Shown piece by piece: positions 1 to 64,000 of a stretch of 64,000 nucleotides of DNA; positions within the stretch are counted from its first letter, which is position 1; each line of letters starts with the position of its first letter. The position numbers were made by a program, and so were the translations under genes. The notes beneath the pieces were generated by a model, which saw only the letters and a program-made list of their open reading frames with translations, was not told where the DNA came from and did not search any database. The DNA comes from an uncultured Ruminococcus sp. (GTDB taxonomy: Bacteria > Bacillota > Clostridia > Oscillospirales > Ruminococcaceae), in assembly GCA_902788785.1 (NCBI GenBank), contig CADALT010000004.1, forward strand, positions 58,719 through 122,718, given 5' to 3'.

Positions 1-659
1 TAGGAAAGACCTATGTCACGGCTTTGCTGGTAAAAAAACTCACCGAAGCGGGCATTGATACAGCATATTTCAAAGCGGCAGTCAGCGGAAACGACCGTGA
101 TGAAAACGGCAGACTGATACCGGGTGATGCAGCTTTCGTAAAGAAAATATCGGGCATATCACAGCCGCTTGATACCATGTGTCCCTATGTATATGAACAG
201 GCAGTATCGCCGCACCTTGCCTCAAAGTCCGAGGGCAGTCCTGTGGAGGTTGATGTGGTCAGGACACGGTATGAAAAGCTTTGCCGTGAACATGGGTATG
301 TTGTCTGTGAGGGAAGCGGAGGTATAGTTTGCCCTATCCGCTATGACGATAAAAAGATAATGCTCGAAGATATCATAAAAGAACTTGACCTGCAAACGCT
401 GATAGTTGCAGATGCAGGTCTTGGCACCATCAACAGCGCAGTGCTCACCTGTGAGTATATGAGAGCACATAAAATCGGGATAAAAGGCATCATCTTCAAC
501 CATTTCCATAAAGGCGATGTGATGGAGGAAGATAACAAGTCCATGTGCGAAGAACTGACAGGTCTGCCCGTGATAGCCTGTGTGGGCGAAAATGATACAG
601 ATCTGGATATATCGGCCGATGAACTGAAAATAATACTTGACGGAGGTGCAGATATATGA
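1..659 (+). CDS. bioD: Dethiobiotin synthase, 5'-truncated by window edge
   Basis: ATP-dependent carboxylase closing the ureido ring of dethiobiotin in cytoplasmic biotin synthesis. The open frame runs in from the left edge: its first codons (from position 3) read GKTYVTALL, the end of the family P-loop (GTDT..GKT), so only about ten N-terminal residues are missing. The EGSGG motif (about residue 100 of the visible part), which lines the nucleotide and substrate site, is present. The stop overlaps the start of bioA by 4 bases (ATGA), so the genes are translationally coupled. Identification is firm because of the motif set and the bioA neighbour. Confidence 0.93.
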   Translation, partial: GKTYVTALLVKKLTEAGIDTAYFKAAVSGNDRDENGRLIPGDAAFVKKISGISQPLDTMCPYVYEQAVSPHLASKSEGSPVEVDVVRTRYEKLCREHGYVVCEGSGGIVCPIRYDDKKIMLEDIIKELDLQTLIVADAGLGTINSAVLTCEYMRAHKIGIKGIIFNHFHKGDVMEEDNKSMCEELTGLPVIACVGENDTDLDISADELKIILDGGADI

Positions 660-1861
660 TCTGGTATCCCTATGCACAAATGAAAACGCTCGATCCGCCC
701 ATCAAGATAGCCCGTGCAAAGGGCGTGCACCTTTATACCGAGGACGGGCATGATCTTATAGACTCCGTATCCTCCTGGTGGAGCGTTATACATGGATATG
801 CCCACCCCGAGATAAATTCGGCGATCAGCGAACAGCTGGAAAAATTTGCTCATGTCATGTTAGGCGGACTGACACATGACCCTGTACAGAAGCTGTCTGA
901 TAAACTGGCGGACTGGCTGCCCGGGGATCTTGATTATTGCTTTTTCTCCGACTCGGGAAGTGTGGCGGTCGAGGTCGCACTGAAAATGGCATTGCAGTTC
1001 AATACGAACCGAGGTTCCTCCCGTGACATGATACTTGCGCTGGAACACGCCTATCATGGTGATACCTTCAAGGCTATGGAGGTCGGTGATGATGAAGACT
1101 ACCATTTTGCTTTCGGTGCAAACAGCGAGAAAAAACGTGGAGTTGTCCATATCCCCACAGAACTGCCTGCTCTTGAAAAAGCATTCGCAGACTACGGCGA
1201 ACGCCTTACCTGCTTTATCGTTGAACCTCTGTTGCAGGGCGCCGGAGGAATGCGTATGTATGATTTGAGCTTCCTTGAAAGGGCAAGACAGCTGTGTGAC
1301 AGATACGATGTACTGCTGATATTTGATGAAGTCGCCACAGGCTTCGGCAGAACAGGCAACCGTTTTGTGGCAGACCTGGTGCTGCCCGATATACTCGTGC
1401 TGGGCAAGGCGCTGACAGGCGGATATATCGGCCATGCGGTGACAGTTGCAAACAAAAGGGTATGGGACGGATTCATGAGCGATGACCCTACTCATGCCTT
1501 TATGCATGGACCCACATTCATGGGCAACGCACTGGCTTGTTCGGCAGCACTGAAGTCTATCGAACTGTTTGAACGTGAGGACTACATCTCCAAGATACGC
1601 AATATCGAAGAAGTGACCCGCCGTGAGATGGCAGGCTTTAAAGATGACAGGATAAAAGAAGTCCGTATCATGGGCGGCTGTGTTTGTATAGAGGTCTATG
1701 ACAGCAAGGTGCTTGAAGGGTTCAGGCAGTTTGCTTATGAGCATGGAGTTTTCAGCAGGACCTTCCTGAAATATATGTACGCTATGGTGCCCTATGTCAT
1801 CAGCGACAATGAACTTATCACCGTACTCGATACCATGAAGGCATGGTTTACTAAACGATAA
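656..1861 (+). CDS. bioA: Adenosylmethionine-8-amino-7-oxononanoate aminotransferase
   Basis: PLP-dependent class III aminotransferase converting KAPA to DAPA with SAM as amino donor, the step before BioD. Visible landmarks are SSWW near residue 40 (the BioA-specific aromatic substrate pocket), the cofactor-contact region SDSGSVAVEVALK (about 100), HAYHGDT (about 130), FDEVATGFGRTG (about 220) and the LGKALTGG segment carrying the PLP lysine (about 248). At 401 residues it is slightly shorter than many BioA proteins (425-450) but both ends look complete. It overlaps bioD by 4 bases and is followed by a bidirectional terminator. Confidence 0.95.
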   Translation: MIWYPYAQMKTLDPPIKIARAKGVHLYTEDGHDLIDSVSSWWSVIHGYAHPEINSAISEQLEKFAHVMLGGLTHDPVQKLSDKLADWLPGDLDYCFFSDSGSVAVEVALKMALQFNTNRGSSRDMILALEHAYHGDTFKAMEVGDDEDYHFAFGANSEKKRGVVHIPTELPALEKAFADYGERLTCFIVEPLLQGAGGMRMYDLSFLERARQLCDRYDVLLIFDEVATGFGRTGNRFVADLVLPDILVLGKALTGGYIGHAVTVANKRVWDGFMSDDPTHAFMHGPTFMGNALACSAALKSIELFEREDYISKIRNIEEVTRREMAGFKDDRIKEVRIMGGCVCIEVYDSKVLEGFRQFAYEHGVFSRTFLKYMYAMVPYVISDNELITVLDTMKAWFTKR

Positions 1862-1872
1862 TAGTCATAATA

Positions 1873-1911
1873 AAAATGCAGCACTCTCGGTCATGAAAGT
1901 GCTGTATTTTT
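1873..1911. terminator. Bidirectional intrinsic terminator between bioA and the GNAT gene
   Basis: Stem CAGCACT / AGTGCTG extended by A-rich and T-rich flanks on both sides (AAAATG... / ...TATTTTT), so it has a U tail read in either direction. It lies between convergent genes and probably ends both the bio operon and the minus-strand transporter operon. Confidence 0.8.
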
Positions 1912-1921
1912 GCGTATTATC

Positions 1922-2410
1922 CTAAAATGATCGCCTCATCTGATACCACTGTACTCCGCCTATTACAGAGCCATGTGAGATGCCCTCGCTTACAAATCCG
2001 AATTGCTTGTAGAAGTTTATGAGCTCCTCCTTGCAGGTAAGTACGACGCCTCTTCTGCCCGCAGCCCTTGCCCTGCTTAAGTATTCTATCATAAGCATTC
2101 GTGCATGACCCTTGTGCCTGTATGACGGCAGGGTATCAAGCCCGAATATCATCTGCCATGCACCTTCCTCATCGTGCATATCGGCGGAAGAATACATCTC
2201 GTCCGTCAGGTCGGGCTGGTCTGTGGCAAAGCCGTTTATGAATGATACCAGTTTGCTGCTGTCATCAAAAAGCAGGATACAATGCTGTGGGCATACTGTC
2301 AGCCTTTGCCTGAACTGTTCCTTTGATGCCGCCTGCCCGGGCGGAAAACAGATGCTCTCTATATTCGCTATCTCGTCAAGATACGAAATATCTCCATTAC
2401 GCAGTATCAT
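1922..2410 (-). CDS. GNAT-family N-acetyltransferase
   Basis: 162-residue acetyltransferase of unknown substrate. The central acetyl-CoA-binding stretch LPSYRHKGHARMLM fits the R/QxxGxG/A loop of GNAT enzymes, and the C-terminal NFYKQFGFVSEG is the usual beta-hairpin signature. The start is the ATG at 2410 (MILRNGD) because an AAGGAGG site lies just upstream; a longer frame to 2488 would run deep into the neighbouring ATPase gene. The gene overlaps the 3' end of that ATPase by 14 bases and is the last gene of the seven-gene minus-strand run. Confidence 0.85.
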   Translation of the reverse strand: MILRNGDISYLDEIANIESICFPPGQAASKEQFRQRLTVCPQHCILLFDDSSKLVSFINGFATDQPDLTDEMYSSADMHDEEGAWQMIFGLDTLPSYRHKGHARMLMIEYLSRARAAGRRGVVLTCKEELINFYKQFGFVSEGISHGSVIGGVQWYQMRRSF

Positions 2411-3098
2411 ATATATCCTCCTTTTCTTTAGCCGATATGCCATAGCTTTGCAGCTTTCCTCCGTCCATGCGGTACAGAGTGTCCGCATAAGCTTGTGCTT
2501 TTATATCGTGGGTGACTATTATAACAGCCGCACCCTTTTCTGCCTGTGCTTTTAACAGCTCCAATATGAGCGAAGCGTTCTCGTCGTCAAGATCGTTCGT
2601 TGGCTCATCCGCAAAGATAACAGACGGCGAGTTTATCAGTGCCCTTGCAGCCGCAAGCCGCCTCAGTTCACCTCCCGAGAGTTCATCGGGATAGGCATTT
2701 TTTAGCTTTTCAAGCCCGACCATTTCCAGCAGTTCTTCGGCAAATTTGACATTGTCTTTACCTGCCAGTGCCGATGGCAGAAGAATGTTCTGCATCACCG
2801 TCAGGTTTGCCAGTGCGCTCGCCCCCTGTGGGATATAGCCGATGTTTTCGCACCTGAAAGCCGAAAGCTTTTCATCGCTTATCTGATAAATATCCGTTTC
2901 ATCGTAGCAGACCCGTCCCTCTGTGGGAAGAAGTATACCTGCCAGAACATTTATCAGCGTGGTCTTTCCGCTGCCCGAGCGCCCGTTTATGACTGTAACT
3001 TCACCCGATACGGGCTCAAAGCTCACTTTGTCCGGCACCTTGATGATGCGGTCTTTTTTATTGTAGCTCACACTGATGTCTTCAGCGCTTATCCTCAT
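2397..3098 (-). CDS. MacB/LolD-type ABC transporter ATP-binding protein
   Basis: 233-residue ABC ATPase. Walker A GRSGSGKTT (about 38-46), Q-loop in GYIPQGA, signature LSGGELRRLAAARAL and Walker B VIFADEPTNDLD are all intact, followed by the H-loop IVTHD. The sequence style is that of the three-component MacB/LolD group rather than importer ATPases. It starts one base after the FtsX-type permease stop, so the two form one exporter-like complex. Substrate unknown. Confidence 0.9.
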   Translation of the reverse strand: MRISAEDISVSYNKKDRIIKVPDKVSFEPVSGEVTVINGRSGSGKTTLINVLAGILLPTEGRVCYDETDIYQISDEKLSAFRCENIGYIPQGASALANLTVMQNILLPSALAGKDNVKFAEELLEMVGLEKLKNAYPDELSGGELRRLAAARALINSPSVIFADEPTNDLDDENASLILELLKAQAEKGAAVIIVTHDIKAQAYADTLYRMDGGKLQSYGISAKEKEDIYDTA

Positions 3099-3099
3099 G

Positions 3100-4302
3100 T
3101 CAACAGCCCTCCCTGAGTATTTTGCCCGTGTCGATATGGCTTAGCTTGTATGCCGATAATGCTGCCGAAGCCGAACCTGTCAGCAATACTATCAGTATAA
3201 CAGCCGCACCGTATAAGCTCACTGTTATGTGACTAGGCATAAGCAGCGGCAGCGCAGTTTTCTGCTCGATCGCTTTCAGAAACGGAACTATCACAAGCAC
3301 AGTCAGCCCAACGCCCGTTATACCGCCTGTACCTGCGGTGATGAGCGATTCCGTCAGAACAAGCCTGCTGAGCTGTTTTCTTGAAAATCCTATGGTCCTG
3401 AGTACAGCAAACTCTTTTTTGCGCTCATTGGCAGTAAGATAATATGCACTCAGCATTATCACGGCGGCAAGTCCCCATACTACTGCGGTCAATACCGTTA
3501 TGCTCTTAGATATCACGTTCAGCTTGTCAGCGGTCTCGGTCATCATCGTTTTTGTGCGGACTGCCTGTACACCGTCTATCTGCGTGTTTATACTGATGGC
3601 AAGTTCATCTATGTCCGCACCCTCTGCTGCTTTTATGTAAACAGATGAGATCACATCTTCGGGGCTTTGCTTAGAAAGCACCGCTATGCCCCGATCGGCT
3701 GACGCTTGTATCAGTCTCTTGACAGTATCGTTGGTGGTGTATACTGCGGTATCGAGCCCCGTGCCTGTCCTTTCAAGCTTGCCCACCGCCTTACATTCCA
3801 CACCGTAAAGCGAAAGCGTGTGCCCGACACTTGTTGATAGACCTGCTCCTACGATGATCTCGTTGTCTTTCAGACTGCCGTCGTAGACCTCTTTCAGCCA
3901 GGGTTTTACCGTAAAGTCGCTGTGCTCATCAAAGCCGATTATCTGCACCTGTGCTGTACAGCACTCGGCATTGGCAGAAACCAGAAAATACTGCGTCGAC
4001 AGCTGCGATATGCCATCAATTGCAGCTATCTCATCAGCCACCGACTTATCCATATAGAAATACCCGGGCGTGCCCTGCAAAAGGATATTTTCAAGATCGA
4101 CCTTGTTTTCGGCACCCTCGGGCAGGACTATTATGTCCGCCCCCAGCCTTTCCTCAAGACTTGCAAGTCCTTTCTGCAAAGACTTTATCAGTATCTCTCC
4201 GCCGAAGACCGCTGCCGAAAGCACCAGTGCTATGACCGTAAGCGCAGCCGTCCTGATGGGCTTGCGCCTGAGATCGTTCAGCGGCAGAGCTCTAAGCCTC
4301 AT
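3100..4302 (-). CDS. FtsX/MacB-type ABC transporter permease
   Basis: 400-residue permease with an N-terminal membrane segment (about 15-35), a large extracytoplasmic domain (about 40-265) of MacB_PCD type, and three C-terminal membrane helices of the FtsX domain (about 270-390). Such mechanotransmission permeases move substrates from the outer face of the membrane or drive extracellular partners. It overlaps DUF4418 at ATGA and is followed at once by its ATPase. No substrate can be read from sequence. Confidence 0.87.
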   Translation of the reverse strand: MRLRALPLNDLRRKPIRTAALTVIALVLSAAVFGGEILIKSLQKGLASLEERLGADIIVLPEGAENKVDLENILLQGTPGYFYMDKSVADEIAAIDGISQLSTQYFLVSANAECCTAQVQIIGFDEHSDFTVKPWLKEVYDGSLKDNEIIVGAGLSTSVGHTLSLYGVECKAVGKLERTGTGLDTAVYTTNDTVKRLIQASADRGIAVLSKQSPEDVISSVYIKAAEGADIDELAISINTQIDGVQAVRTKTMMTETADKLNVISKSITVLTAVVWGLAAVIMLSAYYLTANERKKEFAVLRTIGFSRKQLSRLVLTESLITAGTGGITGVGLTVLVIVPFLKAIEQKTALPLLMPSHITVSLYGAAVILIVLLTGSASAALSAYKLSHIDTGKILREGC

Positions 4303-4703
4303 GACTCTTTACCGCTTTTTATGATACCTGCTGCCGCATCTATAACTGCGATGATGACCAGCAGTGCACCTATGACCGTGACCGCAGGTCTGAATATGCT
4401 GTGGCAGCGCATGGTTTCCATCATGCAGAGCGAGATGACGTGCCCCGGTATTATTATCACCGCTGCCGATAACAGTGATATACCTATGGCTATTCCGGCC
4501 TTTATTCCTGTGTTTTTAAATACTATGCGCACCAGAGCCAGTATCGCTGTGACTGCCCCTATGAGAGTCACAGCATTCTGTGCCCAGTGGCACGCCATGA
4601 ACTTGCCTTCATGCTCACCGCAGGCTTTGAAGACCGTAAATGAGCCTATGGTCAGCACCGCTGCAAACAAAAATTCCGCTATACCTAAAATATTCTTCTT
4701 CAT
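4299..4703 (-). CDS. DUF4418 family membrane protein
   Basis: 134-residue protein with four predicted membrane helices. The segment CMMETMRCHSIFRP (about 92-105) is characteristic of DUF4418, as is an early Cys-containing loop (KACGEHEGKFMACHW, about 27-41). DUF4418 proteins are often encoded beside MacB-like ABC genes, as here, but their function is not known. A GGAG-type ribosome binding site precedes the ATG. The conserved Cys and His residues in extracytoplasmic loops suggest metal or redox chemistry; that is inference only. Confidence 0.85.
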   Translation of the reverse strand: MKKNILGIAEFLFAAVLTIGSFTVFKACGEHEGKFMACHWAQNAVTLIGAVTAILALVRIVFKNTGIKAGIAIGISLLSAAVIIIPGHVISLCMMETMRCHSIFRPAVTVIGALLVIIAVIDAAAGIIKSGKES

Positions 4704-4717
4704 AATTCTTCTTCTCC

Positions 4718-5497
4718 TTATATAACATACTCGGGCTGGGGCTGTGCCTGTGCAAGCTCAAACAGTTCGAGAATGGATTTTCGCATTGCCAGAAATCCCA
4801 CACCGCCCCTGTGTCGTGGACGGGGCAGGTCAACATCTATTACACGGCTTATCTTACCGGGTCTGGGTGTCATTATAACTATTCGGTCGCTAAGATAAAT
4901 GGCTTCGTCGATGTCGTGGGTGACCAGTATCATGGTGGTGCCTTTTTCTTTCCAGAGCTCCAGCAGTTTGTCCTGCAAGTCGGCTCTTGTGAAGGAATCC
5001 AGCGCACCCATTGGCTCATCGAGAAGCAGTGCTTTCGGGTCATTTATAAGCGCCCTTGCTATGGCAACACGCTGTGCCATGCCGCCCGATATCTGGTGTG
5101 GATAGCTTTTTTCAAAGCCCTCAAGTCCCACCATCGAGATGTATTCGCCGACCTTTTTGCGGCTGTTTTTCAGCTTGCCTCTCGCACGCAGTCCGTAAGC
5201 TATGTTGTGCTCGATGTCCAGCCACGGGAACAGACTGCCTTGCTGAAAAACGTAACCACGTTCAGGATCAACGCCTGTTATCTTTTTGCCGTCAATGGAC
5301 AGCTGTCCGTTCTGGGGTCTGTCAAGCCCTGCTATCAGCCGCAGCAGAGTGGTCTTGCCGCAGCCTGATGGACCTATCAGCGAAATGAACTCTCCCGACT
5401 TTATGTCCAGGTCAACGCTTTTCAGCGCCTGTACAGCTCTGCCGTCAGTGTCGGTGTAGATGCGGTCAACCCCCGAGATCGCTATACTGCTGCTCAT
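4718..5497 (-). CDS. SsuB/TauB-type ABC importer ATP-binding protein
   Basis: 259-residue ATPase of the nitrate/sulfonate/taurine importer class. It has Walker A GPSGCGKTT, the Q-loop GYVFQQGSLFPW typical of SsuB/TauB, signature ISGGMAQRVAIARAL, Walker B ALLLDEPMGALD and H-loop LVTHDIDEA. The start is placed at the ATG at 5497 (MSSSIAIS), which overlaps the permease stop at ATGA; an upstream in-frame ATG at 5521 would overlap that gene more deeply. It works with the permease and binding protein encoded just before it. Confidence 0.9.
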   Translation of the reverse strand: MSSSIAISGVDRIYTDTDGRAVQALKSVDLDIKSGEFISLIGPSGCGKTTLLRLIAGLDRPQNGQLSIDGKKITGVDPERGYVFQQGSLFPWLDIEHNIAYGLRARGKLKNSRKKVGEYISMVGLEGFEKSYPHQISGGMAQRVAIARALINDPKALLLDEPMGALDSFTRADLQDKLLELWKEKGTTMILVTHDIDEAIYLSDRIVIMTPRPGKISRVIDVDLPRPRHRGGVGFLAMRKSILELFELAQAQPQPEYVI

Positions 5498-6573
5498 TTT
5501 TTCACCACTCCTTCCTGCCATCTCAGTGTGTGCTTCTTTATGCGCCCGATGATATGGTTTATCAGCGAGAAAAGCACTGCCATTATAACAATTGCCGCCA
5601 GCACCTTATAATAAGCGCTCCAGACCTTCGACTGGTTTATGTAGTAACCGAGTCCGCCGGGCTGACCCAGCATCTCGCTCATGACAAGCGTCGTGAACGC
5701 CATGGCATTTGCCGAGGATATGCCTGTGAAAATATCGGGCATAGCGTGGGGTATCGCCACATGGAAGATAAGGTCGGGGGTGCTGCTGCCGAGGATACGT
5801 GCGGCTTCATAATTCTGCTTCGGTGTGGACTGTATGCCCTGCGCCGTGAGAAATGCTATCTGGAACCATGCGCAGATGACTATCAGGAAAACTGCCGCTG
5901 TGAATGAGTTTGGCAGAAGTGTCAGCGCAAAGGGCATCCATGCCACCGCAGGCACAACTCCCGTTATTTTGAGCACGGGGAAAACCCAGTAATACACCTT
6001 AGGGAACCAGCCTATGAGAATACCTGTGCCAACACCCAGCAGCACTCCGCAGGAAAAGCCTGCGCCGTAAAGCCTGAGCGAATACAGCATATTCTGCACA
6101 ATGTACTTTCCGTCCGCCAGATATGCTTCGCACACCTGTGCAGGTCCCGGGAAGAACGGCTGAGCAAATACCTGTAATTTCGTGCCGCCTATGTCCCAAA
6201 TTGCCAGCGCTATACCCAGTGCAAAACGGAATGCCGCATTTTTACAGTATCTCTTTCTGTCCGAAGTGTCAGCAAACGAGCGTATCCCCGAAAAAGCATA
6301 TATTGCTATCAGTCCGACCAGTATGGCACGGTATACATCGTTTATGGTAAGTCCTATGACGGCGGATGCGATGCTCACCCCATAGTTTTTTAATTCCACC
6401 GCCGCCTTTTGCGGAAAGAAAATATTCACTATTATCGCAATGATGAAACCCGAAACAGTAAACAATATCTTCAACAGCAGGAAGGTGTTGTTTTTATAAT
6501 CCCACACTGTTTTGGGTCTGTCAGAGCTGTTTTCTTTCACTGCTGATGACAGCTTTACTGTGGCTGTGCTCAT
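5494..6573 (-). CDS. SsuC/TauC-type ABC importer permease with N-terminal extension
   Basis: 359-residue inner-membrane permease. The C-terminal 230 residues are a normal BPD_transp_1 domain with an EAA loop (NYEAARILGSSTPDLIFHVAIP, about 260-282). The first 120 residues add roughly three membrane helices (starting about 35, 63 and 88), making it about 100 residues longer than SsuC or TauC. It sits between the binding protein and the ATPase, overlapping both at ATGA-type junctions, so it is the translocation channel of this importer. Substrate unknown. Confidence 0.88.
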   Translation of the reverse strand: MSTATVKLSSAVKENSSDRPKTVWDYKNNTFLLLKILFTVSGFIIAIIVNIFFPQKAAVELKNYGVSIASAVIGLTINDVYRAILVGLIAIYAFSGIRSFADTSDRKRYCKNAAFRFALGIALAIWDIGGTKLQVFAQPFFPGPAQVCEAYLADGKYIVQNMLYSLRLYGAGFSCGVLLGVGTGILIGWFPKVYYWVFPVLKITGVVPAVAWMPFALTLLPNSFTAAVFLIVICAWFQIAFLTAQGIQSTPKQNYEAARILGSSTPDLIFHVAIPHAMPDIFTGISSANAMAFTTLVMSEMLGQPGGLGYYINQSKVWSAYYKVLAAIVIMAVLFSLINHIIGRIKKHTLRWQEGVVKK

Positions 6574-7628
6574 TTTTGTACCTCAACTTTCTGATATATA
6601 TCCTTTGCAAACTTATCGGGGTCGCTTTCAAGATAGCCTATCTTTGCCAGCCCGTCAACGAAATATTTAACATCGCTCTCAACATGGCTGTCCCAGTTAT
6701 TGTCATGTTCTGCCGCCGAGGGATAACCGTAGCTCTTTATCAGATCGACAGCCAGCTCCTTATCCTCGATGGATGCGTACTTCTTGTCAACTATCAGATC
6801 GACAGCCTTTTCGGGATTTTCGTATATCCACTCCTGCGCTTTGCGGTATGCCCTGAGCAGTGCTGCGACTTTTTCGGGGTCTTCTTTAAGCACCTTGTCT
6901 GAAGCGTACAGGAAGCAGCAGAAATGATCCACAAAGTAAGGGTCTTTTCCAAGGTCGAAGATTATCTTCACATCTCCTGCCTTTTCGTGTATCGAACCCA
7001 GCGGATCCCAGAGTGCCGCCACATCTATCTCACCGTTTGCCAGCGCCTCAAATTCCAGGTTGCCGTCGGAGTACGGCAGGAAAGTTACCTCGCCATCAGA
7101 CGGGTCAGCGGAGATGCCTGCATTTTCCAGCCAGAGCGATGCCACCTGATGGGGTGTGCCGCCTATCTCGTCAACGCCTATTTTCTTGCCTTTGAGATCG
7201 TCCACCGTGGATATATCACTGTCAGGTCTTACCGCAAATTTTATACAGCCCTCGTGCAGTCCGTCCACGACCTTGACGTTTATACCATTCTCTATCGACG
7301 GGAAAAACTGAAAGTCACCGTTCACGATGGGGATGGTCCCGTTGTTGAGCCCTATCTTCCTGGTCTCAAAATCTGCGGAGATAAGATTCACATCAAAACC
7401 TTCCTCGGTAAAATAACCGTTCTCATATGCCACATAGATAGGCGCTCCGCACAGTGCGCCGTCCTTGCCGGGAATATCTATGCTGCCGTATTTGAGATCA
7501 TTTGTTTTTGCTGTCTCTGCCTTTGGAGTGACCTCTGTGCCTTCACTGCTATCCTTTACCTCGTTTACCGAACATGATGCCAGCACCGCTACAGCCGCCA
7601 GCGTCAGCGCAAATATTCTTTTCTTCAT
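6570..7628 (-). CDS. NMT1/SsuA-like substrate-binding lipoprotein
   Basis: 352-residue extracytoplasmic solute receptor. A lipoprotein signal peptide ends in LASC (Cys about 19), followed by a low-complexity linker and an NMT1/SsuA-type fold: APIYVAYENGYFTEEGFDV is the usual first strand-helix, and DDLKGKKIGV is the second-lobe signature. The start is taken as the ATG at 7628, about 10 bases after AAAGGA; the ATG at 7637 is too close to that site. First gene of the importer operon. Candidate ligands of this family include sulfonates, nitrate, pyrimidine thiamine precursors and small amidines; sequence alone does not decide. Confidence 0.88.
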   Translation of the reverse strand: MKKRIFALTLAAVAVLASCSVNEVKDSSEGTEVTPKAETAKTNDLKYGSIDIPGKDGALCGAPIYVAYENGYFTEEGFDVNLISADFETRKIGLNNGTIPIVNGDFQFFPSIENGINVKVVDGLHEGCIKFAVRPDSDISTVDDLKGKKIGVDEIGGTPHQVASLWLENAGISADPSDGEVTFLPYSDGNLEFEALANGEIDVAALWDPLGSIHEKAGDVKIIFDLGKDPYFVDHFCCFLYASDKVLKEDPEKVAALLRAYRKAQEWIYENPEKAVDLIVDKKYASIEDKELAVDLIKSYGYPSAAEHDNNWDSHVESDVKYFVDGLAKIGYLESDPDKFAKDIYQKVEVQK

Positions 7629-7680
7629 TTTCACCATATCCTTTCTGTTTTGATGTTATCAGTTTAGCTTAAAAATCTCC

Positions 7681-7800
7681 TTCGGTCAACGAAAAAAGGT
7701 GATAACGTTCGCACGGCTTTATCATGTATCAGCGAAAACATCATGTGGGTGAGTATGGCTGTGTGCGCAAAAACGATGCGGTAAAGCCGTATCACCTCAA
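7681..7800 (-). promoter_or_regulatory. Structured 5' leader of the importer operon, candidate RNA switch
   Basis: On the minus strand the leader contains GGTGATA and CGGCTTTA followed about 65 bases later by TAAAGCCG and TATCACC, then T6. These arms can fold into a long branched stem closed by a 7-bp helix and ending in a U tail, the geometry of a terminator or cis-regulatory RNA about 55 bases before the binding-protein start. I do not recognise a known riboswitch class from its conserved bases. Confidence 0.5.
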
Positions 7801-7950
7801 ATGAAGATAACGCTGTCACTGCGTATCTTCGCCGCAAAACGCATCAACTCACGCCATAATGTATGCGGTCACGAACACGGTTTTCATTACTATAAGATAA
7901 CGCTATCATAAATACACTTTGATATAGATATTCTTTATAACGCCTGATAG
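7701..7950. promoter_or_regulatory. Repeated GATAACG motifs in the divergent LysR/importer region
   Basis: GATAACG occurs at 7701, 7806 and 7896, and a related TATAACGCC-TGATA at 7937-7949. The copy at 7896-7907 is a dyad, GATA-acgc-TATC. Clustered dyads between a LysR gene and a divergent operon are what LysR-type regulators bind, so these are candidate operators. The rest of the roughly 390-base gap (7629-8031) holds the structured leader and the lysR promoter. Confidence 0.45.
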
Positions 7951-7971
7951 ATACTGCATATGCTCACAGGA

Positions 7972-8000
7972 TTGACAAACGGCTTTAGATGTGTTATCAT
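7972..8000 (+). promoter_or_regulatory. Sigma-A promoter of the LysR gene
   Basis: TTGACA at 7972-7977 and TATCAT at 7995-8000 with a 17-base spacer, about 30 bases upstream of the regulator's start codon. Confidence 0.8.
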
Positions 8001-8031
8001 ATCAGTATTCCATAGTAAAGGGGTAGGAAAT

Positions 8032-8973
8032 ATGACACTTCAACAGATAAGCTATGCGCTGACCATTTCCGAATGCGGTTCGATGAACAGAGCCGCCGAA
8101 AAACTGGGCATATCCCAGCCCACGCTCACCAGTGCGGTGAGGGAGCTTGAAAAAGAACTTGGGCTTAGCATTTTTCTGCGTACCCACAAGGGCGCTGTAC
8201 CCTCTGCCGAGGGGCTGGAGTTTTTGCAGAGCGCAGGTCAGCTTTTCAGACAGTACGAGCTGATGCAGGAAAAATTTATCCATAAAGAAAAAAAGCGCCG
8301 CTTCGGTGTATCGACCCAGCATTACTCCTTTGCAGTCAGCGCATTTATTCAGACGGTCAAGCAGTTCGGCACGCTGGAATTTGAGTTTGCAGTGCGTGAG
8401 ACTGAAACACTGAACATAATCCGTGATGTGGCATCTCTGCGCAGCGAGATAGGCGTGCTGTATATCTCTAACTACAACCGCAAGCCTATAGAAAAGCATC
8501 TGGAAGAAAATGAGCTCACCTTTACCGAGCTTGTGCGCTGCAAGGCTTATGTGTATCTTTGGAAAGGTCATCCGCTTGCCAATGAGACTTCCATCAGTCT
8601 TGAACAGCTTGAGCCTTATCCCTGCCTGTCTTTCGAGCAAAACGGCAAGGACGGTTATCTTTATGCCGAGGAGATACTCAGCGAGAACATCTACCCACGT
8701 ATGATAAAAGCCACCGACCGTGCCGCTATGGGTGAGATGATGCGTGAGCTCAACGGCTATACACTCTGCTCGGGGATACTTTGTGAAGAGCTGGGCGGCA
8801 ATGAATATACGGTCGTGCCTTTCCGAGAGGACACCGACAATCCCAACAGCATAATGGAGATAGGATATATCCGTAAAAAGCACGGCGTTCTCAGCGAGAT
8901 AGGTCAGACCTATATCACCGAGCTGAAAAAAAGCCTTGCTATCAATGCAGGTGAGCAAAGCTTTGGCGGATAA
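8032..8973 (+). CDS. LysR-family transcriptional regulator
   Basis: 313-residue regulator. Residues 1-60 form the winged HTH (ALTISECGSMNRAAEKLGISQPTLTSAVRELEKELG) and the rest is a LysR substrate-binding domain. The start at 8032 (MTLQQISYA) gives the canonical LysR N-terminus and follows a GGGGTAGGAAA site; an upstream start at 7960 would place translation before the promoter. It is divergent from the NMT1-type importer operon, its most likely target, and the gap contains repeated GATAACG dyads. The co-inducer is presumably related to the imported substrate. Confidence 0.9.
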   Translation: MTLQQISYALTISECGSMNRAAEKLGISQPTLTSAVRELEKELGLSIFLRTHKGAVPSAEGLEFLQSAGQLFRQYELMQEKFIHKEKKRRFGVSTQHYSFAVSAFIQTVKQFGTLEFEFAVRETETLNIIRDVASLRSEIGVLYISNYNRKPIEKHLEENELTFTELVRCKAYVYLWKGHPLANETSISLEQLEPYPCLSFEQNGKDGYLYAEEILSENIYPRMIKATDRAAMGEMMRELNGYTLCSGILCEELGGNEYTVVPFREDTDNPNSIMEIGYIRKKHGVLSEIGQTYITELKKSLAINAGEQSFGG

Positions 8974-9015
8974 TGTCAGCGATACATTTTATATATCAAA
9001 AAAAACACCGCATCG

Positions 9016-9029
9016 GCAGCATATGCTGC
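9016..9029. terminator. Short palindrome between LysR and the tRNA array
   Basis: GCAGCATATGCTGC is a perfect 14-base palindrome just after a poly-A run downstream of the LysR gene; it could help end LysR or tRNA-array transcripts, which converge here. No strong U tail. Confidence 0.3.
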
Positions 9030-9063
9030 ACAACGGAGCGCTCTTAATATGTTAGATCATAAG

Positions 9064-9134
9064 CAGGAGAGCACAGAATTGAACTGTGATCTGCGGTTTT
9101 GGGGACCGTTATTCTACCATTAAACTACACTCCT
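9064..9134 (-). tRNA. tRNA-Trp(CCA), atypical, with C33
   Basis: Folds as a 71-base cloverleaf: acceptor AGGAGTG / CTCTCCT with one U-U mismatch, D stem GTTT / GAAT, anticodon arm ACGGT-CCCCAAA-ACCGC with an A-C closing mismatch, T arm CACAG-TTCAATT-CTGTG. Anticodon CCA reads UGG. Position 33, U in nearly all elongator tRNAs, is C. The 3' CCA is not encoded. Last gene of the array. Confidence 0.75.
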
Positions 9135-9139
9135 GTATA

Positions 9140-9210
9140 TTCCCGTTGAGAGGCTCGAACTCCCATTCTCGGTGTCAAAGGCCGATGTCCTACCGTTAGA
9201 CGAAACGGAA
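9140..9210 (-). tRNA. tRNA-Gln(TTG)
   Basis: 71-base cloverleaf with acceptor TTCCGTT / AACGGGA, anticodon loop CTTTGAC (anticodon TTG, normal U33) and T loop TTCGAGC. The anticodon stem has a C-A mismatch next to the loop. The body resembles tRNA-Glu in its D arm (GTCT ... GGAC). No encoded CCA. Only 5 bases separate it from the tRNA-Trp gene. Confidence 0.8.
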
Positions 9211-9257
9211 TAATACGTTATCCTTACAGCAAAAGCATATAAGTGTCCACAGTTAAG

Positions 9258-9330
9258 TGCCTCCGACAAGGATCGAACTTGTGACGCTATGCTCTTCGGG
9301 CATACGCTCTACCAACTGAGCTACAGAGGC
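9258..9330 (-). tRNA. tRNA-Phe(GAA)-like, with C33
   Basis: 73-base cloverleaf: acceptor GCCTCTG / CGGAGGC, D arm GCTC-AGTTGGTA-GAGC, anticodon arm TATGC-CCGAAGA-GCATA, T arm ACAAG-TTCGATC-CTTGT. With five-base-pair stem geometry the anticodon is GAA, but position 33 is C and position 37 is G, unlike normal bacterial tRNA-Phe. Isotype assignment is therefore less secure than the fold. CCA not encoded. Confidence 0.65.
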
Positions 9331-9332
9331 AT

Positions 9333-9355
9333 AAACTAAACCTGCCGTTTAGTTT
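9333..9355. repeat. Inverted repeat between tRNA-Cys and tRNA-Phe
   Basis: AAACTAAAC and GTTTAGTTT separated by 5 bases fill the 27-base spacer between the two tRNA genes; likely a processing or pausing hairpin in the array transcript. Confidence 0.5.
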
Positions 9356-9357
9356 TA

Positions 9358-9428
9358 AGGCTGTGACAGGATTTGAACCTGCGGTGACGGAGTTGCAGTC
9401 CGCTGCCTTTCCGCTTGGCTACACAGCC
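9358..9428 (-). tRNA. tRNA-Cys(GCA)
   Basis: 71-base cloverleaf with perfect acceptor GGCTGTG / CACAGCC, anticodon arm GCGGA-CTGCAAC-TCCGT (anticodon GCA, normal U33), T loop TTCAAAT and discriminator U73 as expected for Cys. CCA not encoded. This is the most canonical member of the array. Confidence 0.9.
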
Positions 9429-9432
9429 GATA

Positions 9433-9503
9433 TTTCCGCTGAGAGAGTTGAACTCCCGTTTTCGGAGTCAGGATCCGATGTCCTGCCACTAGACGAAGCG
9501 GAA
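9433..9503 (-). tRNA. tRNA-Gln(CTG), with C33
   Basis: 71-base cloverleaf: acceptor TTCCGCT / AGCGGAA, anticodon arm TCGGA-TCCTGAC-TCCGA, T loop TTCAACT. Anticodon CTG reads CAG; positions 32-33 are U-C where C-U is usual, so U33 is missing. CCA not encoded. First gene of the array, 4 bases from tRNA-Cys. Confidence 0.75.
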
Positions 9504-9525
9504 GTATCCGGAGATCATCCGGACA

Positions 9526-9756
9526 TTATTCAACGACGAGTATCTCGTCAATGGTGACGTTAAGGATATACGCAAGTATCACCAGATTGTCGATGGACGG
9601 CATGGCGTCGCCTCGCATCCATTTGAATATGGACTGCGGTGTGTTGAAACCGCATTTATTCTGAATATCTGAGACCTTCAGACCATTCGCTTTTATCAGC
9701 GCTTTTATATTGGCACCCGTAGCTGCCATGTTGACCATAGGTATCCCCGAAGACAT
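9526..9756 (-). CDS. Small XRE-family HTH regulator
   Basis: 76-residue Cro/CI-type DNA-binding protein: the helix-turn-helix lies in VSDIQNKCGFNTPQSIFKW (about 27-45), followed by the LAYILNVTIDEILV packing helix typical of the family. The start ATG at 9756 (MSSGIPM) follows an AAGGTGG site. It ends 23 bases before the tRNA array and lies downstream of a small ORF and a hairpin terminator under one strong promoter, so read-through at that hairpin may set its level. No target is evident. Confidence 0.8.
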   Translation of the reverse strand: MSSGIPMVNMAATGANIKALIKANGLKVSDIQNKCGFNTPQSIFKWMRGDAMPSIDNLVILAYILNVTIDEILVVE

Positions 9757-9775
9757 AAAAATACCACCTTTCGAT

Positions 9776-9822
9776 AGAAATAAAAAGACCGTCTGTACGC
9801 ATTGCACTGCATACAGACGGTC
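9776..9822 (-). terminator. Strong hairpin between the 42-codon ORF and the XRE gene
   Basis: GACCGTCTGTA / TACAGACGGTC (11 perfect pairs, 14-base loop) followed on the minus strand by TTTTTATTT. It lies downstream of the small ORF and just upstream of the XRE gene, which has no other visible promoter. Confidence 0.75.
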
Positions 9823-9852
9823 ATCGTTCTATCAAAAAGCGGTCAATGAACC

Positions 9853-9981
9853 CTATCTGCGAACCAAACGATCACCGGTGTTATCATGCAGCACAAATAA
9901 ACTCTCGTTTTGCTGGACAAAACAAAAGCCAAATGTAAAGCACCACTGGTAACCATTAAAGCTGTGTCTGATAGTGTTCAT
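9853..9981 (-). CDS. Hypothetical 42-residue protein
   Basis: A short frame beginning MNTIRHSFNGYQWCF and ending RLVRR, rich in aromatic residues with two Cys. It has a GGGTGAG ribosome binding site at suitable spacing, a near-perfect promoter 58 bases upstream and a strong terminator 31 bases downstream, which together suggest a real transcript. No family is recognised. It could also be a leader peptide or the transcript could act as a small RNA. Confidence 0.45.
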   Translation of the reverse strand: MNTIRHSFNGYQWCFTFGFCFVQQNESLFVLHDNTGDRLVRR

Positions 9982-10038
9982 TTTTCTCACCCTTTCTTAA
10001 AAACTTGATTTTTATTCGTCATTTGCTTGACTGAACAC

Positions 10039-10067
10039 AGTATAGCACAGTTTGTGTACGATGTCAA
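10039..10067 (-). promoter_or_regulatory. Sigma-A promoter for the 42-codon ORF and XRE gene
   Basis: On the minus strand TTGACA (10062-10067), a 17-base spacer and TATACT (10039-10044): one mismatch from consensus. Confidence 0.85.
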
Positions 10068-10096
10068 GTAGCTTTGTGGGCTAGTATATGTCAGGG

Positions 10097-10165
10097 AAAA
10101 TGCTCCCTTTAGTCGGATAATACGCAGCTTTTTACTGCTTTATCCGACATACGGGGAGCATTTTT
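10097..10165. terminator. Long nested hairpin terminator
   Basis: Three nested arms: AAAATGCTCCC / GGGAGCATTTT outside, GTCGGATA / TATCCGAC inside, GCAG / CTGC at the tip. The outer flanks supply T runs in both directions. It ends the minus-strand repeat-protein gene and insulates the downstream small transcript. Confidence 0.75.
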
Positions 10166-10195
10166 ACTGGTTTATACCATTACCCATTTATTCGC

Positions 10196-11800
10196 TTAAC
10201 GATAAACTGCCTCGATAGTTATATCAGCATCGGGATCAAGATCATATGCAAGCTTTACTGCTGCAACAGCCTCATCAACTGTTTTGGCAATATTTTCATA
10301 ACCATTGATCTTCCAGCCGGCTAAGCTGAGATCTTCAAAACCCTGAGGAGTGTTGGATATTATCATTTCAACACTGCCGTCTTCAAAATCGTCATCGTCA
10401 AAGCCGTAAGCGATAGGCTGGAATTCAGCTTTTACTGTAACTCCGCTATTAGGCATCAGGAAAGTTGCGATGTCGTTTTTGCTGGTCTTTACGACCTTGT
10501 TATTCTCATCCAATACTGTTATCTTCTTTACCTCGTAGCCCTTTTTGGCATTCATACGCAGTATAACAGTGTCATTTGTATTTGCAGTACCGAAAACTGC
10601 CGAACCTGCAGCCACTCTCTCTATAGATACTCTGCCGTTACCGTCTGTAACGATATCTATGGTGTGAGCTTTGTTTTCTACAGCTGTTTTTGAAACCTTA
10701 TTTGCAGACTTCTTTGTGCTGACTGCCTTGGATACGCTGACAACAGGCTTTACCTCGGTATACTCCTTCTCAAACTCTGCACTGATGGTTACATCGCTTT
10801 CGGGCATTGTGATGTATATCTGGTCATCGCATCCCGAGAACAGAACATTTCCATCTGCATCTTTTACTGTCAGTTTTGTGAGATCGTATCCTGATTCCTC
10901 TGCTACGTGTATCCTTACAAAGTCTCCGCCGTTTGCCTGACCATAAGGCAGTGTGCCGAGGGCAAATCTCTCAACAGCTATCCTGCCGTGACCGTCTGTA
11001 ATTGTGTTCAGGTTGTAAACAGCCTTCTGTGCAGTTTCTTCAACAACTGGAGTTTCTTCTGCGACGGGAGTTTCCTCAACGCTTTCAGCCGCTGTTTCGG
11101 AGAATACAGGAACTATAGATACGTCATATGTGGGCATTACAAATCTTACAGTGTTCTCACCGTTCTCAAACCAGCTGACTTCATCTCCTGTAGAATCTTT
11201 TATCTCAAGGCTGCTCAGAGCAAAACCATCATTAGGATAAAGCTTTACATCAACATACTTGCCGCCGAGAGACTCATCTATCTCGTTATCGCTGTCTTCA
11301 CCGAATACCTCGATATAACCATTCTCAGGGTCTTCATAGTCAAGATCATAGCTTACTGCTTTAAATTCAGCCACTATAGTTACATCACTCTCGGGCATTT
11401 TGAAACTGTATTTTTCCACATCGTCTGAGAATATCACATTGTTGTCTGCATCATAAGCAGTTACATTGCTTACCTGATAACCTCTCTCAGCATGGATATA
11501 TACCATCACACTATCCCCGCTCTTAGCCTTGCCATAAGGTGTTGAGTTCTGATCGTAGGTCTTTTCTGTAGTTATAGTACCGTTTCCGTTTGTAACTGTA
11601 TTTATAGAGTATACAGTATCTTGTGCGTTTTCATTGACCTGCTCGAAATCATCAGCGGAAAAATCGTTGAGAGTTTCTGCATTTGCTTTGATCGTAGCGC
11701 TGTCAATAAAGCTTTCAATAGGATTGATAGGTGCCTTGCTTGAAGCTACCAGCACCGCAGCTGTAGCGATCAGCGAATTTTTTAAAATACGTTCTTTCAT
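10196..11800 (-). CDS. Secreted protein with InlB-type (divergent B) repeats
   Basis: 534 residues with an N-terminal hydrophobic export segment (about 8-22). At least three repeats of about 80-90 residues follow, each beginning YSINTVTNGNGTI-like (about 65, 265, 390), continuing with a GYQVSNVTAYDADNNVI-like strand pair, and ending MPESDVTIVAEF. This is the divergent InlB B-repeat pattern, a beta-rich stalk used in surface proteins. No dockerin, LPXTG or S-layer motif is seen, so anchoring is unknown. It has a strong promoter about 260 bases upstream. Confidence 0.8.
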   Translation of the reverse strand: MKERILKNSLIATAAVLVASSKAPINPIESFIDSATIKANAETLNDFSADDFEQVNENAQDTVYSINTVTNGNGTITTEKTYDQNSTPYGKAKSGDSVMVYIHAERGYQVSNVTAYDADNNVIFSDDVEKYSFKMPESDVTIVAEFKAVSYDLDYEDPENGYIEVFGEDSDNEIDESLGGKYVDVKLYPNDGFALSSLEIKDSTGDEVSWFENGENTVRFVMPTYDVSIVPVFSETAAESVEETPVAEETPVVEETAQKAVYNLNTITDGHGRIAVERFALGTLPYGQANGGDFVRIHVAEESGYDLTKLTVKDADGNVLFSGCDDQIYITMPESDVTISAEFEKEYTEVKPVVSVSKAVSTKKSANKVSKTAVENKAHTIDIVTDGNGRVSIERVAAGSAVFGTANTNDTVILRMNAKKGYEVKKITVLDENNKVVKTSKNDIATFLMPNSGVTVKAEFQPIAYGFDDDDFEDGSVEMIISNTPQGFEDLSLAGWKINGYENIAKTVDEAVAAVKLAYDLDPDADITIEAVYR

Positions 11801-12067
11801 AATTATGTTTCCTCCTCTTTTTCAATACAACAGGCAAGATACTTCTTTCCCTCCATAAAGCACCTCACATTCTGTGGTTATCTGTAACCGGATCGTTCGG
11901 TATATCATAATGCGGCACTGACCATAAAGTATAGATCCCGACATAGTGCCGAAAAAAATCTTCTGCCGCTCAATGAAAATGATGCCCCAATGATCATTTG
12001 CTTAAAAAGCAATACAAATTCTCCGTTACAAATAAATGTGTAAATAATTTAATTATTTAACGGGTCT
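11801..12067 (-). promoter_or_regulatory. Long 5' leader of the InlB-repeat gene
   Basis: About 260 transcribed bases precede the start codon. On the minus strand it contains paired arms CGGCACT / AGTGCCG about 40 bases apart, CCG / CGG and GGTTA / TAACC hairpins, and an AGGAGG site close to the ATG. The length and hairpins suggest post-transcriptional control; no known riboswitch class is recognised. Confidence 0.35.
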
Positions 12068-12096
12068 ATTATACCATCTCGGACTTTTTATGTCAA
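12068..12096 (-). promoter_or_regulatory. Consensus sigma-A promoter of the InlB-repeat gene
   Basis: TTGACA (12091-12096), 17-base spacer, TATAAT (12068-12073) on the minus strand. Both hexamers are perfect. Confidence 0.88.
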
Positions 12097-12339
12097 GGTT
12101 TCCCAAATAATTCATAAAAATATATTATATTTTATAAAATAATTGATTTTTTAATTAACTGATTTTTGTTATTTAACTACATACAACTTTTAATTGTTCG
12201 ACAGTACAAATTTAATAGATTTGATAGGCGAAAATGGCTGCATTATAAGCAAATTACACTATATAAAGTATAAGACAATAAAAAATTTAGTTATCTTTGA
12301 TCTGTACATAAAGCAAAAAAATCTAAAATTGGATAGTGC
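12097..12339. other. AT-rich gap upstream of the broken reductase
   Basis: Very AT-rich sequence with no coding frame or clear RNA element. It ends abruptly where aldo/keto reductase coding sequence begins in mid-domain, so it probably contains the breakpoint of a deletion. Confidence 0.5.
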
Positions 12340-12909
12340 GTAAAGGCTCGGCACCGACTATATTGATCTGGTACTGCTGCACCAGCAGTTTGGCGATTAT
12401 CTTGGTGCCTGGAAGGACATGGAGAAGGCTGTAAAGGCAGGCAAGGTGAAGTCGATCGGCATAAGCAACTTTGAGAGCGAACGCCTTGAGGAACTGTGCG
12501 AAGCTGCTACGATCAAGCCGTCTGTATTGCAGGTCGAATGCCACCCCTACTATCAGCAGAATGCCCTAAAAAACGTATCGCAAAATACGGTACTGTCATT
12601 GAGAGCTGGTATCCTATCGGTCACGGCGACAAGGGACTGATCGGTGAAGCAGTGTTCACAAGACTTGCTGAAAAATACGGCAAAAGCAATGTGCAGATAA
12701 TACTGCGCTGGCACATTCAGGAAGGCACTGTCGTGTTTCCGAGAACTACAGATCCTCAGCACATGAAAGACAATTTTGATATTTTTGATTTTGAACTTAC
12801 CGCCGATGAAATGGCTGAGATAAGAGCGCTGGACTGCGGAAAGCGTTTCTTCAATATGACACTTGCAGAGCAGGAAAAGAACCTCGGTGCCTGGCATCCC
12901 GCAGACTGA
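12340..12909 (+). pseudogene. Aldo/keto reductase remnant
   Basis: The frame begins inside the family at GTDYIDLVLLHQ, so roughly 100 N-terminal residues including the catalytic Asp/Tyr region are absent. AKR sequence then continues (VKSIGISNFESERLEEL, VLQVECHPYYQQNAL) until an A6 run at about 12571. One extra A there would restore KKRIAKYGTVIESWYPIGHGDKG and the C-terminal part through AVFTRLAEKYGKSNVQIILRW. It is thus both 5'-deleted and frameshifted by a single base, although the homopolymer shift could be a sequencing error. It is the remnant first gene of the cluster that follows. Confidence 0.85.
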
Positions 12910-12921
12910 GGATGTGATAAT

Positions 12922-13290
12922 ATGACCGACAAGGAACAGATAATACACCTCTATCGGGAGATGTATGATGCCATGGTCAGCAAGGACAGGGAAGTGCTTG
13001 AACGTGTCCACGATGACAGCTTCGTGCTTGTCCATATGACAGGTATGCGCCAGCCGAAAGAGGTCTATATCGCCTCGATCATGGACGGAACGCTTAATTA
13101 TTATTCTGCCGAACATGAGGATATGCAGGTGGATGTCAGGGGCGATACTGCCGTGCTTGTGGGTAAAAGCCGTGTGAATGCTGCGGTGTTCGGCGGCGGA
13201 AAGCATACCTGGAGATTGCAGCTGCGTTTTCAGCTGATAAAGAAGAACTATGGCTGGCGCTTTACTCTGGCGAGCGCTGCAACATACTGA
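12922..13290 (+). CDS. SnoaL/NTF2-like protein (DUF4440 type)
   Basis: 122-residue cone-fold protein. The N-terminal helices (EQIIHLYREMYDAMVSKDREVLERVHDDSF), a mid-region MTGMRQPKEVYI and the closing strands WRLQLRFQLIKKNYGWRFT fit small nuclear-transport-factor-2/SnoaL-like proteins, which bind or isomerise small molecules. The ligand is unknown. It starts 12 bases after the reductase remnant with a GAGGATG site and is followed closely by a sugar acetyltransferase, so the genes were probably one operon. Confidence 0.8.
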   Translation: MTDKEQIIHLYREMYDAMVSKDREVLERVHDDSFVLVHMTGMRQPKEVYIASIMDGTLNYYSAEHEDMQVDVRGDTAVLVGKSRVNAAVFGGGKHTWRLQLRFQLIKKNYGWRFTLASAATY

Positions 13291-13310
13291 ATTAAACAGG
13301 AGGATATCAT

Positions 13311-13895
13311 ATGGAGTACGAAAACGGCTATATATACGAGCTTATGGACCAAGGCGGTCCCACAAGAGTGACAGAACCTTATTTCAAAGAAGCGGTTGAC
13401 GAAATGATGCGTGCAAGAACATTGTGTGCAAAGGCAAATGCCGCTTTGCCTGATGACCCGTCATATGTCGGCTATCTTGAGGAGCTTTTCGGGCGCAAGC
13501 TCGACGATGTGCGTATACTCACGCCCTTTACTTGTGATTTCGGAAACCGTGTGACATTCGGAAAGGGCGTATTTATCAATCATTCGGCTATTCTTTCTGC
13601 GTCGGGCGGTATCGAATTTGAAGACGGAGTCATGGCTGCACCCGGACTGAGGATAGCAACGATCAACCATGATATGTACGACCGTCACACCACCTACACC
13701 TACGGAAAAGTCACGGTCAGGAAAAATGCATGGCTCGGTATGGGCTGTACGATCTGTCCCGGTGTGACCATCGGCAAGTATGCTGTTGTTGCGGCAGGCG
13801 CAGTCGTAACAAAGGACGTTCCCGACTATGCGGTAGTCGGCGGTGTTCCTGCAAAGGTCATCAAGATGCTTGATCCTGCGCAGATGAAAGACTAA
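13311..13895 (+). CDS. Maltose/galactoside-type O-acetyltransferase
   Basis: 194-residue left-handed beta-helix enzyme moving acetyl from acetyl-CoA to a sugar hydroxyl. It shows an N-terminal Mac-type helical region, the catalytic-His strand ATINHDMYDRHTTY (about 118-131) and hexapeptide turns (WLGMGCTICPGVTIGKYAVVAAG) ending in VVGGVPAKVI. Length matches LacA/NodL relatives. AGGAGGATATC ribosome binding site. Spacing of 20 bases from the previous gene and 15 to the next supports an operon. Confidence 0.9.
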   Translation: MEYENGYIYELMDQGGPTRVTEPYFKEAVDEMMRARTLCAKANAALPDDPSYVGYLEELFGRKLDDVRILTPFTCDFGNRVTFGKGVFINHSAILSASGGIEFEDGVMAAPGLRIATINHDMYDRHTTYTYGKVTVRKNAWLGMGCTICPGVTIGKYAVVAAGAVVTKDVPDYAVVGGVPAKVIKMLDPAQMKD

Positions 13896-13910
13896 GGCAG
13901 GAGGGATTGT

Positions 13911-14687
13911 ATGAAGCATAAAATAGCTGTTTTAGTATCGGTATTATTCATGGTGCTTACCATGACCGCCTGCGGCAGCGGTGAGCCTGCTTCTGCACCG
14001 AGTGTTGCGGATAAGGACAAGGCAGCCGTGCAGGAGAAACTGAATAAGACAGAAAGCAAGAGCGAAACCACTGCTGTGAAAGCGGATGAGAACTCCGCAG
14101 AGAGCGAAGCGGTCACCGAGGCTGTCACAGATACAGCTGATACCAAAACCGAGCCCGAAACTGACGGCACAAATATCCTTGTGGCGTATTTCTCCCGTGC
14201 GGACGAAAACTACAACGTCGGCACGATAGATAAGGGCAATACGCAGATAGTAGCCGAGTTCATCGCAAGTGAAGTCGGTGCGGACAGCTTCCATATCGAA
14301 ACAGTAACGCCTTATCCTGCTGACTATGACGAATGCTGTGATGTGGCAAAGCAGGAGCAGGCTGACAAGGCTCGTCCCGAAATTCAGGGCGGTGTCGAGA
14401 ATATGGAACAGTATGACATCGTGTTTCTGGGCTATCCCATCTGGTGGGGAGATATTCCTATGGCAGTGTACACTTTTATGGACACTTATGATCTTTCGGA
14501 CAAGGTAGTGATACCTTTCAACACCCACGAGGGCAGCGGAGAATCGGGAACATACTCGGCTATCGCAAACTATATTCCCGATGCGCAGGTGCTTGACGGT
14601 ATGCCAATACAGGGCAAGACCGCACAGGAATTTAACAGTGATACACAGCAGTCTGTACGTGAATGGCTTGACGGACTCGGTTTCTGA
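13911..14687 (+). CDS. Flavodoxin-domain lipoprotein
   Basis: 258 residues. A lipoprotein signal ends at TMTAC (Cys about 21), then an acidic, Ala/Ser/Glu-rich linker runs to about residue 83. The flavodoxin domain starts at NILVAYFSRADEN and has the YPIWWGDIPMAVYTFMD segment of the flavodoxin_4 group, in which the FMN phosphate loop departs from the classic TxTGNT. Membrane-tethered extracytoplasmic flavodoxins are common in Firmicutes with this neighbour set and probably serve a redox role; the partner is unknown. A hairpin terminator follows. Confidence 0.88.
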   Translation: MKHKIAVLVSVLFMVLTMTACGSGEPASAPSVADKDKAAVQEKLNKTESKSETTAVKADENSAESEAVTEAVTDTADTKTEPETDGTNILVAYFSRADENYNVGTIDKGNTQIVAEFIASEVGADSFHIETVTPYPADYDECCDVAKQEQADKARPEIQGGVENMEQYDIVFLGYPIWWGDIPMAVYTFMDTYDLSDKVVIPFNTHEGSGESGTYSAIANYIPDAQVLDGMPIQGKTAQEFNSDTQQSVREWLDGLGF

Positions 14688-14719
14688 CAAGAAAAGGACT
14701 TAGCGCATACATAAATTTT

Positions 14720-14762
14720 GCCCCGAAGCATTTCATTTAAAGTGCTCGGGGCATTGTTTTTT
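14720..14762 (+). terminator. Intrinsic terminator after the flavodoxin gene
   Basis: GCCCCGA-AGCA / TGCT-CGGGGC stem followed by ATTGTTTTTTC. Confidence 0.85.
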
Positions 14763-14795
14763 CGGCAGTGCTTAACTCTGAGGGGATATTTGCCC

Positions 14796-14824
14796 TTGAC
14801 TTCTATATTAAAATAATGTATAAT
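14796..14824 (+). promoter_or_regulatory. Sigma-A promoter of the rhodanese-ThiF gene
   Basis: TTGACT (14796-14801), 17-base spacer, TATAAT (14819-14824), about 60 bases upstream of the start codon. Confidence 0.85.
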
Positions 14825-14885
14825 AAAGCATAGTATCTTAATAGATTTACTATGCTTTATTTTTATGAAATAGTGGGGCGAAAAA

Positions 14886-15905
14886 ATGAACGATGAAATA
14901 GAGATCAGCATTGAAAGCTTTTTGAAGCTTACGAAGGACAGCTTCCTGCTAATAGATATACGCAGTGAGGCATCATATCAGCAGGGGCATATCGAGGGCG
15001 CTGTACTGACGTACAAAGATGTCGGGGCATTGAGGGATACCAAACTGATATTCTACTGTCAGTACGGCATAGAAAGTATCGAAACTGCGGCATATTTCAG
15101 AAAATGCGGATATGATGCATACAGCTTGCAGGGCGGATATGCGGCTTGGCTGAAAGAACAGTCCGAATTTTTGGACATAGATGAGCTTGAACGTTATGAC
15201 AGACAGATAACTCTTGCGCAGATAGGTCTGATAGGGCAGGAAAAATTAAAACGTTCGGGAGTGCTCATCATAGGCGCAGGAGGTCTCGGCTGTCCCTGCG
15301 GAATGTACCTTGCCGCCGCAGGTGTGGGCAGGATAGGCATTATAGATCATGATGAAGTGTGCCTTTCAAATCTGAACAGGCAGATCGCTCATCGAGAGGT
15401 AGGCATCAATAAGGCGCTCTCGCTGAAAAACACGCTCAGCGGTATCAATGATAAAATAGAGATAACCGCCTACCCTTATCGTTTCAGTGAAGAAAATGCA
15501 GAGGAAATTCTTGATGGCTACGATTTTGTCATCGACTGCACGGATACTGCCGAGACTAAATTTATGGTGAACGATCTGTGCGTGCGCTGCGATAAGCCCT
15601 ATTGCTATGGCGGAGTGATCGGATTTGAGGGTCAGGTGATGACCGTTATCCCCCATAAGACCGCTTGTTTAAGATGCATTTTTGAAGAACCGCCTACAGG
15701 CTGTGAGACCTGTGAGAGCCATGGCATCATAGGGGCATCAGCAGGTATTATAGGCAGTATACAGGCGCTTGAAGCGGTTAAATATATTACTTCACCCGAA
15801 AACATACTGACAAATAAGATGTTTATTTTCAATATGCTCACCATGAGATCAAGGATAGTCGAGCTTGGCGGCATCAATAATAGATGCAGCATCTGTCATG
15901 AATGA
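14886..15905 (+). CDS. Rhodanese-ThiF/MoeB fusion (E1-like sulfur-carrier activating protein)
   Basis: 339 residues. Residues 1-97 are a rhodanese domain whose active loop is CQYGIES; from about 98 a ThiF/MoeB E1-like domain runs to the end: RYDRQI, the nucleotide loop GAGGLGCP, and a zinc site CLRC ... CSIC. This domain order is the reverse of MOCS3/Uba4-type proteins (E1 then rhodanese). The enzyme should adenylate the C-terminal glycine of a ThiS or MoaD-like carrier and supply sulfur from the rhodanese Cys. No carrier gene is adjacent, so thiamine versus molybdopterin roles cannot be separated. It is monocistronic, with its own promoter and terminator. Confidence 0.88.
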   Translation: MNDEIEISIESFLKLTKDSFLLIDIRSEASYQQGHIEGAVLTYKDVGALRDTKLIFYCQYGIESIETAAYFRKCGYDAYSLQGGYAAWLKEQSEFLDIDELERYDRQITLAQIGLIGQEKLKRSGVLIIGAGGLGCPCGMYLAAAGVGRIGIIDHDEVCLSNLNRQIAHREVGINKALSLKNTLSGINDKIEITAYPYRFSEENAEEILDGYDFVIDCTDTAETKFMVNDLCVRCDKPYCYGGVIGFEGQVMTVIPHKTACLRCIFEEPPTGCETCESHGIIGASAGIIGSIQALEAVKYITSPENILTNKMFIFNMLTMRSRIVELGGINNRCSICHE

Positions 15906-15936
15906 AGTGTTGCGGCATAGCCGGAAATTAAAATAA

Positions 15937-15988
15937 AAAGCACAAAGACCGATACCCATATCAAGGTGTATCGGTCTTTTGTGCTTTA
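15937..15988. terminator. Long bidirectional terminator
   Basis: AAGCACAAAGACCGATAC paired with GTATCGGTCTTTTGTGCTT, one of the longest stems in the window. It sits between convergent genes. Confidence 0.85.
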
Positions 15989-16066
15989 GGCAACACCACG
16001 CAGACATTGGAGGTGTTGTCTCTGGGAAAAAATGTATAAGGACCGGAAGCCGAGTATGATACTCGG
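15989..16066. repeat. Two further hairpins downstream of the GH130 gene
   Basis: GGCAACACC / GGTGTTGTC (15989-16020) and the almost perfect palindrome GCCGAGTATGATACTCGGC (16048-16066) lie between the terminator and the GH130 stop codon. The second is positioned to stabilise or end the minus-strand GH130 mRNA but lacks a clear U tail. Confidence 0.5.
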
Positions 16067-16098
16067 CAACATTGAGGAAATTTGCTGAAATATCCGAT

Positions 16099-17097
16099 TT
16101 AAACGGAAGAATGCTCCTTAACGTAGCTTACGATGTCATCGACTGTAGTAAATGCCAGCGCCACGCAGGTATCCGCACCGCCGTAATAAATAGCTATCCT
16201 GCCGCTGTCTTTGTCTACCAGAGTAGCACAGGGGAACACTACATTGGGAACATCGCCCACACACTCATAAAGCGTTTGAGGACTCAGCAGATATTCCGCA
16301 CAGCGGTACTTGACCTTCCAGGGCTCATCAATATCCAGTATACAAGCGGAAAAGCTGTATACAAAGCCGTTGCAGCTTTCAAGCACACCATGGTATAAAC
16401 ACAGCCAGCCCTCGGAGGTCTCTATGGGGATAGGACCTGCACCGATCTTTTTGGACTCCCAGGGCTTCAGGGGACCCATAACGTGCCTGTGTTCGCCCCA
16501 GTATTTCATATCGGGGGACTGCGAAATGTAAATATCGCCAAAGGGCGTATGTCCGCTGTCGGAGGGGCGTGAGAACATCACGTATTTATCGTTTATCTTT
16601 CTGGGGAAGAGCACACCGTTTCTGTTGAACGGCAGGAATGCATTTTCGCACTGATAGAAGGTCTTGAAATCATAGGTGTAGCCTATGCCGATGGTAGGCT
16701 TGCCCTTGTAGGAGTTGCACCATGTCACCCAATATTTGCCGTCGATATAGCAAACTCTGGGGTCGTAGCCGTAGCCCCACTTGTTTTCCTCCTCGGTAGA
16801 TTTGTCAGCCTGTACGAAAGCTATCTGCTCGGGTTCGATATCCCAGTGTATGCCGTCATCGGAAAAGCCTGCATGAAGAGTCATGTTCCTCTCCTTGTTA
16901 TCTATTCTGAAAACGCCTGCGTATTTACCTTCAAAAGGAACGACCGCACTGTTGAAGATAGAATTTGATGTACTGAGCAGGTCTCTGGGAATTATCGGAT
17001 TTGCGCTGTATCTCCAGATAACGTCCTTGCAGCCCTCGGGCTTATCCTGCCATGGCATATTGGGCAGCGACTGACCATTGATTATTTCTGTTTTCAT
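16099..17097 (-). CDS. GH130 beta-1,4-mannooligosaccharide phosphorylase (GH130_2 type)
   Basis: 332-residue five-bladed beta-propeller enzyme that phosphorolyses beta-1,4-mannosidic bonds to release alpha-mannose 1-phosphate. Motifs expected in the GH130_2 group are visible: [14 protein letters not shown] (about 29-42), [17 protein letters not shown] (about 107), [11 protein letters not shown] (about 160), [14 protein letters not shown] (about 177) and [17 protein letters not shown] (about 217). It has no signal peptide, so it is cytoplasmic. Length is closer to the mannooligosaccharide enzyme than to the 390-residue mannosylglucose phosphorylase. It is divergent from a LacI gene and the mannan-sugar importer operon with which it works. 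Confidence 0.88.
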
Positions 17098-17217
17098 TTC
17101 TGATTCCGCCTTTCAAAAGTATTTCGGCACTTATAAGTGTAAGTGGAGCTGATCTGCTTATGGGATAAGAGTAGGTTCGTGTACGAGAAAGACTATGCAG
17201 ATCAAAACCTTAAAAAC

Positions 17218-17265
17218 AGTATAGCACCTAAGTCAATTTAAGTCAATAGATTGATTAAATTTAAT
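17218..17265 (-). promoter_or_regulatory. GH130 promoter with upstream LacI-type operator candidate
   Basis: Minus-strand TTGACT (17241-17246), 17-base spacer, TATACT (17218-17223). Immediately upstream is the palindrome ATTAAATTTAAT (17254-17265), whose core TTAAATTTAA recurs twice before the importer operon. The remainder of the 17,098-17,502 gap holds only the LacI terminator. Confidence 0.7.
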
Positions 17266-17353
17266 TTGCCAACTTCAAAATTTTCGTAAATAATCATAAA
17301 GATTTAGTTTTATATTGTTTAGTTTGCATATGAAAAATGCCAAATACCGCACA

Positions 17354-17394
17354 AAATAAAAAGAACAGGCAGGCTGTGACCGACCTGCTTGTTC
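17354..17394 (-). terminator. Terminator of the LacI regulator gene
   Basis: Minus-strand GAACAAGCAGG / CCTGCCTGTTC followed by TTTTTATTTT. A smaller hairpin, ATCCTG / CAGGAT at 17457-17472, lies between it and the stop codon. Confidence 0.8.
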
Positions 17395-17502
17395 GTGTAC
17401 AAACAAAAATTATATAAGAAAAAATTTTTCAGTACAATAAGATCACAGGATTTTTTTATCCTGCTCTCAGGATAAATTTAAGTACTTATCCGACAGAACG
17501 TT

Positions 17503-18495
17503 TCAGATCTTCTTTGCAGAGTCCTTGACGATAAGCTTGCCTGAGATCATAATAGATGTCGTCGGAGAAGATGGGTCGCTTATGCGCATAAGTGTCATTT
17601 TGACCGCTTCTCTGGCGATCTTTTCATGGTCAACATCTATAGTGGTTATCGCAGGCTTGAAAATGTCGGAAATAAGGTAGTTGTCATAACCGACCAGCGA
17701 GATGTCATCGGGTACGGTAAGTCCCAGTTTTTCCAGCTGGCGTATCGTGATATAAGCCGTATCATCGCAGTTGCAGACAAATGCTGTGGGCATTTCGTCA
17801 GGGAAAGCGATATCTATCGGACCATTCTGGTCACGGTCATCAAGCGTCCACTTGCTCTCGACTTCAAGGTCGTATTCATACATGGCTTTTCTGTAACCCA
17901 TATACCTGTCAAAAATGCTCGAAGTCGCTTTCACATTTCCTATAAAGCCGATCTTTTTATGACCCAGTTCGATAAGATACCTTGTTATGTCATATCCTCC
18001 GCCGTATCCGTTGGTATTTATGGAATCTATATCGAGTCCGGGGATATAGTAATCGAGCAGTATCATTGAAGATACGTTGTTTTTAAGCTCCCTTACGTAG
18101 TCTTCGCTTAACTGTCCCAGGGAGATGAGCATAGATATGGAGCTGTCGGTGATGAGCTTTGGCATAACGAGGTTGTCCTCATCGTCCTGTAAAATAGTCT
18201 CCATTATGCAGAAGTAGTCTTCCTGCTTAAAATAATCCACCAGATGGTTATACAGTGACCAGTAAAATGAACCGTTGGGGTTCATGAATTTTTTGGGGAT
18301 AATAACGCCTATCATGCGGGAATTCTTTGAAGTTGTGGTTTTCGGAGGCTCGTACCCCATCTGTTTAGCTATCTGTTTGATCTTGATACGCAGCTCATCA
18401 CTTACTCCCTTTTTATCGGTCAGTGCTTTTGAGACCGTGACGTTGCTGGTATTGCAGGCTTTTGCGATATCCGATAATGTAACTGATTTGCCCAT
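17503..18495 (-). CDS. LacI-family transcriptional regulator
   Basis: 330 residues: a LacI HTH at 5-24 (VTLSDIAKACNTSNVTVSKAL) and a periplasmic-binding-protein-like sensor domain (IGVIIPKKF at about 65 onwards). The ATG at 18495 is chosen because it gives the canonical N-terminus and follows AAGGAGG; the frame is open further upstream but crosses the promoter. Sitting between GH130 and the importer operon, it most likely controls both in response to mannooligosaccharides. Candidate operators share TTAAATTTAA. Confidence 0.9.
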   Translation of the reverse strand: MGKSVTLSDIAKACNTSNVTVSKALTDKKGVSDELRIKIKQIAKQMGYEPPKTTTSKNSRMIGVIIPKKFMNPNGSFYWSLYNHLVDYFKQEDYFCIMETILQDDEDNLVMPKLITDSSISMLISLGQLSEDYVRELKNNVSSMILLDYYIPGLDIDSINTNGYGGGYDITRYLIELGHKKIGFIGNVKATSSIFDRYMGYRKAMYEYDLEVESKWTLDDRDQNGPIDIAFPDEMPTAFVCNCDDTAYITIRQLEKLGLTVPDDISLVGYDNYLISDIFKPAITTIDVDHEKIAREAVKMTLMRISDPSSPTTSIMISGKLIVKDSAKKI

Positions 18496-18530
18496 GGTAT
18501 CCTCCTTTTTGTAAATGCTTTTTATTACTA

Positions 18531-18560
18531 ATTTTAACTCATCTGCGATTAACTTGTCAA
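18531..18560 (-). promoter_or_regulatory. Promoter of the LacI regulator gene
   Basis: Minus-strand TTGACA (18555-18560), 18-base spacer, TAAAAT (18531-18536), about 35 bases upstream of the start codon. The remaining sequence up to 18,800 is AT-rich with no gene. Confidence 0.65.
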
Positions 18561-18805
18561 TACTCTTTAAAGAAAATTTATAAAATATTAAATATGTGGA
18601 TATTCCGTAAAGAAAAAAATAAGAAGATGTGTTAGAATTCATCTAATCACCAAGCGGAACAGATTAAAATTAGCCGCTATATATTATAGAAAATACTGAG
18701 ACCTATTCGGCTATACTCTTTTATTGAATAGCACTCGGCAAAATCATCATATCATACTGTTACATCGAAAAACGACGTATTTACGCACTTTCTAAGGCTT
18801 TTGAC

Positions 18806-19021
18806 TTAAATTTAACTGATTGATTGAAGAAAAATAATTACTGGTTTGGGTAAATTATTGTGCAAGCCAACTAATATTTTAACTATCTAATTAGTCAAAA
18901 TAAAAGAAAAAAGTTACAAAAGAATGAAAGCTCTTGATTATTACACGAACTGTGTGTATAATTAAACCATAAAATAAACCAGAGAACTGAGAAAAATAAC
19001 TCAAAAACCAATTAAATTTAA
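18806..19021 (+). promoter_or_regulatory. Importer operon control region: promoter and two operator candidates
   Basis: TTGATT (18934-18939), 17-base spacer, TATAAT (18957-18962) is the promoter. TTAAATTTAA occurs at 18806-18815 upstream and at 19012-19021, where it runs into the GGAGG ribosome binding site, so a bound regulator could block the start of translation or early elongation. Confidence 0.65.
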
Positions 19022-19034
19022 GGAGGGTGTTTAT

Positions 19035-20495
19035 ATGAACACGAAAAAGCTTACAAAACTTTCCGCACTTGTTATCAGTATCGTAATGGCAGCAGGCACA
19101 CTTGCTTCCTGCGGTGATACGGGCAGCACCGATAACAACGGAGGCACGGCTAACGACAAAAAGGAAGCGAACAAAGATACTGTAATGCAGAGCAAAGACG
19201 ATATCGATGCAGCTTCGCTTAAAGGTAAGACCATTACTCTCTACACCCATGGCGGCAACAGAGTTCTCGGTGAGGAGAAGAAGGACGCAGACGGAAACAC
19301 CTACAGAGATGAATCCTATGCATATCTCAAGCACCTTGCCGAAAAGTTTGAGAAGGAGTATGATATCCACGTTGATCTTCGTGTAAATTCAACAGAGGAT
19401 GATATCAGACCCTTGCTGCAAACTGCCGATCCTTCGATAGATATTTTCACATCTCCCAACTGGAGCATTGAGGAATGGCAGCAGTATGCCGAGCCCTACT
19501 GCACGGTAGAAGAGGGCAGAGAGTTCTACGGCGATTATGCTGATACTATGTTTAACGACGGCAAGTACATTTATGCAATGATGCCTGCAAAAACCTACAA
19601 CAATGCCGTAGTCTATAACGAGGAGACTATCAAGAAAGTCGGCTATGATTCGATACCTGCTACTCAGGCTGAATTTGAGGAGCTTTGCGAAAAACTCAGG
19701 GCTGATAACATCGACCCTATTGCGATGCACAGGATAGAGAACTGGCCGCTGATGACCATCATGGACTTTGCTAACTACGTTGCAGGCTCTAACGATGCTT
19801 ATCCCTCGATGTTAAAGAGCGATACTCCGTTCAGCGAGAGCGACCCCATGGGCAAGACCATAAAGATGTATACCGAATGGAAGTCCCGTGGATTTTTCGA
19901 GTCTGAGATCTATACCGATTTTGGTGTGGCTATGGACTCGGTTGCCAATGGCAATGCAGGTATGATGCTCTTCGGCGCATGGGTCGTTCCTCAGATACAG
20001 GGACGTGTTCCCGAAGGCGGCGATCCTGCATCGATCAAGTTTGCACCTGCACCCGATTTCGGCAAAGGTCGGTATGTAATGGCATCTGCGGCAGACCCCT
20101 ATGCCATCGCTAAGGGCTCTGATGATAAAGAAGCTGCAAGACTGTTCATCGAGTATATCTCCGAGGACGCACAGTATCTTGCTGACAGCGGATATATTGC
20201 TATGAAAAAGGGTGTAGAGCCTGTAGTGCCCGAGCTTTATAAGATCATTGACGATGCTGTTGAAGCAGGCAGCTGCAAGGTGCTGTATACCTATGCTACC
20301 GATGATAATTCCATACATAATGAAGAAGTGCTTACCGAGGCTGCTTTGCTTGAAGATGTAAAGTATGTCGGCAACCTGTTCGATGTTATCGACGTGACTA
20401 AAGAACCCGACTGGTCGGCTTATGATGCTCAGGTAGAAAAGCAGAACAAAGCTTATAAAGAAGCAAGAGAATTCCTCGGATACAGCTGGGAATGA
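19035..20495 (+). CDS. Sugar ABC transporter substrate-binding lipoprotein
   Basis: 486-residue family 1 solute-binding protein. The lipoprotein signal ends in GTLASC (Cys about 25). A Gly/Asn/Asp linker leads to the mature domain, with KTITLYTHGGNRV (about 65) and the central GNAGMMLFGAWVVPQI (about 307-322) typical of oligosaccharide receptors. It is the first gene of the importer operon. Because cellobiose 2-epimerase, GH130 and ManA are encoded around it, mannobiose or longer beta-mannooligosaccharides are the likely ligands. Confidence 0.9.
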   Translation: MNTKKLTKLSALVISIVMAAGTLASCGDTGSTDNNGGTANDKKEANKDTVMQSKDDIDAASLKGKTITLYTHGGNRVLGEEKKDADGNTYRDESYAYLKHLAEKFEKEYDIHVDLRVNSTEDDIRPLLQTADPSIDIFTSPNWSIEEWQQYAEPYCTVEEGREFYGDYADTMFNDGKYIYAMMPAKTYNNAVVYNEETIKKVGYDSIPATQAEFEELCEKLRADNIDPIAMHRIENWPLMTIMDFANYVAGSNDAYPSMLKSDTPFSESDPMGKTIKMYTEWKSRGFFESEIYTDFGVAMDSVANGNAGMMLFGAWVVPQIQGRVPEGGDPASIKFAPAPDFGKGRYVMASAADPYAIAKGSDDKEAARLFIEYISEDAQYLADSGYIAMKKGVEPVVPELYKIIDDAVEAGSCKVLYTYATDDNSIHNEEVLTEAALLEDVKYVGNLFDVIDVTKEPDWSAYDAQVEKQNKAYKEAREFLGYSWE

Positions 20496-20511
20496 TCTGT
20501 TAAAAGATTTT

Positions 20512-20538
20512 GAGGGCGGTATATCGCATATCGCCCCC
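20512..20538 (+). repeat. Intercistronic hairpin after the binding-protein gene
   Basis: GGGCG ... CGCCC arms with ATA / TAT inside, between binding protein and permease. Such hairpins often protect the abundant receptor mRNA and reduce read-through into the permeases. Confidence 0.45.
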
Positions 20539-20570
20539 ATCGTCCTTAGAAATAAAATGGAGTGGATCTT

Positions 20571-21449
20571 ATGAAAAATAAAGGCAGAACGCTGCTGATG
20601 AAAAACAAAAGCAGAACACTGCTTATCTACGGTTTTCTGATAATTCCTCTTATCCACCTGATAATCTTTTCATATGTGCCTATCATCGGTAATTTTATTG
20701 TGAGCTTTACCGATTGGAAAGGCTTTGGTGAAATGAAGTTTGTGGGTCTGAGAAACTATCAGAGAATGTTTACCAACACGGAATATATAAAAATGTTCAA
20801 AAACTGCGGCTGGTATTTTTTAGTTGCCATACCCCAGCTTATCTTTGCTTTTATCCTGGCTGTTGTCATAAACGGCAAGTTCAGGGGCATCAACATTTTC
20901 AAAGGGATATTCATTATCCCGTATCTTCTGAACGGTGTAATTATCTCGACCATATTTATTATTTTCTTCAATAATACAGGCAGCCTAAATGTCATACTCG
21001 AATGGCTGCACCTCGATGGGCTGAAGCATCAGTGGCTGCAAGACCTCAGGCTTGTAAATCCTGCGATTGCGTCCATAAGTATCTGGAGATATTACGGCAT
21101 GAACTTCATCATGTTCTTCGGTGCATTGCAGGCTATACCGCAGGAACTCTATGAAGCCGCTACTCTTGACGGCTGCAATAAATGGCAGGAGATAAGGTAT
21201 CTGTCGATACCCTTTATCAAAAAGGTACTCTTTATCAATATCCTGCTAAGCATTTCAGGCTCGATACAGGTTTTCGAGATACCCTATATCATGATGAACG
21301 GTTCCAACGGAACAGGCACACCTGTTATTATGATACAGCAGAGTATGTCCACTAACAGAGTGGGCTTTGCGGCTGCGCTTTCGGTAATGGTATTCGTTAT
21401 CGTACTGATAGTTGTGGGCATACAGAAGTTGTTTTTGAAGGAGGAGTAA
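20571..21449 (+). CDS. Sugar ABC transporter permease, MalF type
   Basis: 292-residue membrane protein with six helices and an EAA loop (EAATLDGCNKWQEIRYLSIP, about 196-215). The start at 20571 follows GGAG at good spacing; GTG at 20562 is also in frame. The first 18 codons contain a tandem near-duplication, MKNKGRTLL then MKNKSRTLL, so the N-terminus carries a 27-base internal repeat and a second possible start at 20598. It pairs with the next permease. Confidence 0.9.
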   Translation: MKNKGRTLLMKNKSRTLLIYGFLIIPLIHLIIFSYVPIIGNFIVSFTDWKGFGEMKFVGLRNYQRMFTNTEYIKMFKNCGWYFLVAIPQLIFAFILAVVINGKFRGINIFKGIFIIPYLLNGVIISTIFIIFFNNTGSLNVILEWLHLDGLKHQWLQDLRLVNPAIASISIWRYYGMNFIMFFGALQAIPQELYEAATLDGCNKWQEIRYLSIPFIKKVLFINILLSISGSIQVFEIPYIMMNGSNGTGTPVIMIQQSMSTNRVGFAAALSVMVFVIVLIVVGIQKLFLKEE

Positions 21450-21455
21450 GCCGGC

Positions 21456-22280
21456 ATGAATGAAACTAAGCTATACAAGGTCATAAGATATGTGATACTT
21501 ATCGCAGCGAGCATATTCGTGATAGTTCCGCTTGTGCCGCTGATATTCATGGCATTCAAGACGGGTGCGGAGTATTCATCGACCAGTGTACTTGAACCGC
21601 CCAAAAGCTTTACGAATATGTATAACTTTTCCTATGCGCTCAGAGTAGGCGAGCTGGGCAAAGCGTTTTTCTACACAGCGATAATACTTGTTATCTCGCT
21701 TGCGGTACAGGTGACACTGACAGCGATGGTCGCATATGTCCTGCATCGTTTTGACTTTAAGTTCAAAAACGCAGTGAAGATCATGTTCACCCTGACTATG
21801 TTCATACCTGTAGTTGCCACGCAAAACCTCGTTTTCAGGATGATGTATTCAGTGGGACTTGTAAATACCATGTGGAGCGTTATAATACTCTATTCGGGTG
21901 TAGGCATTGTGGGAATATACATAATGCTAAACCAGCTCGACAATATCTCCCATGAGATAGATGAGGCTGCTTATATTGACGGCGCAACTCATTTCTATAC
22001 ATTTATAAAGATAATCTTCCCGCTGATGAAGCCTGCGTGTACCACTATGATAATAATAAACGGCATCGGTCTGTATAACGATTTTTATATCCCGAATCTC
22101 TATCTTAATCGTGATGTCCAGACATTTACCGTTGCACTTTATAAGTTCTTCGGTTCGATGTCCACTCCGTTTGAGATAGTTGCGGCGGCTATCATTATCG
22201 GTATAATACCAATCATGATAGTGTTTATTTTCCTGCAAAAGTACATCTACAACGGTCTTGCAGGTTCGGTAAAAATGTAA
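21456..22280 (+). CDS. Sugar ABC transporter permease, MalG type
   Basis: 274 residues, six membrane helices, EAA loop EAAYIDGATHFYTFIKIIFP (about 168-187). An AAGGAGGAG site overlaps the end of the first permease gene 6 bases upstream. No ATPase is encoded in the operon, which is usual for this CUT1 subset; a shared MsiK-like ATPase elsewhere is expected. Confidence 0.9.
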   Translation: MNETKLYKVIRYVILIAASIFVIVPLVPLIFMAFKTGAEYSSTSVLEPPKSFTNMYNFSYALRVGELGKAFFYTAIILVISLAVQVTLTAMVAYVLHRFDFKFKNAVKIMFTLTMFIPVVATQNLVFRMMYSVGLVNTMWSVIILYSGVGIVGIYIMLNQLDNISHEIDEAAYIDGATHFYTFIKIIFPLMKPACTTMIIINGIGLYNDFYIPNLYLNRDVQTFTVALYKFFGSMSTPFEIVAAAIIIGIIPIMIVFIFLQKYIYNGLAGSVKM

Positions 22281-22310
22281 GTTTTTCAGTAACGAAAAGA
22301 GGTCAGTCAA

Positions 22311-22958
22311 ATGAAAAAAATCTTCGATCTTAATACCATCACATCAGCGATATATCTAATATCCGTATTGAGCATTGAATGTTTTGCTGTAATATATCTG
22401 TCGCTGGGTATATTGCTGCTGCCTGCACTGACCTCTGCATTTCTGATCGGGAAAGATGTGATATACAGGCGCTTTGATGTGTATGACAGTATCACAAAAA
22501 GATTTTTCGGTCAGCTTAAAAAGCAGCTTTTGATGCTGAGATATTTTCCCATACAGCTTATCATGATTATGCAGGCTTTAGGCATATACGCTTCAAATAA
22601 GATAGGTTCGCATTTTTTGCTCTATCTGCTGATACCGTCCATCGCATTTATGATGACGCTTGTTGTCTATCTGATAACTTATCACGTTTTTCATAAGAAA
22701 ATGCCTGAGATAACAGAAGTGATAATCGCTATGTTTTATAAGGTGCAGTATATGATAAGCGTGTGGGTCATCATGCTGCTGGTGCTGTATTTTCTTCGTC
22801 CTGCAATGCTGGGCATATTCCTGATAGCAGGGGAGATAATGCTGCTCGGTACCGAGAGCGTCGCTTTCATCGGGATAACTTCCTATAAAAAGGCGAAGGA
22901 CGAGCTCGGTGAAGAGGATACCGAATATTTCAGCGAAGAGTTCCTAAAAAGGCTCTGA
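22311..22958 (+). CDS. DUF624/YesV-like membrane protein
   Basis: 215-residue protein with about five membrane helices. Proteins of this type (DUF624, YesL/YesV) are commonly encoded beside CUT1 sugar importers in Firmicutes; their role is unknown, possibly assembly or regulation of the transporter. The first 60 residues (small-residue-rich helix, LPALTSAFLIGKDVIYRR) carry the usual family pattern. It sits between the MalG-type permease and the epimerase in the operon. Confidence 0.7.
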   Translation: MKKIFDLNTITSAIYLISVLSIECFAVIYLSLGILLLPALTSAFLIGKDVIYRRFDVYDSITKRFFGQLKKQLLMLRYFPIQLIMIMQALGIYASNKIGSHFLLYLLIPSIAFMMTLVVYLITYHVFHKKMPEITEVIIAMFYKVQYMISVWVIMLLVLYFLRPAMLGIFLIAGEIMLLGTESVAFIGITSYKKAKDELGEEDTEYFSEEFLKRL

Positions 22959-22988
22959 TAGTAATTTTTCTTGAAAGTAGGTCATTTT

Positions 22989-24170
22989 ATGCTGAAACAG
23001 GAAGCAGGCAAAATGCTTGCCGATCAGATCATCCCATTCTGGAAAAATTTGAGGGATGATGTTTATGGCGGCTACTACGGCTATGTGGGATATGATCTGG
23101 CGATCGACCCCAAGGCTGAAAAAGGCTGTATACTCAATAGCCGTATACTGTGGTTTTTCTCACGATGTGCAAAGGACTTGAACAGGGCGGATTGCCTTGA
23201 ATATGCAGAACACGCTTACAAATTCCTGCAAACACACTGTATCGATAAAGAACATGGCGGCGTTTACTGGAGTGTTGACTATAAGGGTGAACCTCTTGAT
23301 GACAGTAAGCACACCTATGCACAGGCGTTTGCGGTATATGCGCTCGCTGCCTATTATGAAGCATCGGGTGAGCGTACTGCGCTGGATACGGCTTGTGAGT
23401 TATTTCGGCTGATAGAAGAACGCTGTAAAGACGAAAACGGTTATCTCGAAGCATTTGATAGACAGTTTAGACCTGCGAGCAATGAGAAATTATCCGAGAA
23501 CGGTGTGATGGCATACCGCACGATGAATACGCTGCTGCACGTTTTTGAAGGCTGCTCGGAACTTTATAGAGTATCTCACCTTGATGAAGTCGGCAATGCC
23601 ATGCGTGAGATACTTGATATCTATCGGTACAAGGTCTATGACCCGAAGCTGCACCGACAGGAAGTCTTCTTTGATGCAGACTATAACAGCCTGATCGACC
23701 TGCACAGCTACGGGCACGATATCGAATCGAGCTGGCTCATCGACTGGGGCTGCGGTCTGCTGGGTGATAGGGAACTTTCCGAAAGTATATCAGAGATCAA
23801 CAGTCAGCTGGCGCAAAATATTTTTGAAACGGCTTATCAGGATCATTCCCTTGTAAATGAGTGCGAAAAGGGAAAAGTAGATACCACAAGGATCTGGTGG
23901 GTGCAGGCGGAAGCTGTTCTGGGATTTGTAAATCAGTGGCAGAAGCACCCCGATGAGATAAAATATCTCAAAGCTGCACAGGACATTTTTCAGTTTATCC
24001 AAAATGTTATGACAGATAAGCGATCGGGCAGCGAATGGTACTGGGGCGTTGATGCAAACGGCAGACCCGACCCGAACAGACCGTTCGTCGATCCTTGGAA
24101 ATGTCCCTATCATAACGGACGAATGTGTCTTGAATTGATAAAACGAGATCCCGACGCATCAAGGGTGTAA
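22989..24170 (+). CDS. Cellobiose 2-epimerase
   Basis: 393-residue (alpha/alpha)6-barrel enzyme of the N-acylglucosamine 2-epimerase superfamily, which interconverts the reducing-end glucose and mannose of beta-1,4-disaccharides (cellobiose, lactose, mannobiose). Signatures of the cellobiose group are LRDDVYGGYYGYVGYDL (about 22), SRILWFFSR, GGVYWSVDYKG, LHSYGHDIESSW (catalytic His, about 240), RIWWVQAEAV (about 300) and KCPYHNGRMCLE (second catalytic His, about 375). The ATG at 22989 gives the family N-terminus. Here it most likely converts mannobiose to mannosylglucose in the cytoplasm. Confidence 0.92.
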   Translation: MLKQEAGKMLADQIIPFWKNLRDDVYGGYYGYVGYDLAIDPKAEKGCILNSRILWFFSRCAKDLNRADCLEYAEHAYKFLQTHCIDKEHGGVYWSVDYKGEPLDDSKHTYAQAFAVYALAAYYEASGERTALDTACELFRLIEERCKDENGYLEAFDRQFRPASNEKLSENGVMAYRTMNTLLHVFEGCSELYRVSHLDEVGNAMREILDIYRYKVYDPKLHRQEVFFDADYNSLIDLHSYGHDIESSWLIDWGCGLLGDRELSESISEINSQLAQNIFETAYQDHSLVNECEKGKVDTTRIWWVQAEAVLGFVNQWQKHPDEIKYLKAAQDIFQFIQNVMTDKRSGSEWYWGVDANGRPDPNRPFVDPWKCPYHNGRMCLELIKRDPDASRV

Positions 24171-24195
24171 TATCTGAAAAATGGAGGAAACCGAT

Positions 24196-25725
24196 ATGTT
24201 AACAAAAGCAGCTGTCTTCACCGACCATATGGTGCTTCAGCGCAGAAAACCTATCCCCGTATGGGGCACAGCACAGGCAGGGCAGAGAGTCAAAGTTTCG
24301 CTGGGTGATGATGTAAGAGAAACATTCGCTGACGAAAACGGAAACTGGAAAACCTTCCTGCCGCCCAGAGAAGCAGGCGGACCTTTAACGCTTACCATTA
24401 GCTGCAATGAGGACACGCTGACCTGTGAAGATGTTCTTGTGGGCGAGGTCTGGCTTGCTGGCGGTCAGAGCAATATGGAAATGGCACTTAAAGACTGCAA
24501 GGACGGTAAAAAGGAAATTGCGAACAGCTGTGACAAGAATGTTCGTTTTTATAATGTACCACGCTGTGCAGTTTTGGGTGAGGAGCTTACAAAGCTTGAA
24601 TCCGAGAGCAGCTGGCAGATATGTACTCCGCAGACAAGCGGCGAGATAAGCGCTGTTGCATGGTTCTTTGCAGTGCAGATCTCAGAGAGCCAAAATGTTC
24701 CCGTGGGCATCATCGACTGTTATTGGGGCGGCAGCTCCGTCAGCACCTGGATAAGCCGTGAAAAGCTGGAAAAAACCTCGGCAGGCAGGGAATATCTTGA
24801 CAGCTATGCTGCGCTGGTGGGCGATAAAACAGCTGAGCAGTATTATCGGGAGATGAAAGAATACGATAAACTCTGGCAGGCGTGGAACAGCCGTGTCGAG
24901 CATATGCGCAAGCAGGACCCTCATATAACCTGGGCTGAACTCAACAAGCTCTGCGGTATCTGTCCGTGGCCTCAGCCCGCAGGAGATCAGTCACCCTACC
25001 GTCCGAGCGGAATTTACGAAACTATGCTTAAAAGAGTTTCGCCCTATGCGCTGCGAGGCTTTATCTACTATCAGGGTGAAGAGGATACCGCACGTTATTC
25101 GACCTATGATGAGATGATGTCAAGCCTTATCGAACAGTGGCGGACGGATTGGTGCGATTTAGATCTGCCGTTTTTGTTTGTTCAGCTGCCCATGTATTGT
25201 TCGGCAGAGGAATATGCCAATAACGATGATAATAAAAACTGGGCAGAGATACGTGAGAAACAGTGGAAAGTCAGCAGGACTGTCCGCAATACAGCCATGG
25301 CGGTGCTTACCGACCACGGCGAGTTCGATAATATCCACCCGCTGGATAAAAGGACCGTGGGTACTCGTCTTGCACTGCTTGCGAGAAATAAAGTCTACGG
25401 TGAACTTGTCGCAGCAGATGCCCCAAGAGTGCAGAGTATTCGCCGAAATGACAAATGCGTTGAGGTGCGCTTTGCGCATACAGCAGGTTCACTGCGTATA
25501 AAGGGCGATTGTCTGGAAGGCTTTGAGCTGGCAGGGAAGGACGGCATTTATCATAAGGCAAAAGGCAAGCTTTGTCTTGATACCGTTGTGCTTTGGGCAG
25601 ATGAAGTACCTGCGCCCGAGGGCGTGCGCTATGCCTGGACAAATTACGGCACGGCTAACCTGTACAATGCTGTCGGACTGCCTGCTATATCATTCCGCAC
25701 AGGAGAAGAATTCATAATAGTATAA
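24196..25725 (+). CDS. SGNH carbohydrate esterase (sialate O-acetylesterase family)
   Basis: 509-residue esterase. An N-terminal beta-domain (FTDHMVLQRRKPIPVWGTA) precedes the SGNH core: block I VWLAGGQSNMEMA (about 87-99), YYQGEED (about 290) and the catalytic DNIHP (about 378). There is no signal peptide, so it acts in the cytoplasm. Family members remove acetyl groups from sugars; in this operon deacetylation of imported acetylated mannooligosaccharides is the natural suggestion. The ATG at 24196 is used, with GGAGGAAA just upstream; an earlier ATG at 24181 overlaps that site. Confidence 0.85.
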   Translation: MLTKAAVFTDHMVLQRRKPIPVWGTAQAGQRVKVSLGDDVRETFADENGNWKTFLPPREAGGPLTLTISCNEDTLTCEDVLVGEVWLAGGQSNMEMALKDCKDGKKEIANSCDKNVRFYNVPRCAVLGEELTKLESESSWQICTPQTSGEISAVAWFFAVQISESQNVPVGIIDCYWGGSSVSTWISREKLEKTSAGREYLDSYAALVGDKTAEQYYREMKEYDKLWQAWNSRVEHMRKQDPHITWAELNKLCGICPWPQPAGDQSPYRPSGIYETMLKRVSPYALRGFIYYQGEEDTARYSTYDEMMSSLIEQWRTDWCDLDLPFLFVQLPMYCSAEEYANNDDNKNWAEIREKQWKVSRTVRNTAMAVLTDHGEFDNIHPLDKRTVGTRLALLARNKVYGELVAADAPRVQSIRRNDKCVEVRFAHTAGSLRIKGDCLEGFELAGKDGIYHKAKGKLCLDTVVLWADEVPAPEGVRYAWTNYGTANLYNAVGLPAISFRTGEEFIIV

Positions 25726-25768
25726 CGGCTGTGATGCCATTCACACCGATAGAGGGGAAAACATATCA

Positions 25769-26701
25769 ATGTCAATATTGAAACTAATGCCTGCATATAA
25801 AAGCTACATCTGGGGCGGCAGCAGGCTGAAGACAGAGTATAATAAGGTTTACGACGGTGAAAAGCTTGCAGAGACCTGGGAACTTTCGTGTCATCCCGAT
25901 GGACCTTCACGTATTGTAAACGGTACATTCAAAGGGCGCACCCTGCGTGAATATATCAGTGCGATGGGCAGCCGAGTGCTTGGCAGCAATTGTCAGGTCT
26001 TTCGGGAATTTCCCATACTTATCAAGCTTATCGACGCAAAGGACGATCTGTCTGTTCAGGTACATCCGAACAATATAGATGCTCTGGAAAACGAACACCA
26101 GTACGGCAAGACCGAGATGTGGTATGTGCTCGATGCAGAGCCCGGAGCATATCTTTACTACGGCTTTAAAAGAGAGCTTTCAAAGGAAGAATTCCGTCGG
26201 CATATCGAGAACGATACTCTCACAGAGGTGCTGAATGCCGTGCCTGTACATAAGGGCGATCTGTTTTACATTCCTGCGGGAACGATACACGCTATCTGCA
26301 AGAATATCGTGGTCGCTGAGATACAGCAAAGCTCTAATGTCACCTACCGTGTTTACGATCATGGACGCATAGGTGCTGACGGTGCGCCACGTCAGCTGCA
26401 TATCGAGCAGGCATTGGAGGTCACAAAGCTGACCCCTCCACGCACGGACTATAATTTCGGCGGACACCTGGCACGCAGCGCATATTTTACCGTAGATATT
26501 GCGGATGCACCGAGCACCATCTGCTGTGATGATGAGTCGTTCACATCTATCTTAGTGGTAGATGGCAGCGGCAGTGTTATCTGCGGCGATGAAGAAATGA
26601 CCTGCCAAAAGGGCGATAGTCTGTTTATCCCTGCAAACAGCGGACAATGCGAGCTGCGTGGCGATATGCGGACTTTGTGTACCAGAGTAGGTACTATCTG
26701 A
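25769..26701 (+). CDS. manA: Mannose-6-phosphate isomerase, class I
   Basis: 310-residue zinc cupin isomerase converting mannose 6-phosphate to fructose 6-phosphate. Zinc ligands appear in VQVHPNN (about 95-101), the KTEMWYVL segment (about 112) and GTIHAIC (about 171-177). Length is typical of the short Firmicutes class I form. It is the last gene of the operon and feeds mannose released by phosphorolysis, after conversion to the 6-phosphate, into glycolysis. Confidence 0.93.
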   Translation: MSILKLMPAYKSYIWGGSRLKTEYNKVYDGEKLAETWELSCHPDGPSRIVNGTFKGRTLREYISAMGSRVLGSNCQVFREFPILIKLIDAKDDLSVQVHPNNIDALENEHQYGKTEMWYVLDAEPGAYLYYGFKRELSKEEFRRHIENDTLTEVLNAVPVHKGDLFYIPAGTIHAICKNIVVAEIQQSSNVTYRVYDHGRIGADGAPRQLHIEQALEVTKLTPPRTDYNFGGHLARSAYFTVDIADAPSTICCDDESFTSILVVDGSGSVICGDEEMTCQKGDSLFIPANSGQCELRGDMRTLCTRVGTI

Positions 26702-26750
26702 AAGCTGATGACATGAGTATCATTTTCATTATACTTAACTTCCATAAACC

Positions 26751-26790
26751 AAAGGAGCTGTTGCGATTTGCAGCAGCTCCTTTGTATTTT
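26751..26790. terminator. Terminator of the mannan-sugar operon
   Basis: AAAGGAGCTG / CAGCTCCTTT with T-rich flank, about 50 bases after manA; A/T flanks make it usable by the convergent gene as well. Confidence 0.85.
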
Positions 26791-26828
26791 AAAAGGTATT
26801 CCGAAGGTGATCTTTAATGCTATCCTGC

Positions 26829-27188
26829 TCAATAATTGTATTTCCTGCAGGTCTCAAAAGCTTTCTCTTTTGCCGTTTTAACATAGTTTAGTGTCTCTTT
26901 TTGTTTTAAGATTTTTCTTGCAAAAGGAAAATCAAATCCTTCATTTTTCTCATAGTATCCAAGAAAATCATCTATAACTTCAATAAACTCCTGATCGGAG
27001 GACGGAGCTTGTTTGAAAATTGAATTCCAATCATCTAATACTGCCGGATCAACAGGGGTTCCATCGGTAAGCATATTAGGATCCATGGTACCAAGCAAAA
27101 GCCCCAGATCATCATTTTGCATCAGCATTTCACGATTTGAAAAGAAACAGTAGTCCAAAATATAAAAGCATATCAGAAAATAATACAT
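26829..27188 (-). CDS. Hypothetical 119-residue protein
   Basis: Not recognised. A short hydrophobic N-terminus (YYFLICFYILDYCFF) precedes an acidic, soluble-looking region (LLLGTMDPNMLTDGTPVDPAVLDDW) and a Lys-rich C-terminal helix. Size and acidity resemble small immunity-type proteins, but no signature is visible. A GAAGGTGAC site precedes the ATG. It may instead start at an internal Met (about 21 or 23), which would remove the hydrophobic stretch. Confidence 0.55.
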   Translation of the reverse strand: MYYFLICFYILDYCFFSNREMLMQNDDLGLLLGTMDPNMLTDGTPVDPAVLDDWNSIFKQAPSSDQEFIEVIDDFLGYYEKNEGFDFPFARKILKQKETLNYVKTAKEKAFETCRKYNY

Positions 27189-27374
27189 AAAGTCACCTTC
27201 ACTTTCTTGGCGATCGTTGATATTTTACCGATATCCATTATATCACACCGCTTATGGAATGTCAAAAGAAAATGCTCCTTTTTGAAGAGGTTTTAAAGTT
27301 AAAGACTTCTTAAGAATTTCTGTAGTATAATCAAAGCATAGAGAAAACCTATACACTTTACGGAGGTATGCGCT

Positions 27375-29753
27375 ATGTTTTGGAGAATATTGAAAAAAGA
27401 CCTGAAACGTAAGAAAACCATGAATATCATTTTGCTGCTGTTCGTGATACTGTGCTCGATGCTTGCAGCGGCAAGTCTTAACAATATCGTTGCAGTGACG
27501 GGCGGTATAGAACACTTTATAAAAATATCGGATGCACCCGATGTCATGATAACTATGCCTATCGATCAGGATCTGGATAAGAAACTCATCGCTCTCCCTG
27601 AAGTGGAAAGTGTGAAGGTCGAGGAGAGTTTCTACCTGTCGCCGGATCATTTCAAATTGAACGGAGAAAAACACAAAGATCTTATCAACGGAACAGGATT
27701 TATCTCTGACAAGGAATTTGGCTGTAAATATTTTGATGCTGAAGATCAGGAGATCACAAGCGTTCCTGCCGGCAGTTTCTACTGCACTAAAAACTTCCTG
27801 CAAGGTGTTTCATTTGAAAAGGGTGATATTCTGACTGTCACCATCGAAGAGGAGACCTTTTCCCTCTGCTTTGAAGGCATATTCAAAACAGCAGTTCAGG
27901 ATACGACTAATTCTTCATCTCCTTATGTTATATTGAACAGCACTGAGTGGGACAAAATGAGCAGTTCATTGGAAGGTTCCGCTTTCATGAGGGAAAAGAC
28001 CTTATATGTAAAAACCAATGACATTGATGCCGTTACAAAGGCGGCAGGAGATACAGAAGGCATTTCAGTTTACACAAAGGATCACTTTTCAAGCTATTTT
28101 ATGTATGATATGATCACTGCCTATATCCTGCTGGCAGTTTGCGTACTGCTTGTGTTAGCAGCATTTGTAACACTTCGTTTTGCCATCGGCTTTACGATCT
28201 CAGAAGAATTTCGTGAGATTGGAGTCATGAAAGCTGTTGGTATTCAGAACAGCGGTATTCGCAGTATTTACATCACAAAATATGCAGCGATCGCTTTGAT
28301 CGGTTCGGTGATCGGATATGCAGGCTCGGTGCCGCTCAGCAGCTATCTTCTGAAATCGGTATCAAGAAGTATCGTATTCAGCGGAAGTAATACCATGATC
28401 GGCGTTGCGGGTTCTATTGCAGTTATAGCACTGATACTGTTATTCAGCTACGGCTGTACAAGAGGGATCAACAAAATGTCCCCCATTGATGCAGTACGCA
28501 GCGGTCAGACAGGCGAACGCTTCGGAAAAAAGAGCATTATGCATCTTGGACGCTCAAAGCTCCCCTCAACGGGATTTATGGCGCTGAATGATGTTCTCAG
28601 TGCGCCCAAGCAGTTTGCGATTATTACAGTGGTGTTCACGCTGTGCGTACTTATGATGACGATCATGTCCAACATGGCAAATACACTGTCCAGCGACAAA
28701 CCGATCTTCCTGTTTGGTATTCCTGTTGAAACAGATGCGTCTATCCTTGACAATGAGATCAACAATGACTCTATCAAACAAGCTATGGAAGGATCTATGA
28801 AAACCAATGACGGTTGGAAGTCTCTTGTGAAAGAAATGGAAAAGCTGCTTGATGAGAATGGTATGCCCGGAAAATGCACCGTAACAATGAGCAGTATCTA
28901 TACAACTACCCATAACGATAACAACGCAGGTATCTCTTACCTTGTCACAAGAAATGCACCGGCAGACGGATTTGTTTATGATGAGGGCACTGCTCCGATG
29001 AAACCCGATGAAGTCGCCTTGACATCTGCTGCTATGGAAAAGCTGGAGACAGAGATCGGTGATACTATCAAGGTCAATACGGGCGGCACTGAAAAGGAGT
29101 TCATCATCACAGGAACATTTTCGACTTTTATCAATAATGGTATGGCTGCAAGGCTTTGTGAAGATGCAGAACTGAATCTTGAGAAGATAAATAATTTCAT
29201 GGGTGTTCAGATAGAGTTCGACGGAACGCCTGATAAAAAGCAAATCGAGAGAAATATTGAAAAACTGAAAGAAGTAACAGGCGGCGAAAAAATTTACACG
29301 AACGCTAAGATGGTGGAAACCTTTACCGAAATGTCCGGCACTCTGAACAGCGTCAAGCAGATGATGATGCTCATGACCGTGATAGTATCTGCATTGATCG
29401 TGATACTTATGGAGCGCAGCTTCATCTCAAAGGAAAAGAGCGAGATAGCACTGATGAAAGCGGTGGGTTTCCAAAACGGCTCTGTTATCGGACAGCATAC
29501 ACTTCGTTTTACACTGGCAGCGGTCGTTGCGTCCGTTCTGGCATCTGTGATCGTACTTCCCATGAGCAAGTGGCTCATCACATTTGTTTTCGCTCAGATA
29601 GGCAGTGTTACAGGGACAGAAATAGCCTTCGATTCGGTGGAGATATTTGCAATTTGCCCTGCTATACTGATAGCTGTCACTGTCATCGGTACATTTCTGA
29701 CCGCACTTTATACCAAGACCATCAAGGCGAGCGATACGGCTTCGATAGAATAA
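27375..29753 (+). CDS. Large FtsX-type ABC transporter permease
   Basis: 792-residue permease with two FtsX modules. It has an N-terminal helix (about 13-35), an extracytoplasmic domain (about 40-245), three helices (about 250-365), a second large extracytoplasmic domain (about 430-660) and three C-terminal helices. It forms a complex with the ATPase encoded 12 bases downstream. A two-component system follows in the same orientation, the arrangement of peptide-antibiotic sensing and detoxification modules, although the split extracytoplasmic layout also fits lipoprotein or adhesion-type MacB relatives. A TATAAT box lies at about 27,327 but no good -35 is seen. Confidence 0.88.
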   Translation: MFWRILKKDLKRKKTMNIILLLFVILCSMLAAASLNNIVAVTGGIEHFIKISDAPDVMITMPIDQDLDKKLIALPEVESVKVEESFYLSPDHFKLNGEKHKDLINGTGFISDKEFGCKYFDAEDQEITSVPAGSFYCTKNFLQGVSFEKGDILTVTIEEETFSLCFEGIFKTAVQDTTNSSSPYVILNSTEWDKMSSSLEGSAFMREKTLYVKTNDIDAVTKAAGDTEGISVYTKDHFSSYFMYDMITAYILLAVCVLLVLAAFVTLRFAIGFTISEEFREIGVMKAVGIQNSGIRSIYITKYAAIALIGSVIGYAGSVPLSSYLLKSVSRSIVFSGSNTMIGVAGSIAVIALILLFSYGCTRGINKMSPIDAVRSGQTGERFGKKSIMHLGRSKLPSTGFMALNDVLSAPKQFAIITVVFTLCVLMMTIMSNMANTLSSDKPIFLFGIPVETDASILDNEINNDSIKQAMEGSMKTNDGWKSLVKEMEKLLDENGMPGKCTVTMSSIYTTTHNDNNAGISYLVTRNAPADGFVYDEGTAPMKPDEVALTSAAMEKLETEIGDTIKVNTGGTEKEFIITGTFSTFINNGMAARLCEDAELNLEKINNFMGVQIEFDGTPDKKQIERNIEKLKEVTGGEKIYTNAKMVETFTEMSGTLNSVKQMMMLMTVIVSALIVILMERSFISKEKSEIALMKAVGFQNGSVIGQHTLRFTLAAVVASVLASVIVLPMSKWLITFVFAQIGSVTGTEIAFDSVEIFAICPAILIAVTVIGTFLTALYTKTIKASDTASIE

Positions 29754-29765
29754 GGAGGATATAAC

Positions 29766-30536
29766 ATGAATACCGTTTTACAGACAAAGGGACTTTGCAA
29801 GACTTATATAGTCAACAAGCGCCAGAACAACGTACTGAAAAATATAGACCTTGAGATCAGGGAGGGCGAGATGGTTGCGATCATGGGACCTTCGGGTTCG
29901 GGTAAATCCACATTGCTGTACTGCGTTTCGGGAATGGACAGAGTGACAGCAGGTGAGGTCATCTGGGGCGGCAGGGATACTTCAAAGCTTAATGATAAGC
30001 AGCTTGCACAGCTAAGGCTCGATGAAATGGGCTTTATCTTCCAGCAGATGTATATGATGAAAAATCTTTCCGTATTGGATAACATCATTCTCCCTGCGGT
30101 GAAGTCGAAGAAGAACACCGACAGCCGCAAGGCGACCGAGGAGCGTGGCAGACAGCTCATGCGCAGACTCGGCATTGACGATGTGGGCGATAATGATATC
30201 AATGAGGTCTCGGGCGGTCAGCTCCAGAGGGCGTGTATCTGCCGCAGTATGATAAATTCACCTAAGATGATATTTGCCGATGAACCCACAGGTGCGCTGA
30301 ACCGTTCAAGCTCGGATGAGGTCATGAACGAGCTTATCTCCCTTAACCGTGACGGCACGACCATAATGTGCGTGACCCACGATCCCAAGGTAGCCGCCAA
30401 GTGCAGCCGTGTCCTTTACATCGTGGACGGCGGTATCATGGGAGAAAAGGAAATGGGACATTTCGACGGCGGCGATAAAGAGCTTCGTGACCGTGAACGG
30501 GAGCTTAATAACTGGCTGATGGAGATGGGCTGGTGA
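29766..30536 (+). CDS. ABC transporter ATP-binding protein (LolD/BceA-like)
   Basis: 256 residues. Walker A GPSGSGKST, Q-loop GFIFQQMYMMKNL, signature VSGGQLQRACICRSM, Walker B IFADEPTGALN and H-loop CVTHD are intact. A 30-residue C-terminal extension rich in Glu, Asp and Arg follows the core. It is encoded 12 bases after the permease with an AGGAGG site and supplies ATP hydrolysis for it. Confidence 0.92.
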   Translation: MNTVLQTKGLCKTYIVNKRQNNVLKNIDLEIREGEMVAIMGPSGSGKSTLLYCVSGMDRVTAGEVIWGGRDTSKLNDKQLAQLRLDEMGFIFQQMYMMKNLSVLDNIILPAVKSKKNTDSRKATEERGRQLMRRLGIDDVGDNDINEVSGGQLQRACICRSMINSPKMIFADEPTGALNRSSSDEVMNELISLNRDGTTIMCVTHDPKVAAKCSRVLYIVDGGIMGEKEMGHFDGGDKELRDRERELNNWLMEMGW

Positions 30537-30587
30537 TACTTGCAATATTGTCGGCTGTATGGTACAATAGTTGTAGGTGGTGATATT

Positions 30588-31250
30588 ATGACCGATATTC
30601 TGATAGTTGAGGATGATAAGGAACTAAGCGCATTGCTGACAGATTTTCTGCGTGCAGAGGATTATACCGTTTCCGCAGTGGAAAGCGGTGAACGTGCCGT
30701 ACAGCTTTTTGAGCGCTACGGCGCAAGGCTCGTGGTGCTCGACATCAATCTGCCCGATATGAATGGTTTTGCGGTATGCTCGAAACTGCGTGAGAATGCC
30801 GATACGCCCATACTGATAGTCAGTGCACGCACTGATAAGGAGGATAAGCTCAACGGCTTGGATTTAGGGGCTGATGACTACATCGAAAAGCCCTATGATA
30901 TAGATATCCTGATCGCTAAGATCAAGGGGATATTCAAGCGCAGGTATCAGCGCAATATGCTCTCCGCCAGCGGTGTCACACTGAATTTGGCAGACAGAAC
31001 AGCTGAGATAGACGGCAATAGGGTAGAGCTTGCTGCAAAGGAATTCGATCTGCTGGCACTGCTGATAGAAAATCAGGGCAAGGCTCTGAAAAAGGAATAC
31101 CTGTTCAATACGGTGTGGGGCAGCGACAGCAATTCGGAACTGCAAACGCTCCATGTACATATCAACCGCCTGCGGCAGAAACTGGGCGACGACCCGAAAA
31201 ACGCCAAGCGGCTGCTGACCGTCTGGGGCGTGGGGTATAAGTTCGTATGA
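30588..31250 (+). CDS. OmpR-family response regulator
   Basis: 220 residues: receiver domain with acidic pocket EDD (about 8-10), phospho-acceptor Asp in VVLDINLPDMNG (about 51) and Lys in YIEKPYD (about 101), then a C-terminal winged helix (ELQTLHVHINRLRQKLGDD). The ATG at 30588 follows AGGTGGTGAT; an upstream frame to 30540 adds 16 unlikely residues. The stop overlaps the kinase start. It probably controls the adjacent ABC genes. Confidence 0.92.
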   Translation: MTDILIVEDDKELSALLTDFLRAEDYTVSAVESGERAVQLFERYGARLVVLDINLPDMNGFAVCSKLRENADTPILIVSARTDKEDKLNGLDLGADDYIEKPYDIDILIAKIKGIFKRRYQRNMLSASGVTLNLADRTAEIDGNRVELAAKEFDLLALLIENQGKALKKEYLFNTVWGSDSNSELQTLHVHINRLRQKLGDDPKNAKRLLTVWGVGYKFV

Positions 31251-32458
31251 GGGCGTTCGGAAAGCTGTGTATCGCTGTGCTTGCTCTGTTCCTGGTGCTT
31301 GCGGCAGTACTGAATATCGTGATGTTAAAAGGGCTGAGATATACTGATGGTCAGTACCGTGTCGAAGCTAAACGTCTTGCAGACGAGATAACGGAAACAG
31401 GCAGCTATGACCTCACAAAATATCCCCATATAACAGGCGTTTATGCAGGGGAGGAGCTCTATAAAAGCGATGAGCACTATGTCATCATAGAAGCAAACGG
31501 AAATTTGTACCGTGTGGAATATGTTCTCGCAGATCAAAGCAGTACGATCATAACTGCGAATTGTATTTTAGGCGTTCTGTTTTTACTGCTGTGCGGTGTG
31601 TTATTCTATATCCGGCAGAATGTTATAAAGCCCTTCGGCAGACTCAATGAAGTTCCGCAGGAGCTGGCAAAGGGCAATCTTGCTGTGCCGATACCCGAGC
31701 AGAAAAGCCGCCTTTTCGGAAAATTCACCTGGGGTGTAAATCTTCTGCGTGAGAAGATCGAGGATGACAGGCAAAAGGAACTTTCCATGCAGCGTGATAA
31801 GAAACTGCTGCTTTTGTCGCTGTCCCACGACATCAAAACGCCCCTTTCTGCGATAAAGCTCAATGCGAAAGCCCTTGCAAAGGGAATATACAGTGATGAG
31901 GATAAACGCCGTGCTGCCGCAGAGAGCATAAATGTCCGTGCAGACGAGATCGAGCAGTTTGTCAGCGAGATCACCAAAGCCGCAAGCGAGGATTTCATGA
32001 GTTTTGAGGTAACACAGGGCGAGGAATTCCTGAGTCGTATCATCTCAAAAATAAGTGCAAGATATGCGCCGCAGCTCGGTCTGTCGGGAACGGAATTTTT
32101 AATACACAAATACGAAGACTGTATCCTTTCCTGCGATGCCGACCGCCTGGCTGAATGTATGCAAAACCTGATCGAGAATGCGATAAAATACGGCGATGGC
32201 AGGCGCATTGAGATAGGCTTTGACAGAATGGACGGCTGTGAGCTCATCACAGTAACAAATACGGGCTGTACTCTGGAATCGAAGGAGCTCCCCAGGATAT
32301 TCAGCAGCTTTCACCGTGGCAATAATGCGGATAAGGTGCAGGGAAACGGCTTGGGGCTGTTTATTTGCAAGCGCCTGATGTCGCTCATGGGCGGCGAAGT
32401 CTATGCTGAGATACGTGATGACTGCTTTTGCGTGACCCTCGTGGTCAAGCTGGCTTAG
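31247..32458 (+). CDS. Sensor histidine kinase
   Basis: 403 residues: two membrane helices (about 5-27 and 104-125) around a short 75-residue extracytoplasmic sensor, a HAMP linker, the HisKA box LLSLSHDIKTPLSAIKLN with the phospho-accepting His (about 195), and a HATPase domain with N box NLIENAIKYGDG and G2 box GNGLGLFICK. The small sensor is larger than in BceS-type intramembrane kinases. It overlaps the response-regulator gene by 4 bases. Confidence 0.92.
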   Translation: MRAFGKLCIAVLALFLVLAAVLNIVMLKGLRYTDGQYRVEAKRLADEITETGSYDLTKYPHITGVYAGEELYKSDEHYVIIEANGNLYRVEYVLADQSSTIITANCILGVLFLLLCGVLFYIRQNVIKPFGRLNEVPQELAKGNLAVPIPEQKSRLFGKFTWGVNLLREKIEDDRQKELSMQRDKKLLLLSLSHDIKTPLSAIKLNAKALAKGIYSDEDKRRAAAESINVRADEIEQFVSEITKAASEDFMSFEVTQGEEFLSRIISKISARYAPQLGLSGTEFLIHKYEDCILSCDADRLAECMQNLIENAIKYGDGRRIEIGFDRMDGCELITVTNTGCTLESKELPRIFSSFHRGNNADKVQGNGLGLFICKRLMSLMGGEVYAEIRDDCFCVTLVVKLA

Positions 32459-32470
32459 ATAATATTATAA

Positions 32471-32510
32471 AAGCACCCGCATCGTTTATTTCGATGCGGG
32501 TGCTTGATAT
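32471..32510. terminator. Terminator after the sensor kinase
   Basis: AAGCACCCGCATCG / CGATGCGGGTGCTT with 7-base loop, then ATATTTT. Confidence 0.88.
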
Positions 32511-32627
32511 TTTGCTGAGAAATGGTTCAGTCAGCTCTGTTCTTGTATCATCGGCACATCCCGACACGACAAATGTCAAGCATATTGCTAAAAAAATCAT
32601 ATATGATTTCTTCATAAATATACCTTG

Positions 32628-34454
32628 TTATTTACCGATAGCCTTTATGCCTTTAATGTGCGCTGCGAGAACTGCGATGTCACTGACGTTTATATCACCG
32701 TCATCATTCACATCGGCAGCAGTCTGCTGTTCCTCGTTCAAAGGTTTTAGTCCCTTGATGTGGGCAGCTGTAACGGCTATATCGGATACGTTTATCTCTC
32801 CGTCGCCGTTGGCATCACCTATGGTCTTGTTTACGAAATTCATCATGTAGATCTCACCGTCAACAATGCCGTATGCAGTGCCGCCGAACTTTCTGCCTGT
32901 GTAGCCGCTGAATTCATCGAATACAAATGGTATAACTGCCTTGTTGTCAGTATCGACCAAGCCCCACTTGCCGTCTTTCTTAGCAGGCATAAGACCCTGC
33001 AATGCCCACATGGCATTTTCATACTCGAATGGTATTATGACTTCGTTTTTCTCATTTACCATGCCATATTTGAGAGTTTGGCCTGTAACGATACCTTCTT
33101 CGTTTTTTACATCTTGGTATTTTGCGCATACAAATGTATTATCATTGGGTGTCCATACATGATCGTATTCAAATGGTATCACGGTCTCGCCCTTTTTGTT
33201 GATGTAGCCCCATTTAAAGCCTTTGCCTTCAATATATTTCTTGGCAAATGCATAGTCCCCAAGGAACATACCTGCCTGACTGAAATCCTGAGATATGACC
33301 ACATTGCCTTCTTTATCCATGTATCCGCAGCCCTGTGTATAGCCGACACCGTCACCATAGAATACATCATCATGCTGACCGTCAAGGCTTATATACTCTT
33401 CCATGGAAGTATGGTCGTCGAACTTTTCCAGTGGGTTATCAAAAATGGTCTTGCCCATCTTTACCGTGCTGAAAAACGGTATAAGATCGCTCTGATAAAA
33501 GCTGGTGAAATATGCAGCAGGTTCGTTGCCGTTAAGCAATACCGAAAATGCCTTTGGCAGTTCCAGCACTACCTCGCCCTTGTCATTTATTAGGTAGCAC
33601 TGATTCTTATTGCAGAAATCATCATACTTATTAAGCTTGTCCTCATCTATGCTGGTTACCCATTCCTCGGTCTCGGGATCCCAATAGCTTTTGTCGTAAT
33701 TCATGAAATCAAAATAGTCAGCAGGCAGTATCTTGTTCTCAGGTATCTTTATGGTAGGATTTTTGCTTACAGGACCTATGCCGTTGCACATCCAGTATGC
33801 ACCGAGATAATTATCATCAAAAAGAATTTTTCCGTCCATATCACTGAACACAGGTGTCAGTGCAAACTGATCTGTTTTATTGCCGTTTTTTTCTCTGAAT
33901 CCATCCCAGCCTTTTTGATCGAAAGTATCGTTTTTCTCGTCAATAAAATCGTACCATTTGGCAGGCCATGTCATGATATTATAGTAGGCAAGGTTTCCGT
34001 TGGTGAGTACAAGTCCGTTATCGCCGAATCGGGGGGGATCCATTATAGGGTCTTCACCGTCCCAACCTGCGCCTATCGGAATATAATAATCATCCAGCAG
34101 AGCTTTTCCGTTCACATCTACTGCCATATACTTTATTGCTGAAGGCAGAAAGATAGTTTCCGCTGAAGTGGTATCGTCGTCATTGTATTTGACGAAGGTA
34201 TCGTAATACCCGATCTTTTTGCCTACCAGCAGTGTGCCGTCCTCTTCGTTTCTTAACTCGACCGTATCACCCTTGATGTTGAGCTTTGCTATCTTTACAT
34301 CATATTTCGGGTTGTTCGAGGTGACCTCATTTACCATTTCCTCGACGGTTTTCTTTGGCGCTGTCTCCTCGGCAGATACATTTACCGTGAAAGGTACGTT
34401 GCTCATTGCCATGACCAGCGCTACGGCAGCTGCCGCAGTTCTCGTGTGTTTCAT
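32628..34454 (-). CDS. Secreted WG-repeat protein with C-terminal type I dockerin
   Basis: 608 residues. The signal peptide is about 1-27 (cleavage near NVSA). The body carries WG/KWG repeats of about 45-60 residues, such as YMDKEGNVVI, KWGYINKKGETVIPFEY, KYGMVNEKNEVIIPFEY and KWGLVDTDNKAVIPF. The C-terminal 65 residues are a dockerin with two calcium-binding segments, GDANGDGEINVSDIAVTAAH and DVNDDGDINVSDIAVLAAH. It should attach to a scaffoldin cohesin; the role of the WG-repeat propeller is unknown. The start at 34454 follows AAGGAGG and gives the signal peptide. Confidence 0.9.
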   Translation of the reverse strand: MKHTRTAAAAVALVMAMSNVPFTVNVSAEETAPKKTVEEMVNEVTSNNPKYDVKIAKLNIKGDTVELRNEEDGTLLVGKKIGYYDTFVKYNDDDTTSAETIFLPSAIKYMAVDVNGKALLDDYYIPIGAGWDGEDPIMDPPRFGDNGLVLTNGNLAYYNIMTWPAKWYDFIDEKNDTFDQKGWDGFREKNGNKTDQFALTPVFSDMDGKILFDDNYLGAYWMCNGIGPVSKNPTIKIPENKILPADYFDFMNYDKSYWDPETEEWVTSIDEDKLNKYDDFCNKNQCYLINDKGEVVLELPKAFSVLLNGNEPAAYFTSFYQSDLIPFFSTVKMGKTIFDNPLEKFDDHTSMEEYISLDGQHDDVFYGDGVGYTQGCGYMDKEGNVVISQDFSQAGMFLGDYAFAKKYIEGKGFKWGYINKKGETVIPFEYDHVWTPNDNTFVCAKYQDVKNEEGIVTGQTLKYGMVNEKNEVIIPFEYENAMWALQGLMPAKKDGKWGLVDTDNKAVIPFVFDEFSGYTGRKFGGTAYGIVDGEIYMMNFVNKTIGDANGDGEINVSDIAVTAAHIKGLKPLNEEQQTAADVNDDGDINVSDIAVLAAHIKGIKAIGK

Positions 34455-34497
34455 TTTTTGATCCTCCTTGAAAATATATTTTAAGCGCATCATAGAA

Positions 34498-35013
34498 CTA
34501 TGATCTTTTAAGTTTTGCGGAAATATATTCTGCTGATGCGCCAAGGGCCGTGCCTAAGGTATTCATGATGACATCGTCTGTTTCGCATCTGCCCAGACCG
34601 AAATGCAGCTGAACCAGCTCGATAGTTACCGAAAACAGCAATCCGCAGATCACCGCCGCCCCTGCTTTGTATTTTACTTTATCGGGGATGACCACGGGCA
34701 GCGAAAGCCCGAACGGTACGAACAGAAAGCCGTTCATGATATTGAGCCTGTAAAACTCGGGAAACTGCTTTGCTGCCCGAAAGCTGTAGAACGGTATCGG
34801 GTAGAACGTGCTTTGTCCGTGTGCTCTCGAAAAAACGGTGAGCTCCAGTATCACCAGCACCGAAACTATCAGCAGTACAAAATTTATGATCTTCCAGTAT
34901 TTGCGTTTTATCTTGTGGTCGAATATCACCCACAGCACTGCCATCACCACGGATATAACGATGACGAGCCTGAGATCTCTGGGGTATATGTATTTATATA
35001 TATAATCTTTCAT
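34498..35013 (-). CDS. VanZ-like family membrane protein
   Basis: 171 residues with four membrane helices. The pattern YPIPFYSF, NGFLFVPFGLSLP, SVTIELVQLHFGLGRCETDDVIMNTLGTALGA is the VanZ-like signature, with the conserved E-Q and D-D-N motifs. VanZ itself gives low-level teicoplanin resistance; most relatives have no known function. No resistance genes are nearby. It is 43 bases upstream of the dockerin gene on the same strand and has a weak ribosome binding site. Confidence 0.87.
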   Translation of the reverse strand: MKDYIYKYIYPRDLRLVIVISVVMAVLWVIFDHKIKRKYWKIINFVLLIVSVLVILELTVFSRAHGQSTFYPIPFYSFRAAKQFPEFYRLNIMNGFLFVPFGLSLPVVIPDKVKYKAGAAVICGLLFSVTIELVQLHFGLGRCETDDVIMNTLGTALGASAEYISAKLKRS

Positions 35014-35172
35014 AGGGCTATTTTACCACTTTTGCAAGAGGTTGTCAATAAGGAGATCTGCGTTAGATGTCTGATGTGCTTTTTGATACTTATGCCACGA
35101 TCAAAAAAATATCTCTGCATTTTAAGGACGGATCTTCACAGCCCTTCTGCCAAATTATTAACAATATAGTCA

Positions 35173-35250
35173 TTGATTTTTGCGGTCGGCAGTTGTATAA
35201 TATAGATTGAAACGTTGTTTCAATCTATATTTAAGTTAGTTTAATCTAAC
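35173..35250 (+). promoter_or_regulatory. Exporter promoter with perfect 13-bp palindromic operator
   Basis: TTGATT (35173-35178), 17-base spacer, TATAAT (35196-35201). Starting at the last base of the -10 is TATAGATTGAAAC-gtt-GTTTCAATCTATA (35201-35229), a perfect inverted repeat covering the expected transcription start. A second dyad, AGTTAG / CTAACT (35233-35250), follows. This is a repressor-type operator; no regulator gene is adjacent. Confidence 0.75.
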
Positions 35251-35265
35251 TAGAGAGGTGGTAAA

Positions 35266-37050
35266 ATGAAGAAAAAGAAGACCGATCTCGGCTTGCTTTT
35301 TAAGACCATGGGCGCATATAAGATAACACTTGTGATAAGCGTTATCTTCGCAGCTTTGTCCGCTGTGGTGAATATTTATGCCTATACCTATATCTATAAA
35401 GCGGCTGATGAGATCGTATCCCATCTGACCGATATGAGCGGTCTTGATAATGAACTGCTCAAAAACTGCGGCAAAAACGTGATGTTCTGTATCTGCGGAG
35501 CGTTCGGACTGCACGGGTTTGCGCTGCTGTTTTCTCACATAACCGCATTCAATACTGCGGCAAAGCTGAAGATCAAGCTGATAAAACATATCGGCACTCT
35601 GCCTGCGGGATTTTTTGATACCAACACCAGCGGCGGTCTGCGAAAGCTTATCGAGAAGAACACCGATCTTCCCGAAACGCTCATAGCCCACCAGATACCC
35701 TATACTACTCAGTCTGTGGTACTGCCGATAGCTTTTGCTGTTTTTATGTTCAGGTACAGTGTGGCGATGTCGCTGGCGAGCATAGTGCCTGTTATCATCG
35801 GCTTTATCTTGCTTATGTCCATAATGGCAGGTGCAGGCGGAGACTTTGTCAAGAAATATCAGCAGGCAAATGCCGATATCTCCAATGCCGCCGTGGAATA
35901 TGTCAGGGGCATACCCGTAATGAAGACCTTCGGGCAGACAGCTGATTCCTTCAAGCGCTACAAAGATGCAACTGTCACCTTCACCGATTATGTAACGAAG
36001 TTCGCCATGTCCATGATGACTGCCGACAGTTCCTACAACACGGCGATAAACTCCATATTCTTCACGCTGCTGCCGACTGCTGTATTGCTGTTTGACAAAA
36101 ACCGCAGCGGGAGTGTCATCGTAAGTTTCGTGTTCTTTGTCTCGCTGATACCTATGGCGGTGACTATGTTAAAACGTATCATGAGCAATTCATCCGAAAC
36201 GATAATAGTCTCCGAAGCCATGGAAAGGCTGGGCGAGCTTTTGGCTGAAGAGCCCATGATATACAGCGGCAGTGCAGTCCCGAAGACTTCCGATATCTGC
36301 TTTGAGAATGTGTTTTTCAGGTATAATGAGAACACCCCGAATGCAGTGGACGGCATCAGCCTGAAATTCCCCGAGGGCAAGGTCACTGCGCTGGTTGGTA
36401 TGTCGGGCGGCGGAAAAAGCACCATAGCCTCCCTTGCCGCAAGAATGTATGACTGCACCGAGGGCAGTATAACCATTGGCGGTGTAAGTATAAAGGATAT
36501 CCCAAAAGCTGTCCTGAATGATATGATAAGCGTGGTATTCCAGGAGAGCACACTGCTAAAGACTACCCTTGCCGAAAATATCTCGCTGTACCGCCCCGAT
36601 GCATCTAAGGAAGATATACTTGCCGCCCTCGAAGCTGCGCAGTGCGGCGATATACTCAAAAGACTGCCCGATGGTATACAGACAGTCTACGGTTCACAGG
36701 GAACATATTTCTCGGGCGGCGAGATACAGCGTCTTGCCATAGCAAGAGCGATATTAAAGGATGCTCCCATCGTTATCCTCGATGAAGCCACAGCCTTTGC
36801 CGACAGCGAAAATGAGTACCTTATACGCAAGGCTCTGAAAAAACTTCTCAAAGGCAAAACTGTCATAATGATAGCCCACAGAATGTCTACCGTGACCGAT
36901 GCGGACAATATCTGCGTCATCGAAAAAGGCAGGATAGCCGAGCAGGGAACACATGATGAACTTATGTCTCTTGGCGGCAGATATGCGCAGATGGTGAATG
37001 AATACAACAGCGCTGTAAGCTGGAAGATAGGCGGTGAAGAGGTATGCTGA
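35266..37050 (+). CDS. ABC exporter half-transporter (first of pair)
   Basis: 594 residues: six-helix ABC exporter membrane domain (about 1-320) and ATPase with Walker A GMSGGGKST (about 377), signature FSGGEIQRLAIARAIL, Walker B VILDEATAFAD and H-loop IAHRMS. All catalytic residues are intact. It overlaps the next gene by 7 bases, indicating a heterodimer. Members of this arrangement export peptides, lipids or drugs; siderophore or drug roles are not distinguishable here. Expression should depend on the palindromic operator just upstream. Confidence 0.92.
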   Translation: MKKKKTDLGLLFKTMGAYKITLVISVIFAALSAVVNIYAYTYIYKAADEIVSHLTDMSGLDNELLKNCGKNVMFCICGAFGLHGFALLFSHITAFNTAAKLKIKLIKHIGTLPAGFFDTNTSGGLRKLIEKNTDLPETLIAHQIPYTTQSVVLPIAFAVFMFRYSVAMSLASIVPVIIGFILLMSIMAGAGGDFVKKYQQANADISNAAVEYVRGIPVMKTFGQTADSFKRYKDATVTFTDYVTKFAMSMMTADSSYNTAINSIFFTLLPTAVLLFDKNRSGSVIVSFVFFVSLIPMAVTMLKRIMSNSSETIIVSEAMERLGELLAEEPMIYSGSAVPKTSDICFENVFFRYNENTPNAVDGISLKFPEGKVTALVGMSGGGKSTIASLAARMYDCTEGSITIGGVSIKDIPKAVLNDMISVVFQESTLLKTTLAENISLYRPDASKEDILAALEAAQCGDILKRLPDGIQTVYGSQGTYFSGGEIQRLAIARAILKDAPIVILDEATAFADSENEYLIRKALKKLLKGKTVIMIAHRMSTVTDADNICVIEKGRIAEQGTHDELMSLGGRYAQMVNEYNSAVSWKIGGEEVC

Positions 37051-38783
37051 AAAAATTGTACGGCATCAGTGATAAGGGAGAAAAAGCCATGTACAAGGCT
37101 GCGGCTTGGCTCACATTGTTTGAGCTTTCAGCGGTACTGCCTGCGGTGCTCATGCTGTATGCCCTGAAACAAATGCTGGGTGTTTACGAAAAGGGTACGG
37201 GCAAGGTATCGGTGGCAAGCTTCATAATTATAGGAGTTTTGCTGCTGGTGCTGATGTATCTGTGCTATCGCAAAATGTATAAAACAAAGTATCTTGAAGC
37301 AGGCAGCGCCAATGCCGATATGCGAATGGAGCTTGCCAACAGCCTTAGGTCACTTCCCGAGGAGTTTCTCTCAAAGCACGACCTCAGCGACCTGACTTCG
37401 GCAATAATGGACGATATGGTAACTGTTGAGGGCGCACTGGTAAATCAGGTGGCTGAGACCATAAGCGGCGTGGTTTCGGGAATGATAATGCTGATAGTGC
37501 TTGCCTTTGTGAATATCAAGCTGACCCTCTGCCTTGCGGCTTGTCTGCCATTGGCGGCAGGGGTGATGGCACTGAGTAAAACAGTATCGGGCAAGACCCA
37601 CGAAAAGAACCGTAATACAAAGCTTAAAATATCCGAGGGCGTGCAGGAATATCTTGAAAACATCAAGGTGCTGCAGCATTCCGACAGCCTTGAGCGCTAT
37701 CAGGATAAGGTCGCCCACAGGATAAAAAAGCTTACCCCTGGACTTATACTCTTTGAATTTCTGGCAGGCGGATGTGTGTCGGCGGCTTATAATATCATGC
37801 GTGTGGGTATGGCGATAGTCACGATGGCAGGCGCAGGTATGCTTGTAAATGGCGATATAGCTCCGCTTACCTTTCTGATATTCCTCATCATGTCCGTGTG
37901 GATCTACGAACCCCTCACCAATGCCAATGAAAGCCTGGGTGCGCTGATAGCTTCAACTCTGGCGGCAAACAGATTAAGGACGATACGTGAATATCCCCGA
38001 CAGACAGGTGATGAAAAGCTCTCAAACAAGGGCTGTGATATATGCTTTAACAACGTGTGCTTTTCCTATGACGACAAGGAGACTATCCATAATGTCAGCT
38101 TTACTGCAAAACAAGGCGGCTATACCGCACTGGTGGGAGCATCGGGCAGCGGTAAAAGTACGGTTTGCAGACTGGCGGCACGTTTCCGTGACATCGACAG
38201 CGGCACCATAACCATAGGCGGTCAGGACATAAGCAAGGTGCCGCCCGAGGAGCTTTTCTCGCTGTTCTCCATCGTTTTTCAGGATGTCACGCTTTTTAAC
38301 GATACTATTTATAATAATATCCTCATCGGCAAAAAAGATGCCACCGAGGAAGAGGTACTGCGTGCGGCAGAACTTGCTGAATGTATGCCTTTTATAGATC
38401 GTATGCCCGAGGGCATAAACACCGTCATCGGCGAGAACGGCCATACTCTTTCGGGCGGCGAGAGACAAAGGCTTTCCATAGCCAGAGCTTTCTTAAAAGA
38501 TGCGCCTATCATTCTCCTTGATGAGTCAACAGCCTCCCTCGACCCCGAGACCGAGACCAGGATACAGTCAGCCCTTGAAAAACTTACCAAGGGCAAGACC
38601 GTAATGATGATAGCCCACCGTCTGCGCTCGGTGGTGGGGTGCGATAAGCTGGTCGTGCTGGAGAAGGGCAGGGTAGTCGGTGATGGAAAGCACGATGAAC
38701 TCATGTCAGCTTGCCCACAGTACAAGAGGATATTCGAGCTGCAAACTCAGACAGCTGAGATGAAAATGGACAGAGGTCAGTGA
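37044..38783 (+). CDS. ABC exporter half-transporter (second of pair)
   Basis: 579 residues: membrane domain with six helices (about 15-310), then Walker A GASGSGKST (about 370), signature LSGGERQRLSIARAFL, Walker B IILLDESTASLDPE and H-loop IAHRLR. Start overlaps the partner gene, and the two are translationally coupled. Both nucleotide-binding sites look competent. A terminator follows 40 bases downstream. Confidence 0.92.
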   Translation: MLKKLYGISDKGEKAMYKAAAWLTLFELSAVLPAVLMLYALKQMLGVYEKGTGKVSVASFIIIGVLLLVLMYLCYRKMYKTKYLEAGSANADMRMELANSLRSLPEEFLSKHDLSDLTSAIMDDMVTVEGALVNQVAETISGVVSGMIMLIVLAFVNIKLTLCLAACLPLAAGVMALSKTVSGKTHEKNRNTKLKISEGVQEYLENIKVLQHSDSLERYQDKVAHRIKKLTPGLILFEFLAGGCVSAAYNIMRVGMAIVTMAGAGMLVNGDIAPLTFLIFLIMSVWIYEPLTNANESLGALIASTLAANRLRTIREYPRQTGDEKLSNKGCDICFNNVCFSYDDKETIHNVSFTAKQGGYTALVGASGSGKSTVCRLAARFRDIDSGTITIGGQDISKVPPEELFSLFSIVFQDVTLFNDTIYNNILIGKKDATEEEVLRAAELAECMPFIDRMPEGINTVIGENGHTLSGGERQRLSIARAFLKDAPIILLDESTASLDPETETRIQSALEKLTKGKTVMMIAHRLRSVVGCDKLVVLEKGRVVGDGKHDELMSACPQYKRIFELQTQTAEMKMDRGQ

Positions 38784-38823
38784 TACCCCATCTGAACCCC
38801 CGTTAGATATCGAACACAAAAGC

Positions 38824-38862
38824 GATCCCGACAGCGTGACCATAACGCCGTCGGGATTTTTG
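38824..38862 (+). terminator. Terminator of the ABC exporter operon
   Basis: ATCCCGAC / GTCGGGAT stem with inner GCGT / ACGC pairing and a following TTTTTG. Confidence 0.85.
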
Positions 38863-39192
38863 TGCTTATTGATTATTTGTAAAAATTATATATTGTTCTA
38901 AGCTGTTACTTTGATCGTCACGAATAAAATCTGCGTTATTAAACGACATATATTTTCTGCCATATCCCGAGAACAGTTCCCAAATATCGAAGGCTTTGCA
39001 GTCGGTCTATGGGAAATTTTTTATGTCGTTTGCAGCGAAAACTCCGCTGTGGCAACATCACCCGAAACTGTCATTATTCCGGTATGCAAGGAACGATACC
39101 CTACCGCCTTGTCCTGTCGAGACGAGAGTGTGCATACCCATGGGCACAGCCCGCAGTTCTGCCTGTATCCGAAGGAAAGTCCGTGTGCTGAT
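38863..39192. other. Non-coding gap between exporter and DUF4132 gene
   Basis: About 330 bases without a credible gene. Open frames exist on the plus strand but have no ribosome binding site and continue antisense into the DUF4132 gene. Confidence 0.5.
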
Positions 39193-42100
39193 TTATTCTG
39201 TGAATACTTTTCTCAGCTGATACATTATCTCGCTGAAATACCTGTCACTGAGATCACCGATCTTTATATATTCCTGTTTGGGAAGTGTTTCAAATACCAG
39301 CTTATCCACCGTCACATCGGTCACTTCTCCTCTGTATATCTCGGCAGGTATTCCCGAATGCCGCAGGCTCGCCCTGATGCCGTCATTTCGGTCAAAGATG
39401 TCTTCTTTTGTAAAATCATCGAATATTGCGCCGTCGCCGACCTGTCCCTTGCTCCAGCCTATCCTGTTCATGGCAGAGGCAAGTTCGGTGCTCTTGACGA
39501 CATTGCCCTTGAACCGTCCTATGAAATCTTGTCCCTTTTCTTCTTCCGTGGGTCTGTATACACATCTGTCAAGCTGTACGATGGGCTGATCTATCTCATA
39601 ATCATTCAGCTGCTGCTTCCATTTGTAGGGCTCGTCTTTGCTCAGCTCAACAGGGTGAACAAGCCCGATGACCGCATCATCTGCTAAAGTAAATTCCTCA
39701 TCATCAACATTTGTCAGACTGCCGTCTTCCAGGTATCTGAAACTCTTTTCAAGCTTGCCATCCTTGTATATCCCCCAGATAAGTCCTGTGGCAAAACAGT
39801 GCATTATGGGATTTTCCATAAATATCTGTTTCCAGTTTTCCGTCGTCCACGTTCTGGCGGTGAGCAGGGTGTTTTCAAGGCGCACCCGCTGTGCGGCAAC
39901 CACGGTCTTCATCAGCTTTTTCATTGCCGTGAATTCCTTGTACACCTCTGCCGCTTGCTTGCCGTCCGATGTATTCGGCTTCGGCATCGTCTTTAACTTC
40001 TTGCCGTCGCAGTATATCTCAGGCTCAAGCTTTTGGGAGATATACACCTTGAACTGTCTGCTGCCGTAATCGAATATCCTGCACATATCCTTATCAAAAT
40101 CAAGGTCGGGTATCATGCGGTCAGCGAACTCCTCCTTGCTAATGCCGAGCTTCTCTGAGGCACATAACAGCGCATCAGCCGAGGCTTTGCGTATGGAGTT
40201 GAACCTGTGCTTGCGAGACATCTTCTCCACCATCATTATATAACTGCTGCTGCCGTTAAGGACAATTGCATGAGGTATCTCTTTTGCAAGAGCACCCTTC
40301 TGATACAGCGGCCATGTGGACATAAGGCTTTCAAACACTTCCAGCGCTTCCTTTCCGCCGTATACACTTGCAAAGTAAAGCACCCATTTGTATTTTGCCT
40401 GCGCCCCCAAAGTATCTAACCCTGAATATTCCTCAAAGAACTGCATCCAGTCTGATTTGACATCGGGAGGCGTACTGAGCCACTTCGTAAGCACCTCATT
40501 TGCAAGCCTTGTTACATCTTTCTCATCAAGCTCTGCGGTGATGATATCGGCATTCGGGTCCTTTATGCCCACTGAATTTGCAAAGCAGAGCATAAGCGCC
40601 TTGATATAGCTTTCATCCGCCGCTGTACCGTCCTTCTTGCGGACCGTGAAAAAGGGTTCCTTGAACAGCCAGTCCAGCTTTGATGTCTTTTTGCCCTTGG
40701 TCATTTCCTTTACCAGATCTGCGGCGGATACTTTCTCCTCAACGACTGCACTTTCCGAGACCACCGCCAGCATACTGCCTATGCGTGCTTTAAGCTTGTC
40801 GGTCTTTTCAGCTGCAAGCGCTTTTTTGAGCTCATCTTTATAAGCCGATGCACCCTGTCTCTCGATGATATCCAGTGCTGCAACTCTTGCCGATGATTTT
40901 TTTGAACCGAGCAGCACTTTTATATCGTCCTTCCACTCGGGGTGCTTTACGGCTATATCAGCCACGAGTTCACGTATCGCTTTGCTGCTGTCACCTGCAA
41001 GTGACATTATGCTCTTGCGGTACTTTACATCATTAGTTCCCAAAAGGGTCAGTGCGAGAGTCTTCGCAAGGACACTGCATTTTGATATATCTGCTGCTGC
41101 GATATCATCGGTACGGTCAGATAAAGCATCGGCATATATTTTGATCATATACTCGCAGTAGTATGAGTTTTCAGATATATTGCTGCATATATCCAGCACC
41201 TGTGCCATATCAGTATCATGTGAATAAAACCAGTCTATCAGGCTTGGGATACCGTCCTTGGAAAATCCTGTGATATCATTCAGATGGTCACCGTATCTGC
41301 CTATACAGCTTCCGATCACAGCAACACAGCGCATGATGAAATCATCGCAGCCGTAGTCTTTGATATAGTCGGTGCTCCTTTCCATTATAAAGCCCTTGAG
41401 CTTTATGCTTTTTATCAGTGGGTACAGCTCGTTGAAAGTGAGCTTATCAGCTATAAATGCTTCTATCTCTTCTCTGCGCTCTTTGAAGCTTGCCAATAGT
41501 GCTTCGGTTATATTTTCCCGTATCATGCTTTTGAATTCGTCATCGCCCACGGTGATAATACCGTTTTTTCTGTCCATTCTAAGCTTGGCGATGTGTTTGA
41601 GTATATTGCCTGTCCTTTCACGCTCTTCAAAAAAACCGGGCTGCATCTTTCTTGCAACTTCGATCTGCTTTCTTCCGCGTAACATAAACCCGTTGATATG
41701 ATCGAGTAGCTTTTCGTTGAGTATACCATCTACGGAGAAAAGAGTTTCTGCTGCCGGCGCTTGTTTGTTTATATACTTGTCGATAGTGCTGCTTATCTCC
41801 ATTGCATTTTCTGCCGCATACTTTTCAAAATGGACTTTCAGCTCCTTGTCAAAATGCGTTGCCGCAGCCAGTGCTGTCAGCAGGTAAACATCATCCTCAG
41901 CAATATCGCTTTCCATTATACCCCTGATAATGGAAACTGCTCTCTTTGCTTCGTCAGAGAGCTCGCCGTTTTCAGGTACTGTCATAAAGCTGAGCGCATT
42001 TGCACACAGCATGAGCTTTGTATGTACCAGTTTGTCGGAGGTAAGTTCTGCCGCTTCAAGAGTCATGCCGGTATCTTTCAGATATTCAATGCAGTTTACC

Positions 42101-42498
42101 CGTATAAGATTGCAGTAATTCACGGAAAACAGACGTGCCTGAGCCTCATCACCGTAGACCTCAGCAAAAGCATCATCTTTCATCTTTGAAATATAATATA
42201 TGTCGTTTCTTGTCAGATGGATCATCATATAACAGGATTCAGCATCAAGCAGCTTGTAGCTCAACAGCATATATCTTTTGATGAGCTCATCACTGTTGTG
42301 GGGCAGAATATCATCTTCTATCGCATCGAATAAATTTATTTTATCTGCTTTTTCAAGCAATTCCGGCTGCAAAGTCAACTTTTCAAAAAGCTCCATATCA
42401 CGCTCTTTTGAAATATCCAGCCAATCAAGCGCAGCTGCTGTTGTCTCTTTGTCGGTCATATATTGCTGCAGCGCAGCTTCAAGTTTCGGAAACTTCAT
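39193..42498 (-). CDS. DUF4132-domain protein
   Basis: 1101-residue cytoplasmic protein, largely alpha-helical in the first 900 residues with HEAT-like stretches (for example SGDSSKAIRELVADIAVKHPEW and KKSSARVAALDIIERQG). The C-terminal 250 residues carry the DUF4132 pattern (ENPIMHCFATGLIWGIYKDGKL, DDAVIGLVHPVELS, QPIVQLDRCVYRPTEEE). Related proteins often carry an N-terminal WGR domain; none is seen here. Function unknown. An AAGGAACC site precedes the ATG. It is the largest gene in the window and appears monocistronic. Confidence 0.85.
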   Translation of the reverse strand: MKFPKLEAALQQYMTDKETTAAALDWLDISKERDMELFEKLTLQPELLEKADKINLFDAIEDDILPHNSDELIKRYMLLSYKLLDAESCYMMIHLTRNDIYYISKMKDDAFAEVYGDEAQARLFSVNYCNLIRVNCIEYLKDTGMTLEAAELTSDKLVHTKLMLCANALSFMTVPENGELSDEAKRAVSIIRGIMESDIAEDDVYLLTALAAATHFDKELKVHFEKYAAENAMEISSTIDKYINKQAPAAETLFSVDGILNEKLLDHINGFMLRGRKQIEVARKMQPGFFEERERTGNILKHIAKLRMDRKNGIITVGDDEFKSMIRENITEALLASFKERREEIEAFIADKLTFNELYPLIKSIKLKGFIMERSTDYIKDYGCDDFIMRCVAVIGSCIGRYGDHLNDITGFSKDGIPSLIDWFYSHDTDMAQVLDICSNISENSYYCEYMIKIYADALSDRTDDIAAADISKCSVLAKTLALTLLGTNDVKYRKSIMSLAGDSSKAIRELVADIAVKHPEWKDDIKVLLGSKKSSARVAALDIIERQGASAYKDELKKALAAEKTDKLKARIGSMLAVVSESAVVEEKVSAADLVKEMTKGKKTSKLDWLFKEPFFTVRKKDGTAADESYIKALMLCFANSVGIKDPNADIITAELDEKDVTRLANEVLTKWLSTPPDVKSDWMQFFEEYSGLDTLGAQAKYKWVLYFASVYGGKEALEVFESLMSTWPLYQKGALAKEIPHAIVLNGSSSYIMMVEKMSRKHRFNSIRKASADALLCASEKLGISKEEFADRMIPDLDFDKDMCRIFDYGSRQFKVYISQKLEPEIYCDGKKLKTMPKPNTSDGKQAAEVYKEFTAMKKLMKTVVAAQRVRLENTLLTARTWTTENWKQIFMENPIMHCFATGLIWGIYKDGKLEKSFRYLEDGSLTNVDDEEFTLADDAVIGLVHPVELSKDEPYKWKQQLNDYEIDQPIVQLDRCVYRPTEEEKGQDFIGRFKGNVVKSTELASAMNRIGWSKGQVGDGAIFDDFTKEDIFDRNDGIRASLRHSGIPAEIYRGEVTDVTVDKLVFETLPKQEYIKIGDLSDRYFSEIMYQLRKVFTE

Positions 42499-42616
42499 TT
42501 TATATCGGTTCCTTTCATTATGATCATATCTCTGAAAAATGTATTATCAATATCAGGCAGGCTCATGTTATAATATTTCTGACTGTGTAAAAAAGCAGCC
42601 GGCGTATTGATTCTTT

Positions 42617-43567
42617 TCAGAATCCCAGTCTTCTTATCTCCTCAACAAGATTTCTGCCGTAGGTCTCACAGCCAAGGCAGTTTGGGTGAAGGTCATCAAG
42701 GAAATACTCGCTCAGGTGAGGCACCATTTTGAAACCGTCAACTATCTTTACGTTCGGATAGCTTCCTGCTATCTTTTTTACCTCGCCGCAGAACTTTGTA
42801 AGAGTGGGCACACCCTCGAGGTTGTCGCCCCTCCAAAGGGGAGTTATGCAGAGTATCGGTATCTCGGTGCCGTAAATGGCGGTAAGTGTCTCATAGTATT
42901 CCTCGATATCAGTCATTGTCTCTGTGCCGTACTGATTTGTACCCAGTGCAACTATTATCTTGTCGGGCTCATATCCCTCCATGCGCATGAGGGACTTCTT
43001 GTCATAGATATAACCGCCTATGCCCTGATTTATTATGTCGTAGTTGAGCAGACGGTTTGCCACGCTTACATAGGTCATACCCGAACGCAGAGGACCGTAT
43101 CCCTGTGTGATGGAATCGCCCAGCCACAGCACCTTTTCATTCTTAACAGCAGGAATAACAGCCTTGTCAGTCTCAAATCTGCGCAGTAATACAGTTTCGT
43201 CAGCAGGCAGATATATAACCACAGAATTATTACCCTCGGGCAGGTCAAATTCCAGTCTGCCCTCTTCCTTGATGTCCTTGACGTAAACTATTTTGGTTAT
43301 CTGACCGTTTATCATGATCTCGAATGAGTCTTGTGAACCCTGCCAGATGATCTTATAGTCAAATGCAATTTTTGATGCCTCGGTTTCAAATTCCAGAGTC
43401 TTTGCGGTGGATGCTGTGCATCTTTCGTACCAGAAATCAAACGCCTCCTTGAAATATGCTATCTGATCCTTGCTGTACTGAAATGCCTGTAGATATCCGT
43501 CATTTGTTTCATCGAAGCTGTATGCCCCGAAGTATATTTTTTTCAGTTCTTCATTCGTGAGTATCAT
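42617..43567 (-). CDS. SGNH/GDSL hydrolase with N-terminal beta-domain
   Basis: 316 residues. Residues 1-125 look like a beta-sandwich domain and 126-316 an SGNH esterase: block I WLGDSITQGYG (about 149), block II INQGIGGYIYD, block III VALGTNQYGT (about 206) and the catalytic DDLHPN (about 293). No signal peptide, so it is cytoplasmic. Two-domain SGNH enzymes like this act on acetylated oligosaccharides; substrate not shown. AGGAGG ribosome binding site. Confidence 0.88.
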   Translation of the reverse strand: MILTNEELKKIYFGAYSFDETNDGYLQAFQYSKDQIAYFKEAFDFWYERCTASTAKTLEFETEASKIAFDYKIIWQGSQDSFEIMINGQITKIVYVKDIKEEGRLEFDLPEGNNSVVIYLPADETVLLRRFETDKAVIPAVKNEKVLWLGDSITQGYGPLRSGMTYVSVANRLLNYDIINQGIGGYIYDKKSLMRMEGYEPDKIIVALGTNQYGTETMTDIEEYYETLTAIYGTEIPILCITPLWRGDNLEGVPTLTKFCGEVKKIAGSYPNVKIVDGFKMVPHLSEYFLDDLHPNCLGCETYGRNLVEEIRRLGF

Positions 43568-43857
43568 TTTCTTTTCCTCCTGACTTTTTCACCCGTTACG
43601 GGATAGTGTTTATCCGTTTTTCAGGTGTGATCTTCCTTCGGCAAAGGTTTTGCGCTTTCAGAGCATGACCGCCCGTTTTCATACACATATCAGTATTATT
43701 ATACATCATGATATAAGGTGTGTCAAGCAAATGTGATATCCGCATTTACGGACGTTTGTGCACTTATCATATTGACCGTCCGACCGCCGATTGAACCTGC
43801 AAGAGTCTCAGGATCAACCGAACTTAGTAACATTATTCGTATCATAGCACGCTGGTT

Positions 43858-43959
43858 GTCTGAATAGTCAGAATAAATAACGATCATAAACCACTTACAA
43901 ATTATATTCGTTATCTTTAATCTTGACGGTTTATGTCTATTTATGATAAAATAGTATCG
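43858..43959 (+). promoter_or_regulatory. Shared promoter element, copy 1
   Basis: Core ATTCGTTATCTTTAA upstream of TTGACG (43923-43928), 18-base spacer and TAAAAT (43947-43952). A 23-base block containing the dyad TCTGA-atag-TCAGA (43859-43872) lies about 40 bases further upstream. The same arrangement recurs at 48,502-48,602 and its core, inverted, at 47,540-47,597. The rest of the 43,568-43,857 gap has no gene. Confidence 0.8.
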
Positions 43960-44002
43960 TGATATTTTAAACTATTGAAATAAATTATTGGTGGTGGTTA
44001 GA

Positions 44003-44539
44003 TTGAAAAAAGTTTTGTGTTTAAAAGTAGTTATTGCTATACTATTCAGCTTTATTATATTCCTGTGGATGATTGGACAAAACTATGAATTATGTAGTCA
44101 GAACATTACCATTCTTGCATTGTGCGGATATTTATTCTGTTTGATCCTGCTATTAAATTCTATAAAATTACTACTCTTGCATAAGAAAAAGGAATCTGTT
44201 TCAACCATTGTCGCATTATTTCTTTTGATCGGTGCTGCGTTATTAGTACATAAAGATCTCCATAATACCAAAGCAAGTTATGATGTTTTTTCAGCAAATG
44301 ATTATACAGTCGTGTTCAGAATAAAAGAATCCACTCTTTATTGCAGTGGCTCTGTTTATCGGAAACGAAATAGATTATTTATGAAAAAAATCGGAGGCAA
44401 TATGGGAATGCCTAATAACTATGATCCTATAGAGACAGGAAATTACGAGATCATTGAAAATGGATCATCTGTGATTTTAAAAATCAAATGCGATCCTAAA
44501 AATGATTATTACGAGGAAATACAAATATCCGCTTCCTGA
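44003..44539 (+). CDS. Hypothetical membrane protein (accessory region)
   Basis: 178 residues starting at TTG 44003 after GGTGGTGG; there is no ATG alternative near the N-terminus. Three membrane helices (about 5-25, 33-53 and 65-82) are followed by a soluble, probably extracytoplasmic, 95-residue domain (SYDVFSANDYTVVFRIKE ... YYEEIQIS). Not assigned to a family. It is the sole gene behind copy 1 of the shared promoter and has AT-rich codon use unlike the flanking core genome. Confidence 0.65.
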   Translation: MKKVLCLKVVIAILFSFIIFLWMIGQNYELCSQNITILALCGYLFCLILLLNSIKLLLLHKKKESVSTIVALFLLIGAALLVHKDLHNTKASYDVFSANDYTVVFRIKESTLYCSGSVYRKRNRLFMKKIGGNMGMPNNYDPIETGNYEIIENGSSVILKIKCDPKNDYYEEIQISAS

Positions 44540-44646
44540 TTCACTGAAGCAGCACACTGCTTTACACTAATTCACCGCATGGTGTTATACGTTGATAGAA
44601 ATTCTGTAAAAAGATCGAGACGACAAAATCTGCCGTATCGATTTTT

Positions 44647-44819
44647 TTATCTCCTCCTCAAAAACTCGATAACGCTCTCCTTGTATATCCTCCACCTGTT
44701 GCCGATCTTAAATCCTTCGATCTCGCCTGTGTGAAGAAAGTTCAGCATTGAATTTCTGCCAACTTTCAAAAGCTGTTGGCACTCTCTAAGGGGAATATAT
44801 CGGGTATTTTTTCAAACAT
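44647..44819 (-). pseudogene. Excisionase-type HTH gene, frameshifted
   Basis: Reads MFEK, then one missing A in an A6 run (about 44804-44809) breaks the frame. With it restored the sequence continues NTRYIPLRECQQLLKVGRNS and MLNFLHTGEIEGFKIGNRWR to FLRRR, a typical 55-residue excisionase/helix-turn-helix_17 protein. A GAAAGGAG site precedes the ATG. A second, 5'-truncated copy lies at 49,606. The shift could be a sequencing error, so the gene may be intact. Confidence 0.7.
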
Positions 44820-45005
44820 GAAAAGCGCTCCTTTCGTTAGAAAAATATAGTTTTTTCGGTCCTATTTGGTTTAATATAGTGTTCTTTGGTTTGCACGAAA
44901 CGTAAAGCCGAAAGTTTTGTCTATACATCATTTTCGTGTTCATATTTTAACCCGAAACATTTTAGGAGGAAATCAAATGAAAGCCAAAAAAGGGGGATAA
45001 TAGTA

Positions 45006-45455
45006 TTACTCTTTTGAAGGATATTTACCACGCAGTGGTTTGTATTTTATGCCAAAGTATTTTTCCAAAACATGGTCGCTTCTGTCAAAGGCAGTTCCCT
45101 CGAATGGCTTATCATAATAATCGACATTGAACGTGCCATCTTCATTTAAAACAAAAACAAAAGAATACCATATGTTTTTATCTCCATTTTGTTCTATGTA
45201 AGCATTATAATAATTTCTGGAAAAATTAATAAGTTTACGATTCCTTGTTGACTCATCATCATTATAATTCTCATATCTTATATGAAAGGAACTAAACGTA
45301 CAAACTACTCCGGTTTCTTTTTCGGTATAGCCAAACCAAAATGTATTATAGCCTTTTAAACATTCGGCATAAAAGACAAATTTTGTCCATGGCACAGGTA
45401 CCATGTTTGTAAAGAATTCTTTCATCTCGTTATGTATTTCATTTATTTTATCCAC
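45006..45455 (-). CDS. YezG/DUF600-family immunity protein
   Basis: 149 residues starting at GTG after AGGAGG. The pattern NEMKEFFTNMVPVPWTKFVFYAECLKG at the N-terminus, WYSFVFVLNEDGTFNVDYY in the middle and VLEKYFGIKY at the end matches DUF600/YezG antitoxins, which neutralise LXG-type or related polymorphic nuclease toxins. No cognate toxin gene is adjacent, so it is an orphan immunity gene, consistent with an immunity-gene cluster in this AT-rich region. Confidence 0.75.
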   Translation of the reverse strand: MDKINEIHNEMKEFFTNMVPVPWTKFVFYAECLKGYNTFWFGYTEKETGVVCTFSSFHIRYENYNDDESTRNRKLINFSRNYYNAYIEQNGDKNIWYSFVFVLNEDGTFNVDYYDKPFEGTAFDRSDHVLEKYFGIKYKPLRGKYPSKE

Positions 45456-45632
45456 TGTTTGCCTCCTGCTTTTATTGCTCTATATTTGGTTTTATTTTAC
45501 CACACTCACGCCCTGTTGTCAAACAAATCCGCCAGCGTAACCTTCAAATGCTTACTGTGGTCATGTAAAGACTGGCTATCAAACCGAAAACGTTCAGGTA
45601 GATATTGATATGGCGATAGAAAAAATAAAAAT
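45456..45632 (-). other. Gap with possible gene-end remnant
   Basis: On the minus strand 45,509-45,590 can be read as DSQSLHDHSKHLKVTLADLFDNRA followed by a stop. It looks like the C-terminus of a lost protein, but no start or family is identifiable. Confidence 0.25.
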
Positions 45633-45652
45633 AGAGCCTCCGAAGAGGCTCT
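45620..45652 (-). terminator. Terminator of the LRR gene pair
   Basis: Minus-strand AGAGCCTC-ttcg-GAGGCTCT followed by ATTTTTATTTTTTC. Confidence 0.88.
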
Positions 45653-45681
45653 GAAAGCATAATCTTAGTACGATAGAATCA

Positions 45682-46629
45682 TCAATAATTTCTATTGTTT
45701 TTGACTTCTATGTCTATACCGGCTTCCGATATTTTGTCCTTTATGTTTTCGCTGATATCGCAGTCGATAAAGGTCATTTTCTTAAGATTAGTAGGGAGTA
45801 GTGAAATATCTATATTATCACCTATTGTAAAACCGTAGGCTACAAATTCTTCCAATGACTCTAATTCATCGAAATAATTATCCGGAAGATCGACTCTATC
45901 ATCGCTATAATCCGGGAAATAACTGTTACTATATATTATCAGTTTTTGCACCGAGGACAGATGGGTTGTGATTTTGAGATCTTCATCATTATATACCGCA
46001 CATTCCAACACTTTAAGTCCTGATATCTCAGCTATAGGTGACAGATCAAAGTCAGGAAAATATGCTTCAAGATACAACTCCTCTAAATTGTCCATTTTAG
46101 TAAATGGATACAGATCATATAATTTTTCATCAGTGCCATAAATAAGTATTCTTTTAATGTTATTGCATTTGCTGATATCACTGATATTACCATCGGTGAT
46201 ATGACACGAATAGAATGAAAGGGATTCTAAATCGGGCATTCTATCTGATATTTCCTTGGTACCGATCTCGATGAAGTTGCTATTGAAGATCACCAGTTCT
46301 TTCAGAGAGTTGATTTTAGGAAATTTTGAAATATCAAGAGGATGATCTTCATCTACACTTAAATCCAGCTCTTCAAGCTCATTAAGTTCTTCAAGAAAAC
46401 CATATTTGTCGATTGAAGCTACTTCAAGTTTTTTCAGCTTTTTCATTCTATTAAGACCAAATGAAGAATATATCATTGCCGTTTCGCCGTCATCATCTAA
46501 CAATTCTCTACAATCTGTAGAATACAGTTCCCAGCCTGATGAGGTCTTTAACAGCGTTTTATCTTTGAAAAACCACACACCCGTACACACAATAACAGCT
46601 ATAATACAAAATATAATTATTTTTTTCAT
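45682..46629 (-). CDS. Membrane-anchored leucine-rich-repeat protein
   Basis: 315 residues: one N-terminal membrane anchor (about 3-20), then LRR units of about 21-24 residues (MKKLKKLEVASI, LNELEELDLSVD, INSLKELVIFNS, MPDLESLSFYSC, MDNLEELYLEAY, ISGLKVLECAVY). It is a clear paralogue of the next gene upstream (same anchor, LRR layout and a closing EAGIDIEV / DKGITVTI strand). Probably on the outer face of the membrane. Function unknown; a binding or immunity role is inference. Downstream member of a two-gene operon. Confidence 0.8.
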   Translation of the reverse strand: MKKIIIFCIIAVIVCTGVWFFKDKTLLKTSSGWELYSTDCRELLDDDGETAMIYSSFGLNRMKKLKKLEVASIDKYGFLEELNELEELDLSVDEDHPLDISKFPKINSLKELVIFNSNFIEIGTKEISDRMPDLESLSFYSCHITDGNISDISKCNNIKRILIYGTDEKLYDLYPFTKMDNLEELYLEAYFPDFDLSPIAEISGLKVLECAVYNDEDLKITTHLSSVQKLIIYSNSYFPDYSDDRVDLPDNYFDELESLEEFVAYGFTIGDNIDISLLPTNLKKMTFIDCDISENIKDKISEAGIDIEVKNNRNY

Positions 46630-46656
46630 ACATATAAACCCTTTATGTTTTTTGGT

Positions 46657-47460
46657 CTAATCCGAAATAGTAACAGTGATCCCTTTATCTTTGAATTTCT
46701 GCATCATATCTTCTGACATCATAGAATCGCTGACAGAAACCTCTTTAAGATTCGGAAGACTCAATAATCCTTCAAAGTCAATAAAATCTGTATATGCTAT
46801 ATTTATCTTCTCTAAATTATTAAGCCCATCAATTGAAAGGGAGCTAAGATTTTTGTTTCCATGCAGACTTATTTCAACCAAATTAGTACAGCAAGAAATA
46901 TATTGATAATCAATATTTTCATTTGTGATTATTGATAGCTTTTTGAGCTGATCTGCATCTTTTAGTGCAGATATGTCATTCAGATTTGTTGACCATATAG
47001 TTAGATCTTCGAGATCATGCGGTTCTGCCATTCCGTTTAAGGTTTTTAAATCATTGCTTACCACCCTTAGAGTTTTCAGTTTGCGATTGTTATATAAGCA
47101 ATTCAAATCGGAAAAACTTGCTCGTTCAATAGATAAAGTATTCAGATTTTCGCAGTTCGATATCGGCTTATAATCGGTGACATTGGGAGTTTCAAGATAT
47201 AAAATTTTCAAATCACTTAAATCACTTAAAAATTCATTATCTGATACATCGTCTCTGAAAAATCCCAATCCTTGTAATTTTGAAAGACGTTTGAGCTTAT
47301 GAAAATCATCGATAGGCATAAAATCATCAATAATTATTTCAGTTGAATTGTTGCTGTACACTTCTCTACATAGAATAGTGTGAGTATCAAAAAATATATA
47401 ACCGACAATTGTTGCTGAAATAGCTATCGAAATTATTAAGACTAAGATTACTTTTCTCAT
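46657..47460 (-). CDS. Membrane-anchored leucine-rich-repeat protein (paralogue)
   Basis: 267 residues with an N-terminal anchor (about 4-25) and LRR units (LSKLQGLGFFRD, LSDLKILYLETP, CENLNTLSIERA, NRKLKTLRVVSN, PHDLEDLTIWST, ADQLKKLSIITN, LNNLEKINIAYT, LPNLKEVSVSDS). It is transcribed from inverted copy 2 of the shared promoter and followed after 27 bases by its paralogue. AT-rich codon use marks it as accessory. Function unknown. Confidence 0.8.
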   Translation of the reverse strand: MRKVILVLIISIAISATIVGYIFFDTHTILCREVYSNNSTEIIIDDFMPIDDFHKLKRLSKLQGLGFFRDDVSDNEFLSDLSDLKILYLETPNVTDYKPISNCENLNTLSIERASFSDLNCLYNNRKLKTLRVVSNDLKTLNGMAEPHDLEDLTIWSTNLNDISALKDADQLKKLSIITNENIDYQYISCCTNLVEISLHGNKNLSSLSIDGLNNLEKINIAYTDFIDFEGLLSLPNLKEVSVSDSMMSEDMMQKFKDKGITVTISD

Positions 47461-47539
47461 AATTGATCACCTTGATTTTTATGGTCTTGGGGTAATATTG
47501 ATATATCAATCCGTTCGATCATCTTTTGATAAATAGCAC

Positions 47540-47597
47540 AATACTATTTTATCACGAATAGATAAATCACGTCAAGATTAAAGATAACGATATGCTT
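47540..47597 (-). promoter_or_regulatory. Shared promoter element, copy 2
   Basis: On the minus strand ATCGTTATCTTTAA precedes TTGACG (47570-47575), an 18-base spacer and TAAAAT (47546-47551), matching copies 1 and 3 in every element of the core. It lacks the upstream TCTGA-TCAGA dyad block. Confidence 0.8.
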
Positions 47598-47668
47598 TGG
47601 TAATATTTCTCAGTTGTTATTTAATATGACTAGCCTGATCCTTATGTTTTTTATAGGCGAAAAATGAA

Positions 47669-47716
47669 CAAGACCCTACCGGAATAATTCTGATTTCCGG
47701 AGGGTCTTGTTTTTTT
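47669..47716 (+). terminator. Orphan plus-strand terminator
   Basis: AAGACCCT-CCGGAA / TTCCGG-AGGGTCTT followed by GTTTTTTT. No intact plus-strand gene lies upstream, so it probably survives from a deleted gene. Confidence 0.75.
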
Positions 47717-47929
47717 ATAATGTAACAATTATGAATGCGCATACACAATTCATTCATGCTAGCTTAAAATATAGCGGTTTAGCGTGATGTTTTGCGCGAT
47801 TTTGTGTGACAATAGTGATTTTTACTGTGACTTATTATGAAATATAAGCTGAAATATTAACAAACAGCAAACAAAAAATGCCGCCCATTTTCTGCACGAG
47901 AATGCCAAAAAAGCCCGAAATTTCGGGCA

Positions 47930-47976
47930 AAATAAGAAAATTCCCAGATCTCTAAGACTTTAGAAATCTGGGAATT
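47930..47976 (-). terminator. Terminator beside the truncated tRNA end
   Basis: Minus-strand AATTCCCAGAT / ATCTGGGAATT followed by TTCTTATTTT. It is probably the original terminator of the tRNA-Ser gene, displaced when the element inserted. A perfect palindrome GCCCGAAATTTCGGGC (47913-47928) follows it. Confidence 0.7.
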
Positions 47977-47986
47977 ACTGTAAAAA

Positions 47987-48011
47987 TGGCGGAGAAGGAG
48001 GGATTCGAACC
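47987..48011 (+). repeat. Left attachment site: 25-bp copy of the tRNA-Ser 3' end
   Basis: Identical over 25 bases to 57,631-57,655, the CCA end, acceptor and T-arm part of tRNA-Ser(GGA), in direct orientation. The match stops in the T arm and the rest of the tRNA is absent. This is the duplication left by tyrosine-recombinase integration into a tRNA 3' end. Confidence 0.82.
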
Positions 48012-48500
48012 ATAGGAGGTCTCGCAAAAGTGCGTAGATGCGTGCTTTTAAACACGTTTTTGTGATTGCTTTGTGACCGAAAAATTGGACGCAACAGACA
48101 AAACTGCAACCCTCGTTCAGAGAGTTGCAGTTACTTTTTTTGTACAGTTGAGCCTTAATTATCGGTGATTTTCATATCGTAAATTTTCATAAAAATAAGA
48201 TTCAAAAGGGGAGTGAATTAAGCAGAAAAATCATTTAATATTTTTACTTATCATTTTTTCATTAGTTGATCTGCGAGATAAATGTACTTGCTGCAGCTGT
48301 AAGTGGTTTTGAAAAAAAATCCTCTCTCGGAAGCAATATTAACATCGCAAGCCACTGCTGTTTTTATCCCGTCAGATGCTCCGGTTCTTAAAGATTCAAC
48401 TATTTTTAGAATTAAGAATAGCAATCCCTTCACCCTCTGAATATGCTTTAGAAAAAGCATCAAATGTTGTTTTCAAAGTAACCTATCTCCGCACAATATC
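48012..48500. other. Gene debris inside the left end of the element
   Basis: Contains a plus-strand terminator (AACTGCAAC / GTTGCAGTT then TTTTTTT, 48101-48143). A minus-strand open frame at 48251-48463 has no ribosome binding site and its first part is antisense to a 46-base repeated segment. No intact gene. Confidence 0.5.
48435..48480 (+). repeat. 46-bp direct repeat, left copy
   Basis: Matches 49793-49838 at 44 of 46 positions. On the plus strand both read as ..EYALE..SNVVFKV, so they are pieces of one lost coding sequence. The two copies flank the promoter, toxin-like, membrane-protein and excisionase-fragment module. Confidence 0.75.
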
Positions 48501-48501
48501 C

Positions 48502-48602
48502 GTCTGAATAGTCAGAATAAATAATAATCGTAATTCGTAGATAAAGTATATTCGTTATCTTTAACCTTGACGGCTTATGTCTATTTATGATAAAATAATA
48601 TC
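48502..48602 (+). promoter_or_regulatory. Shared promoter element, copy 3
   Basis: Same layout as copy 1: dyad block GTCTGAATAGTCAG (48502 on), ATTCGTTATCTTTAA, TTGACG (48567-48572), 18-base spacer, TAAAAT (48591-48596). Confidence 0.8.
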
Positions 48603-48644
48603 ATACTATTTATTAAAATAGTATAATTAAAATAAGGATAAAAT

Positions 48645-49124
48645 GTGATGTTAAGAAAACACACAACAAAGCTGAAACGTACTGTTTCCGGAATTTTAGC
48701 TTTGACAATGACAGCAAGTGTTATGCCGTCGATCAATGTCTTCGCCGATGTTCAGGCAGGTTCTTCTATGACCTATGTCGGCGATGGATACAGCATCAGA
48801 TATGATGTGACCTCGGTATGGGATGGTAAATACGAAGCTGTCTATAATTTCAGAGGAGAACTATTAAATGAAGTAAATGATCCAGTAAACATGGGCACAT
48901 ATAATTATGCGAATCCAAGTGATAAATATTATCATGGAAAACTTGATGTTGCACCATATTCAGATGAATTTATATATGGTGTACTATATGAACCAAAAGG
49001 CTGGTGCAATATCCCGGGAGTAAAAATTGATTTTAAAGCAAGATCTAAAAATTTAAGCAATTACGAACATAGTACTGAAGCTAAAGAATACAGAAATAGA
49101 ATTGAGGAGATATTATATGGATAG
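48645..49124 (+). CDS. Secreted protein with polymorphic-toxin-like C-terminus (chimeric)
   Basis: 159 residues. A signal peptide (about 1-35, ending NVFA) and a short domain with YSIRYDVTSVWDGKYEAVYNF are joined to a C-terminal part containing NDPVNMGTYNYANPSD and FIYGVLYEPKGW, a pattern seen just before or within the toxin tips of Rhs-type polymorphic toxins. The protein is very short for such a toxin, so the join looks like a deletion fusion. Its stop overlaps the start of a small membrane protein that may be its immunity partner. Toxicity is inference. Confidence 0.55.
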   Translation: MMLRKHTTKLKRTVSGILALTMTASVMPSINVFADVQAGSSMTYVGDGYSIRYDVTSVWDGKYEAVYNFRGELLNEVNDPVNMGTYNYANPSDKYYHGKLDVAPYSDEFIYGVLYEPKGWCNIPGVKIDFKARSKNLSNYEHSTEAKEYRNRIEEILYG

Positions 49125-49488
49125 AAAAAAATGTCTAAAAATAATAAATATTTTTATTATAATACTATTATTGGTTAGCATATTATGTTGTTCTACTCAC
49201 TGGATTATGATTAACGGATGGAATAATTATCCTGACAAAACGATTTTGGAAAAGCTTGTTTCTTCAAATGATTTTCTTAGTATGGTGGCTTTATCTTTCT
49301 TAAAGCCGAATTTGCCAATTATATGCTTCATATTTGGATTCTTTGCTTCGATTTATTCTATCATCATGACGAGCATCAATAAGAAAAAGGAACCTAAAAA
49401 AATAAATATCACATTGATCATTGCATCTTTAGTCAGTCTGATCATTCATGGAGCGACTATCTTTGAAATTATATTTTTTTCCGAATGA
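49117..49488 (+). CDS. Small membrane protein, candidate immunity protein
   Basis: 123 residues with three membrane helices (about 8-28, 57-82 and 97-115). The ATG at 49117 lies inside the last codons of the preceding gene and follows GAGGAG, so the two are translationally coupled. Coupling to a toxin-like gene and the membrane topology suggest an immunity role, but no family is recognised. Confidence 0.6.
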   Translation: MDRKKCLKIINIFIIILLLVSILCCSTHWIMINGWNNYPDKTILEKLVSSNDFLSMVALSFLKPNLPIICFIFGFFASIYSIIMTSINKKKEPKKINITLIIASLVSLIIHGATIFEIIFFSE

Positions 49489-49605
49489 TAATTAGATTTA
49501 AAATGTTACCGACTTACTAGTTACCAAGACATATGATGTAATACCTGTAGCAACATCCAGTAACGATGGAACAATTGATGTCAACACACACCCTATTGGG
49601 CTGCC

Positions 49606-49780
49606 CTACGGCAGCCCTTTTCTTTTTCCGAACTGTTCATGATCATAGCCCCTCTCATACCTCCTCCTCAAAAACTCGATTACGCTCACTTTATATATCC
49701 TCCATCTGTTTCCGATTTTGAACCCTTCAAGCTCGCCGGAATGGAGAAAGTTCAGCATCGAATTTCTGCCACTTTTTAAA
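49606..49780 (-). pseudogene. Excisionase fragment, 5'-truncated
   Basis: On the minus strand LKSGRNSMLNFLHSGELEGF then KIGNRWRIYKVSVIEFLRRR closely match the excisionase remnant at 44,647, but homology starts in the recognition-helix region; upstream the frame enters antisense of the 46-bp repeat. The N-terminal 17 residues are lost. Confidence 0.7.
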
Positions 49781-49792
49781 GCGCCATACACT

Positions 49793-49838
49793 CTCTGAAT
49801 ATGCTTTAGAAACAGTATCAAATGTTGTTTTCAAAGTA
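49793..49838 (+). repeat. 46-bp direct repeat, right copy
   Basis: Right copy of the repeat at 48435-48480. Beyond it the plus-strand reading continues DPVAFSITVYIRLE before running out. Confidence 0.75.
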
Positions 49839-49953
49839 GATCCGGTAGCTTTTTCAATTACCGTATATATCCGACTTGAATCGAACATTACCCTTCACAA
49901 AGAAAAACGGGGTCTTTACAAGAAAACTGTTGCGAACGGATAGTATTTTTGAT

Positions 49954-50112
49954 ATGATTGGCACATACCGTACAAATGGTTTTGCAGAGATTTCTGCAAT
50001 TGATTTGGAAGAAATTGATGGTGGCGTTTGGTGGGAAACCGCTCTTGCTATGTGGAGTGTCTATGAAATAGGATACGCTATAGGTAAGGGAATTGCACAT
50101 ATTACAAGCTAA
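49954..50112 (+). CDS. Class IIb-type bacteriocin peptide A precursor
   Basis: 52 residues. The leader MIGTYRTNGFAEISAIDLEEIDGG ends in a double glycine with the canonical spacing I(-12) S(-11) D(-8) L(-7) I(-4) GG. The predicted mature peptide has 28 residues (VWWETALAMWSVYEIG... to HITS), is hydrophobic and Trp-rich, and carries a GYAIG (GxxxG) motif. The leader should be cut by a C39 peptidase transporter, whose remnant lies downstream. The start is uncertain because the ribosome binding site is weak; a longer frame runs upstream without an ATG. Confidence 0.65.
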   Translation: MIGTYRTNGFAEISAIDLEEIDGGVWWETALAMWSVYEIGYAIGKGIAHITS

Positions 50113-50131
50113 TAATCTGGAGGAAAAGAAA

Positions 50132-50287
50132 ATGGAAAATTATAAAGATTTGGGTTTTGTAGAAATGACTGATACGGAAATGTATGATACTGATGGCGGG
50201 TTTCCGTGGGTTGTAGTAGCAGGCTGTGTCGTTATTGCAGGTATTGGCATTTACAACGGTTACAAAGATACAAAGGATCAGAAATAA
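50132..50287 (+). CDS. Class IIb-type bacteriocin peptide B precursor
   Basis: 51 residues with a GGAGGA ribosome binding site. The leader ends MTDTEMYDTDGG, matching the double-glycine pattern (M-12, E-8, M-7). The predicted mature peptide also has 28 residues (FPWVVVAGCVVIAGIG... to DQK) with a hydrophobic helix, GIYNG (GxxxG) and a charged C-terminal tail. Two adjacent GG peptides of equal length, each with GxxxG, are the hallmark of two-peptide bacteriocins that pair in the target membrane. It lies 19 bases after peptide A. Confidence 0.7.
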   Translation: MENYKDLGFVEMTDTEMYDTDGGFPWVVVAGCVVIAGIGIYNGYKDTKDQK

Positions 50288-50533
50288 TGTGTTCTGTAAG
50301 TTCTGAATTAATTATTGGTTTCTTTTGCGTTTATAAGTTAAGCTATATTTTTGGAAAACTATTATGTTATCTTATTGACAATTAAAAAGATAATCAGAGG
50401 ATTTTATGAATTTTACAGACTTTTACAAAAGTTGTACTTGGCATTAGAAGCAGTACTGATTGGTGGCTGTGGAGTTGTCTGATAGTATCGTTTAGACAAT
50501 GAAGCAGCTGCTTTTTTAGATAGGAGAAATAAT

Positions 50534-51085
50534 ATGAAAATAAAATTTATGGGTAAATTCAATAACGATCCTGAGTCTCTTCCTAGTGATCCCATTACCG
50601 CATACTCAAATAAACTCATTGAACCTGATAATTATAAGAATATCATGATCATTTTTTCGATAGTTCTGCTATTTGTATTCGGAGCAATTTTTTGTTTAAG
50701 AACGGGTATATCTAAAATAAATAATGTCGGTATTCTATTGTGGGTCTTATCTGTTATCCCACACGAATTGATACACGCCACGGCATTTAAAGAGGTCGTA
50801 TATTTATATTTTAACTTACCATTCGGGGCTTTTGTTTATTCTCAAGGGCATTTAAAAAAATCAGAATTCATTACTATGTCTCTTATGCCGAACATTGTTT
50901 TTGGATTTATCCCTTTTGCGATTTATTTGTTGTTCCCGACGTTTAATATATTAGGGACTTTTGGATTGTGTGCGATCATATCAGGCGCAGGTGACTATTT
51001 AAATGTCTATAACGTAGTAAAACAAGTGCCTTCAAAAGCATATGTTTATATGAATAAGATGGACACATACTGGTATGATAAATGA
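50534..51085 (+). CDS. DUF3267-type membrane zinc metalloprotease
   Basis: 183 residues with about four membrane helices. HELIHA (about 77-82) inside the second hydrophobic region is an HExxH zinc site, and SGAGDYLNVYNV (about 155) resembles the third-ligand segment of DUF3267 putative peptidases. It follows the bacteriocin genes on the same strand with an AGGAGA site. A role in bacteriocin immunity or maturation is plausible from position but unproven. Confidence 0.7.
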   Translation: MKIKFMGKFNNDPESLPSDPITAYSNKLIEPDNYKNIMIIFSIVLLFVFGAIFCLRTGISKINNVGILLWVLSVIPHELIHATAFKEVVYLYFNLPFGAFVYSQGHLKKSEFITMSLMPNIVFGFIPFAIYLLFPTFNILGTFGLCAIISGAGDYLNVYNVVKQVPSKAYVYMNKMDTYWYDK

Positions 51086-51122
51086 AAATTAAGATATATT
51101 ATTACGGTTTGGAAGTGAGTAG

Positions 51123-51719
51123 ATTGGTTATTACTGCATAAAACAACACGACATAACCGACTGCGGAGCAGCCTGCCTTGCGACGATCTCAAAGCAGTAC
51201 GGACTTAACCTTTCCATATCGAAGATAAGGGAGATCTGCATCTCCATTCTGCGCGGAAAGCAGTTTGAATTCCCGATCTATTTTGATTTGGAGGATCAGC
51301 GCAGCCTCCGCACCGGAAAGGCGAACTGTTCTGCAATGGTGCGGGCGTTCTGTGGTGCGCTAGAGCAGGCTGGCTACTGGGCGGGACTCTACACGAGCCG
51401 TTTGATGCTCCAGACGTATATTGACGAGGACATCAGGAGCCGCTACGCGCTCTGGATCGCGGAGTGGGGCAGAAAGCTCAATTACAGCGGTGCTGTAGGT
51501 ATCAGGCAGTATTCCGACAAGGGCAAGGTGGATGGCATCAACGCCAACACCGATCTCGATGAGTGTTATGTTGATTATCCTACACAGATCAAAGAGGCAG
51601 GGCTGAACGGGTTCGCTGCGCCTGTTACAGACGATGCTCCTGCCAACGAGCAGAAGACCGCAGAGGTCGTTCTTCAGATCGGGGATGACGTTTATAAGGG
51701 CAAGCTTACCAAGGCGTGA
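51123..51719 (+). pseudogene. Chimera: C39 peptidase start of a bacteriocin transporter fused to a GH25 lysozyme end
   Basis: The frame begins ATT GGT TAT TAC (no ATG; a TAG lies immediately before). Its first 37 residues, YYCIKQHDITDCGAACLATI then SKQYGLNLSISKIREI, are the N-terminus of a C39-peptidase ABC transporter with the catalytic Cys. At about 51,236 it switches to LRGKQFEFPIYFDLEDQRS, the middle of a GH25 lysozyme, continuing through ALWIAEWG and GIRQYSDKGKVDGI to a linker. The whole membrane and ATPase parts of the transporter and the GH25 N-terminus are gone. Confidence 0.75.
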
Positions 51720-51817
51720 AGGTTTCCGGGCAGTTGGAGTTGATCCGCTGCCCGGTATTTGCTATTGCATCGAACAATCAGAATTTATCAGTTATAAAGA
51801 CTGTCATACATACTTAG

Positions 51818-52087
51818 TTATATAGACAATATGTGATCCAGTTGATTGATCCACTCTCGGATCATCTCATCATCAATACTGAATTCCATAATTTCACACT
51901 TTCTTATTTCGTATTGATCAAAATAAATCTTTACTCTTGGATTAAGATCTTTATATACAAAGTTTGCCATGAATAGAGTTTCGGAATAAGCAAATAACCC
52001 ATCATATTTAGTATTTAATGTGTGATCTAAGTATTGTTCAAATATATCCTTTATTTTCTTAGCGGTAATGTCAGTTTGATCATACAA
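51818..52087 (-). CDS. Hypothetical 89-residue protein
   Basis: Acidic soluble protein starting at TTG after AAGGAGTAG. It begins YDQTDITAKKIKDIF and ends INQLDHILSI; there is no membrane segment and no family recognised. Its size and isolated antisense position among mobile-element debris would suit an orphan immunity or antitoxin gene, but nothing in the sequence proves it. Confidence 0.5.
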   Translation of the reverse strand: MYDQTDITAKKIKDIFEQYLDHTLNTKYDGLFAYSETLFMANFVYKDLNPRVKIYFDQYEIRKCEIMEFSIDDEMIREWINQLDHILSI

Positions 52088-52184
52088 TAACTACTCCTTG
52101 AATTCCGATTCCCACGTAGGTTTTTATTACCCCTATTATACACCATTCCCCAGAAAAAGCAAGGGTTTAAAGGAGGTTCATCAC

Positions 52185-52376
52185 ATGGAACAACAAAAAA
52201 TTCTCGAGGAGATCAATTATTTCAGGGCGCAGAAAATCACCGATCAGCTCTATGCTGCCGGTCTGATCTCATTTGACGAATACGACAAATTAACCGAGCT
52301 GAACCGGCAGACTTTCTCTCCGTTATACGTGGACTTATTACCGAAAACGCTTGCAAAATCATCCGTTCAGAGTTAA
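52185..52376 (+). CDS. Small SHOCT-like protein of recombinase operons
   Basis: 63 residues with an AAAGGAGG site. The LYAAGLISFDEYDKLTELNR segment is a SHOCT-type short helical motif, followed by FSPLYVDLLP. Small proteins with this ending are typically encoded just upstream of serine recombinases in clostridial conjugative elements; the truncated recombinase start 28 bases downstream fits that. Confidence 0.65.
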   Translation: MEQQKILEEINYFRAQKITDQLYAAGLISFDEYDKLTELNRQTFSPLYVDLLPKTLAKSSVQS

Positions 52377-52404
52377 GATTGGATACTGACAAGGGGGGAT
52401 CGCT

Positions 52405-53064
52405 ATGACAGTCAGAACGATTGACGCACAGCCGCAGGAGATCAAAAAGCGCCGTGTGGCTGCCTACTGCCGTGTCAGTACCGATCAGGACGACCAGATC
52501 TGTTTCGAGAACCTGAATTTGCGTGGCGCAGCGAAGGGAGAAATTCTGGATTATATTGCGGAGAAGTATCCGCAACATCTTGACGGCTACAAGGCGATCT
52601 ACCATAATGGTGACTTGTCCTACTGGGAGCAGCTCGAAGCAGAGATTGAGACACTGTCCAAGGAATATGCCGAAAGCCGCAAGAAGATACTGGAGGACAG
52701 GCTTGATACCTATAATTCAGATCTTACAAATACTGAGCTGCTTAAAAAGAGTATTGAGGAAAATAAGAACCTCTTTAAGAATAATGCCGAAGACTCAAAA
52801 TTCTATTACAGATATGCTATACCATATGATGAGTATGGTAAACTCACAGGCGAGATACTTTCTATATCTGCCGATTCGGTAGCAAGTGAATCATCAGGCA
52901 CAAAGTTCTATATCGCACAGGCAAGCCTGTCCGAAAAATCGCTGATGGGAAAAGAAGGCGATGTAAGAGAAGTCAGAACAGGTATGCTGCTTGAAGCCAA
53001 GTCGATCTCAGGCTCTAAGCGTGTTATTACATGGCTGTTGGAGAAGCTCAATTTTATTGACTGA
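52405..53064 (+). pseudogene. Mosaic frame: serine-recombinase start fused to HlyD-type bacteriocin secretion end
   Basis: 219 codons in one frame. Residues 1-31 (KKRRVAAYCRVSTDQDDQ) are the N-terminus of a large serine recombinase. Residues about 32-95 (ILDYIAEKYPQHLDGYKAIY, SYWEQLEAEIETLSKEY) come from another, unidentified protein, possibly a radical-SAM enzyme end. From about 96 the sequence is a HlyD-family accessory protein of bacteriocin export, with the hallmark C-terminus GMLLEAKSISGSKRVITWLL and KLNFID. The frame is open but cannot encode any of the three functions intact. Confidence 0.65.
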
Positions 53065-53093
53065 TATGTATTGATCGCTTAAATGATAATGAT

Positions 53094-53137
53094 CAACGAC
53101 CGCTCTGATCTCGGGTGTGGATCATAGCGGTTGTTTG
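53094..53137 (+). terminator. Terminator after the HlyD remnant
   Basis: CAACGACCGCT / AGCGGTTGTT(TGTTG) arms with a 20-base loop and T-rich flank, about 30 bases after the stop. Confidence 0.6.
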
Positions 53138-53280
53138 TTGGTTATGGAAAGCTTGCAAGTGAATTATCTCCATGCTTTATAGTGTCGCTAACATTGTCAG
53201 TTTAGTGATGGAGTTTTCCATCGCTTATGAACTTAAAATTAACCTCACGTAAATATTGTCAGATCCGCAAATTTTGCATC

Positions 53281-53308
53281 TTGACTATTTTTCTGATTTT
53301 GATATAAT
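53281..53308 (+). promoter_or_regulatory. Promoter of the Spo0A-C-like gene
   Basis: TTGACT (53281-53286), 16-base spacer, TATAAT (53303-53308), about 50 bases before the start codon. Confidence 0.7.
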
Positions 53309-53360
53309 TGATTTTGCCGCCTGAATACGGCGAAATTTATATCTTGGGAGAGGTAAAAAT

Positions 53361-53756
53361 ATGAGACAAATGAATGAGATCGTAAGTTTTAACAACGGAG
53401 TTCTGCACAACGACATTACAGCGATGATGAAAAAAATGTCTTTCATTCCGAACTACAGCGGATTTAACTACATACGTGAGGCTGTTAAGATGGTGGTCTG
53501 TTTTGGGGACGATGTCATGTGCGTATCTAAGAGCATTTATCCGGAGATAGCAAAACGCTCGGGAACTTCGCCTGCTGCAGTGGAGGTCGGTATGCGCAAA
53601 GCCATCACCCGTGCGTGGAAACTCGCCGATGACAGCAGCAAGCTGGAGATCTTCGGTACCTACGCTTTGCATGAGGGCTGGATGCCTACAAACAGCGAGC
53701 TTATATACGTTCTTGTGGACAGGCTTCGCTGTAAAGCAATGCTGGAGAATGAGTGA
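53361..53756 (+). CDS. Stand-alone Spo0A C-terminal-domain DNA-binding protein
   Basis: 131 residues containing only the Spo0A effector domain: GFNYIREAVKMVV, then SKSIYPEIAKRSGTSPAAVE, the recognition-helix region, and VGMRKAITRAW. The receiver domain of full Spo0A is absent. It could bind Spo0A boxes without phosphorylation, either as a regulator or as a competitor. GGGAGAGG ribosome binding site and own promoter. Confidence 0.82.
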   Translation: MRQMNEIVSFNNGVLHNDITAMMKKMSFIPNYSGFNYIREAVKMVVCFGDDVMCVSKSIYPEIAKRSGTSPAAVEVGMRKAITRAWKLADDSSKLEIFGTYALHEGWMPTNSELIYVLVDRLRCKAMLENE

Positions 53757-53806
53757 GACAAGCCGCATATCAGTTCTTTCAAAGTCATTCATTAAGCCCC
53801 CGTTTA

Positions 53807-54136
53807 TCATCTGTCAAGATAGCACATATAGTGTCTGCTGTGGTCATATCTTATAACGACATCTCCCGATATTTCAAAGGCTGCTTTTATTACGGAGATA
53901 TATTTTTCTCCGATATGGACGCTCATATATATCACGGCTTTGCCTTTGTTTGTAAGTTCTGTTCTGCCCCTCGGATAATAGTCAAAAGGCTTTTTGCAGC
54001 TCTTTGGTCGGACGATAGCCCACAGTTTTTGATGATTGTAAGTGTCCCCCGACTTTGCTGTGCCCTCGGGATATTTTCCGTTGAACGGGAAAGCCATCAG
54101 TTTGCCGTCCACCAGCCAGAATACGCCTTTTTTCAT
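53807..54136 (-). CDS. Conserved hypothetical protein
   Basis: 109-residue soluble protein with the regular motif set MKKGVFWLVDGKLMAFPF, YNHQKLWAIV, YYPRGRTELTNKGKAVIYM and DHSRHYMCYLDR. It belongs to a small family of Firmicutes proteins of unknown function often found near mobile regions; the two closing aromatic/His motifs suggest a nucleic-acid or ligand site, but nothing is established. Good GAGGATCG ribosome binding site. Confidence 0.65.
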   Translation of the reverse strand: MKKGVFWLVDGKLMAFPFNGKYPEGTAKSGDTYNHQKLWAIVRPKSCKKPFDYYPRGRTELTNKGKAVIYMSVHIGEKYISVIKAAFEISGDVVIRYDHSRHYMCYLDR

Positions 54137-54219
54137 AGATCGATCCTCGTTGATATCTTGATGCTTTCTTTACTGTGAATATATTATAGCATATATGATG
54201 GGAAAAAAGGGGCGGTGTG

Positions 54220-54963
54220 TCATAGTTTTTCCAGTATTGTATTTATTAACTCTTTATTATTGGAATAAAACTCATATTCTTTAGCTTTATATGACCAATG
54301 TTCTTTAAGATTATCTTTTCCACCACCCTCTATCCATGCATAAAAATCAAATATAAGGTTTGTAGCAGGTACATTATTCTCTAATCTATATTCTTTATTG
54401 TTATCACTGTTCAGAAATTCTGATATTTTATTTTGAAGCTCCAGATAATACCCATAATCATTTATACCGCTCCAGTTATCTTTTATACAATCTATATTTG
54501 CCTTTTCTCGGCATATACGAAGAACATTATTGTCTATTGGTGTGTGGCAATAAATAAAATATTCTTCTTTAGCTCCCTGAAAGAGCAGAAGATTTTTAAA
54601 AGTTATATTTATCAGCTTCTGAGCTTTTCCATGTGTAAAATTCAATCCGGAACTATGAAAGATGCTGACCATTTCTTCACAAGTCTCTCTATGCCAGGTC
54701 GTATATTCCTCAAAGCTTTCAGGCGCAGAACCTTTTAGGTAGCTGATGATCCTTTCACAAACGTAATCAAGCATAAGATCTTTATAAAGATCTCCATTTT
54801 CATTTTTAGCTTTACCGATCCCTTTTAAAGTACGAGGCATCATATCTCTGTAAGCAGTTTTACATACAATATTTTTTATCTGATCATCATTAGTTATTTT
54901 GCTTTCAAAAGAAACATAAGGGAACAATATTCTGAGAGTACTCCAATCATTATTCGTCATCAT
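54220..54963 (-). CDS. Hypothetical 247-residue protein
   Basis: Soluble, probably all-helical protein starting MMTNNDWSTLRILFPYVSF after GGAGGAAT. It is rich in Asn, Lys and Glu, AT-rich in codon use, has several aromatic/Trp positions (TTWHRETCEEMVSIF, FDFYAWIEGGGKDN) and no membrane segment. No family recognised. Position within the integrated element suggests accessory function. Confidence 0.6.
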   Translation of the reverse strand: MMTNNDWSTLRILFPYVSFESKITNDDQIKNIVCKTAYRDMMPRTLKGIGKAKNENGDLYKDLMLDYVCERIISYLKGSAPESFEEYTTWHRETCEEMVSIFHSSGLNFTHGKAQKLINITFKNLLLFQGAKEEYFIYCHTPIDNNVLRICREKANIDCIKDNWSGINDYGYYLELQNKISEFLNSDNNKEYRLENNVPATNLIFDFYAWIEGGGKDNLKEHWSYKAKEYEFYSNNKELINTILEKL

Positions 54964-55093
54964 CTGAATTCCTCCATTCATTCAAACCTAAAACCAAAAC
55001 GTCCACAGCCTAAGCTATACCCCTATTATACCACATTAACAGGCAAAAGTCAATTCAAATAAACAAATTCAAAATTATAACAAATTTTAAATA

Positions 55094-56062
55094 TCAAAAC
55101 CTCTTCTTCTCGAAAAACTCAATAGAATCTCGGTCTTCGTAGGTCACTTTTGCTGAACAATACTGAAAAGCATCTTTTCTTATACGCTTCACGCTTGCAG
55201 GAACATGGATAGTTTTAAGTTTGCGGCAATCCATAAATCCACCGAATGAACACTCATCGCCTATCTGCGTTACGCTTTCGGGAATGATGATATCTCCGCT
55301 TTTTGCCACGGGGCATCTCAGCAGGATAGTCTTTTCATTGTTATAAAGAATGCCGTCACTGCTTGTGTAGTGCTGGTTGAACAGGTCAACTTCAAACTCT
55401 TCCAGAGCAGGCGCACTTAGTGAAAAATCATCGAAATCTTCCATATCTTTTCCAATGGTTATCTTTTTCAGCGATGTACAGCCGTGAAAGATCTGCGTGC
55501 ATAATGAAGTAACCCCCGCAGGAATGGTGATCTCTTCCAGAGCTGTACAGAACATGAACATATCGTCGTTGATAGAAAATGGCATATACTTCGGGAAAAC
55601 AACTTTCTTTAATGAACTGCAATTACAAAATGCCGAAAATGAAATAAGCTCTATCGAAGACGGAATGACGATCTCCTCGATATTATAACATTCAGCGAAA
55701 GCGTCGTCACCTATATACGTGACTGTATCGGGTATAACGAATCGTTTCGTATCGATAGCGTTTGGACAGCGTATCAGCGCGGTCATGTCTCTGCTGTACA
55801 GAACGCCGTTCACACTTACATAGTTGGGATTATCTTCGTTTGCAGTTATCTCTGCAAGCTCATCGCAGTTCCACAGAGTAAAATTTATCTCGCCTTCTTC
55901 CCAGGGGTACAGGCTGTTGGGGATATGAATGGAAGTAAGTTCGTCACGATCATCAAAGGCATGATGCCTGATGTCCTTTACGCCCTCGGGAATGACCGCC
56001 CTGGTAACGCCCTCTTCTTTGGTGTACTTTTCGAGGAAATCTCCGTTGATAATGAATCCCAT
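55094..56062 (-). CDS. BspA-like leucine-rich-repeat (LRR_5) protein
   Basis: 322 residues of repeating 23-residue LRR_5 units (VIPEGVKDIRHHAFDDRDEL, VIPDTVTYIGDDAFAECYNI, VIPSSIELISFSAFCNCSSL, IIPESVTQIGDECSF...). There is no signal peptide or membrane anchor, so unlike surface BspA proteins it is probably cytoplasmic or released by another route. GGAGCG ribosome binding site. Confidence 0.88.
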   Translation of the reverse strand: MGFIINGDFLEKYTKEEGVTRAVIPEGVKDIRHHAFDDRDELTSIHIPNSLYPWEEGEINFTLWNCDELAEITANEDNPNYVSVNGVLYSRDMTALIRCPNAIDTKRFVIPDTVTYIGDDAFAECYNIEEIVIPSSIELISFSAFCNCSSLKKVVFPKYMPFSINDDMFMFCTALEEITIPAGVTSLCTQIFHGCTSLKKITIGKDMEDFDDFSLSAPALEEFEVDLFNQHYTSSDGILYNNEKTILLRCPVAKSGDIIIPESVTQIGDECSFGGFMDCRKLKTIHVPASVKRIRKDAFQYCSAKVTYEDRDSIEFFEKKRF

Positions 56063-56082
56063 ATATACGCTCCTTTCAATGA

Positions 56083-56118
56083 TAAAAAATATACCGAAGC
56101 ATTTTCTTCTTCGGTATA
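56083..56118 (-). terminator. Terminator of the WYL regulator gene
   Basis: Minus-strand TATACCGAAG / CTTCGGTATA followed by TTTTTTATC, between the WYL and LRR_5 genes. Confidence 0.82.
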
Positions 56119-56172
56119 TAGTATAACATATGAGATGGGGAAAAAAGGGGCGGTGTCGGCAGCGTCATTTTC

Positions 56173-57216
56173 TCATTTATATCTTTCAGCTGCTGCTTTC
56201 AGCTTTTTGGCAATATCCTCCCTTACACGCTTCGGAGATATCACCTCGACACAGTCTGCATACTGTATCGCCCAGTGTATCATGGCATCTTCGCTTATGC
56301 GTACACGGACTTCCAGCATATCCTTTCCTTTTTGGCTGATATTTGCACTACTGCCGAACCAGTCAACTATATCATTCACTATAACCTTCGGACAAACAAA
56401 AGCACAGGTGCATACCTCGCCGCTCCACATATTAGGGTGACAGGCAGCGTATTCTGCAAGGTCTATGCCGTTTTCACAGCCCTTCACACGCCGCACGGAT
56501 ACAGCAGTCATCTCGGACAGTGATATGTTCATTATCCTGTCGATGCGGAATGTACTGAGGTCGTCATAGTTATCATTCTTCCCCAGCATATAGTACCGTC
56601 CGTTCATAGACATCAGCTTGTATGGGCTGACTATGTACAGCTTAGGTTTTTGTTTATCGTTCAAACGGGGATGGAGTTTCAGGTCGGTGTCGTAGTCGCA
56701 GTAGCTGAATGTTACCTTTTTCCTGCGAGAGATAGCCTCGCTCAGGATAGATATCGTGTAAAACATCTGCTTATTAACAGGACGCTGCTGCACTGTATTA
56801 TATGAACTTGCCAGTATTTTTCGTGACTCCTCACTGCCAAGTTCAGCAATTTTCTTCACTATTTCACGGCAGTGCGCCTGCGGAAGAAAATTAGAAAAAA
56901 TAAGGCTGTCGATCATGATCTGCAATTCGCTGTCATCGAATGTCTGCTCGTGTTCGTAGTACCAGTTTGTGAGTATGTTTTCCTGCTGACCGTTCTTGTT
57001 CGTGCGGTGAAATTCATCGTACTTTAAAGGAAATCCTACTTCCAGCAGCATTGAAAGATTGTGTCGTATGGTCTTGCGGTCAAGCTTCATGCCATACTCA
57101 TCGTACACCAGATCAATTATTTGATTCTGCGAATACCGTTTATCGTAACTGCTGCGGCTCTCCAGTATTTTCAATATGTAAATTATTGCAAGCTTTTTAG
57201 GTTCTTTTGCTGCCAT
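56173..57216 (-). CDS. WYL-domain transcriptional regulator
   Basis: 347 residues: N-terminal winged HTH (KKLAIIYILKILESRS to RKTIRHNLSMLLE, about 5-60), a middle WYL domain (KVTFSYCDYD to YIVSPYKLMSMNGRYYMLG, about 155-225, with the PYKL and FRIDRI segments) and a WCX-like C-terminus. WYL proteins bind oligonucleotides or other ligands and often govern defence or mobile-element genes. A consensus-like promoter lies 35 bases upstream. Last gene before the tRNA-Ser junction. Confidence 0.88.
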   Translation of the reverse strand: MAAKEPKKLAIIYILKILESRSSYDKRYSQNQIIDLVYDEYGMKLDRKTIRHNLSMLLEVGFPLKYDEFHRTNKNGQQENILTNWYYEHEQTFDDSELQIMIDSLIFSNFLPQAHCREIVKKIAELGSEESRKILASSYNTVQQRPVNKQMFYTISILSEAISRRKKVTFSYCDYDTDLKLHPRLNDKQKPKLYIVSPYKLMSMNGRYYMLGKNDNYDDLSTFRIDRIMNISLSEMTAVSVRRVKGCENGIDLAEYAACHPNMWSGEVCTCAFVCPKVIVNDIVDWFGSSANISQKGKDMLEVRVRISEDAMIHWAIQYADCVEVISPKRVREDIAKKLKAAAERYK

Positions 57217-57250
57217 GGATAATTCCCCCTTTAAGTGTTTTCATGGGTAT

Positions 57251-57279
57251 ATTATAGCACATTTCAATATCCTAATCAA
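57251..57279 (-). promoter_or_regulatory. Promoter of the WYL regulator gene
   Basis: Minus-strand TTGATT (57274-57279), 17-base spacer, TATAAT (57251-57256). Confidence 0.78.
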
Positions 57280-57378
57280 TATGGCTATGGGGAGAATTTT
57301 ACTCATGTAAATCCATCGGAAAAACGTTTCCTGCATAATGCAGGATACAGCAGGCTTGGTTAGTAATGTGCTTATCAT

Positions 57379-57535
57379 TTGATTAGCAATATGACAGACA
57401 ACTGATGTTAACTTATTATCAAAAAATTTAAAAAACAAGTGTAAATAAATGGTATGATATATTATCTTGTTCGCATGGTTCGTTTAGCAAAAAGTCGTTC
57501 TTTTAGCAGAATGATTAGCAAATTGATTAGCATAG
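57379..57535. repeat. TGATTAGCA repeats beside the tRNA attachment site
   Basis: TGATTAGCA occurs at about 57380, 57511 and 57522, with additional TTAGCA at about 57484 and 57502, in direct orientation within 250 bases of the attachment site. Short direct repeats in this position are typical integrase arm-binding sites. The rest of the 57,217-57,590 gap has no credible gene. Confidence 0.5.
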
Positions 57536-57589
57536 AAATATAGTCGCTTAGTCGGGTAATTTTACGGACACTTGTAATAGCTTTGTAGA

Positions 57590-57626
57590 TAATAAAAGAC
57601 CCCGCAAACTTTATGTTTACGAGGTC
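57590..57626 (-). terminator. Terminator downstream of tRNA-Ser
   Basis: Minus-strand GACCTCGTAAAC / GTTTGCGGGGTC followed by TTTTATTATC. Confidence 0.8.
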
Positions 57627-57630
57627 ATAC

Positions 57631-57723
57631 TGGCGGAGAAGGAGGGATTCGAACCCTCGATGAGCTATTAACCCATACACGAGTTCCAGTCGTGCGCCAT
57701 AAACCGGGCTAGGCGACTTCTCC
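57631..57723 (-). tRNA. tRNA-Ser(GGA), attachment site
   Basis: Class II tRNA with acceptor GGAGAAG / CTTCTCC, anticodon arm CACGA-CTGGAAC-TCGTG (anticodon GGA), long variable arm, T loop TTCGAAT, and encoded GCCA 3' end (57631-57634). The 25 bases at its 3' end recur at 47,987, so it is the integration target of the element to its left. The encoded CCA contrasts with the CCA-less tRNA array near 9 kb. Confidence 0.95.
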
Positions 57724-57912
57724 ACAGTTCATTTTTAACTGTCCTAACTGACAGCTTAATTATTATAGCACATTCTTGCCGATTTGTCAAGCCTTTTTTC
57801 AAAAAAATATTTTTTTATTTTATTTAGGAAAAATGTGTAACCAAACCGCACCTTTCATCGACTAATTGACAGAAAAGTAAAAACAAACACTTCGATTTGT
57901 TCTTTTTGCGAA

Positions 57913-57941
57913 TTGTATTAACTTAAAATTTAGGCTATAAT
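57913..57941 (+). promoter_or_regulatory. Promoter of the dockerin-VanY gene
   Basis: TTGTAT (57913-57918), 17-base spacer, TATAAT (57936-57941), about 50 bases before the start codon. Confidence 0.65.
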
Positions 57942-57992
57942 TTTAGTAAGAAGATAAGATAGGATGTTCAAAGCTTGAATGGAGGATGTATA

Positions 57993-58865
57993 ATGAAATT
58001 CAGATCATTAACAGGTGTAGTGCTGGCTATGGGTGCGGCGCTGATCTCGGCTGTGCCTGCTGCGGCTGACAGTTTGCCGGGCGACGCTGACAATGACGGA
58101 AAGGTTAATGTTGCCGATATTGCCATGATCGCTTCGCATATCAAAGGCATACGTTCTCTGGATAAGGATAATTATGCAGCTGCCGATGTCAACGAAGACG
58201 GAAATATCGACGTGACGGATATTTCGATGATAGCAGCGCATATAAAAGGTATAAAGGCTATAGGCAGCAGCGATGAGCCTGTGATAAATGAGCCCAAAGG
58301 TCCTGAGATAGTAACTAAGGACGGCGTTACATATGTTGATGGCATACTCATCGCTAATAAGAGCTACGCTCTGCCCGAGAATTACGGTAATGGCAATTCC
58401 TATACCAGCGACAATTCTTTTGGTCTGACACCCGAGACATATGCGGCTTTCTGTGAGATGCAGTCAGGTGCGTACCGTGACGGCTACAGCCTGTGGGTAT
58501 GCTCGGGCTACAGAAGCTACTGGTATCAGAGTGACCTGTATTGGGGTTATGTGAACAGAGACGGTCAGAGTGAGGCTGATACTTATTCTGCAAGACCCGG
58601 ACATTCCGAGCATCAGACAGGTCTGGCGCTGGATATAAATTATGCTGACAGCTGGTTCGATAACACAGCCGAGGCTCGCTGGATAGCCGAAAACTGTGCA
58701 GACTATGGCTTTATCCTGCGCTATCCAAAGGGCAAAGAGGATAAGACAGGCTATATGTATGAATCCTGGCACGTAAGATATGTGGGTAAGGAGCTTGCAA
58801 GAAAGGTCACAGATTCGGGGCTCTGCCTTGAAGAATATCTGGGAATAGATTCCTACTATCACTAA
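57993..58865 (+). CDS. Secreted dockerin-linked D-alanyl-D-alanine carboxypeptidase (VanY family)
   Basis: 290 residues. Signal peptide about 1-25 (cleavage after AAA/ADS). A type I dockerin follows directly (about 27-90) with two calcium segments, GDADNDGKVNVADIAMIASH and DVNEDGNIDVTDISMIAAH. After a linker comes a VanY/peptidase M15 domain: SARPGHSEHQTGLALDIN supplies the HxxGxxxD zinc site and YESWHVRYVG the catalytic ExxH. The enzyme should trim the terminal D-Ala of peptidoglycan peptides while attached to a cohesin. A dockerin on a cell-wall peptidase, and at the N-terminus, is unusual. GGAGGATG site fixes the ATG. Confidence 0.9.
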   Translation: MKFRSLTGVVLAMGAALISAVPAAADSLPGDADNDGKVNVADIAMIASHIKGIRSLDKDNYAAADVNEDGNIDVTDISMIAAHIKGIKAIGSSDEPVINEPKGPEIVTKDGVTYVDGILIANKSYALPENYGNGNSYTSDNSFGLTPETYAAFCEMQSGAYRDGYSLWVCSGYRSYWYQSDLYWGYVNRDGQSEADTYSARPGHSEHQTGLALDINYADSWFDNTAEARWIAENCADYGFILRYPKGKEDKTGYMYESWHVRYVGKELARKVTDSGLCLEEYLGIDSYYH

Positions 58866-58901
58866 ACGAGTACGATTTTTTACCCTGTAATTTAATATGA
58901 C

Positions 58902-58938
58902 AAATGCGCTCACGGCGATGTTCGTGGGCGCATTTTTA
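58902..58938 (+). terminator. Terminator after the dockerin-VanY gene
   Basis: AAATGCGCTCACG / CGTGGGCGCATTT followed by TTA; both flanks are A/T runs. Confidence 0.85.
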
Positions 58939-58997
58939 TAATTAAAACGTCATTATCTCAAAGGTATCTGCATATCATTCTGTAAGAGGTGATATAT

Positions 58998-59477
58998 ATG
59001 AAAGCTAACGGAAACGATCGTCAGCTGAAACTTACTGAACTGCTTATCTATATTATCGGGGCGGAACTTGTGGGGGCTCTCTCGGCGCTTATTGCGGGCG
59101 GAGATTTCAGCGAATACTACCTTGCTTTGGAAAAGCCGCCGTACTCACCGCCTGCATGGGTGTTTCCCGTGGCGTGGGGCATACTCTATGCGCTGATGGG
59201 GCTTGCGGCTTATCTTGTCAGCCTGCGCACCCATAAACTGCGACGCACCGCACTTTGCGTTTACATAGTTCAGCTTGCGGTGAACTTTCTGTATGCGCCT
59301 GTGTTTTTCGGCTTGAAGTCGAACGTTGGCGGACTGCTGGTGAGCGTGGTGCTTGCGGTGCTTGTGACAGTCATGACGGTGAGCTTTGCAAGGGTAAGGC
59401 GCATTTCGGCAGTGATAGTTCTGCCATATCTTTTGTGGACTTATTATGCGCTGTATCTATCGGTTGGATTTGTATGA
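58998..59477 (+). CDS. TspO/MBR-family membrane protein
   Basis: 159 residues with five membrane helices. The family signature EKPPYSPPAWVFPVAWGILYALMG (about 44-67) and the closing LPYLLWTYYALYLSVGF (about 140-157) are intact. TspO proteins bind porphyrins and related ligands; the physiological role in Firmicutes is not settled. The ATG at 58998 is chosen from its AGAGGTG site rather than the upstream GTG at 58989. Monocistronic. Confidence 0.92.
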   Translation: MKANGNDRQLKLTELLIYIIGAELVGALSALIAGGDFSEYYLALEKPPYSPPAWVFPVAWGILYALMGLAAYLVSLRTHKLRRTALCVYIVQLAVNFLYAPVFFGLKSNVGGLLVSVVLAVLVTVMTVSFARVRRISAVIVLPYLLWTYYALYLSVGFV

Positions 59478-59537
59478 ACGATCATTTGTCCCACGGAAAA
59501 AACATGGGTACATTCTATGACAGATGAGCAAAAAAAG

Positions 59538-59568
59538 AAGCTGCTGCAAAATGCAACAGCTCTTTTTA
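59538..59568 (+). terminator. Terminator after the TspO gene
   Basis: AGCTGCTGC / TGCAACAGCT hairpin with AAAA loop followed by CTTTTTA. Confidence 0.8.
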
Positions 59569-59694
59569 AGGAAGTTTAGAAAAATATATGAAGAAAAAAT
59601 ATGAAGCTTCTTTTGGAAGCATCTATATAATACCCCTTGAATGTGAAAGGGGAGTGAGGGGATAAGGAATATTCTGAAAAAACACTTTCTGACA

Positions 59695-60804
59695 CTATCC
59701 GACTTTCACATAAGCACGTATTTCCGAGGTCATCTGCGCTGTCAGCTTATCGGTGGAGCCCTTATTTTCAAGCAGGAGTTTCGGATAATAATGCTTTATC
59801 ATCTGCTTGATACCCCAAATATCTTCGCCGTTTTTCAGCCGTTCATCAAGGGCTTTGGAGCATCTTTTTGATATTTCAGCCGATAGCTGTTTTGCCAGCG
59901 GATCGTTTTCTTCGGGGGTTATCTCAAGGTCGGGACGGGCGGTGAGTTCGATGTCGCAGGTCAGATGGAGCTTGCCGTCTTTGGTCCTTAAATTCCACCT
60001 GACCTTGCTGTCTTCCAGCGCACAGCTTATCTGCTTGCCGTCAAGTTTGGCGACAATGCTGCCCTTTTTGGCTTTTTTGCAGAGCAATGCAGTTTCAAGC
60101 CCCTTTTCGGGAGGGATAAGCTCGTGGGGGACACCGTATTTTATCACAGCACTGCCCACGGGGGCGACCTTGTCATCTTCGGACTTTTCACCGCTGTCCT
60201 CGGACTTTTCGATGACCTCCATAACAGGAAGTATAGTGCATTCCCGTTCAGCAACCGAGAGCATATCACGCAGTGTGCATTCCACCGTTCTGCCGTATTC
60301 ACAGCTGACTTTAAGCATACTTAACAGAGCCTCTGCCGAAGTCTCCTCGGAAGAAAGACTGGCTTCCATTATGTCGCTCGCTTTGTCCTTTGCCAGACAG
60401 ATCTGCGCTGTGGGACTGATGTTTTTGTCGCCCAAAGCGAATGCAAACAGCTCCTCGGGGGCGCTCATATCCACATCTTTGCCCAGACATATCAGCTGCA
60501 TATGTCCGAAGAACAGCTCCTTGCCCGATACAGCTCTGCACTCTGCCACTGCCTCGCTGACGGTTTTGCCGTGACCCGATACAGTCTGGATGTTCGTCTG
60601 AGATACGTCCACCGAAGTTTCCGCACCTGCACCGCTGGGCTTGAAGACCTGCACCGTCACCAGATAATCAGACCCCTGCACATCAATGCCCATGGCGTGG
60701 ACAAGCCCCCTTCGGTCGATACTCAAAGCCTTGCCAAAGGTCGAGAACATCACGCCTGCCAGTACCGCCAGTATCAGCAGATATATCCCTTTTGCTCGTT
60801 TCAT
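59695..60804 (-). CDS. Ger(x)C-family spore germination protein
   Basis: 369-residue germinant-receptor C subunit. N-terminal membrane segment (about 5-22), then the Ger(x)C domain (RRGLVHAMGIDVQGSDYLVTVQVF at about 30-53; DKNISPTAQICLAKDKASDIM at about 125). Most GerC proteins are lipoproteins with a Cys after the signal; here no Cys is present near the signal (MFSTFGKALS), so anchoring is probably through the uncleaved helix. The ATG at 60804 follows TTGGAGG. Last gene of the gerABC-type operon. Confidence 0.88.
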   Translation of the reverse strand: MKRAKGIYLLILAVLAGVMFSTFGKALSIDRRGLVHAMGIDVQGSDYLVTVQVFKPSGAGAETSVDVSQTNIQTVSGHGKTVSEAVAECRAVSGKELFFGHMQLICLGKDVDMSAPEELFAFALGDKNISPTAQICLAKDKASDIMEASLSSEETSAEALLSMLKVSCEYGRTVECTLRDMLSVAERECTILPVMEVIEKSEDSGEKSEDDKVAPVGSAVIKYGVPHELIPPEKGLETALLCKKAKKGSIVAKLDGKQISCALEDSKVRWNLRTKDGKLHLTCDIELTARPDLEITPEENDPLAKQLSAEISKRCSKALDERLKNGEDIWGIKQMIKHYYPKLLLENKGSTDKLTAQMTSEIRAYVKVG

Positions 60805-60825
60805 ATGATCCTCCAACTTATCGTG

Positions 60826-61890
60826 TCATGCCGCCGCTTTACTGTGCGAAGCTGCCGCAGGTCGGCTCAAAAGTATCAGTGGGATGATAACGGACATTCC
60901 CACCACGCTGACAAGGCTGTGTTCAGAGCAGATGACCCTTTCCCACTTGTATGAAAGCAGCAGCGGCAGCGCACAGAACGCAGGCAGTACACCGCAAAAA
61001 AGCGAGCTTTTCATCTTATCGAGGCTTGGGAACAGCAGCCGCAGACACTCCGTCGCACAGTGTATCAGCACGCCCAGCTTAACGATCCCCATGAATACCC
61101 AGACCAGCAGAAAAACTGCGTCACTGCGCTCGGTGATGAGGTTTTTTGAGAAGCTCGCCAGCGCAAACACGGGCAGCTTTGTTCTCATGCCGAATGCGCC
61201 CAGGGCAGCTGTTACCAGAATGAAAAGTCCGCCGACGAGCGTACCTTTTGCTATGAGAAAATATCTTGCTGACTTTTGGGGACTGCTCTGTGAACGCCCG
61301 GCAAGAAAGGTGAACAGTACCAGACATTCGCACCTTTCGGTCTCGGAGATAACTGCTCTGCCGATAACTTCAAATGGACGCTCAACTGCCAAATCGAGCC
61401 GCATAATGTCCATAGAAGCCGCCGAACACAGCGTCATCATCAGGATAAGTCCCACCATTCCGAAAAAGGCTATCTGCGCAGTTCTGCCTATAACAGCGGT
61501 GTCGAGCCTTGCCAGATACACAGCCGCCAGTGTACAGCACAGGGCTGTCAGCGCACGGTGCATATTCACCGAGAAGAAATAGTCCGTGAAATATGCCATG
61601 CTGCCGGCGTCCACAAAAGCCTCGTACATGAAATAGAGCATAAAACAGACTGTTATTGCCGTGCCGAGGGTGCGGTGCTTATCCATTGCCGCTTTGCACG
61701 GACCCTCGGGGCAGAGCTGTGCTAGTCTCGCCGCAGGAACAAGCAGTATACACTGCAATATAGTCGAAACGACAGCTCCGATACCGTAAGCAAGACCGCT
61801 TTCCATGTGGTTCGGGAAGAATGTCAGCGTTGCGAAAATACGTGCGCACAGCAGTATGCACACCAGAGAAAATCCCGTAAACTTCCTCAT
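60826..61890 (-). CDS. Spore germination permease (GerB subunit)
   Basis: 354 residues with about ten membrane helices, an amino-acid permease-like germinant receptor B subunit. The first helix region (GFSLVCILLCARIFATLTFFP) and the VFMGIVKLGVLIHCATECL segment are as in spore permeases. AAAGGAG ribosome binding site. Encoded between the A and C subunits with short spacing; it sits in the spore inner membrane and recognises the germinant. Confidence 0.88.
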   Translation of the reverse strand: MRKFTGFSLVCILLCARIFATLTFFPNHMESGLAYGIGAVVSTILQCILLVPAARLAQLCPEGPCKAAMDKHRTLGTAITVCFMLYFMYEAFVDAGSMAYFTDYFFSVNMHRALTALCCTLAAVYLARLDTAVIGRTAQIAFFGMVGLILMMTLCSAASMDIMRLDLAVERPFEVIGRAVISETERCECLVLFTFLAGRSQSSPQKSARYFLIAKGTLVGGLFILVTAALGAFGMRTKLPVFALASFSKNLITERSDAVFLLVWVFMGIVKLGVLIHCATECLRLLFPSLDKMKSSLFCGVLPAFCALPLLLSYKWERVICSEHSLVSVVGMSVIIPLILLSRPAAASHSKAAA

Positions 61891-61951
61891 CGTGAAGCTC
61901 CTTTATTATAATGAATTGTACTAAAATTTGTACTGAAATGATATTTGCAGA

Positions 61952-63415
61952 TCACGGCAGAGAAGTCCTGCGTTTTGCAAGCTCACCGAATGAACTTCGT
62001 GCGAAAACATCACGCAAACCATGTTCACGCAGAGGACTTAAAGGTGAAGTGTACGAAATTCCGTACTGATCTACAGCATTTATATCTGCCGCCAGAATAA
62101 CCGCTGCGATGGCGATGCCGTAAAGTCCGCCAAGTCCGCCTGCTAGTATGAACACAATGCGAAGTACCGATATCGCAGGATATAAGCTGGGCAGCACGAA
62201 CGATGCGGTGGCGGTGATGCCCACTACGATAAGCAGAGGCTGCGAGATCATGCCGCTTTTGACCGCTGCATCACCGATTATCAGCCCGCCTACAATTGAG
62301 ACTGCACCACCAACCGCTTTCGGCAGCCGCACTCCTGCCTCACGCATTATCTCGAAAAGCAGTATCAGCACTGTCATCTCCACCACAGGCGGATAGGGCG
62401 TGGCTTCCTCCGCAGCCGCCAGATTTAACAGAAGTTTCAGCGGAAAGACCTCGGGATGGAACATGACCAGCGCCGCATAAAGCCCAGGTAGTCCGATGGC
62501 AAGTATAAAGCTGAAATACTTTATGATGCGTGAAAATGCCGTATAAAACGTCTTTTCGCAATAGTCGTCCATGGTGCGGAAATTATCGGAGAACAGTGTC
62601 GGAAGTACAACGCACCCGGGTGTACCGTCGATCATTATCAGTATCCTGCCCTCGTTGAGTGCGGCGCAGGCGTTGTCGGGACGTTCGGTAGTCATCGCCG
62701 CAGAGAAGATCGAACGGTCGTAGCTGTCATCCACAAAGGGGATAATATAGCCTGAACTGAAAATAGTGTCCAATTCTATGGACATCAATTTTTGCTTGGT
62801 GGTATCCAGTATCTGCGGATCGGCTCTGCCCTCGATATATGCAAGGCAAACGTCGGTACGGGAAAGCTTTCCGACTTGCAGCAACTGAAATCTGAGTGAC
62901 GGAGTTTTCAGCCTGCGCCTTACCAATGACATATTCACTCTCAGCGCTTCGTTGAAACTGTCGTGCGCACCGCCCACAGTCTGCTCGCTCTCGGGAAGTG
63001 AGACAGCTCGTTTTTCAAATCCTTGAATCCCAAGAACACAGGCTTTTCCGATGCCGTCAGTTATTACTGCAGCAAACCCCGAGAACAATAATTCCAGAAG
63101 TTTCCCGTATTCCGTAACGATCTGTCTGTCCGAAGTCATAAGACTTTCCTCGGTCAGAAATTTCCAGACACTGTCAGCGCTGGTATTATCCTTTTTTGCA
63201 AAATCGGTCAGCGGCTGAAAAATAAGTTCAGCCATCAACTGTGAGGACGCCATTCCCTCCACTGAGATCACTGCACAGCAGGTCAAACCAATGTTTATGT
63301 TAATTATGTTAAGGTCGGCAGTCTCACCTGTAAACTGCTCTAAAAGATTTATTGCGTGTTTAAGGTCTGAGGGGATATTTAAGGTGGAACATTCATCAAA
63401 ATAAGGTGCGCTCAT
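61952..63415 (-). CDS. Spore germination protein GerA subunit
   Basis: 487 residues: a soluble N-terminal GerA domain (about 1-285, with EGRADPQILDTTKQKL near 205 and EGRILIMIDGTPGCVVLPTLF near 263) and a C-terminal membrane region of about five helices, containing PYPPVVEMTVLILLFEIMREAG and VGGAVSIVGGLIIGDAAV. These are firm family signatures. It forms the germinant-gated channel with the B and C subunits encoded after it. GAAAGGAGTG ribosome binding site. Confidence 0.93.
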   Translation of the reverse strand: MSAPYFDECSTLNIPSDLKHAINLLEQFTGETADLNIININIGLTCCAVISVEGMASSQLMAELIFQPLTDFAKKDNTSADSVWKFLTEESLMTSDRQIVTEYGKLLELLFSGFAAVITDGIGKACVLGIQGFEKRAVSLPESEQTVGGAHDSFNEALRVNMSLVRRRLKTPSLRFQLLQVGKLSRTDVCLAYIEGRADPQILDTTKQKLMSIELDTIFSSGYIIPFVDDSYDRSIFSAAMTTERPDNACAALNEGRILIMIDGTPGCVVLPTLFSDNFRTMDDYCEKTFYTAFSRIIKYFSFILAIGLPGLYAALVMFHPEVFPLKLLLNLAAAEEATPYPPVVEMTVLILLFEIMREAGVRLPKAVGGAVSIVGGLIIGDAAVKSGMISQPLLIVVGITATASFVLPSLYPAISVLRIVFILAGGLGGLYGIAIAAVILAADINAVDQYGISYTSPLSPLREHGLRDVFARSSFGELAKRRTSLP

Positions 63416-63494
63416 ATCGTTACACTCCTTTCATGACAGTTATTATTTGCAAAGTCGGGTGAATTATACATATGAGCAATAATTATTGCTTGAA

Positions 63495-63516
63495 TAAGTC
63501 CATATAAATGGACTTA
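63495..63516. promoter_or_regulatory. Palindrome upstream of the germination operon
   Basis: TAAGTCCAT-ataa-ATGGACTTA, a perfect 9-bp inverted repeat about 80 bases upstream of the gerA start; a TATAAT-like box (63463-63468, minus) lies between. Candidate operator; no forespore sigma-factor consensus is evident. Confidence 0.4.
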
Positions 63517-63534
63517 ATATTTTTAGACCAAATA

Positions 63535-63562
63535 AAAAGAGGATAGCTAACTATCCTCTTTT
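63535..63562. terminator. Terminator downstream of pntB
   Basis: AAAGAGGATAG / CTATCCTCTTT with flanking A and T runs in both directions, 33 bases after the pntB stop. Confidence 0.85.
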
Positions 63563-63594
63563 TTGTACTCTTATTGTTGATTAGGCATCCCGGG

Positions 63595-64000
63595 CTAGGG
63601 CTCATCAAACTCGCTGACCATCTGAGCGACCGTCTGCTTAGCGTCACCGTAGATCATAATGGTGTTGTCATTGGTGAACAGCGGATTCTCAACGCCCGAG
63701 AAACCTGTACCCTTACCACGCTTCAGAACAAAGACGGTTCTTGCCTCGAAAGCGTTTATTATGGGCATTCCGTAGAGAGGTGAGCTCTCGTCTGTGAGTG
63801 CAGATGGGTTTACAACGTCGTTCGCACCGATGACGATGGCAACATCTGTGTTCGCCATCTGAGGGTTCATCTCGTCAGCAGTTTTAAGCTGCTCGTAAGG
63901 TACGTTTGCCTCTGCGAGAAGTACGTTCATATGACCGGGCATACGTCCTGCAACAGGGTGGATAGCGAAGCTGACCTCCGCACCGTTTGCCTCGAGCTTG
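63595..64000 (-). CDS. pntB: NAD(P) transhydrogenase beta subunit, C-terminal part
   Basis: The frame enters from the right edge and ends at 63595. The 135 visible residues are the NADP(H)-binding domain III: HPVAGRMPGHMNVLLAEANV, IVIGANDVVNPSA, PIINAFEARTVFVLKRGKGTGF and NPLFTNDNTIMIYGDAKQTV. This subunit couples hydride transfer between NADH and NADP+ to proton movement across the membrane. Upstream parts and pntA would lie beyond the window. Confidence 0.95.
   Translation of the reverse strand, partial: KLEANGAEVSFAIHPVAGRMPGHMNVLLAEANVPYEQLKTADEMNPQMANTDVAIVIGANDVVNPSALTDESSPLYGMPIINAFEARTVFVLKRGKGTGFSGVENPLFTNDNTIMIYGDAKQTVAQMVSEFDEP

What the first reader, a model, noticed from the sequence alone, without database searches (positions are those of the whole stretch)
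9064..9503. tRNA array in which three of five tRNAs have C33 instead of U33
Five tRNA-like genes (Gln-CTG, Cys, Phe-like, Gln-TTG, Trp) are packed with gaps of 4-47 bases. The loops are CCCCAAA (Trp), TCCTGAC (Gln-CTG) and CCGAAGA (Phe-like), so the near-universal U33 of the U-turn is C in three of them. All five lack encoded CCA, whereas tRNA-Ser in the same window encodes it. Stem mismatches occur in Trp and Gln-TTG. The acceptor and T arms remain well paired, so these are not simply decaying. Known biology: U33 changes reduce decoding efficiency, and tRNAs used outside translation often have altered decoding arms. Inference: this could be a specialised array for stress or non-ribosomal use, or an array of mobile origin.
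Basis: partly seen in the sequence, partly recalled or inferred. Interest (0 to 1): 0.75.

Follow-up and report, generated by a model that had tools for sequence, protein, structure and literature searches.

The report
Spare-tRNA operon with codon-reading switch
A Ruminococcus-type bacterium carries a second, divergent set of tRNA genes behind what looks like a self-sensing switch: a short leader peptide rich in just the amino acids these tRNAs deliver, followed by a transcription terminator, so the spare tRNAs would be made only when ribosomes run short of those tRNAs.

Summary
In detail: five minus-strand tRNAs (9063-9503), C33 in Trp, Phe and Gln-CTG. Canonical U33 copies of all five types exist elsewhere in this Ruminococcus-type genome, so the array is a divergent second set. 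C33 proved the lesser part. The tRNAs end a putative operon: promoter-like site (10067-10039), a 42-codon leader ORF (9981-9853), an intrinsic terminator (9822-9787), a 76-aa HTH gene (9756-9526), then the tRNAs. The leader's core, YQWCFTFGFCFVQQ, is built mostly of Gln, Trp, Cys and Phe, the residues the operon's tRNAs carry. Across 77 distinct leaders, mostly from Clostridia and six from virus-classed contigs, leader composition follows the tRNAs of the same module (permutation p<=5e-5; Trp in 9 of 9 leaders with tRNA-Trp, 4 of 68 without). The stretch after the control codons can pair with the terminator's 5' arm. This is the anatomy of trp-type attenuation, here governing tRNA genes. Some relatives place RNA-repair genes beside such arrays or their HTH gene. 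Best reading: a tRNA-depletion response supplying backup tRNAs. C33 recurs in arrays (17 of 293 distinct host sequences; 0 of 142 other host tRNAs); nuclease evasion is possible, unproven. All evidence is computational.

The parts
10039..10067 (-). promoter-like site TTGACA-17-TATACT with TG before the -10 (11 of 12 matches)
   Evidence: three promoter-like sites in the region, no more than the shuffles' mean of 3.0; this is the best; promoter-like match of 8-12 of 12 upstream of 55 of the 65 leaders listed, without a chance control
9853..9981 (-). leader ORF, 42 codons and stop, MNTIRHSFNGYQWCFTFGFCFVQQNESLFVLHDNTGDRLVRR, with AAGAAAGGGTGA ribosome-binding-like site upstream
9910..9951 (-). 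control codons Y Q W C F T F G F C F V Q Q: 10 of 14 are Gln, Trp, Cys or Phe, the residues of the operon's tRNAs
9885..9896 (-). antiterminator segment 2 (TTGTGCTGCATG), just after the control codons, complementary to the terminator 5' arm
9802..9813 (-). segment 3 (TATGCAGTGCAA), inside the terminator 5' arm and loop; pairs with either segment 2 or the 3' arm
9787..9822 (-). intrinsic terminator (15-bp stem, then TTTTTATTT) between leader and HTH gene
   Evidence: five terminator-like sites found, shuffles' mean 1.1; z -5.7
9526..9756 (-). small XRE-type HTH gene, 76 aa (Pfam HTH_3)
   Evidence: homologues lie beside same-strand tRNAs in 71 of the 80 genome-contig loci kept
9433..9503 (-). 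tRNA-Gln(CTG), loop TCCTGAC, C33
9358..9428 (-). tRNA-Cys(GCA), loop CTGCAAC, U33
9257..9330 (-). tRNA-Phe(GAA), loop CCGAAGA, C33
9140..9210 (-). tRNA-Gln(TTG), loop CTTTGAC, U33, one unpaired stem position
9063..9134 (-). tRNA-Trp(CCA), loop CCCCAAA, C33
9005..9022 (-). terminator-like hairpin and T run after the array

Best explanation
The array is a backup-tRNA operon controlled by ribosome-mediated transcription attenuation. SEEN in the sequence: a promoter-like site; a short leader ORF whose control codons call for the amino acids of the operon's own tRNAs; mutually exclusive antiterminator and terminator pairings; then an HTH gene and the tRNAs. INFERRED mechanism: with enough Gln-, Trp-, Cys- and Phe-tRNA the ribosome runs through the leader, covers segment 2, the terminator forms, and HTH and tRNAs are not made. 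When those tRNAs run short the ribosome stalls in the control codons, segment 2 pairs with segment 3, and RNA polymerase reads on into the HTH gene and tRNAs, replacing what is missing. Since more tRNA genes do not cure amino-acid starvation, the likeliest stress is loss of tRNA itself (cleavage or damage), which fits the RNA-repair genes beside some relatives. C33 is then a recurrent tolerated or selected change in the backup tRNAs, perhaps making them poorer substrates of an anticodon-loop nuclease (least certain step). The HTH protein is probably a feedback regulator of the operon (inferred).
For: Leader, terminator and promoter-like site. Composition tracks tRNA content: leader ORF picked by a rule blind to composition, 77 distinct leaders; in 17 clusters at 50% identity (one representative each) the mean matching fraction is 0.370 against 0.274 permuted, none of 20,000 permutations as high; with modules cut at the next leader, 9 clusters at 40% identity, 0.370 against 0.263, none of 20,000. 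Trp in 9 of 9 leaders with tRNA-Trp and 4 of 68 without; two or more Gln in 33 of 33 and 2 of 44; in-frame fraction 0.31 against 0.14-0.18 in three other frames, highest in 68 of 77. Dissimilar leaders agree: SSYSYSYSS before Tyr,Ser; LSSSYVLYLSLLL before Tyr,Leu x4,Ser x2; EWQAIFQCEEYSF before Glu,Gln,Cys,Glu,Trp,Gln,Phe,Tyr; SNRIKSIRSQFCNKNWFNC before Phe,Ile,Lys,Lys,Trp,Gln,Cys,Asn,Arg in virus-classed L183. Best duplex between leader region and terminator 5' arm is more stable than the mean of 12 codon shuffles in 73 of 77 and starts within the leader at or after codon 20 in 73 of 77. On 19 and 23 hand-chosen leaders 91.2% and 94.8% of antiterminator cells pair, 10.9-66.7% when slid; column 123 of A3 is changed in 3 rows with matching changes in both its antiterminator and its terminator partner. 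Fold z -7.4 for the window leader; the antiterminator forms when most of the 3' arm is left out. RNA-repair neighbours: DRB0094-type ligase at full length in 16 of 80 genome-contig loci, 14 of them with tRNAs; RtcB beside the HTH in L220 and L223 and RlaP after the tRNAs in L221.
Against: No expression or translation data; leader translation, antitermination and induction are unproven. The window leader also holds Tyr and other residues without a tRNA in the operon, and third-position excess of substitutions is modest (366 against 227 and 272). Y, L, S, N, K and D taken singly are not significant. The leaders are related, so per-residue p values overstate independence; at 40% identity 66 of 77 leaders fall in one cluster. 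The blind rule picked visibly wrong ORFs or modules in at least three clusters (L118, L161, L033; kept in the counts). Covariation is thin: 4 cells changed on both sides in each antiterminator; 70 and 90 of 500 shuffles reach the number of pairs with such changes; pair 28-119 fails in 10 of 19 rows; in A4 a version slid by -2 has a higher covariation score (0.132) than the structure (0.096). Some duplexes are weak (L032 Tyr-Ser module, L256). Promoter-like sites are no more frequent than chance in the region. The window genome has no ligase of this type, and its RtcB and RlaP lie on other contigs; L220 and L223 show no tRNA. RtcB is not clearly commoner with arrays: 11 of the 15 genus genomes with a DNA match to the pRUMAL01 array region (G008 to a single tRNA only), 7 of the 14 without (counted). 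No nuclease was identified: only Cas13d was tried, and that query failed.
Confidence: 0.8

Rival explanations
1. The array is an amino-acid-starvation attenuator operon: it senses uncharged Gln, Cys, Phe and Trp tRNA, and the tRNAs are there only to raise charging capacity or translation rate on demand.
For: Leader-peptide attenuators classically sense charging (recalled); the same anatomy is present. Modules mix amino acids of several biosynthetic families.
Against: The operons read here hold tRNAs and an HTH gene, no biosynthetic genes were noticed in them, and extra tRNA does not relieve amino-acid shortage (established knowledge); RNA-repair genes lie nearby in some relatives.
Confidence: 0.2
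2. C33 tRNAs are anticodon-nuclease-resistant replacements, as proposed for phage tRNAs: host or phage tRNases cut normal tRNAs at or near U33 and the backups escape. (Compatible with the best explanation.)
For: C33 in 17 of 293 distinct host array tRNAs, 6 of 76 virus-record array tRNAs (one more has A33) and 0 of 142 other host tRNAs (Fisher p 0.002 for the host contrast); ten isotypes in arrays; published model for phage tRNAs (PMC10264068, abstract and passages seen).
Against: Most array tRNAs keep U33, and orthologues of the window's three read keep U33; C33 also occurs in 5 of 22 virus-record tRNAs not chained to an HTH, so it is not tied to the HTH; no nuclease is known here; related sequences inflate the count.
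Confidence: 0.3
3. The window array is a decaying remnant of a mobile array: 5 of about 14 tRNAs are left and C33 is drift.
For: pRUMAL01 has 14 tRNAs, the window 5; stem mismatches in Trp and Gln-TTG; array tRNAs have more unpaired stem symbols than other tRNAs (1.57 and 1.13 against 0.61).
Against: Promoter-like site, leader, terminator, HTH frame and cloverleaves are all intact although the tRNAs differ by 6-20% from pRUMAL01; the window's terminator and antiterminator share matched changes; Phe-C33 occurs in 7 other loci.
Confidence: 0.12
4. Non-ribosomal use: the tRNAs donate amino acids to peptide ligases or cell-wall enzymes.
For: Weakened U-turn in three tRNAs; such tRNAs are known in other bacteria (recalled).
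Against: Leader peptides read codons of the same amino acids; no tRNA-dependent ligase was noticed by eye among the window ORFs listed (no family search was made for it).
Confidence: 0.05

Closest known systems
trp/his-type ribosome-mediated transcription attenuation (recalled)
   Same: Leader ORF with control codons, antiterminator segment right after them, terminator before the structural genes.
   Different: The regulated genes are tRNAs for the control codons themselves, several amino acids at once, plus an HTH regulator; no biosynthetic genes noticed.
Anabaena PCC 7120 trn operon and its repressor TrcR (PMC10272220; abstract, introduction, first part of results and discussion seen)
   Same: Second tRNA set on a megaplasmid, normally silent, induced by translation inhibitors; regulator also represses rtcB.
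   Different: TrcR is a ribbon-helix-helix repressor encoded away from the array; the parts I read report no leader-peptide attenuator; here an HTH_3 gene heads the operon. The Anabaena plasmid was not found in the collections, so its leader was not examined.
RtcR-regulated RNA-repair operon (PMC7790460; passages seen)
   Same: Response to damaged tRNA; RtcB.
   Different: Sigma-54 activator with CARF domain; the passages seen name no tRNA genes in the operon.
Phage tRNA arrays with anticodon-loop mutations (PMC10264068; abstract and passages seen)
   Same: Redundant tRNAs with altered anticodon loops; related modules occur in virus-classed contigs here.
   Different: Here mostly in bacterial contigs and a plasmid, and under a predicted attenuator.

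Membership tests
trp/his-type attenuator | leader ORF with ribosome-binding site upstream of the structural genes | tested here: met
   147 of 152 module rows have one; translation itself not shown
trp/his-type attenuator | control codons for the amino acids the operon concerns | tested here: met
trp/his-type attenuator | intrinsic terminator between leader and genes | tested here: met
trp/his-type attenuator | mutually exclusive antiterminator placed so that ribosome position decides | tested here: met
   (computed pairing; covariation thin, see the Against line)
trp/his-type attenuator | read-through rises when the relevant tRNA is short | not testable with these tools
   needs reporter or RNA-seq
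T-box riboswitch | match to the Rfam T-box model | tested here: not met
   only six tRNA matches in the window at gathering threshold
Anabaena-type trn/TrcR system | redundant clustered tRNA operon beside a housekeeping set | tested here: met
Anabaena-type trn/TrcR system | ribbon-helix-helix TrcR regulator | tested here: inconclusive
   the linked regulator is HTH_3 (Pfam), not RHH; TrcR itself was not searched for in the genome
Anabaena-type trn/TrcR system | silent, induced by translation inhibitors | not testable with these tools
   no expression data
nuclease-resistant phage-type tRNAs | altered anticodon loop relative to host tRNAs | tested here: met
   C33 in three of five
nuclease-resistant phage-type tRNAs | insensitivity to a tRNase of the host | not testable with these tools
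   no nuclease identified
canonical elongator tRNA | U33 | tested here: not met
   for Trp, Phe and Gln-CTG; met for Cys and Gln-TTG
canonical elongator tRNA | cloverleaf above the RF00005 cut-off | tested here: met

The most novel reading that the evidence does not exclude
A self-titrating tRNA supply: sets of tRNA genes, shared among gut Clostridia, a megaplasmid and large virus-classed elements, each set behind an attenuator whose leader peptide reads the shortage of just those tRNAs; with RNA ligases in some lineages and C33 variants that outlast the nuclease, a tRNA-level immune or counter-immune system.
Probability: 0.5. Interest if true: 0.93.

Novelty: new variant of a known kind. Interest (0 to 1): 0.86.

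Why it matters
Bacterial tRNA genes are usually thought of as controlled by growth rate or stringent response, not by sensing shortage of their own products (recalled). A leader peptide that reads the codons of the very tRNAs behind it would be direct feedback on tRNA supply. It makes the open question of what accessory tRNA arrays are for testable: the leader spells out which tRNA loss each array expects. It also gives a readable signature for finding such arrays in phages, plasmids and bacteria, and links them to RNA repair. Three searches of the held open-access library for tRNA operons or arrays with leader-peptide attenuation (1 paper; 29 papers, 15 listed; none) showed no such case in the titles and abstract starts listed; no paper of these was opened, and subscription papers are mostly not held.

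Tried and rejected
Non-ribosomal use: no support, kept as a low rival. 'CCA missing is odd': rejected, 19 of 34 other distinct tRNAs also lack it. Cas13d as the nuclease: the family name was not found and the published LshCas13a targets (Lys, Glu, Gln, Thr; PMC11042736, passages) overlap the arrays only in part (Glu, Gln); dropped untested. Ligase in the window genome: none (2 of 29 genus genomes have it). RNA ligase in five virus records: 0 of 5. RtcB linked to the HTH in the genus: no HTH of this motif in any of the 20 loci L234-L253. HTH homologue on a Ligilactobacillus salivarius plasmid: no tRNA within 6 kb. Unverified phage records: L288 has Phe, Glu and Tyr tRNAs after the HTH, L287 none. 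A T-box leader: no Rfam match. Leader Leu/Tyr/Ser/Asn/Lys/Asp taken singly: not significant. The virus-classed L184 record: PHROG hits in the pieces read are endonucleases, helicases, Holliday resolvase and a phosphohydrolase, with some of unknown function; no capsid gene was seen, so I call it virus-classed by IMG/VR. L263 and L265 show recombinase-like genes by eye and L273 a PHROG integrase; they may be integrative elements.

Full report
CHECK. The five tRNAs and the three C33 loops are as described. Of 39 distinct tRNA sequences read from loci of the window's assembly, three have C33, all in this array; canonical U33 Trp, Phe, Gln-CTG, Gln-TTG and Cys genes exist elsewhere. Array tRNAs are 61-68% identical to these own counterparts but 80-94% identical to tRNAs of the R. 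albus 7 megaplasmid pRUMAL01. So this is a divergent second set. Orthologues in the relatives read have U33 at the three positions. The genus name rests on R. albus 7: a same-genus genome, G022, has a contig of 420,706 bases with the array at the same place as in pRUMAL01.

ASSOCIATION. The array is preceded on the same strand by a small HTH_3 protein. A scan of genome contigs found 124 relatives and kept 80; titles name Ruminococcus species and unclassified Oscillospiraceae, Clostridia or Clostridiales, and some genomes give more than one locus. In 71 of 80 a same-strand tRNA lies close to the HTH; of the nine others L106 and L139 end within 30 bases of the HTH. Two kinds of module recur: one with Leu, Tyr, Glu, His, Ser-GCT tRNAs, one, as in the window, with Gln, Cys, Phe, Trp and sometimes Asp. 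In a search of 295 genomes of the order 12 had the HTH; of its 14 loci outside the window genome 2 have tRNAs beside it (L221, L222), 2 have RtcB (L220, L223) and 10 neither. Of 391 genomes of the class 7 had it; L256 and L258 have tRNAs, L257 and L259-L261 do not. Virus-classed contigs with HTH and tRNAs include a 253-kb record; many others have the HTH alone. Over all loci held at that point, 71 of 110 distinct HTH proteins have a tRNA starting within 150 bp downstream and 38 have none downstream.

RNA REPAIR. In 16 of 80 loci a full-length RNA ligase follows on the same strand, 14 of them with tRNAs between: PF09414 at 60.9 bits, TIGR02306 at 140.2 bits, just under that model's cut-off of 151. 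RtcB directly precedes the HTH in L220 and L223 (no tRNA there), and RlaP follows the tRNAs in L221. The window's genome has no such ligase but has RtcB and RlaP on other contigs.

THE SWITCH. Aligning the DNA upstream of the HTH showed a conserved terminator and, before it, a short ORF. In the window: promoter-like site 10067-10039, leader ORF 9981-9853, terminator 9822-9787, HTH 9756-9526. The leader core YQWCFTFGFCFVQQ has Gln x3, Phe x4, Cys x2, Trp x1 in 14 residues; the operon encodes Gln, Cys, Phe, Gln, Trp. pRUMAL01, which adds tRNA-Asp, reads DDYQCFFSFSFDWQDE; its Leu-Leu-Glu module reads LYSESLLSLVLESEE.

SYSTEMATIC TEST. A rule blind to composition (terminator just upstream of an HTH or tRNA; longest ATG ORF with a ribosome-binding-like site ending shortly before it) gave 152 module rows, 147 with a leader, 77 distinct leaders, six of them from virus-classed records. 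The fraction of leader residues whose tRNA lies in the module was 0.370 in 17 clusters against 0.274 for permuted pairings (sd 0.017, p<=5e-5), and 0.370 against 0.263 in 9 clusters with modules cut at the next leader (0 of 20,000). Wrong picks (L118, L161, L033) were kept. In-frame matching is 0.31 against 0.16, 0.18 and 0.14 in the other frames tried. By residue (W, C, H: at least one; others: at least two): Trp 9 of 9 with the tRNA against 4 of 68 without; Gln 33 of 33 against 2 of 44; Cys 24 of 24 against 25 of 53; Glu 28 of 29 against 22 of 48; Phe 29 of 29 against 33 of 48; His 18 of 19 against 35 of 58; Tyr, Leu, Ser, Asn, Lys, Asp not significant.

RNA STRUCTURE. Just past the control codons lies a segment complementary to the terminator's 5' arm. 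Mean duplex energy is -18.3 kcal/mol against -12.6 for codon-shuffled leaders; 73 of 77 are better than the mean of their 12 shuffles; the duplex starts within the leader at or after codon 20 in 73 of 77. On alignments of 19 and 23 leaders, antiterminator cells pair in 91.2% and 94.8%, falling to 12.3-62.3% and 10.9-66.7% when slid; terminators pair in 96.2% and 99.5% (the second does not vary enough to inform). Covariation is thin: 4 cells changed on both sides in each antiterminator, the number of pairs so changed is reached in 70 and 90 of 500 shuffles, and in A4 the slide by -2 has the higher covariation score (0.132 against 0.096). In A3 one arm-3 base changed in three rows, the window among them, with matching changes in both alternative partners. 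The window leader folds at z -7.4 with the terminator formed; without most of the 3' arm and the upstream part the antiterminator forms (z -3.9, 2 of 200 shuffles as good).

C33. Distinct array tRNAs: 17 of 293 from host loci and 6 of 76 from virus records have C33 (one more A33), against 0 of 142 other host tRNAs; 5 of 22 virus-record tRNAs not chained to an HTH also have it (Fisher p 0.002 for the host contrast; rows are related). C33 array tRNAs are no worse paired than U33 array tRNAs. This makes C33 a recurrent feature of such arrays and of some virus-borne tRNAs, not decay, but its purpose is open.

READING. The parts are those of trp-type attenuation, with tRNA genes in the place of biosynthetic genes. 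Shortage of a tRNA would stall the ribosome in the leader and release transcription of genes for that tRNA. The closest published system is the Anabaena trn operon, a plasmid-borne silent tRNA set released under translation stress by loss of the repressor TrcR, which also controls rtcB (PMC10272220, sections seen). That system uses a different regulator; whether it also has a leader was not examined. Mechanism and stress signal here are inferred from sequence alone.

Noticed in passing
L066:5992-6149; L069:11835-12071: tRNA-Leu genes of the type A modules are only 76-77 nt long with a short variable loop, unlike the class II tRNA-Leu usual in bacteria (recalled).
   Followed up: no
L127:4700-5746: DRB0094-type RNA ligase directly after HTH and tRNAs in R. 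flavefaciens-type loci; only partial matches in L124 and L136.
   Followed up: yes
L220, L223, L256, L221: RtcB before the HTH (L220, L223; a probable RtcB C-terminal part in L256, by eye) and RlaP after the tRNAs (L221) outside the genus.
   Followed up: partly
L183:3586-3628 and L184:3591-3625, before Phe-Ile-Lys-Lys-Trp-Gln-Cys-Asn-Arg: A further tRNA module in virus-classed contigs has its own leader and terminator without an HTH of its own.
   Followed up: partly
L264: Virus-classed contig with six C33 tRNAs of different isotypes (Ser, Pro, Asn, Glu, Gln, Arg) in one region.
   Followed up: no
L286: HTH homologue (55% identical) on Ligilactobacillus salivarius plasmids; in pMP118 it lies between a sugar transporter and a chloride channel gene, with no tRNA within 6 kb.
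   Followed up: partly
9333-9355: Perfect 9-bp hairpin between tRNA-Cys and tRNA-Phe, perhaps a processing signal.
   Followed up: no
52405-53064: ORF that begins like a serine recombinase and continues into another sequence; possible remnant of a mobile element (by eye).
   Followed up: no
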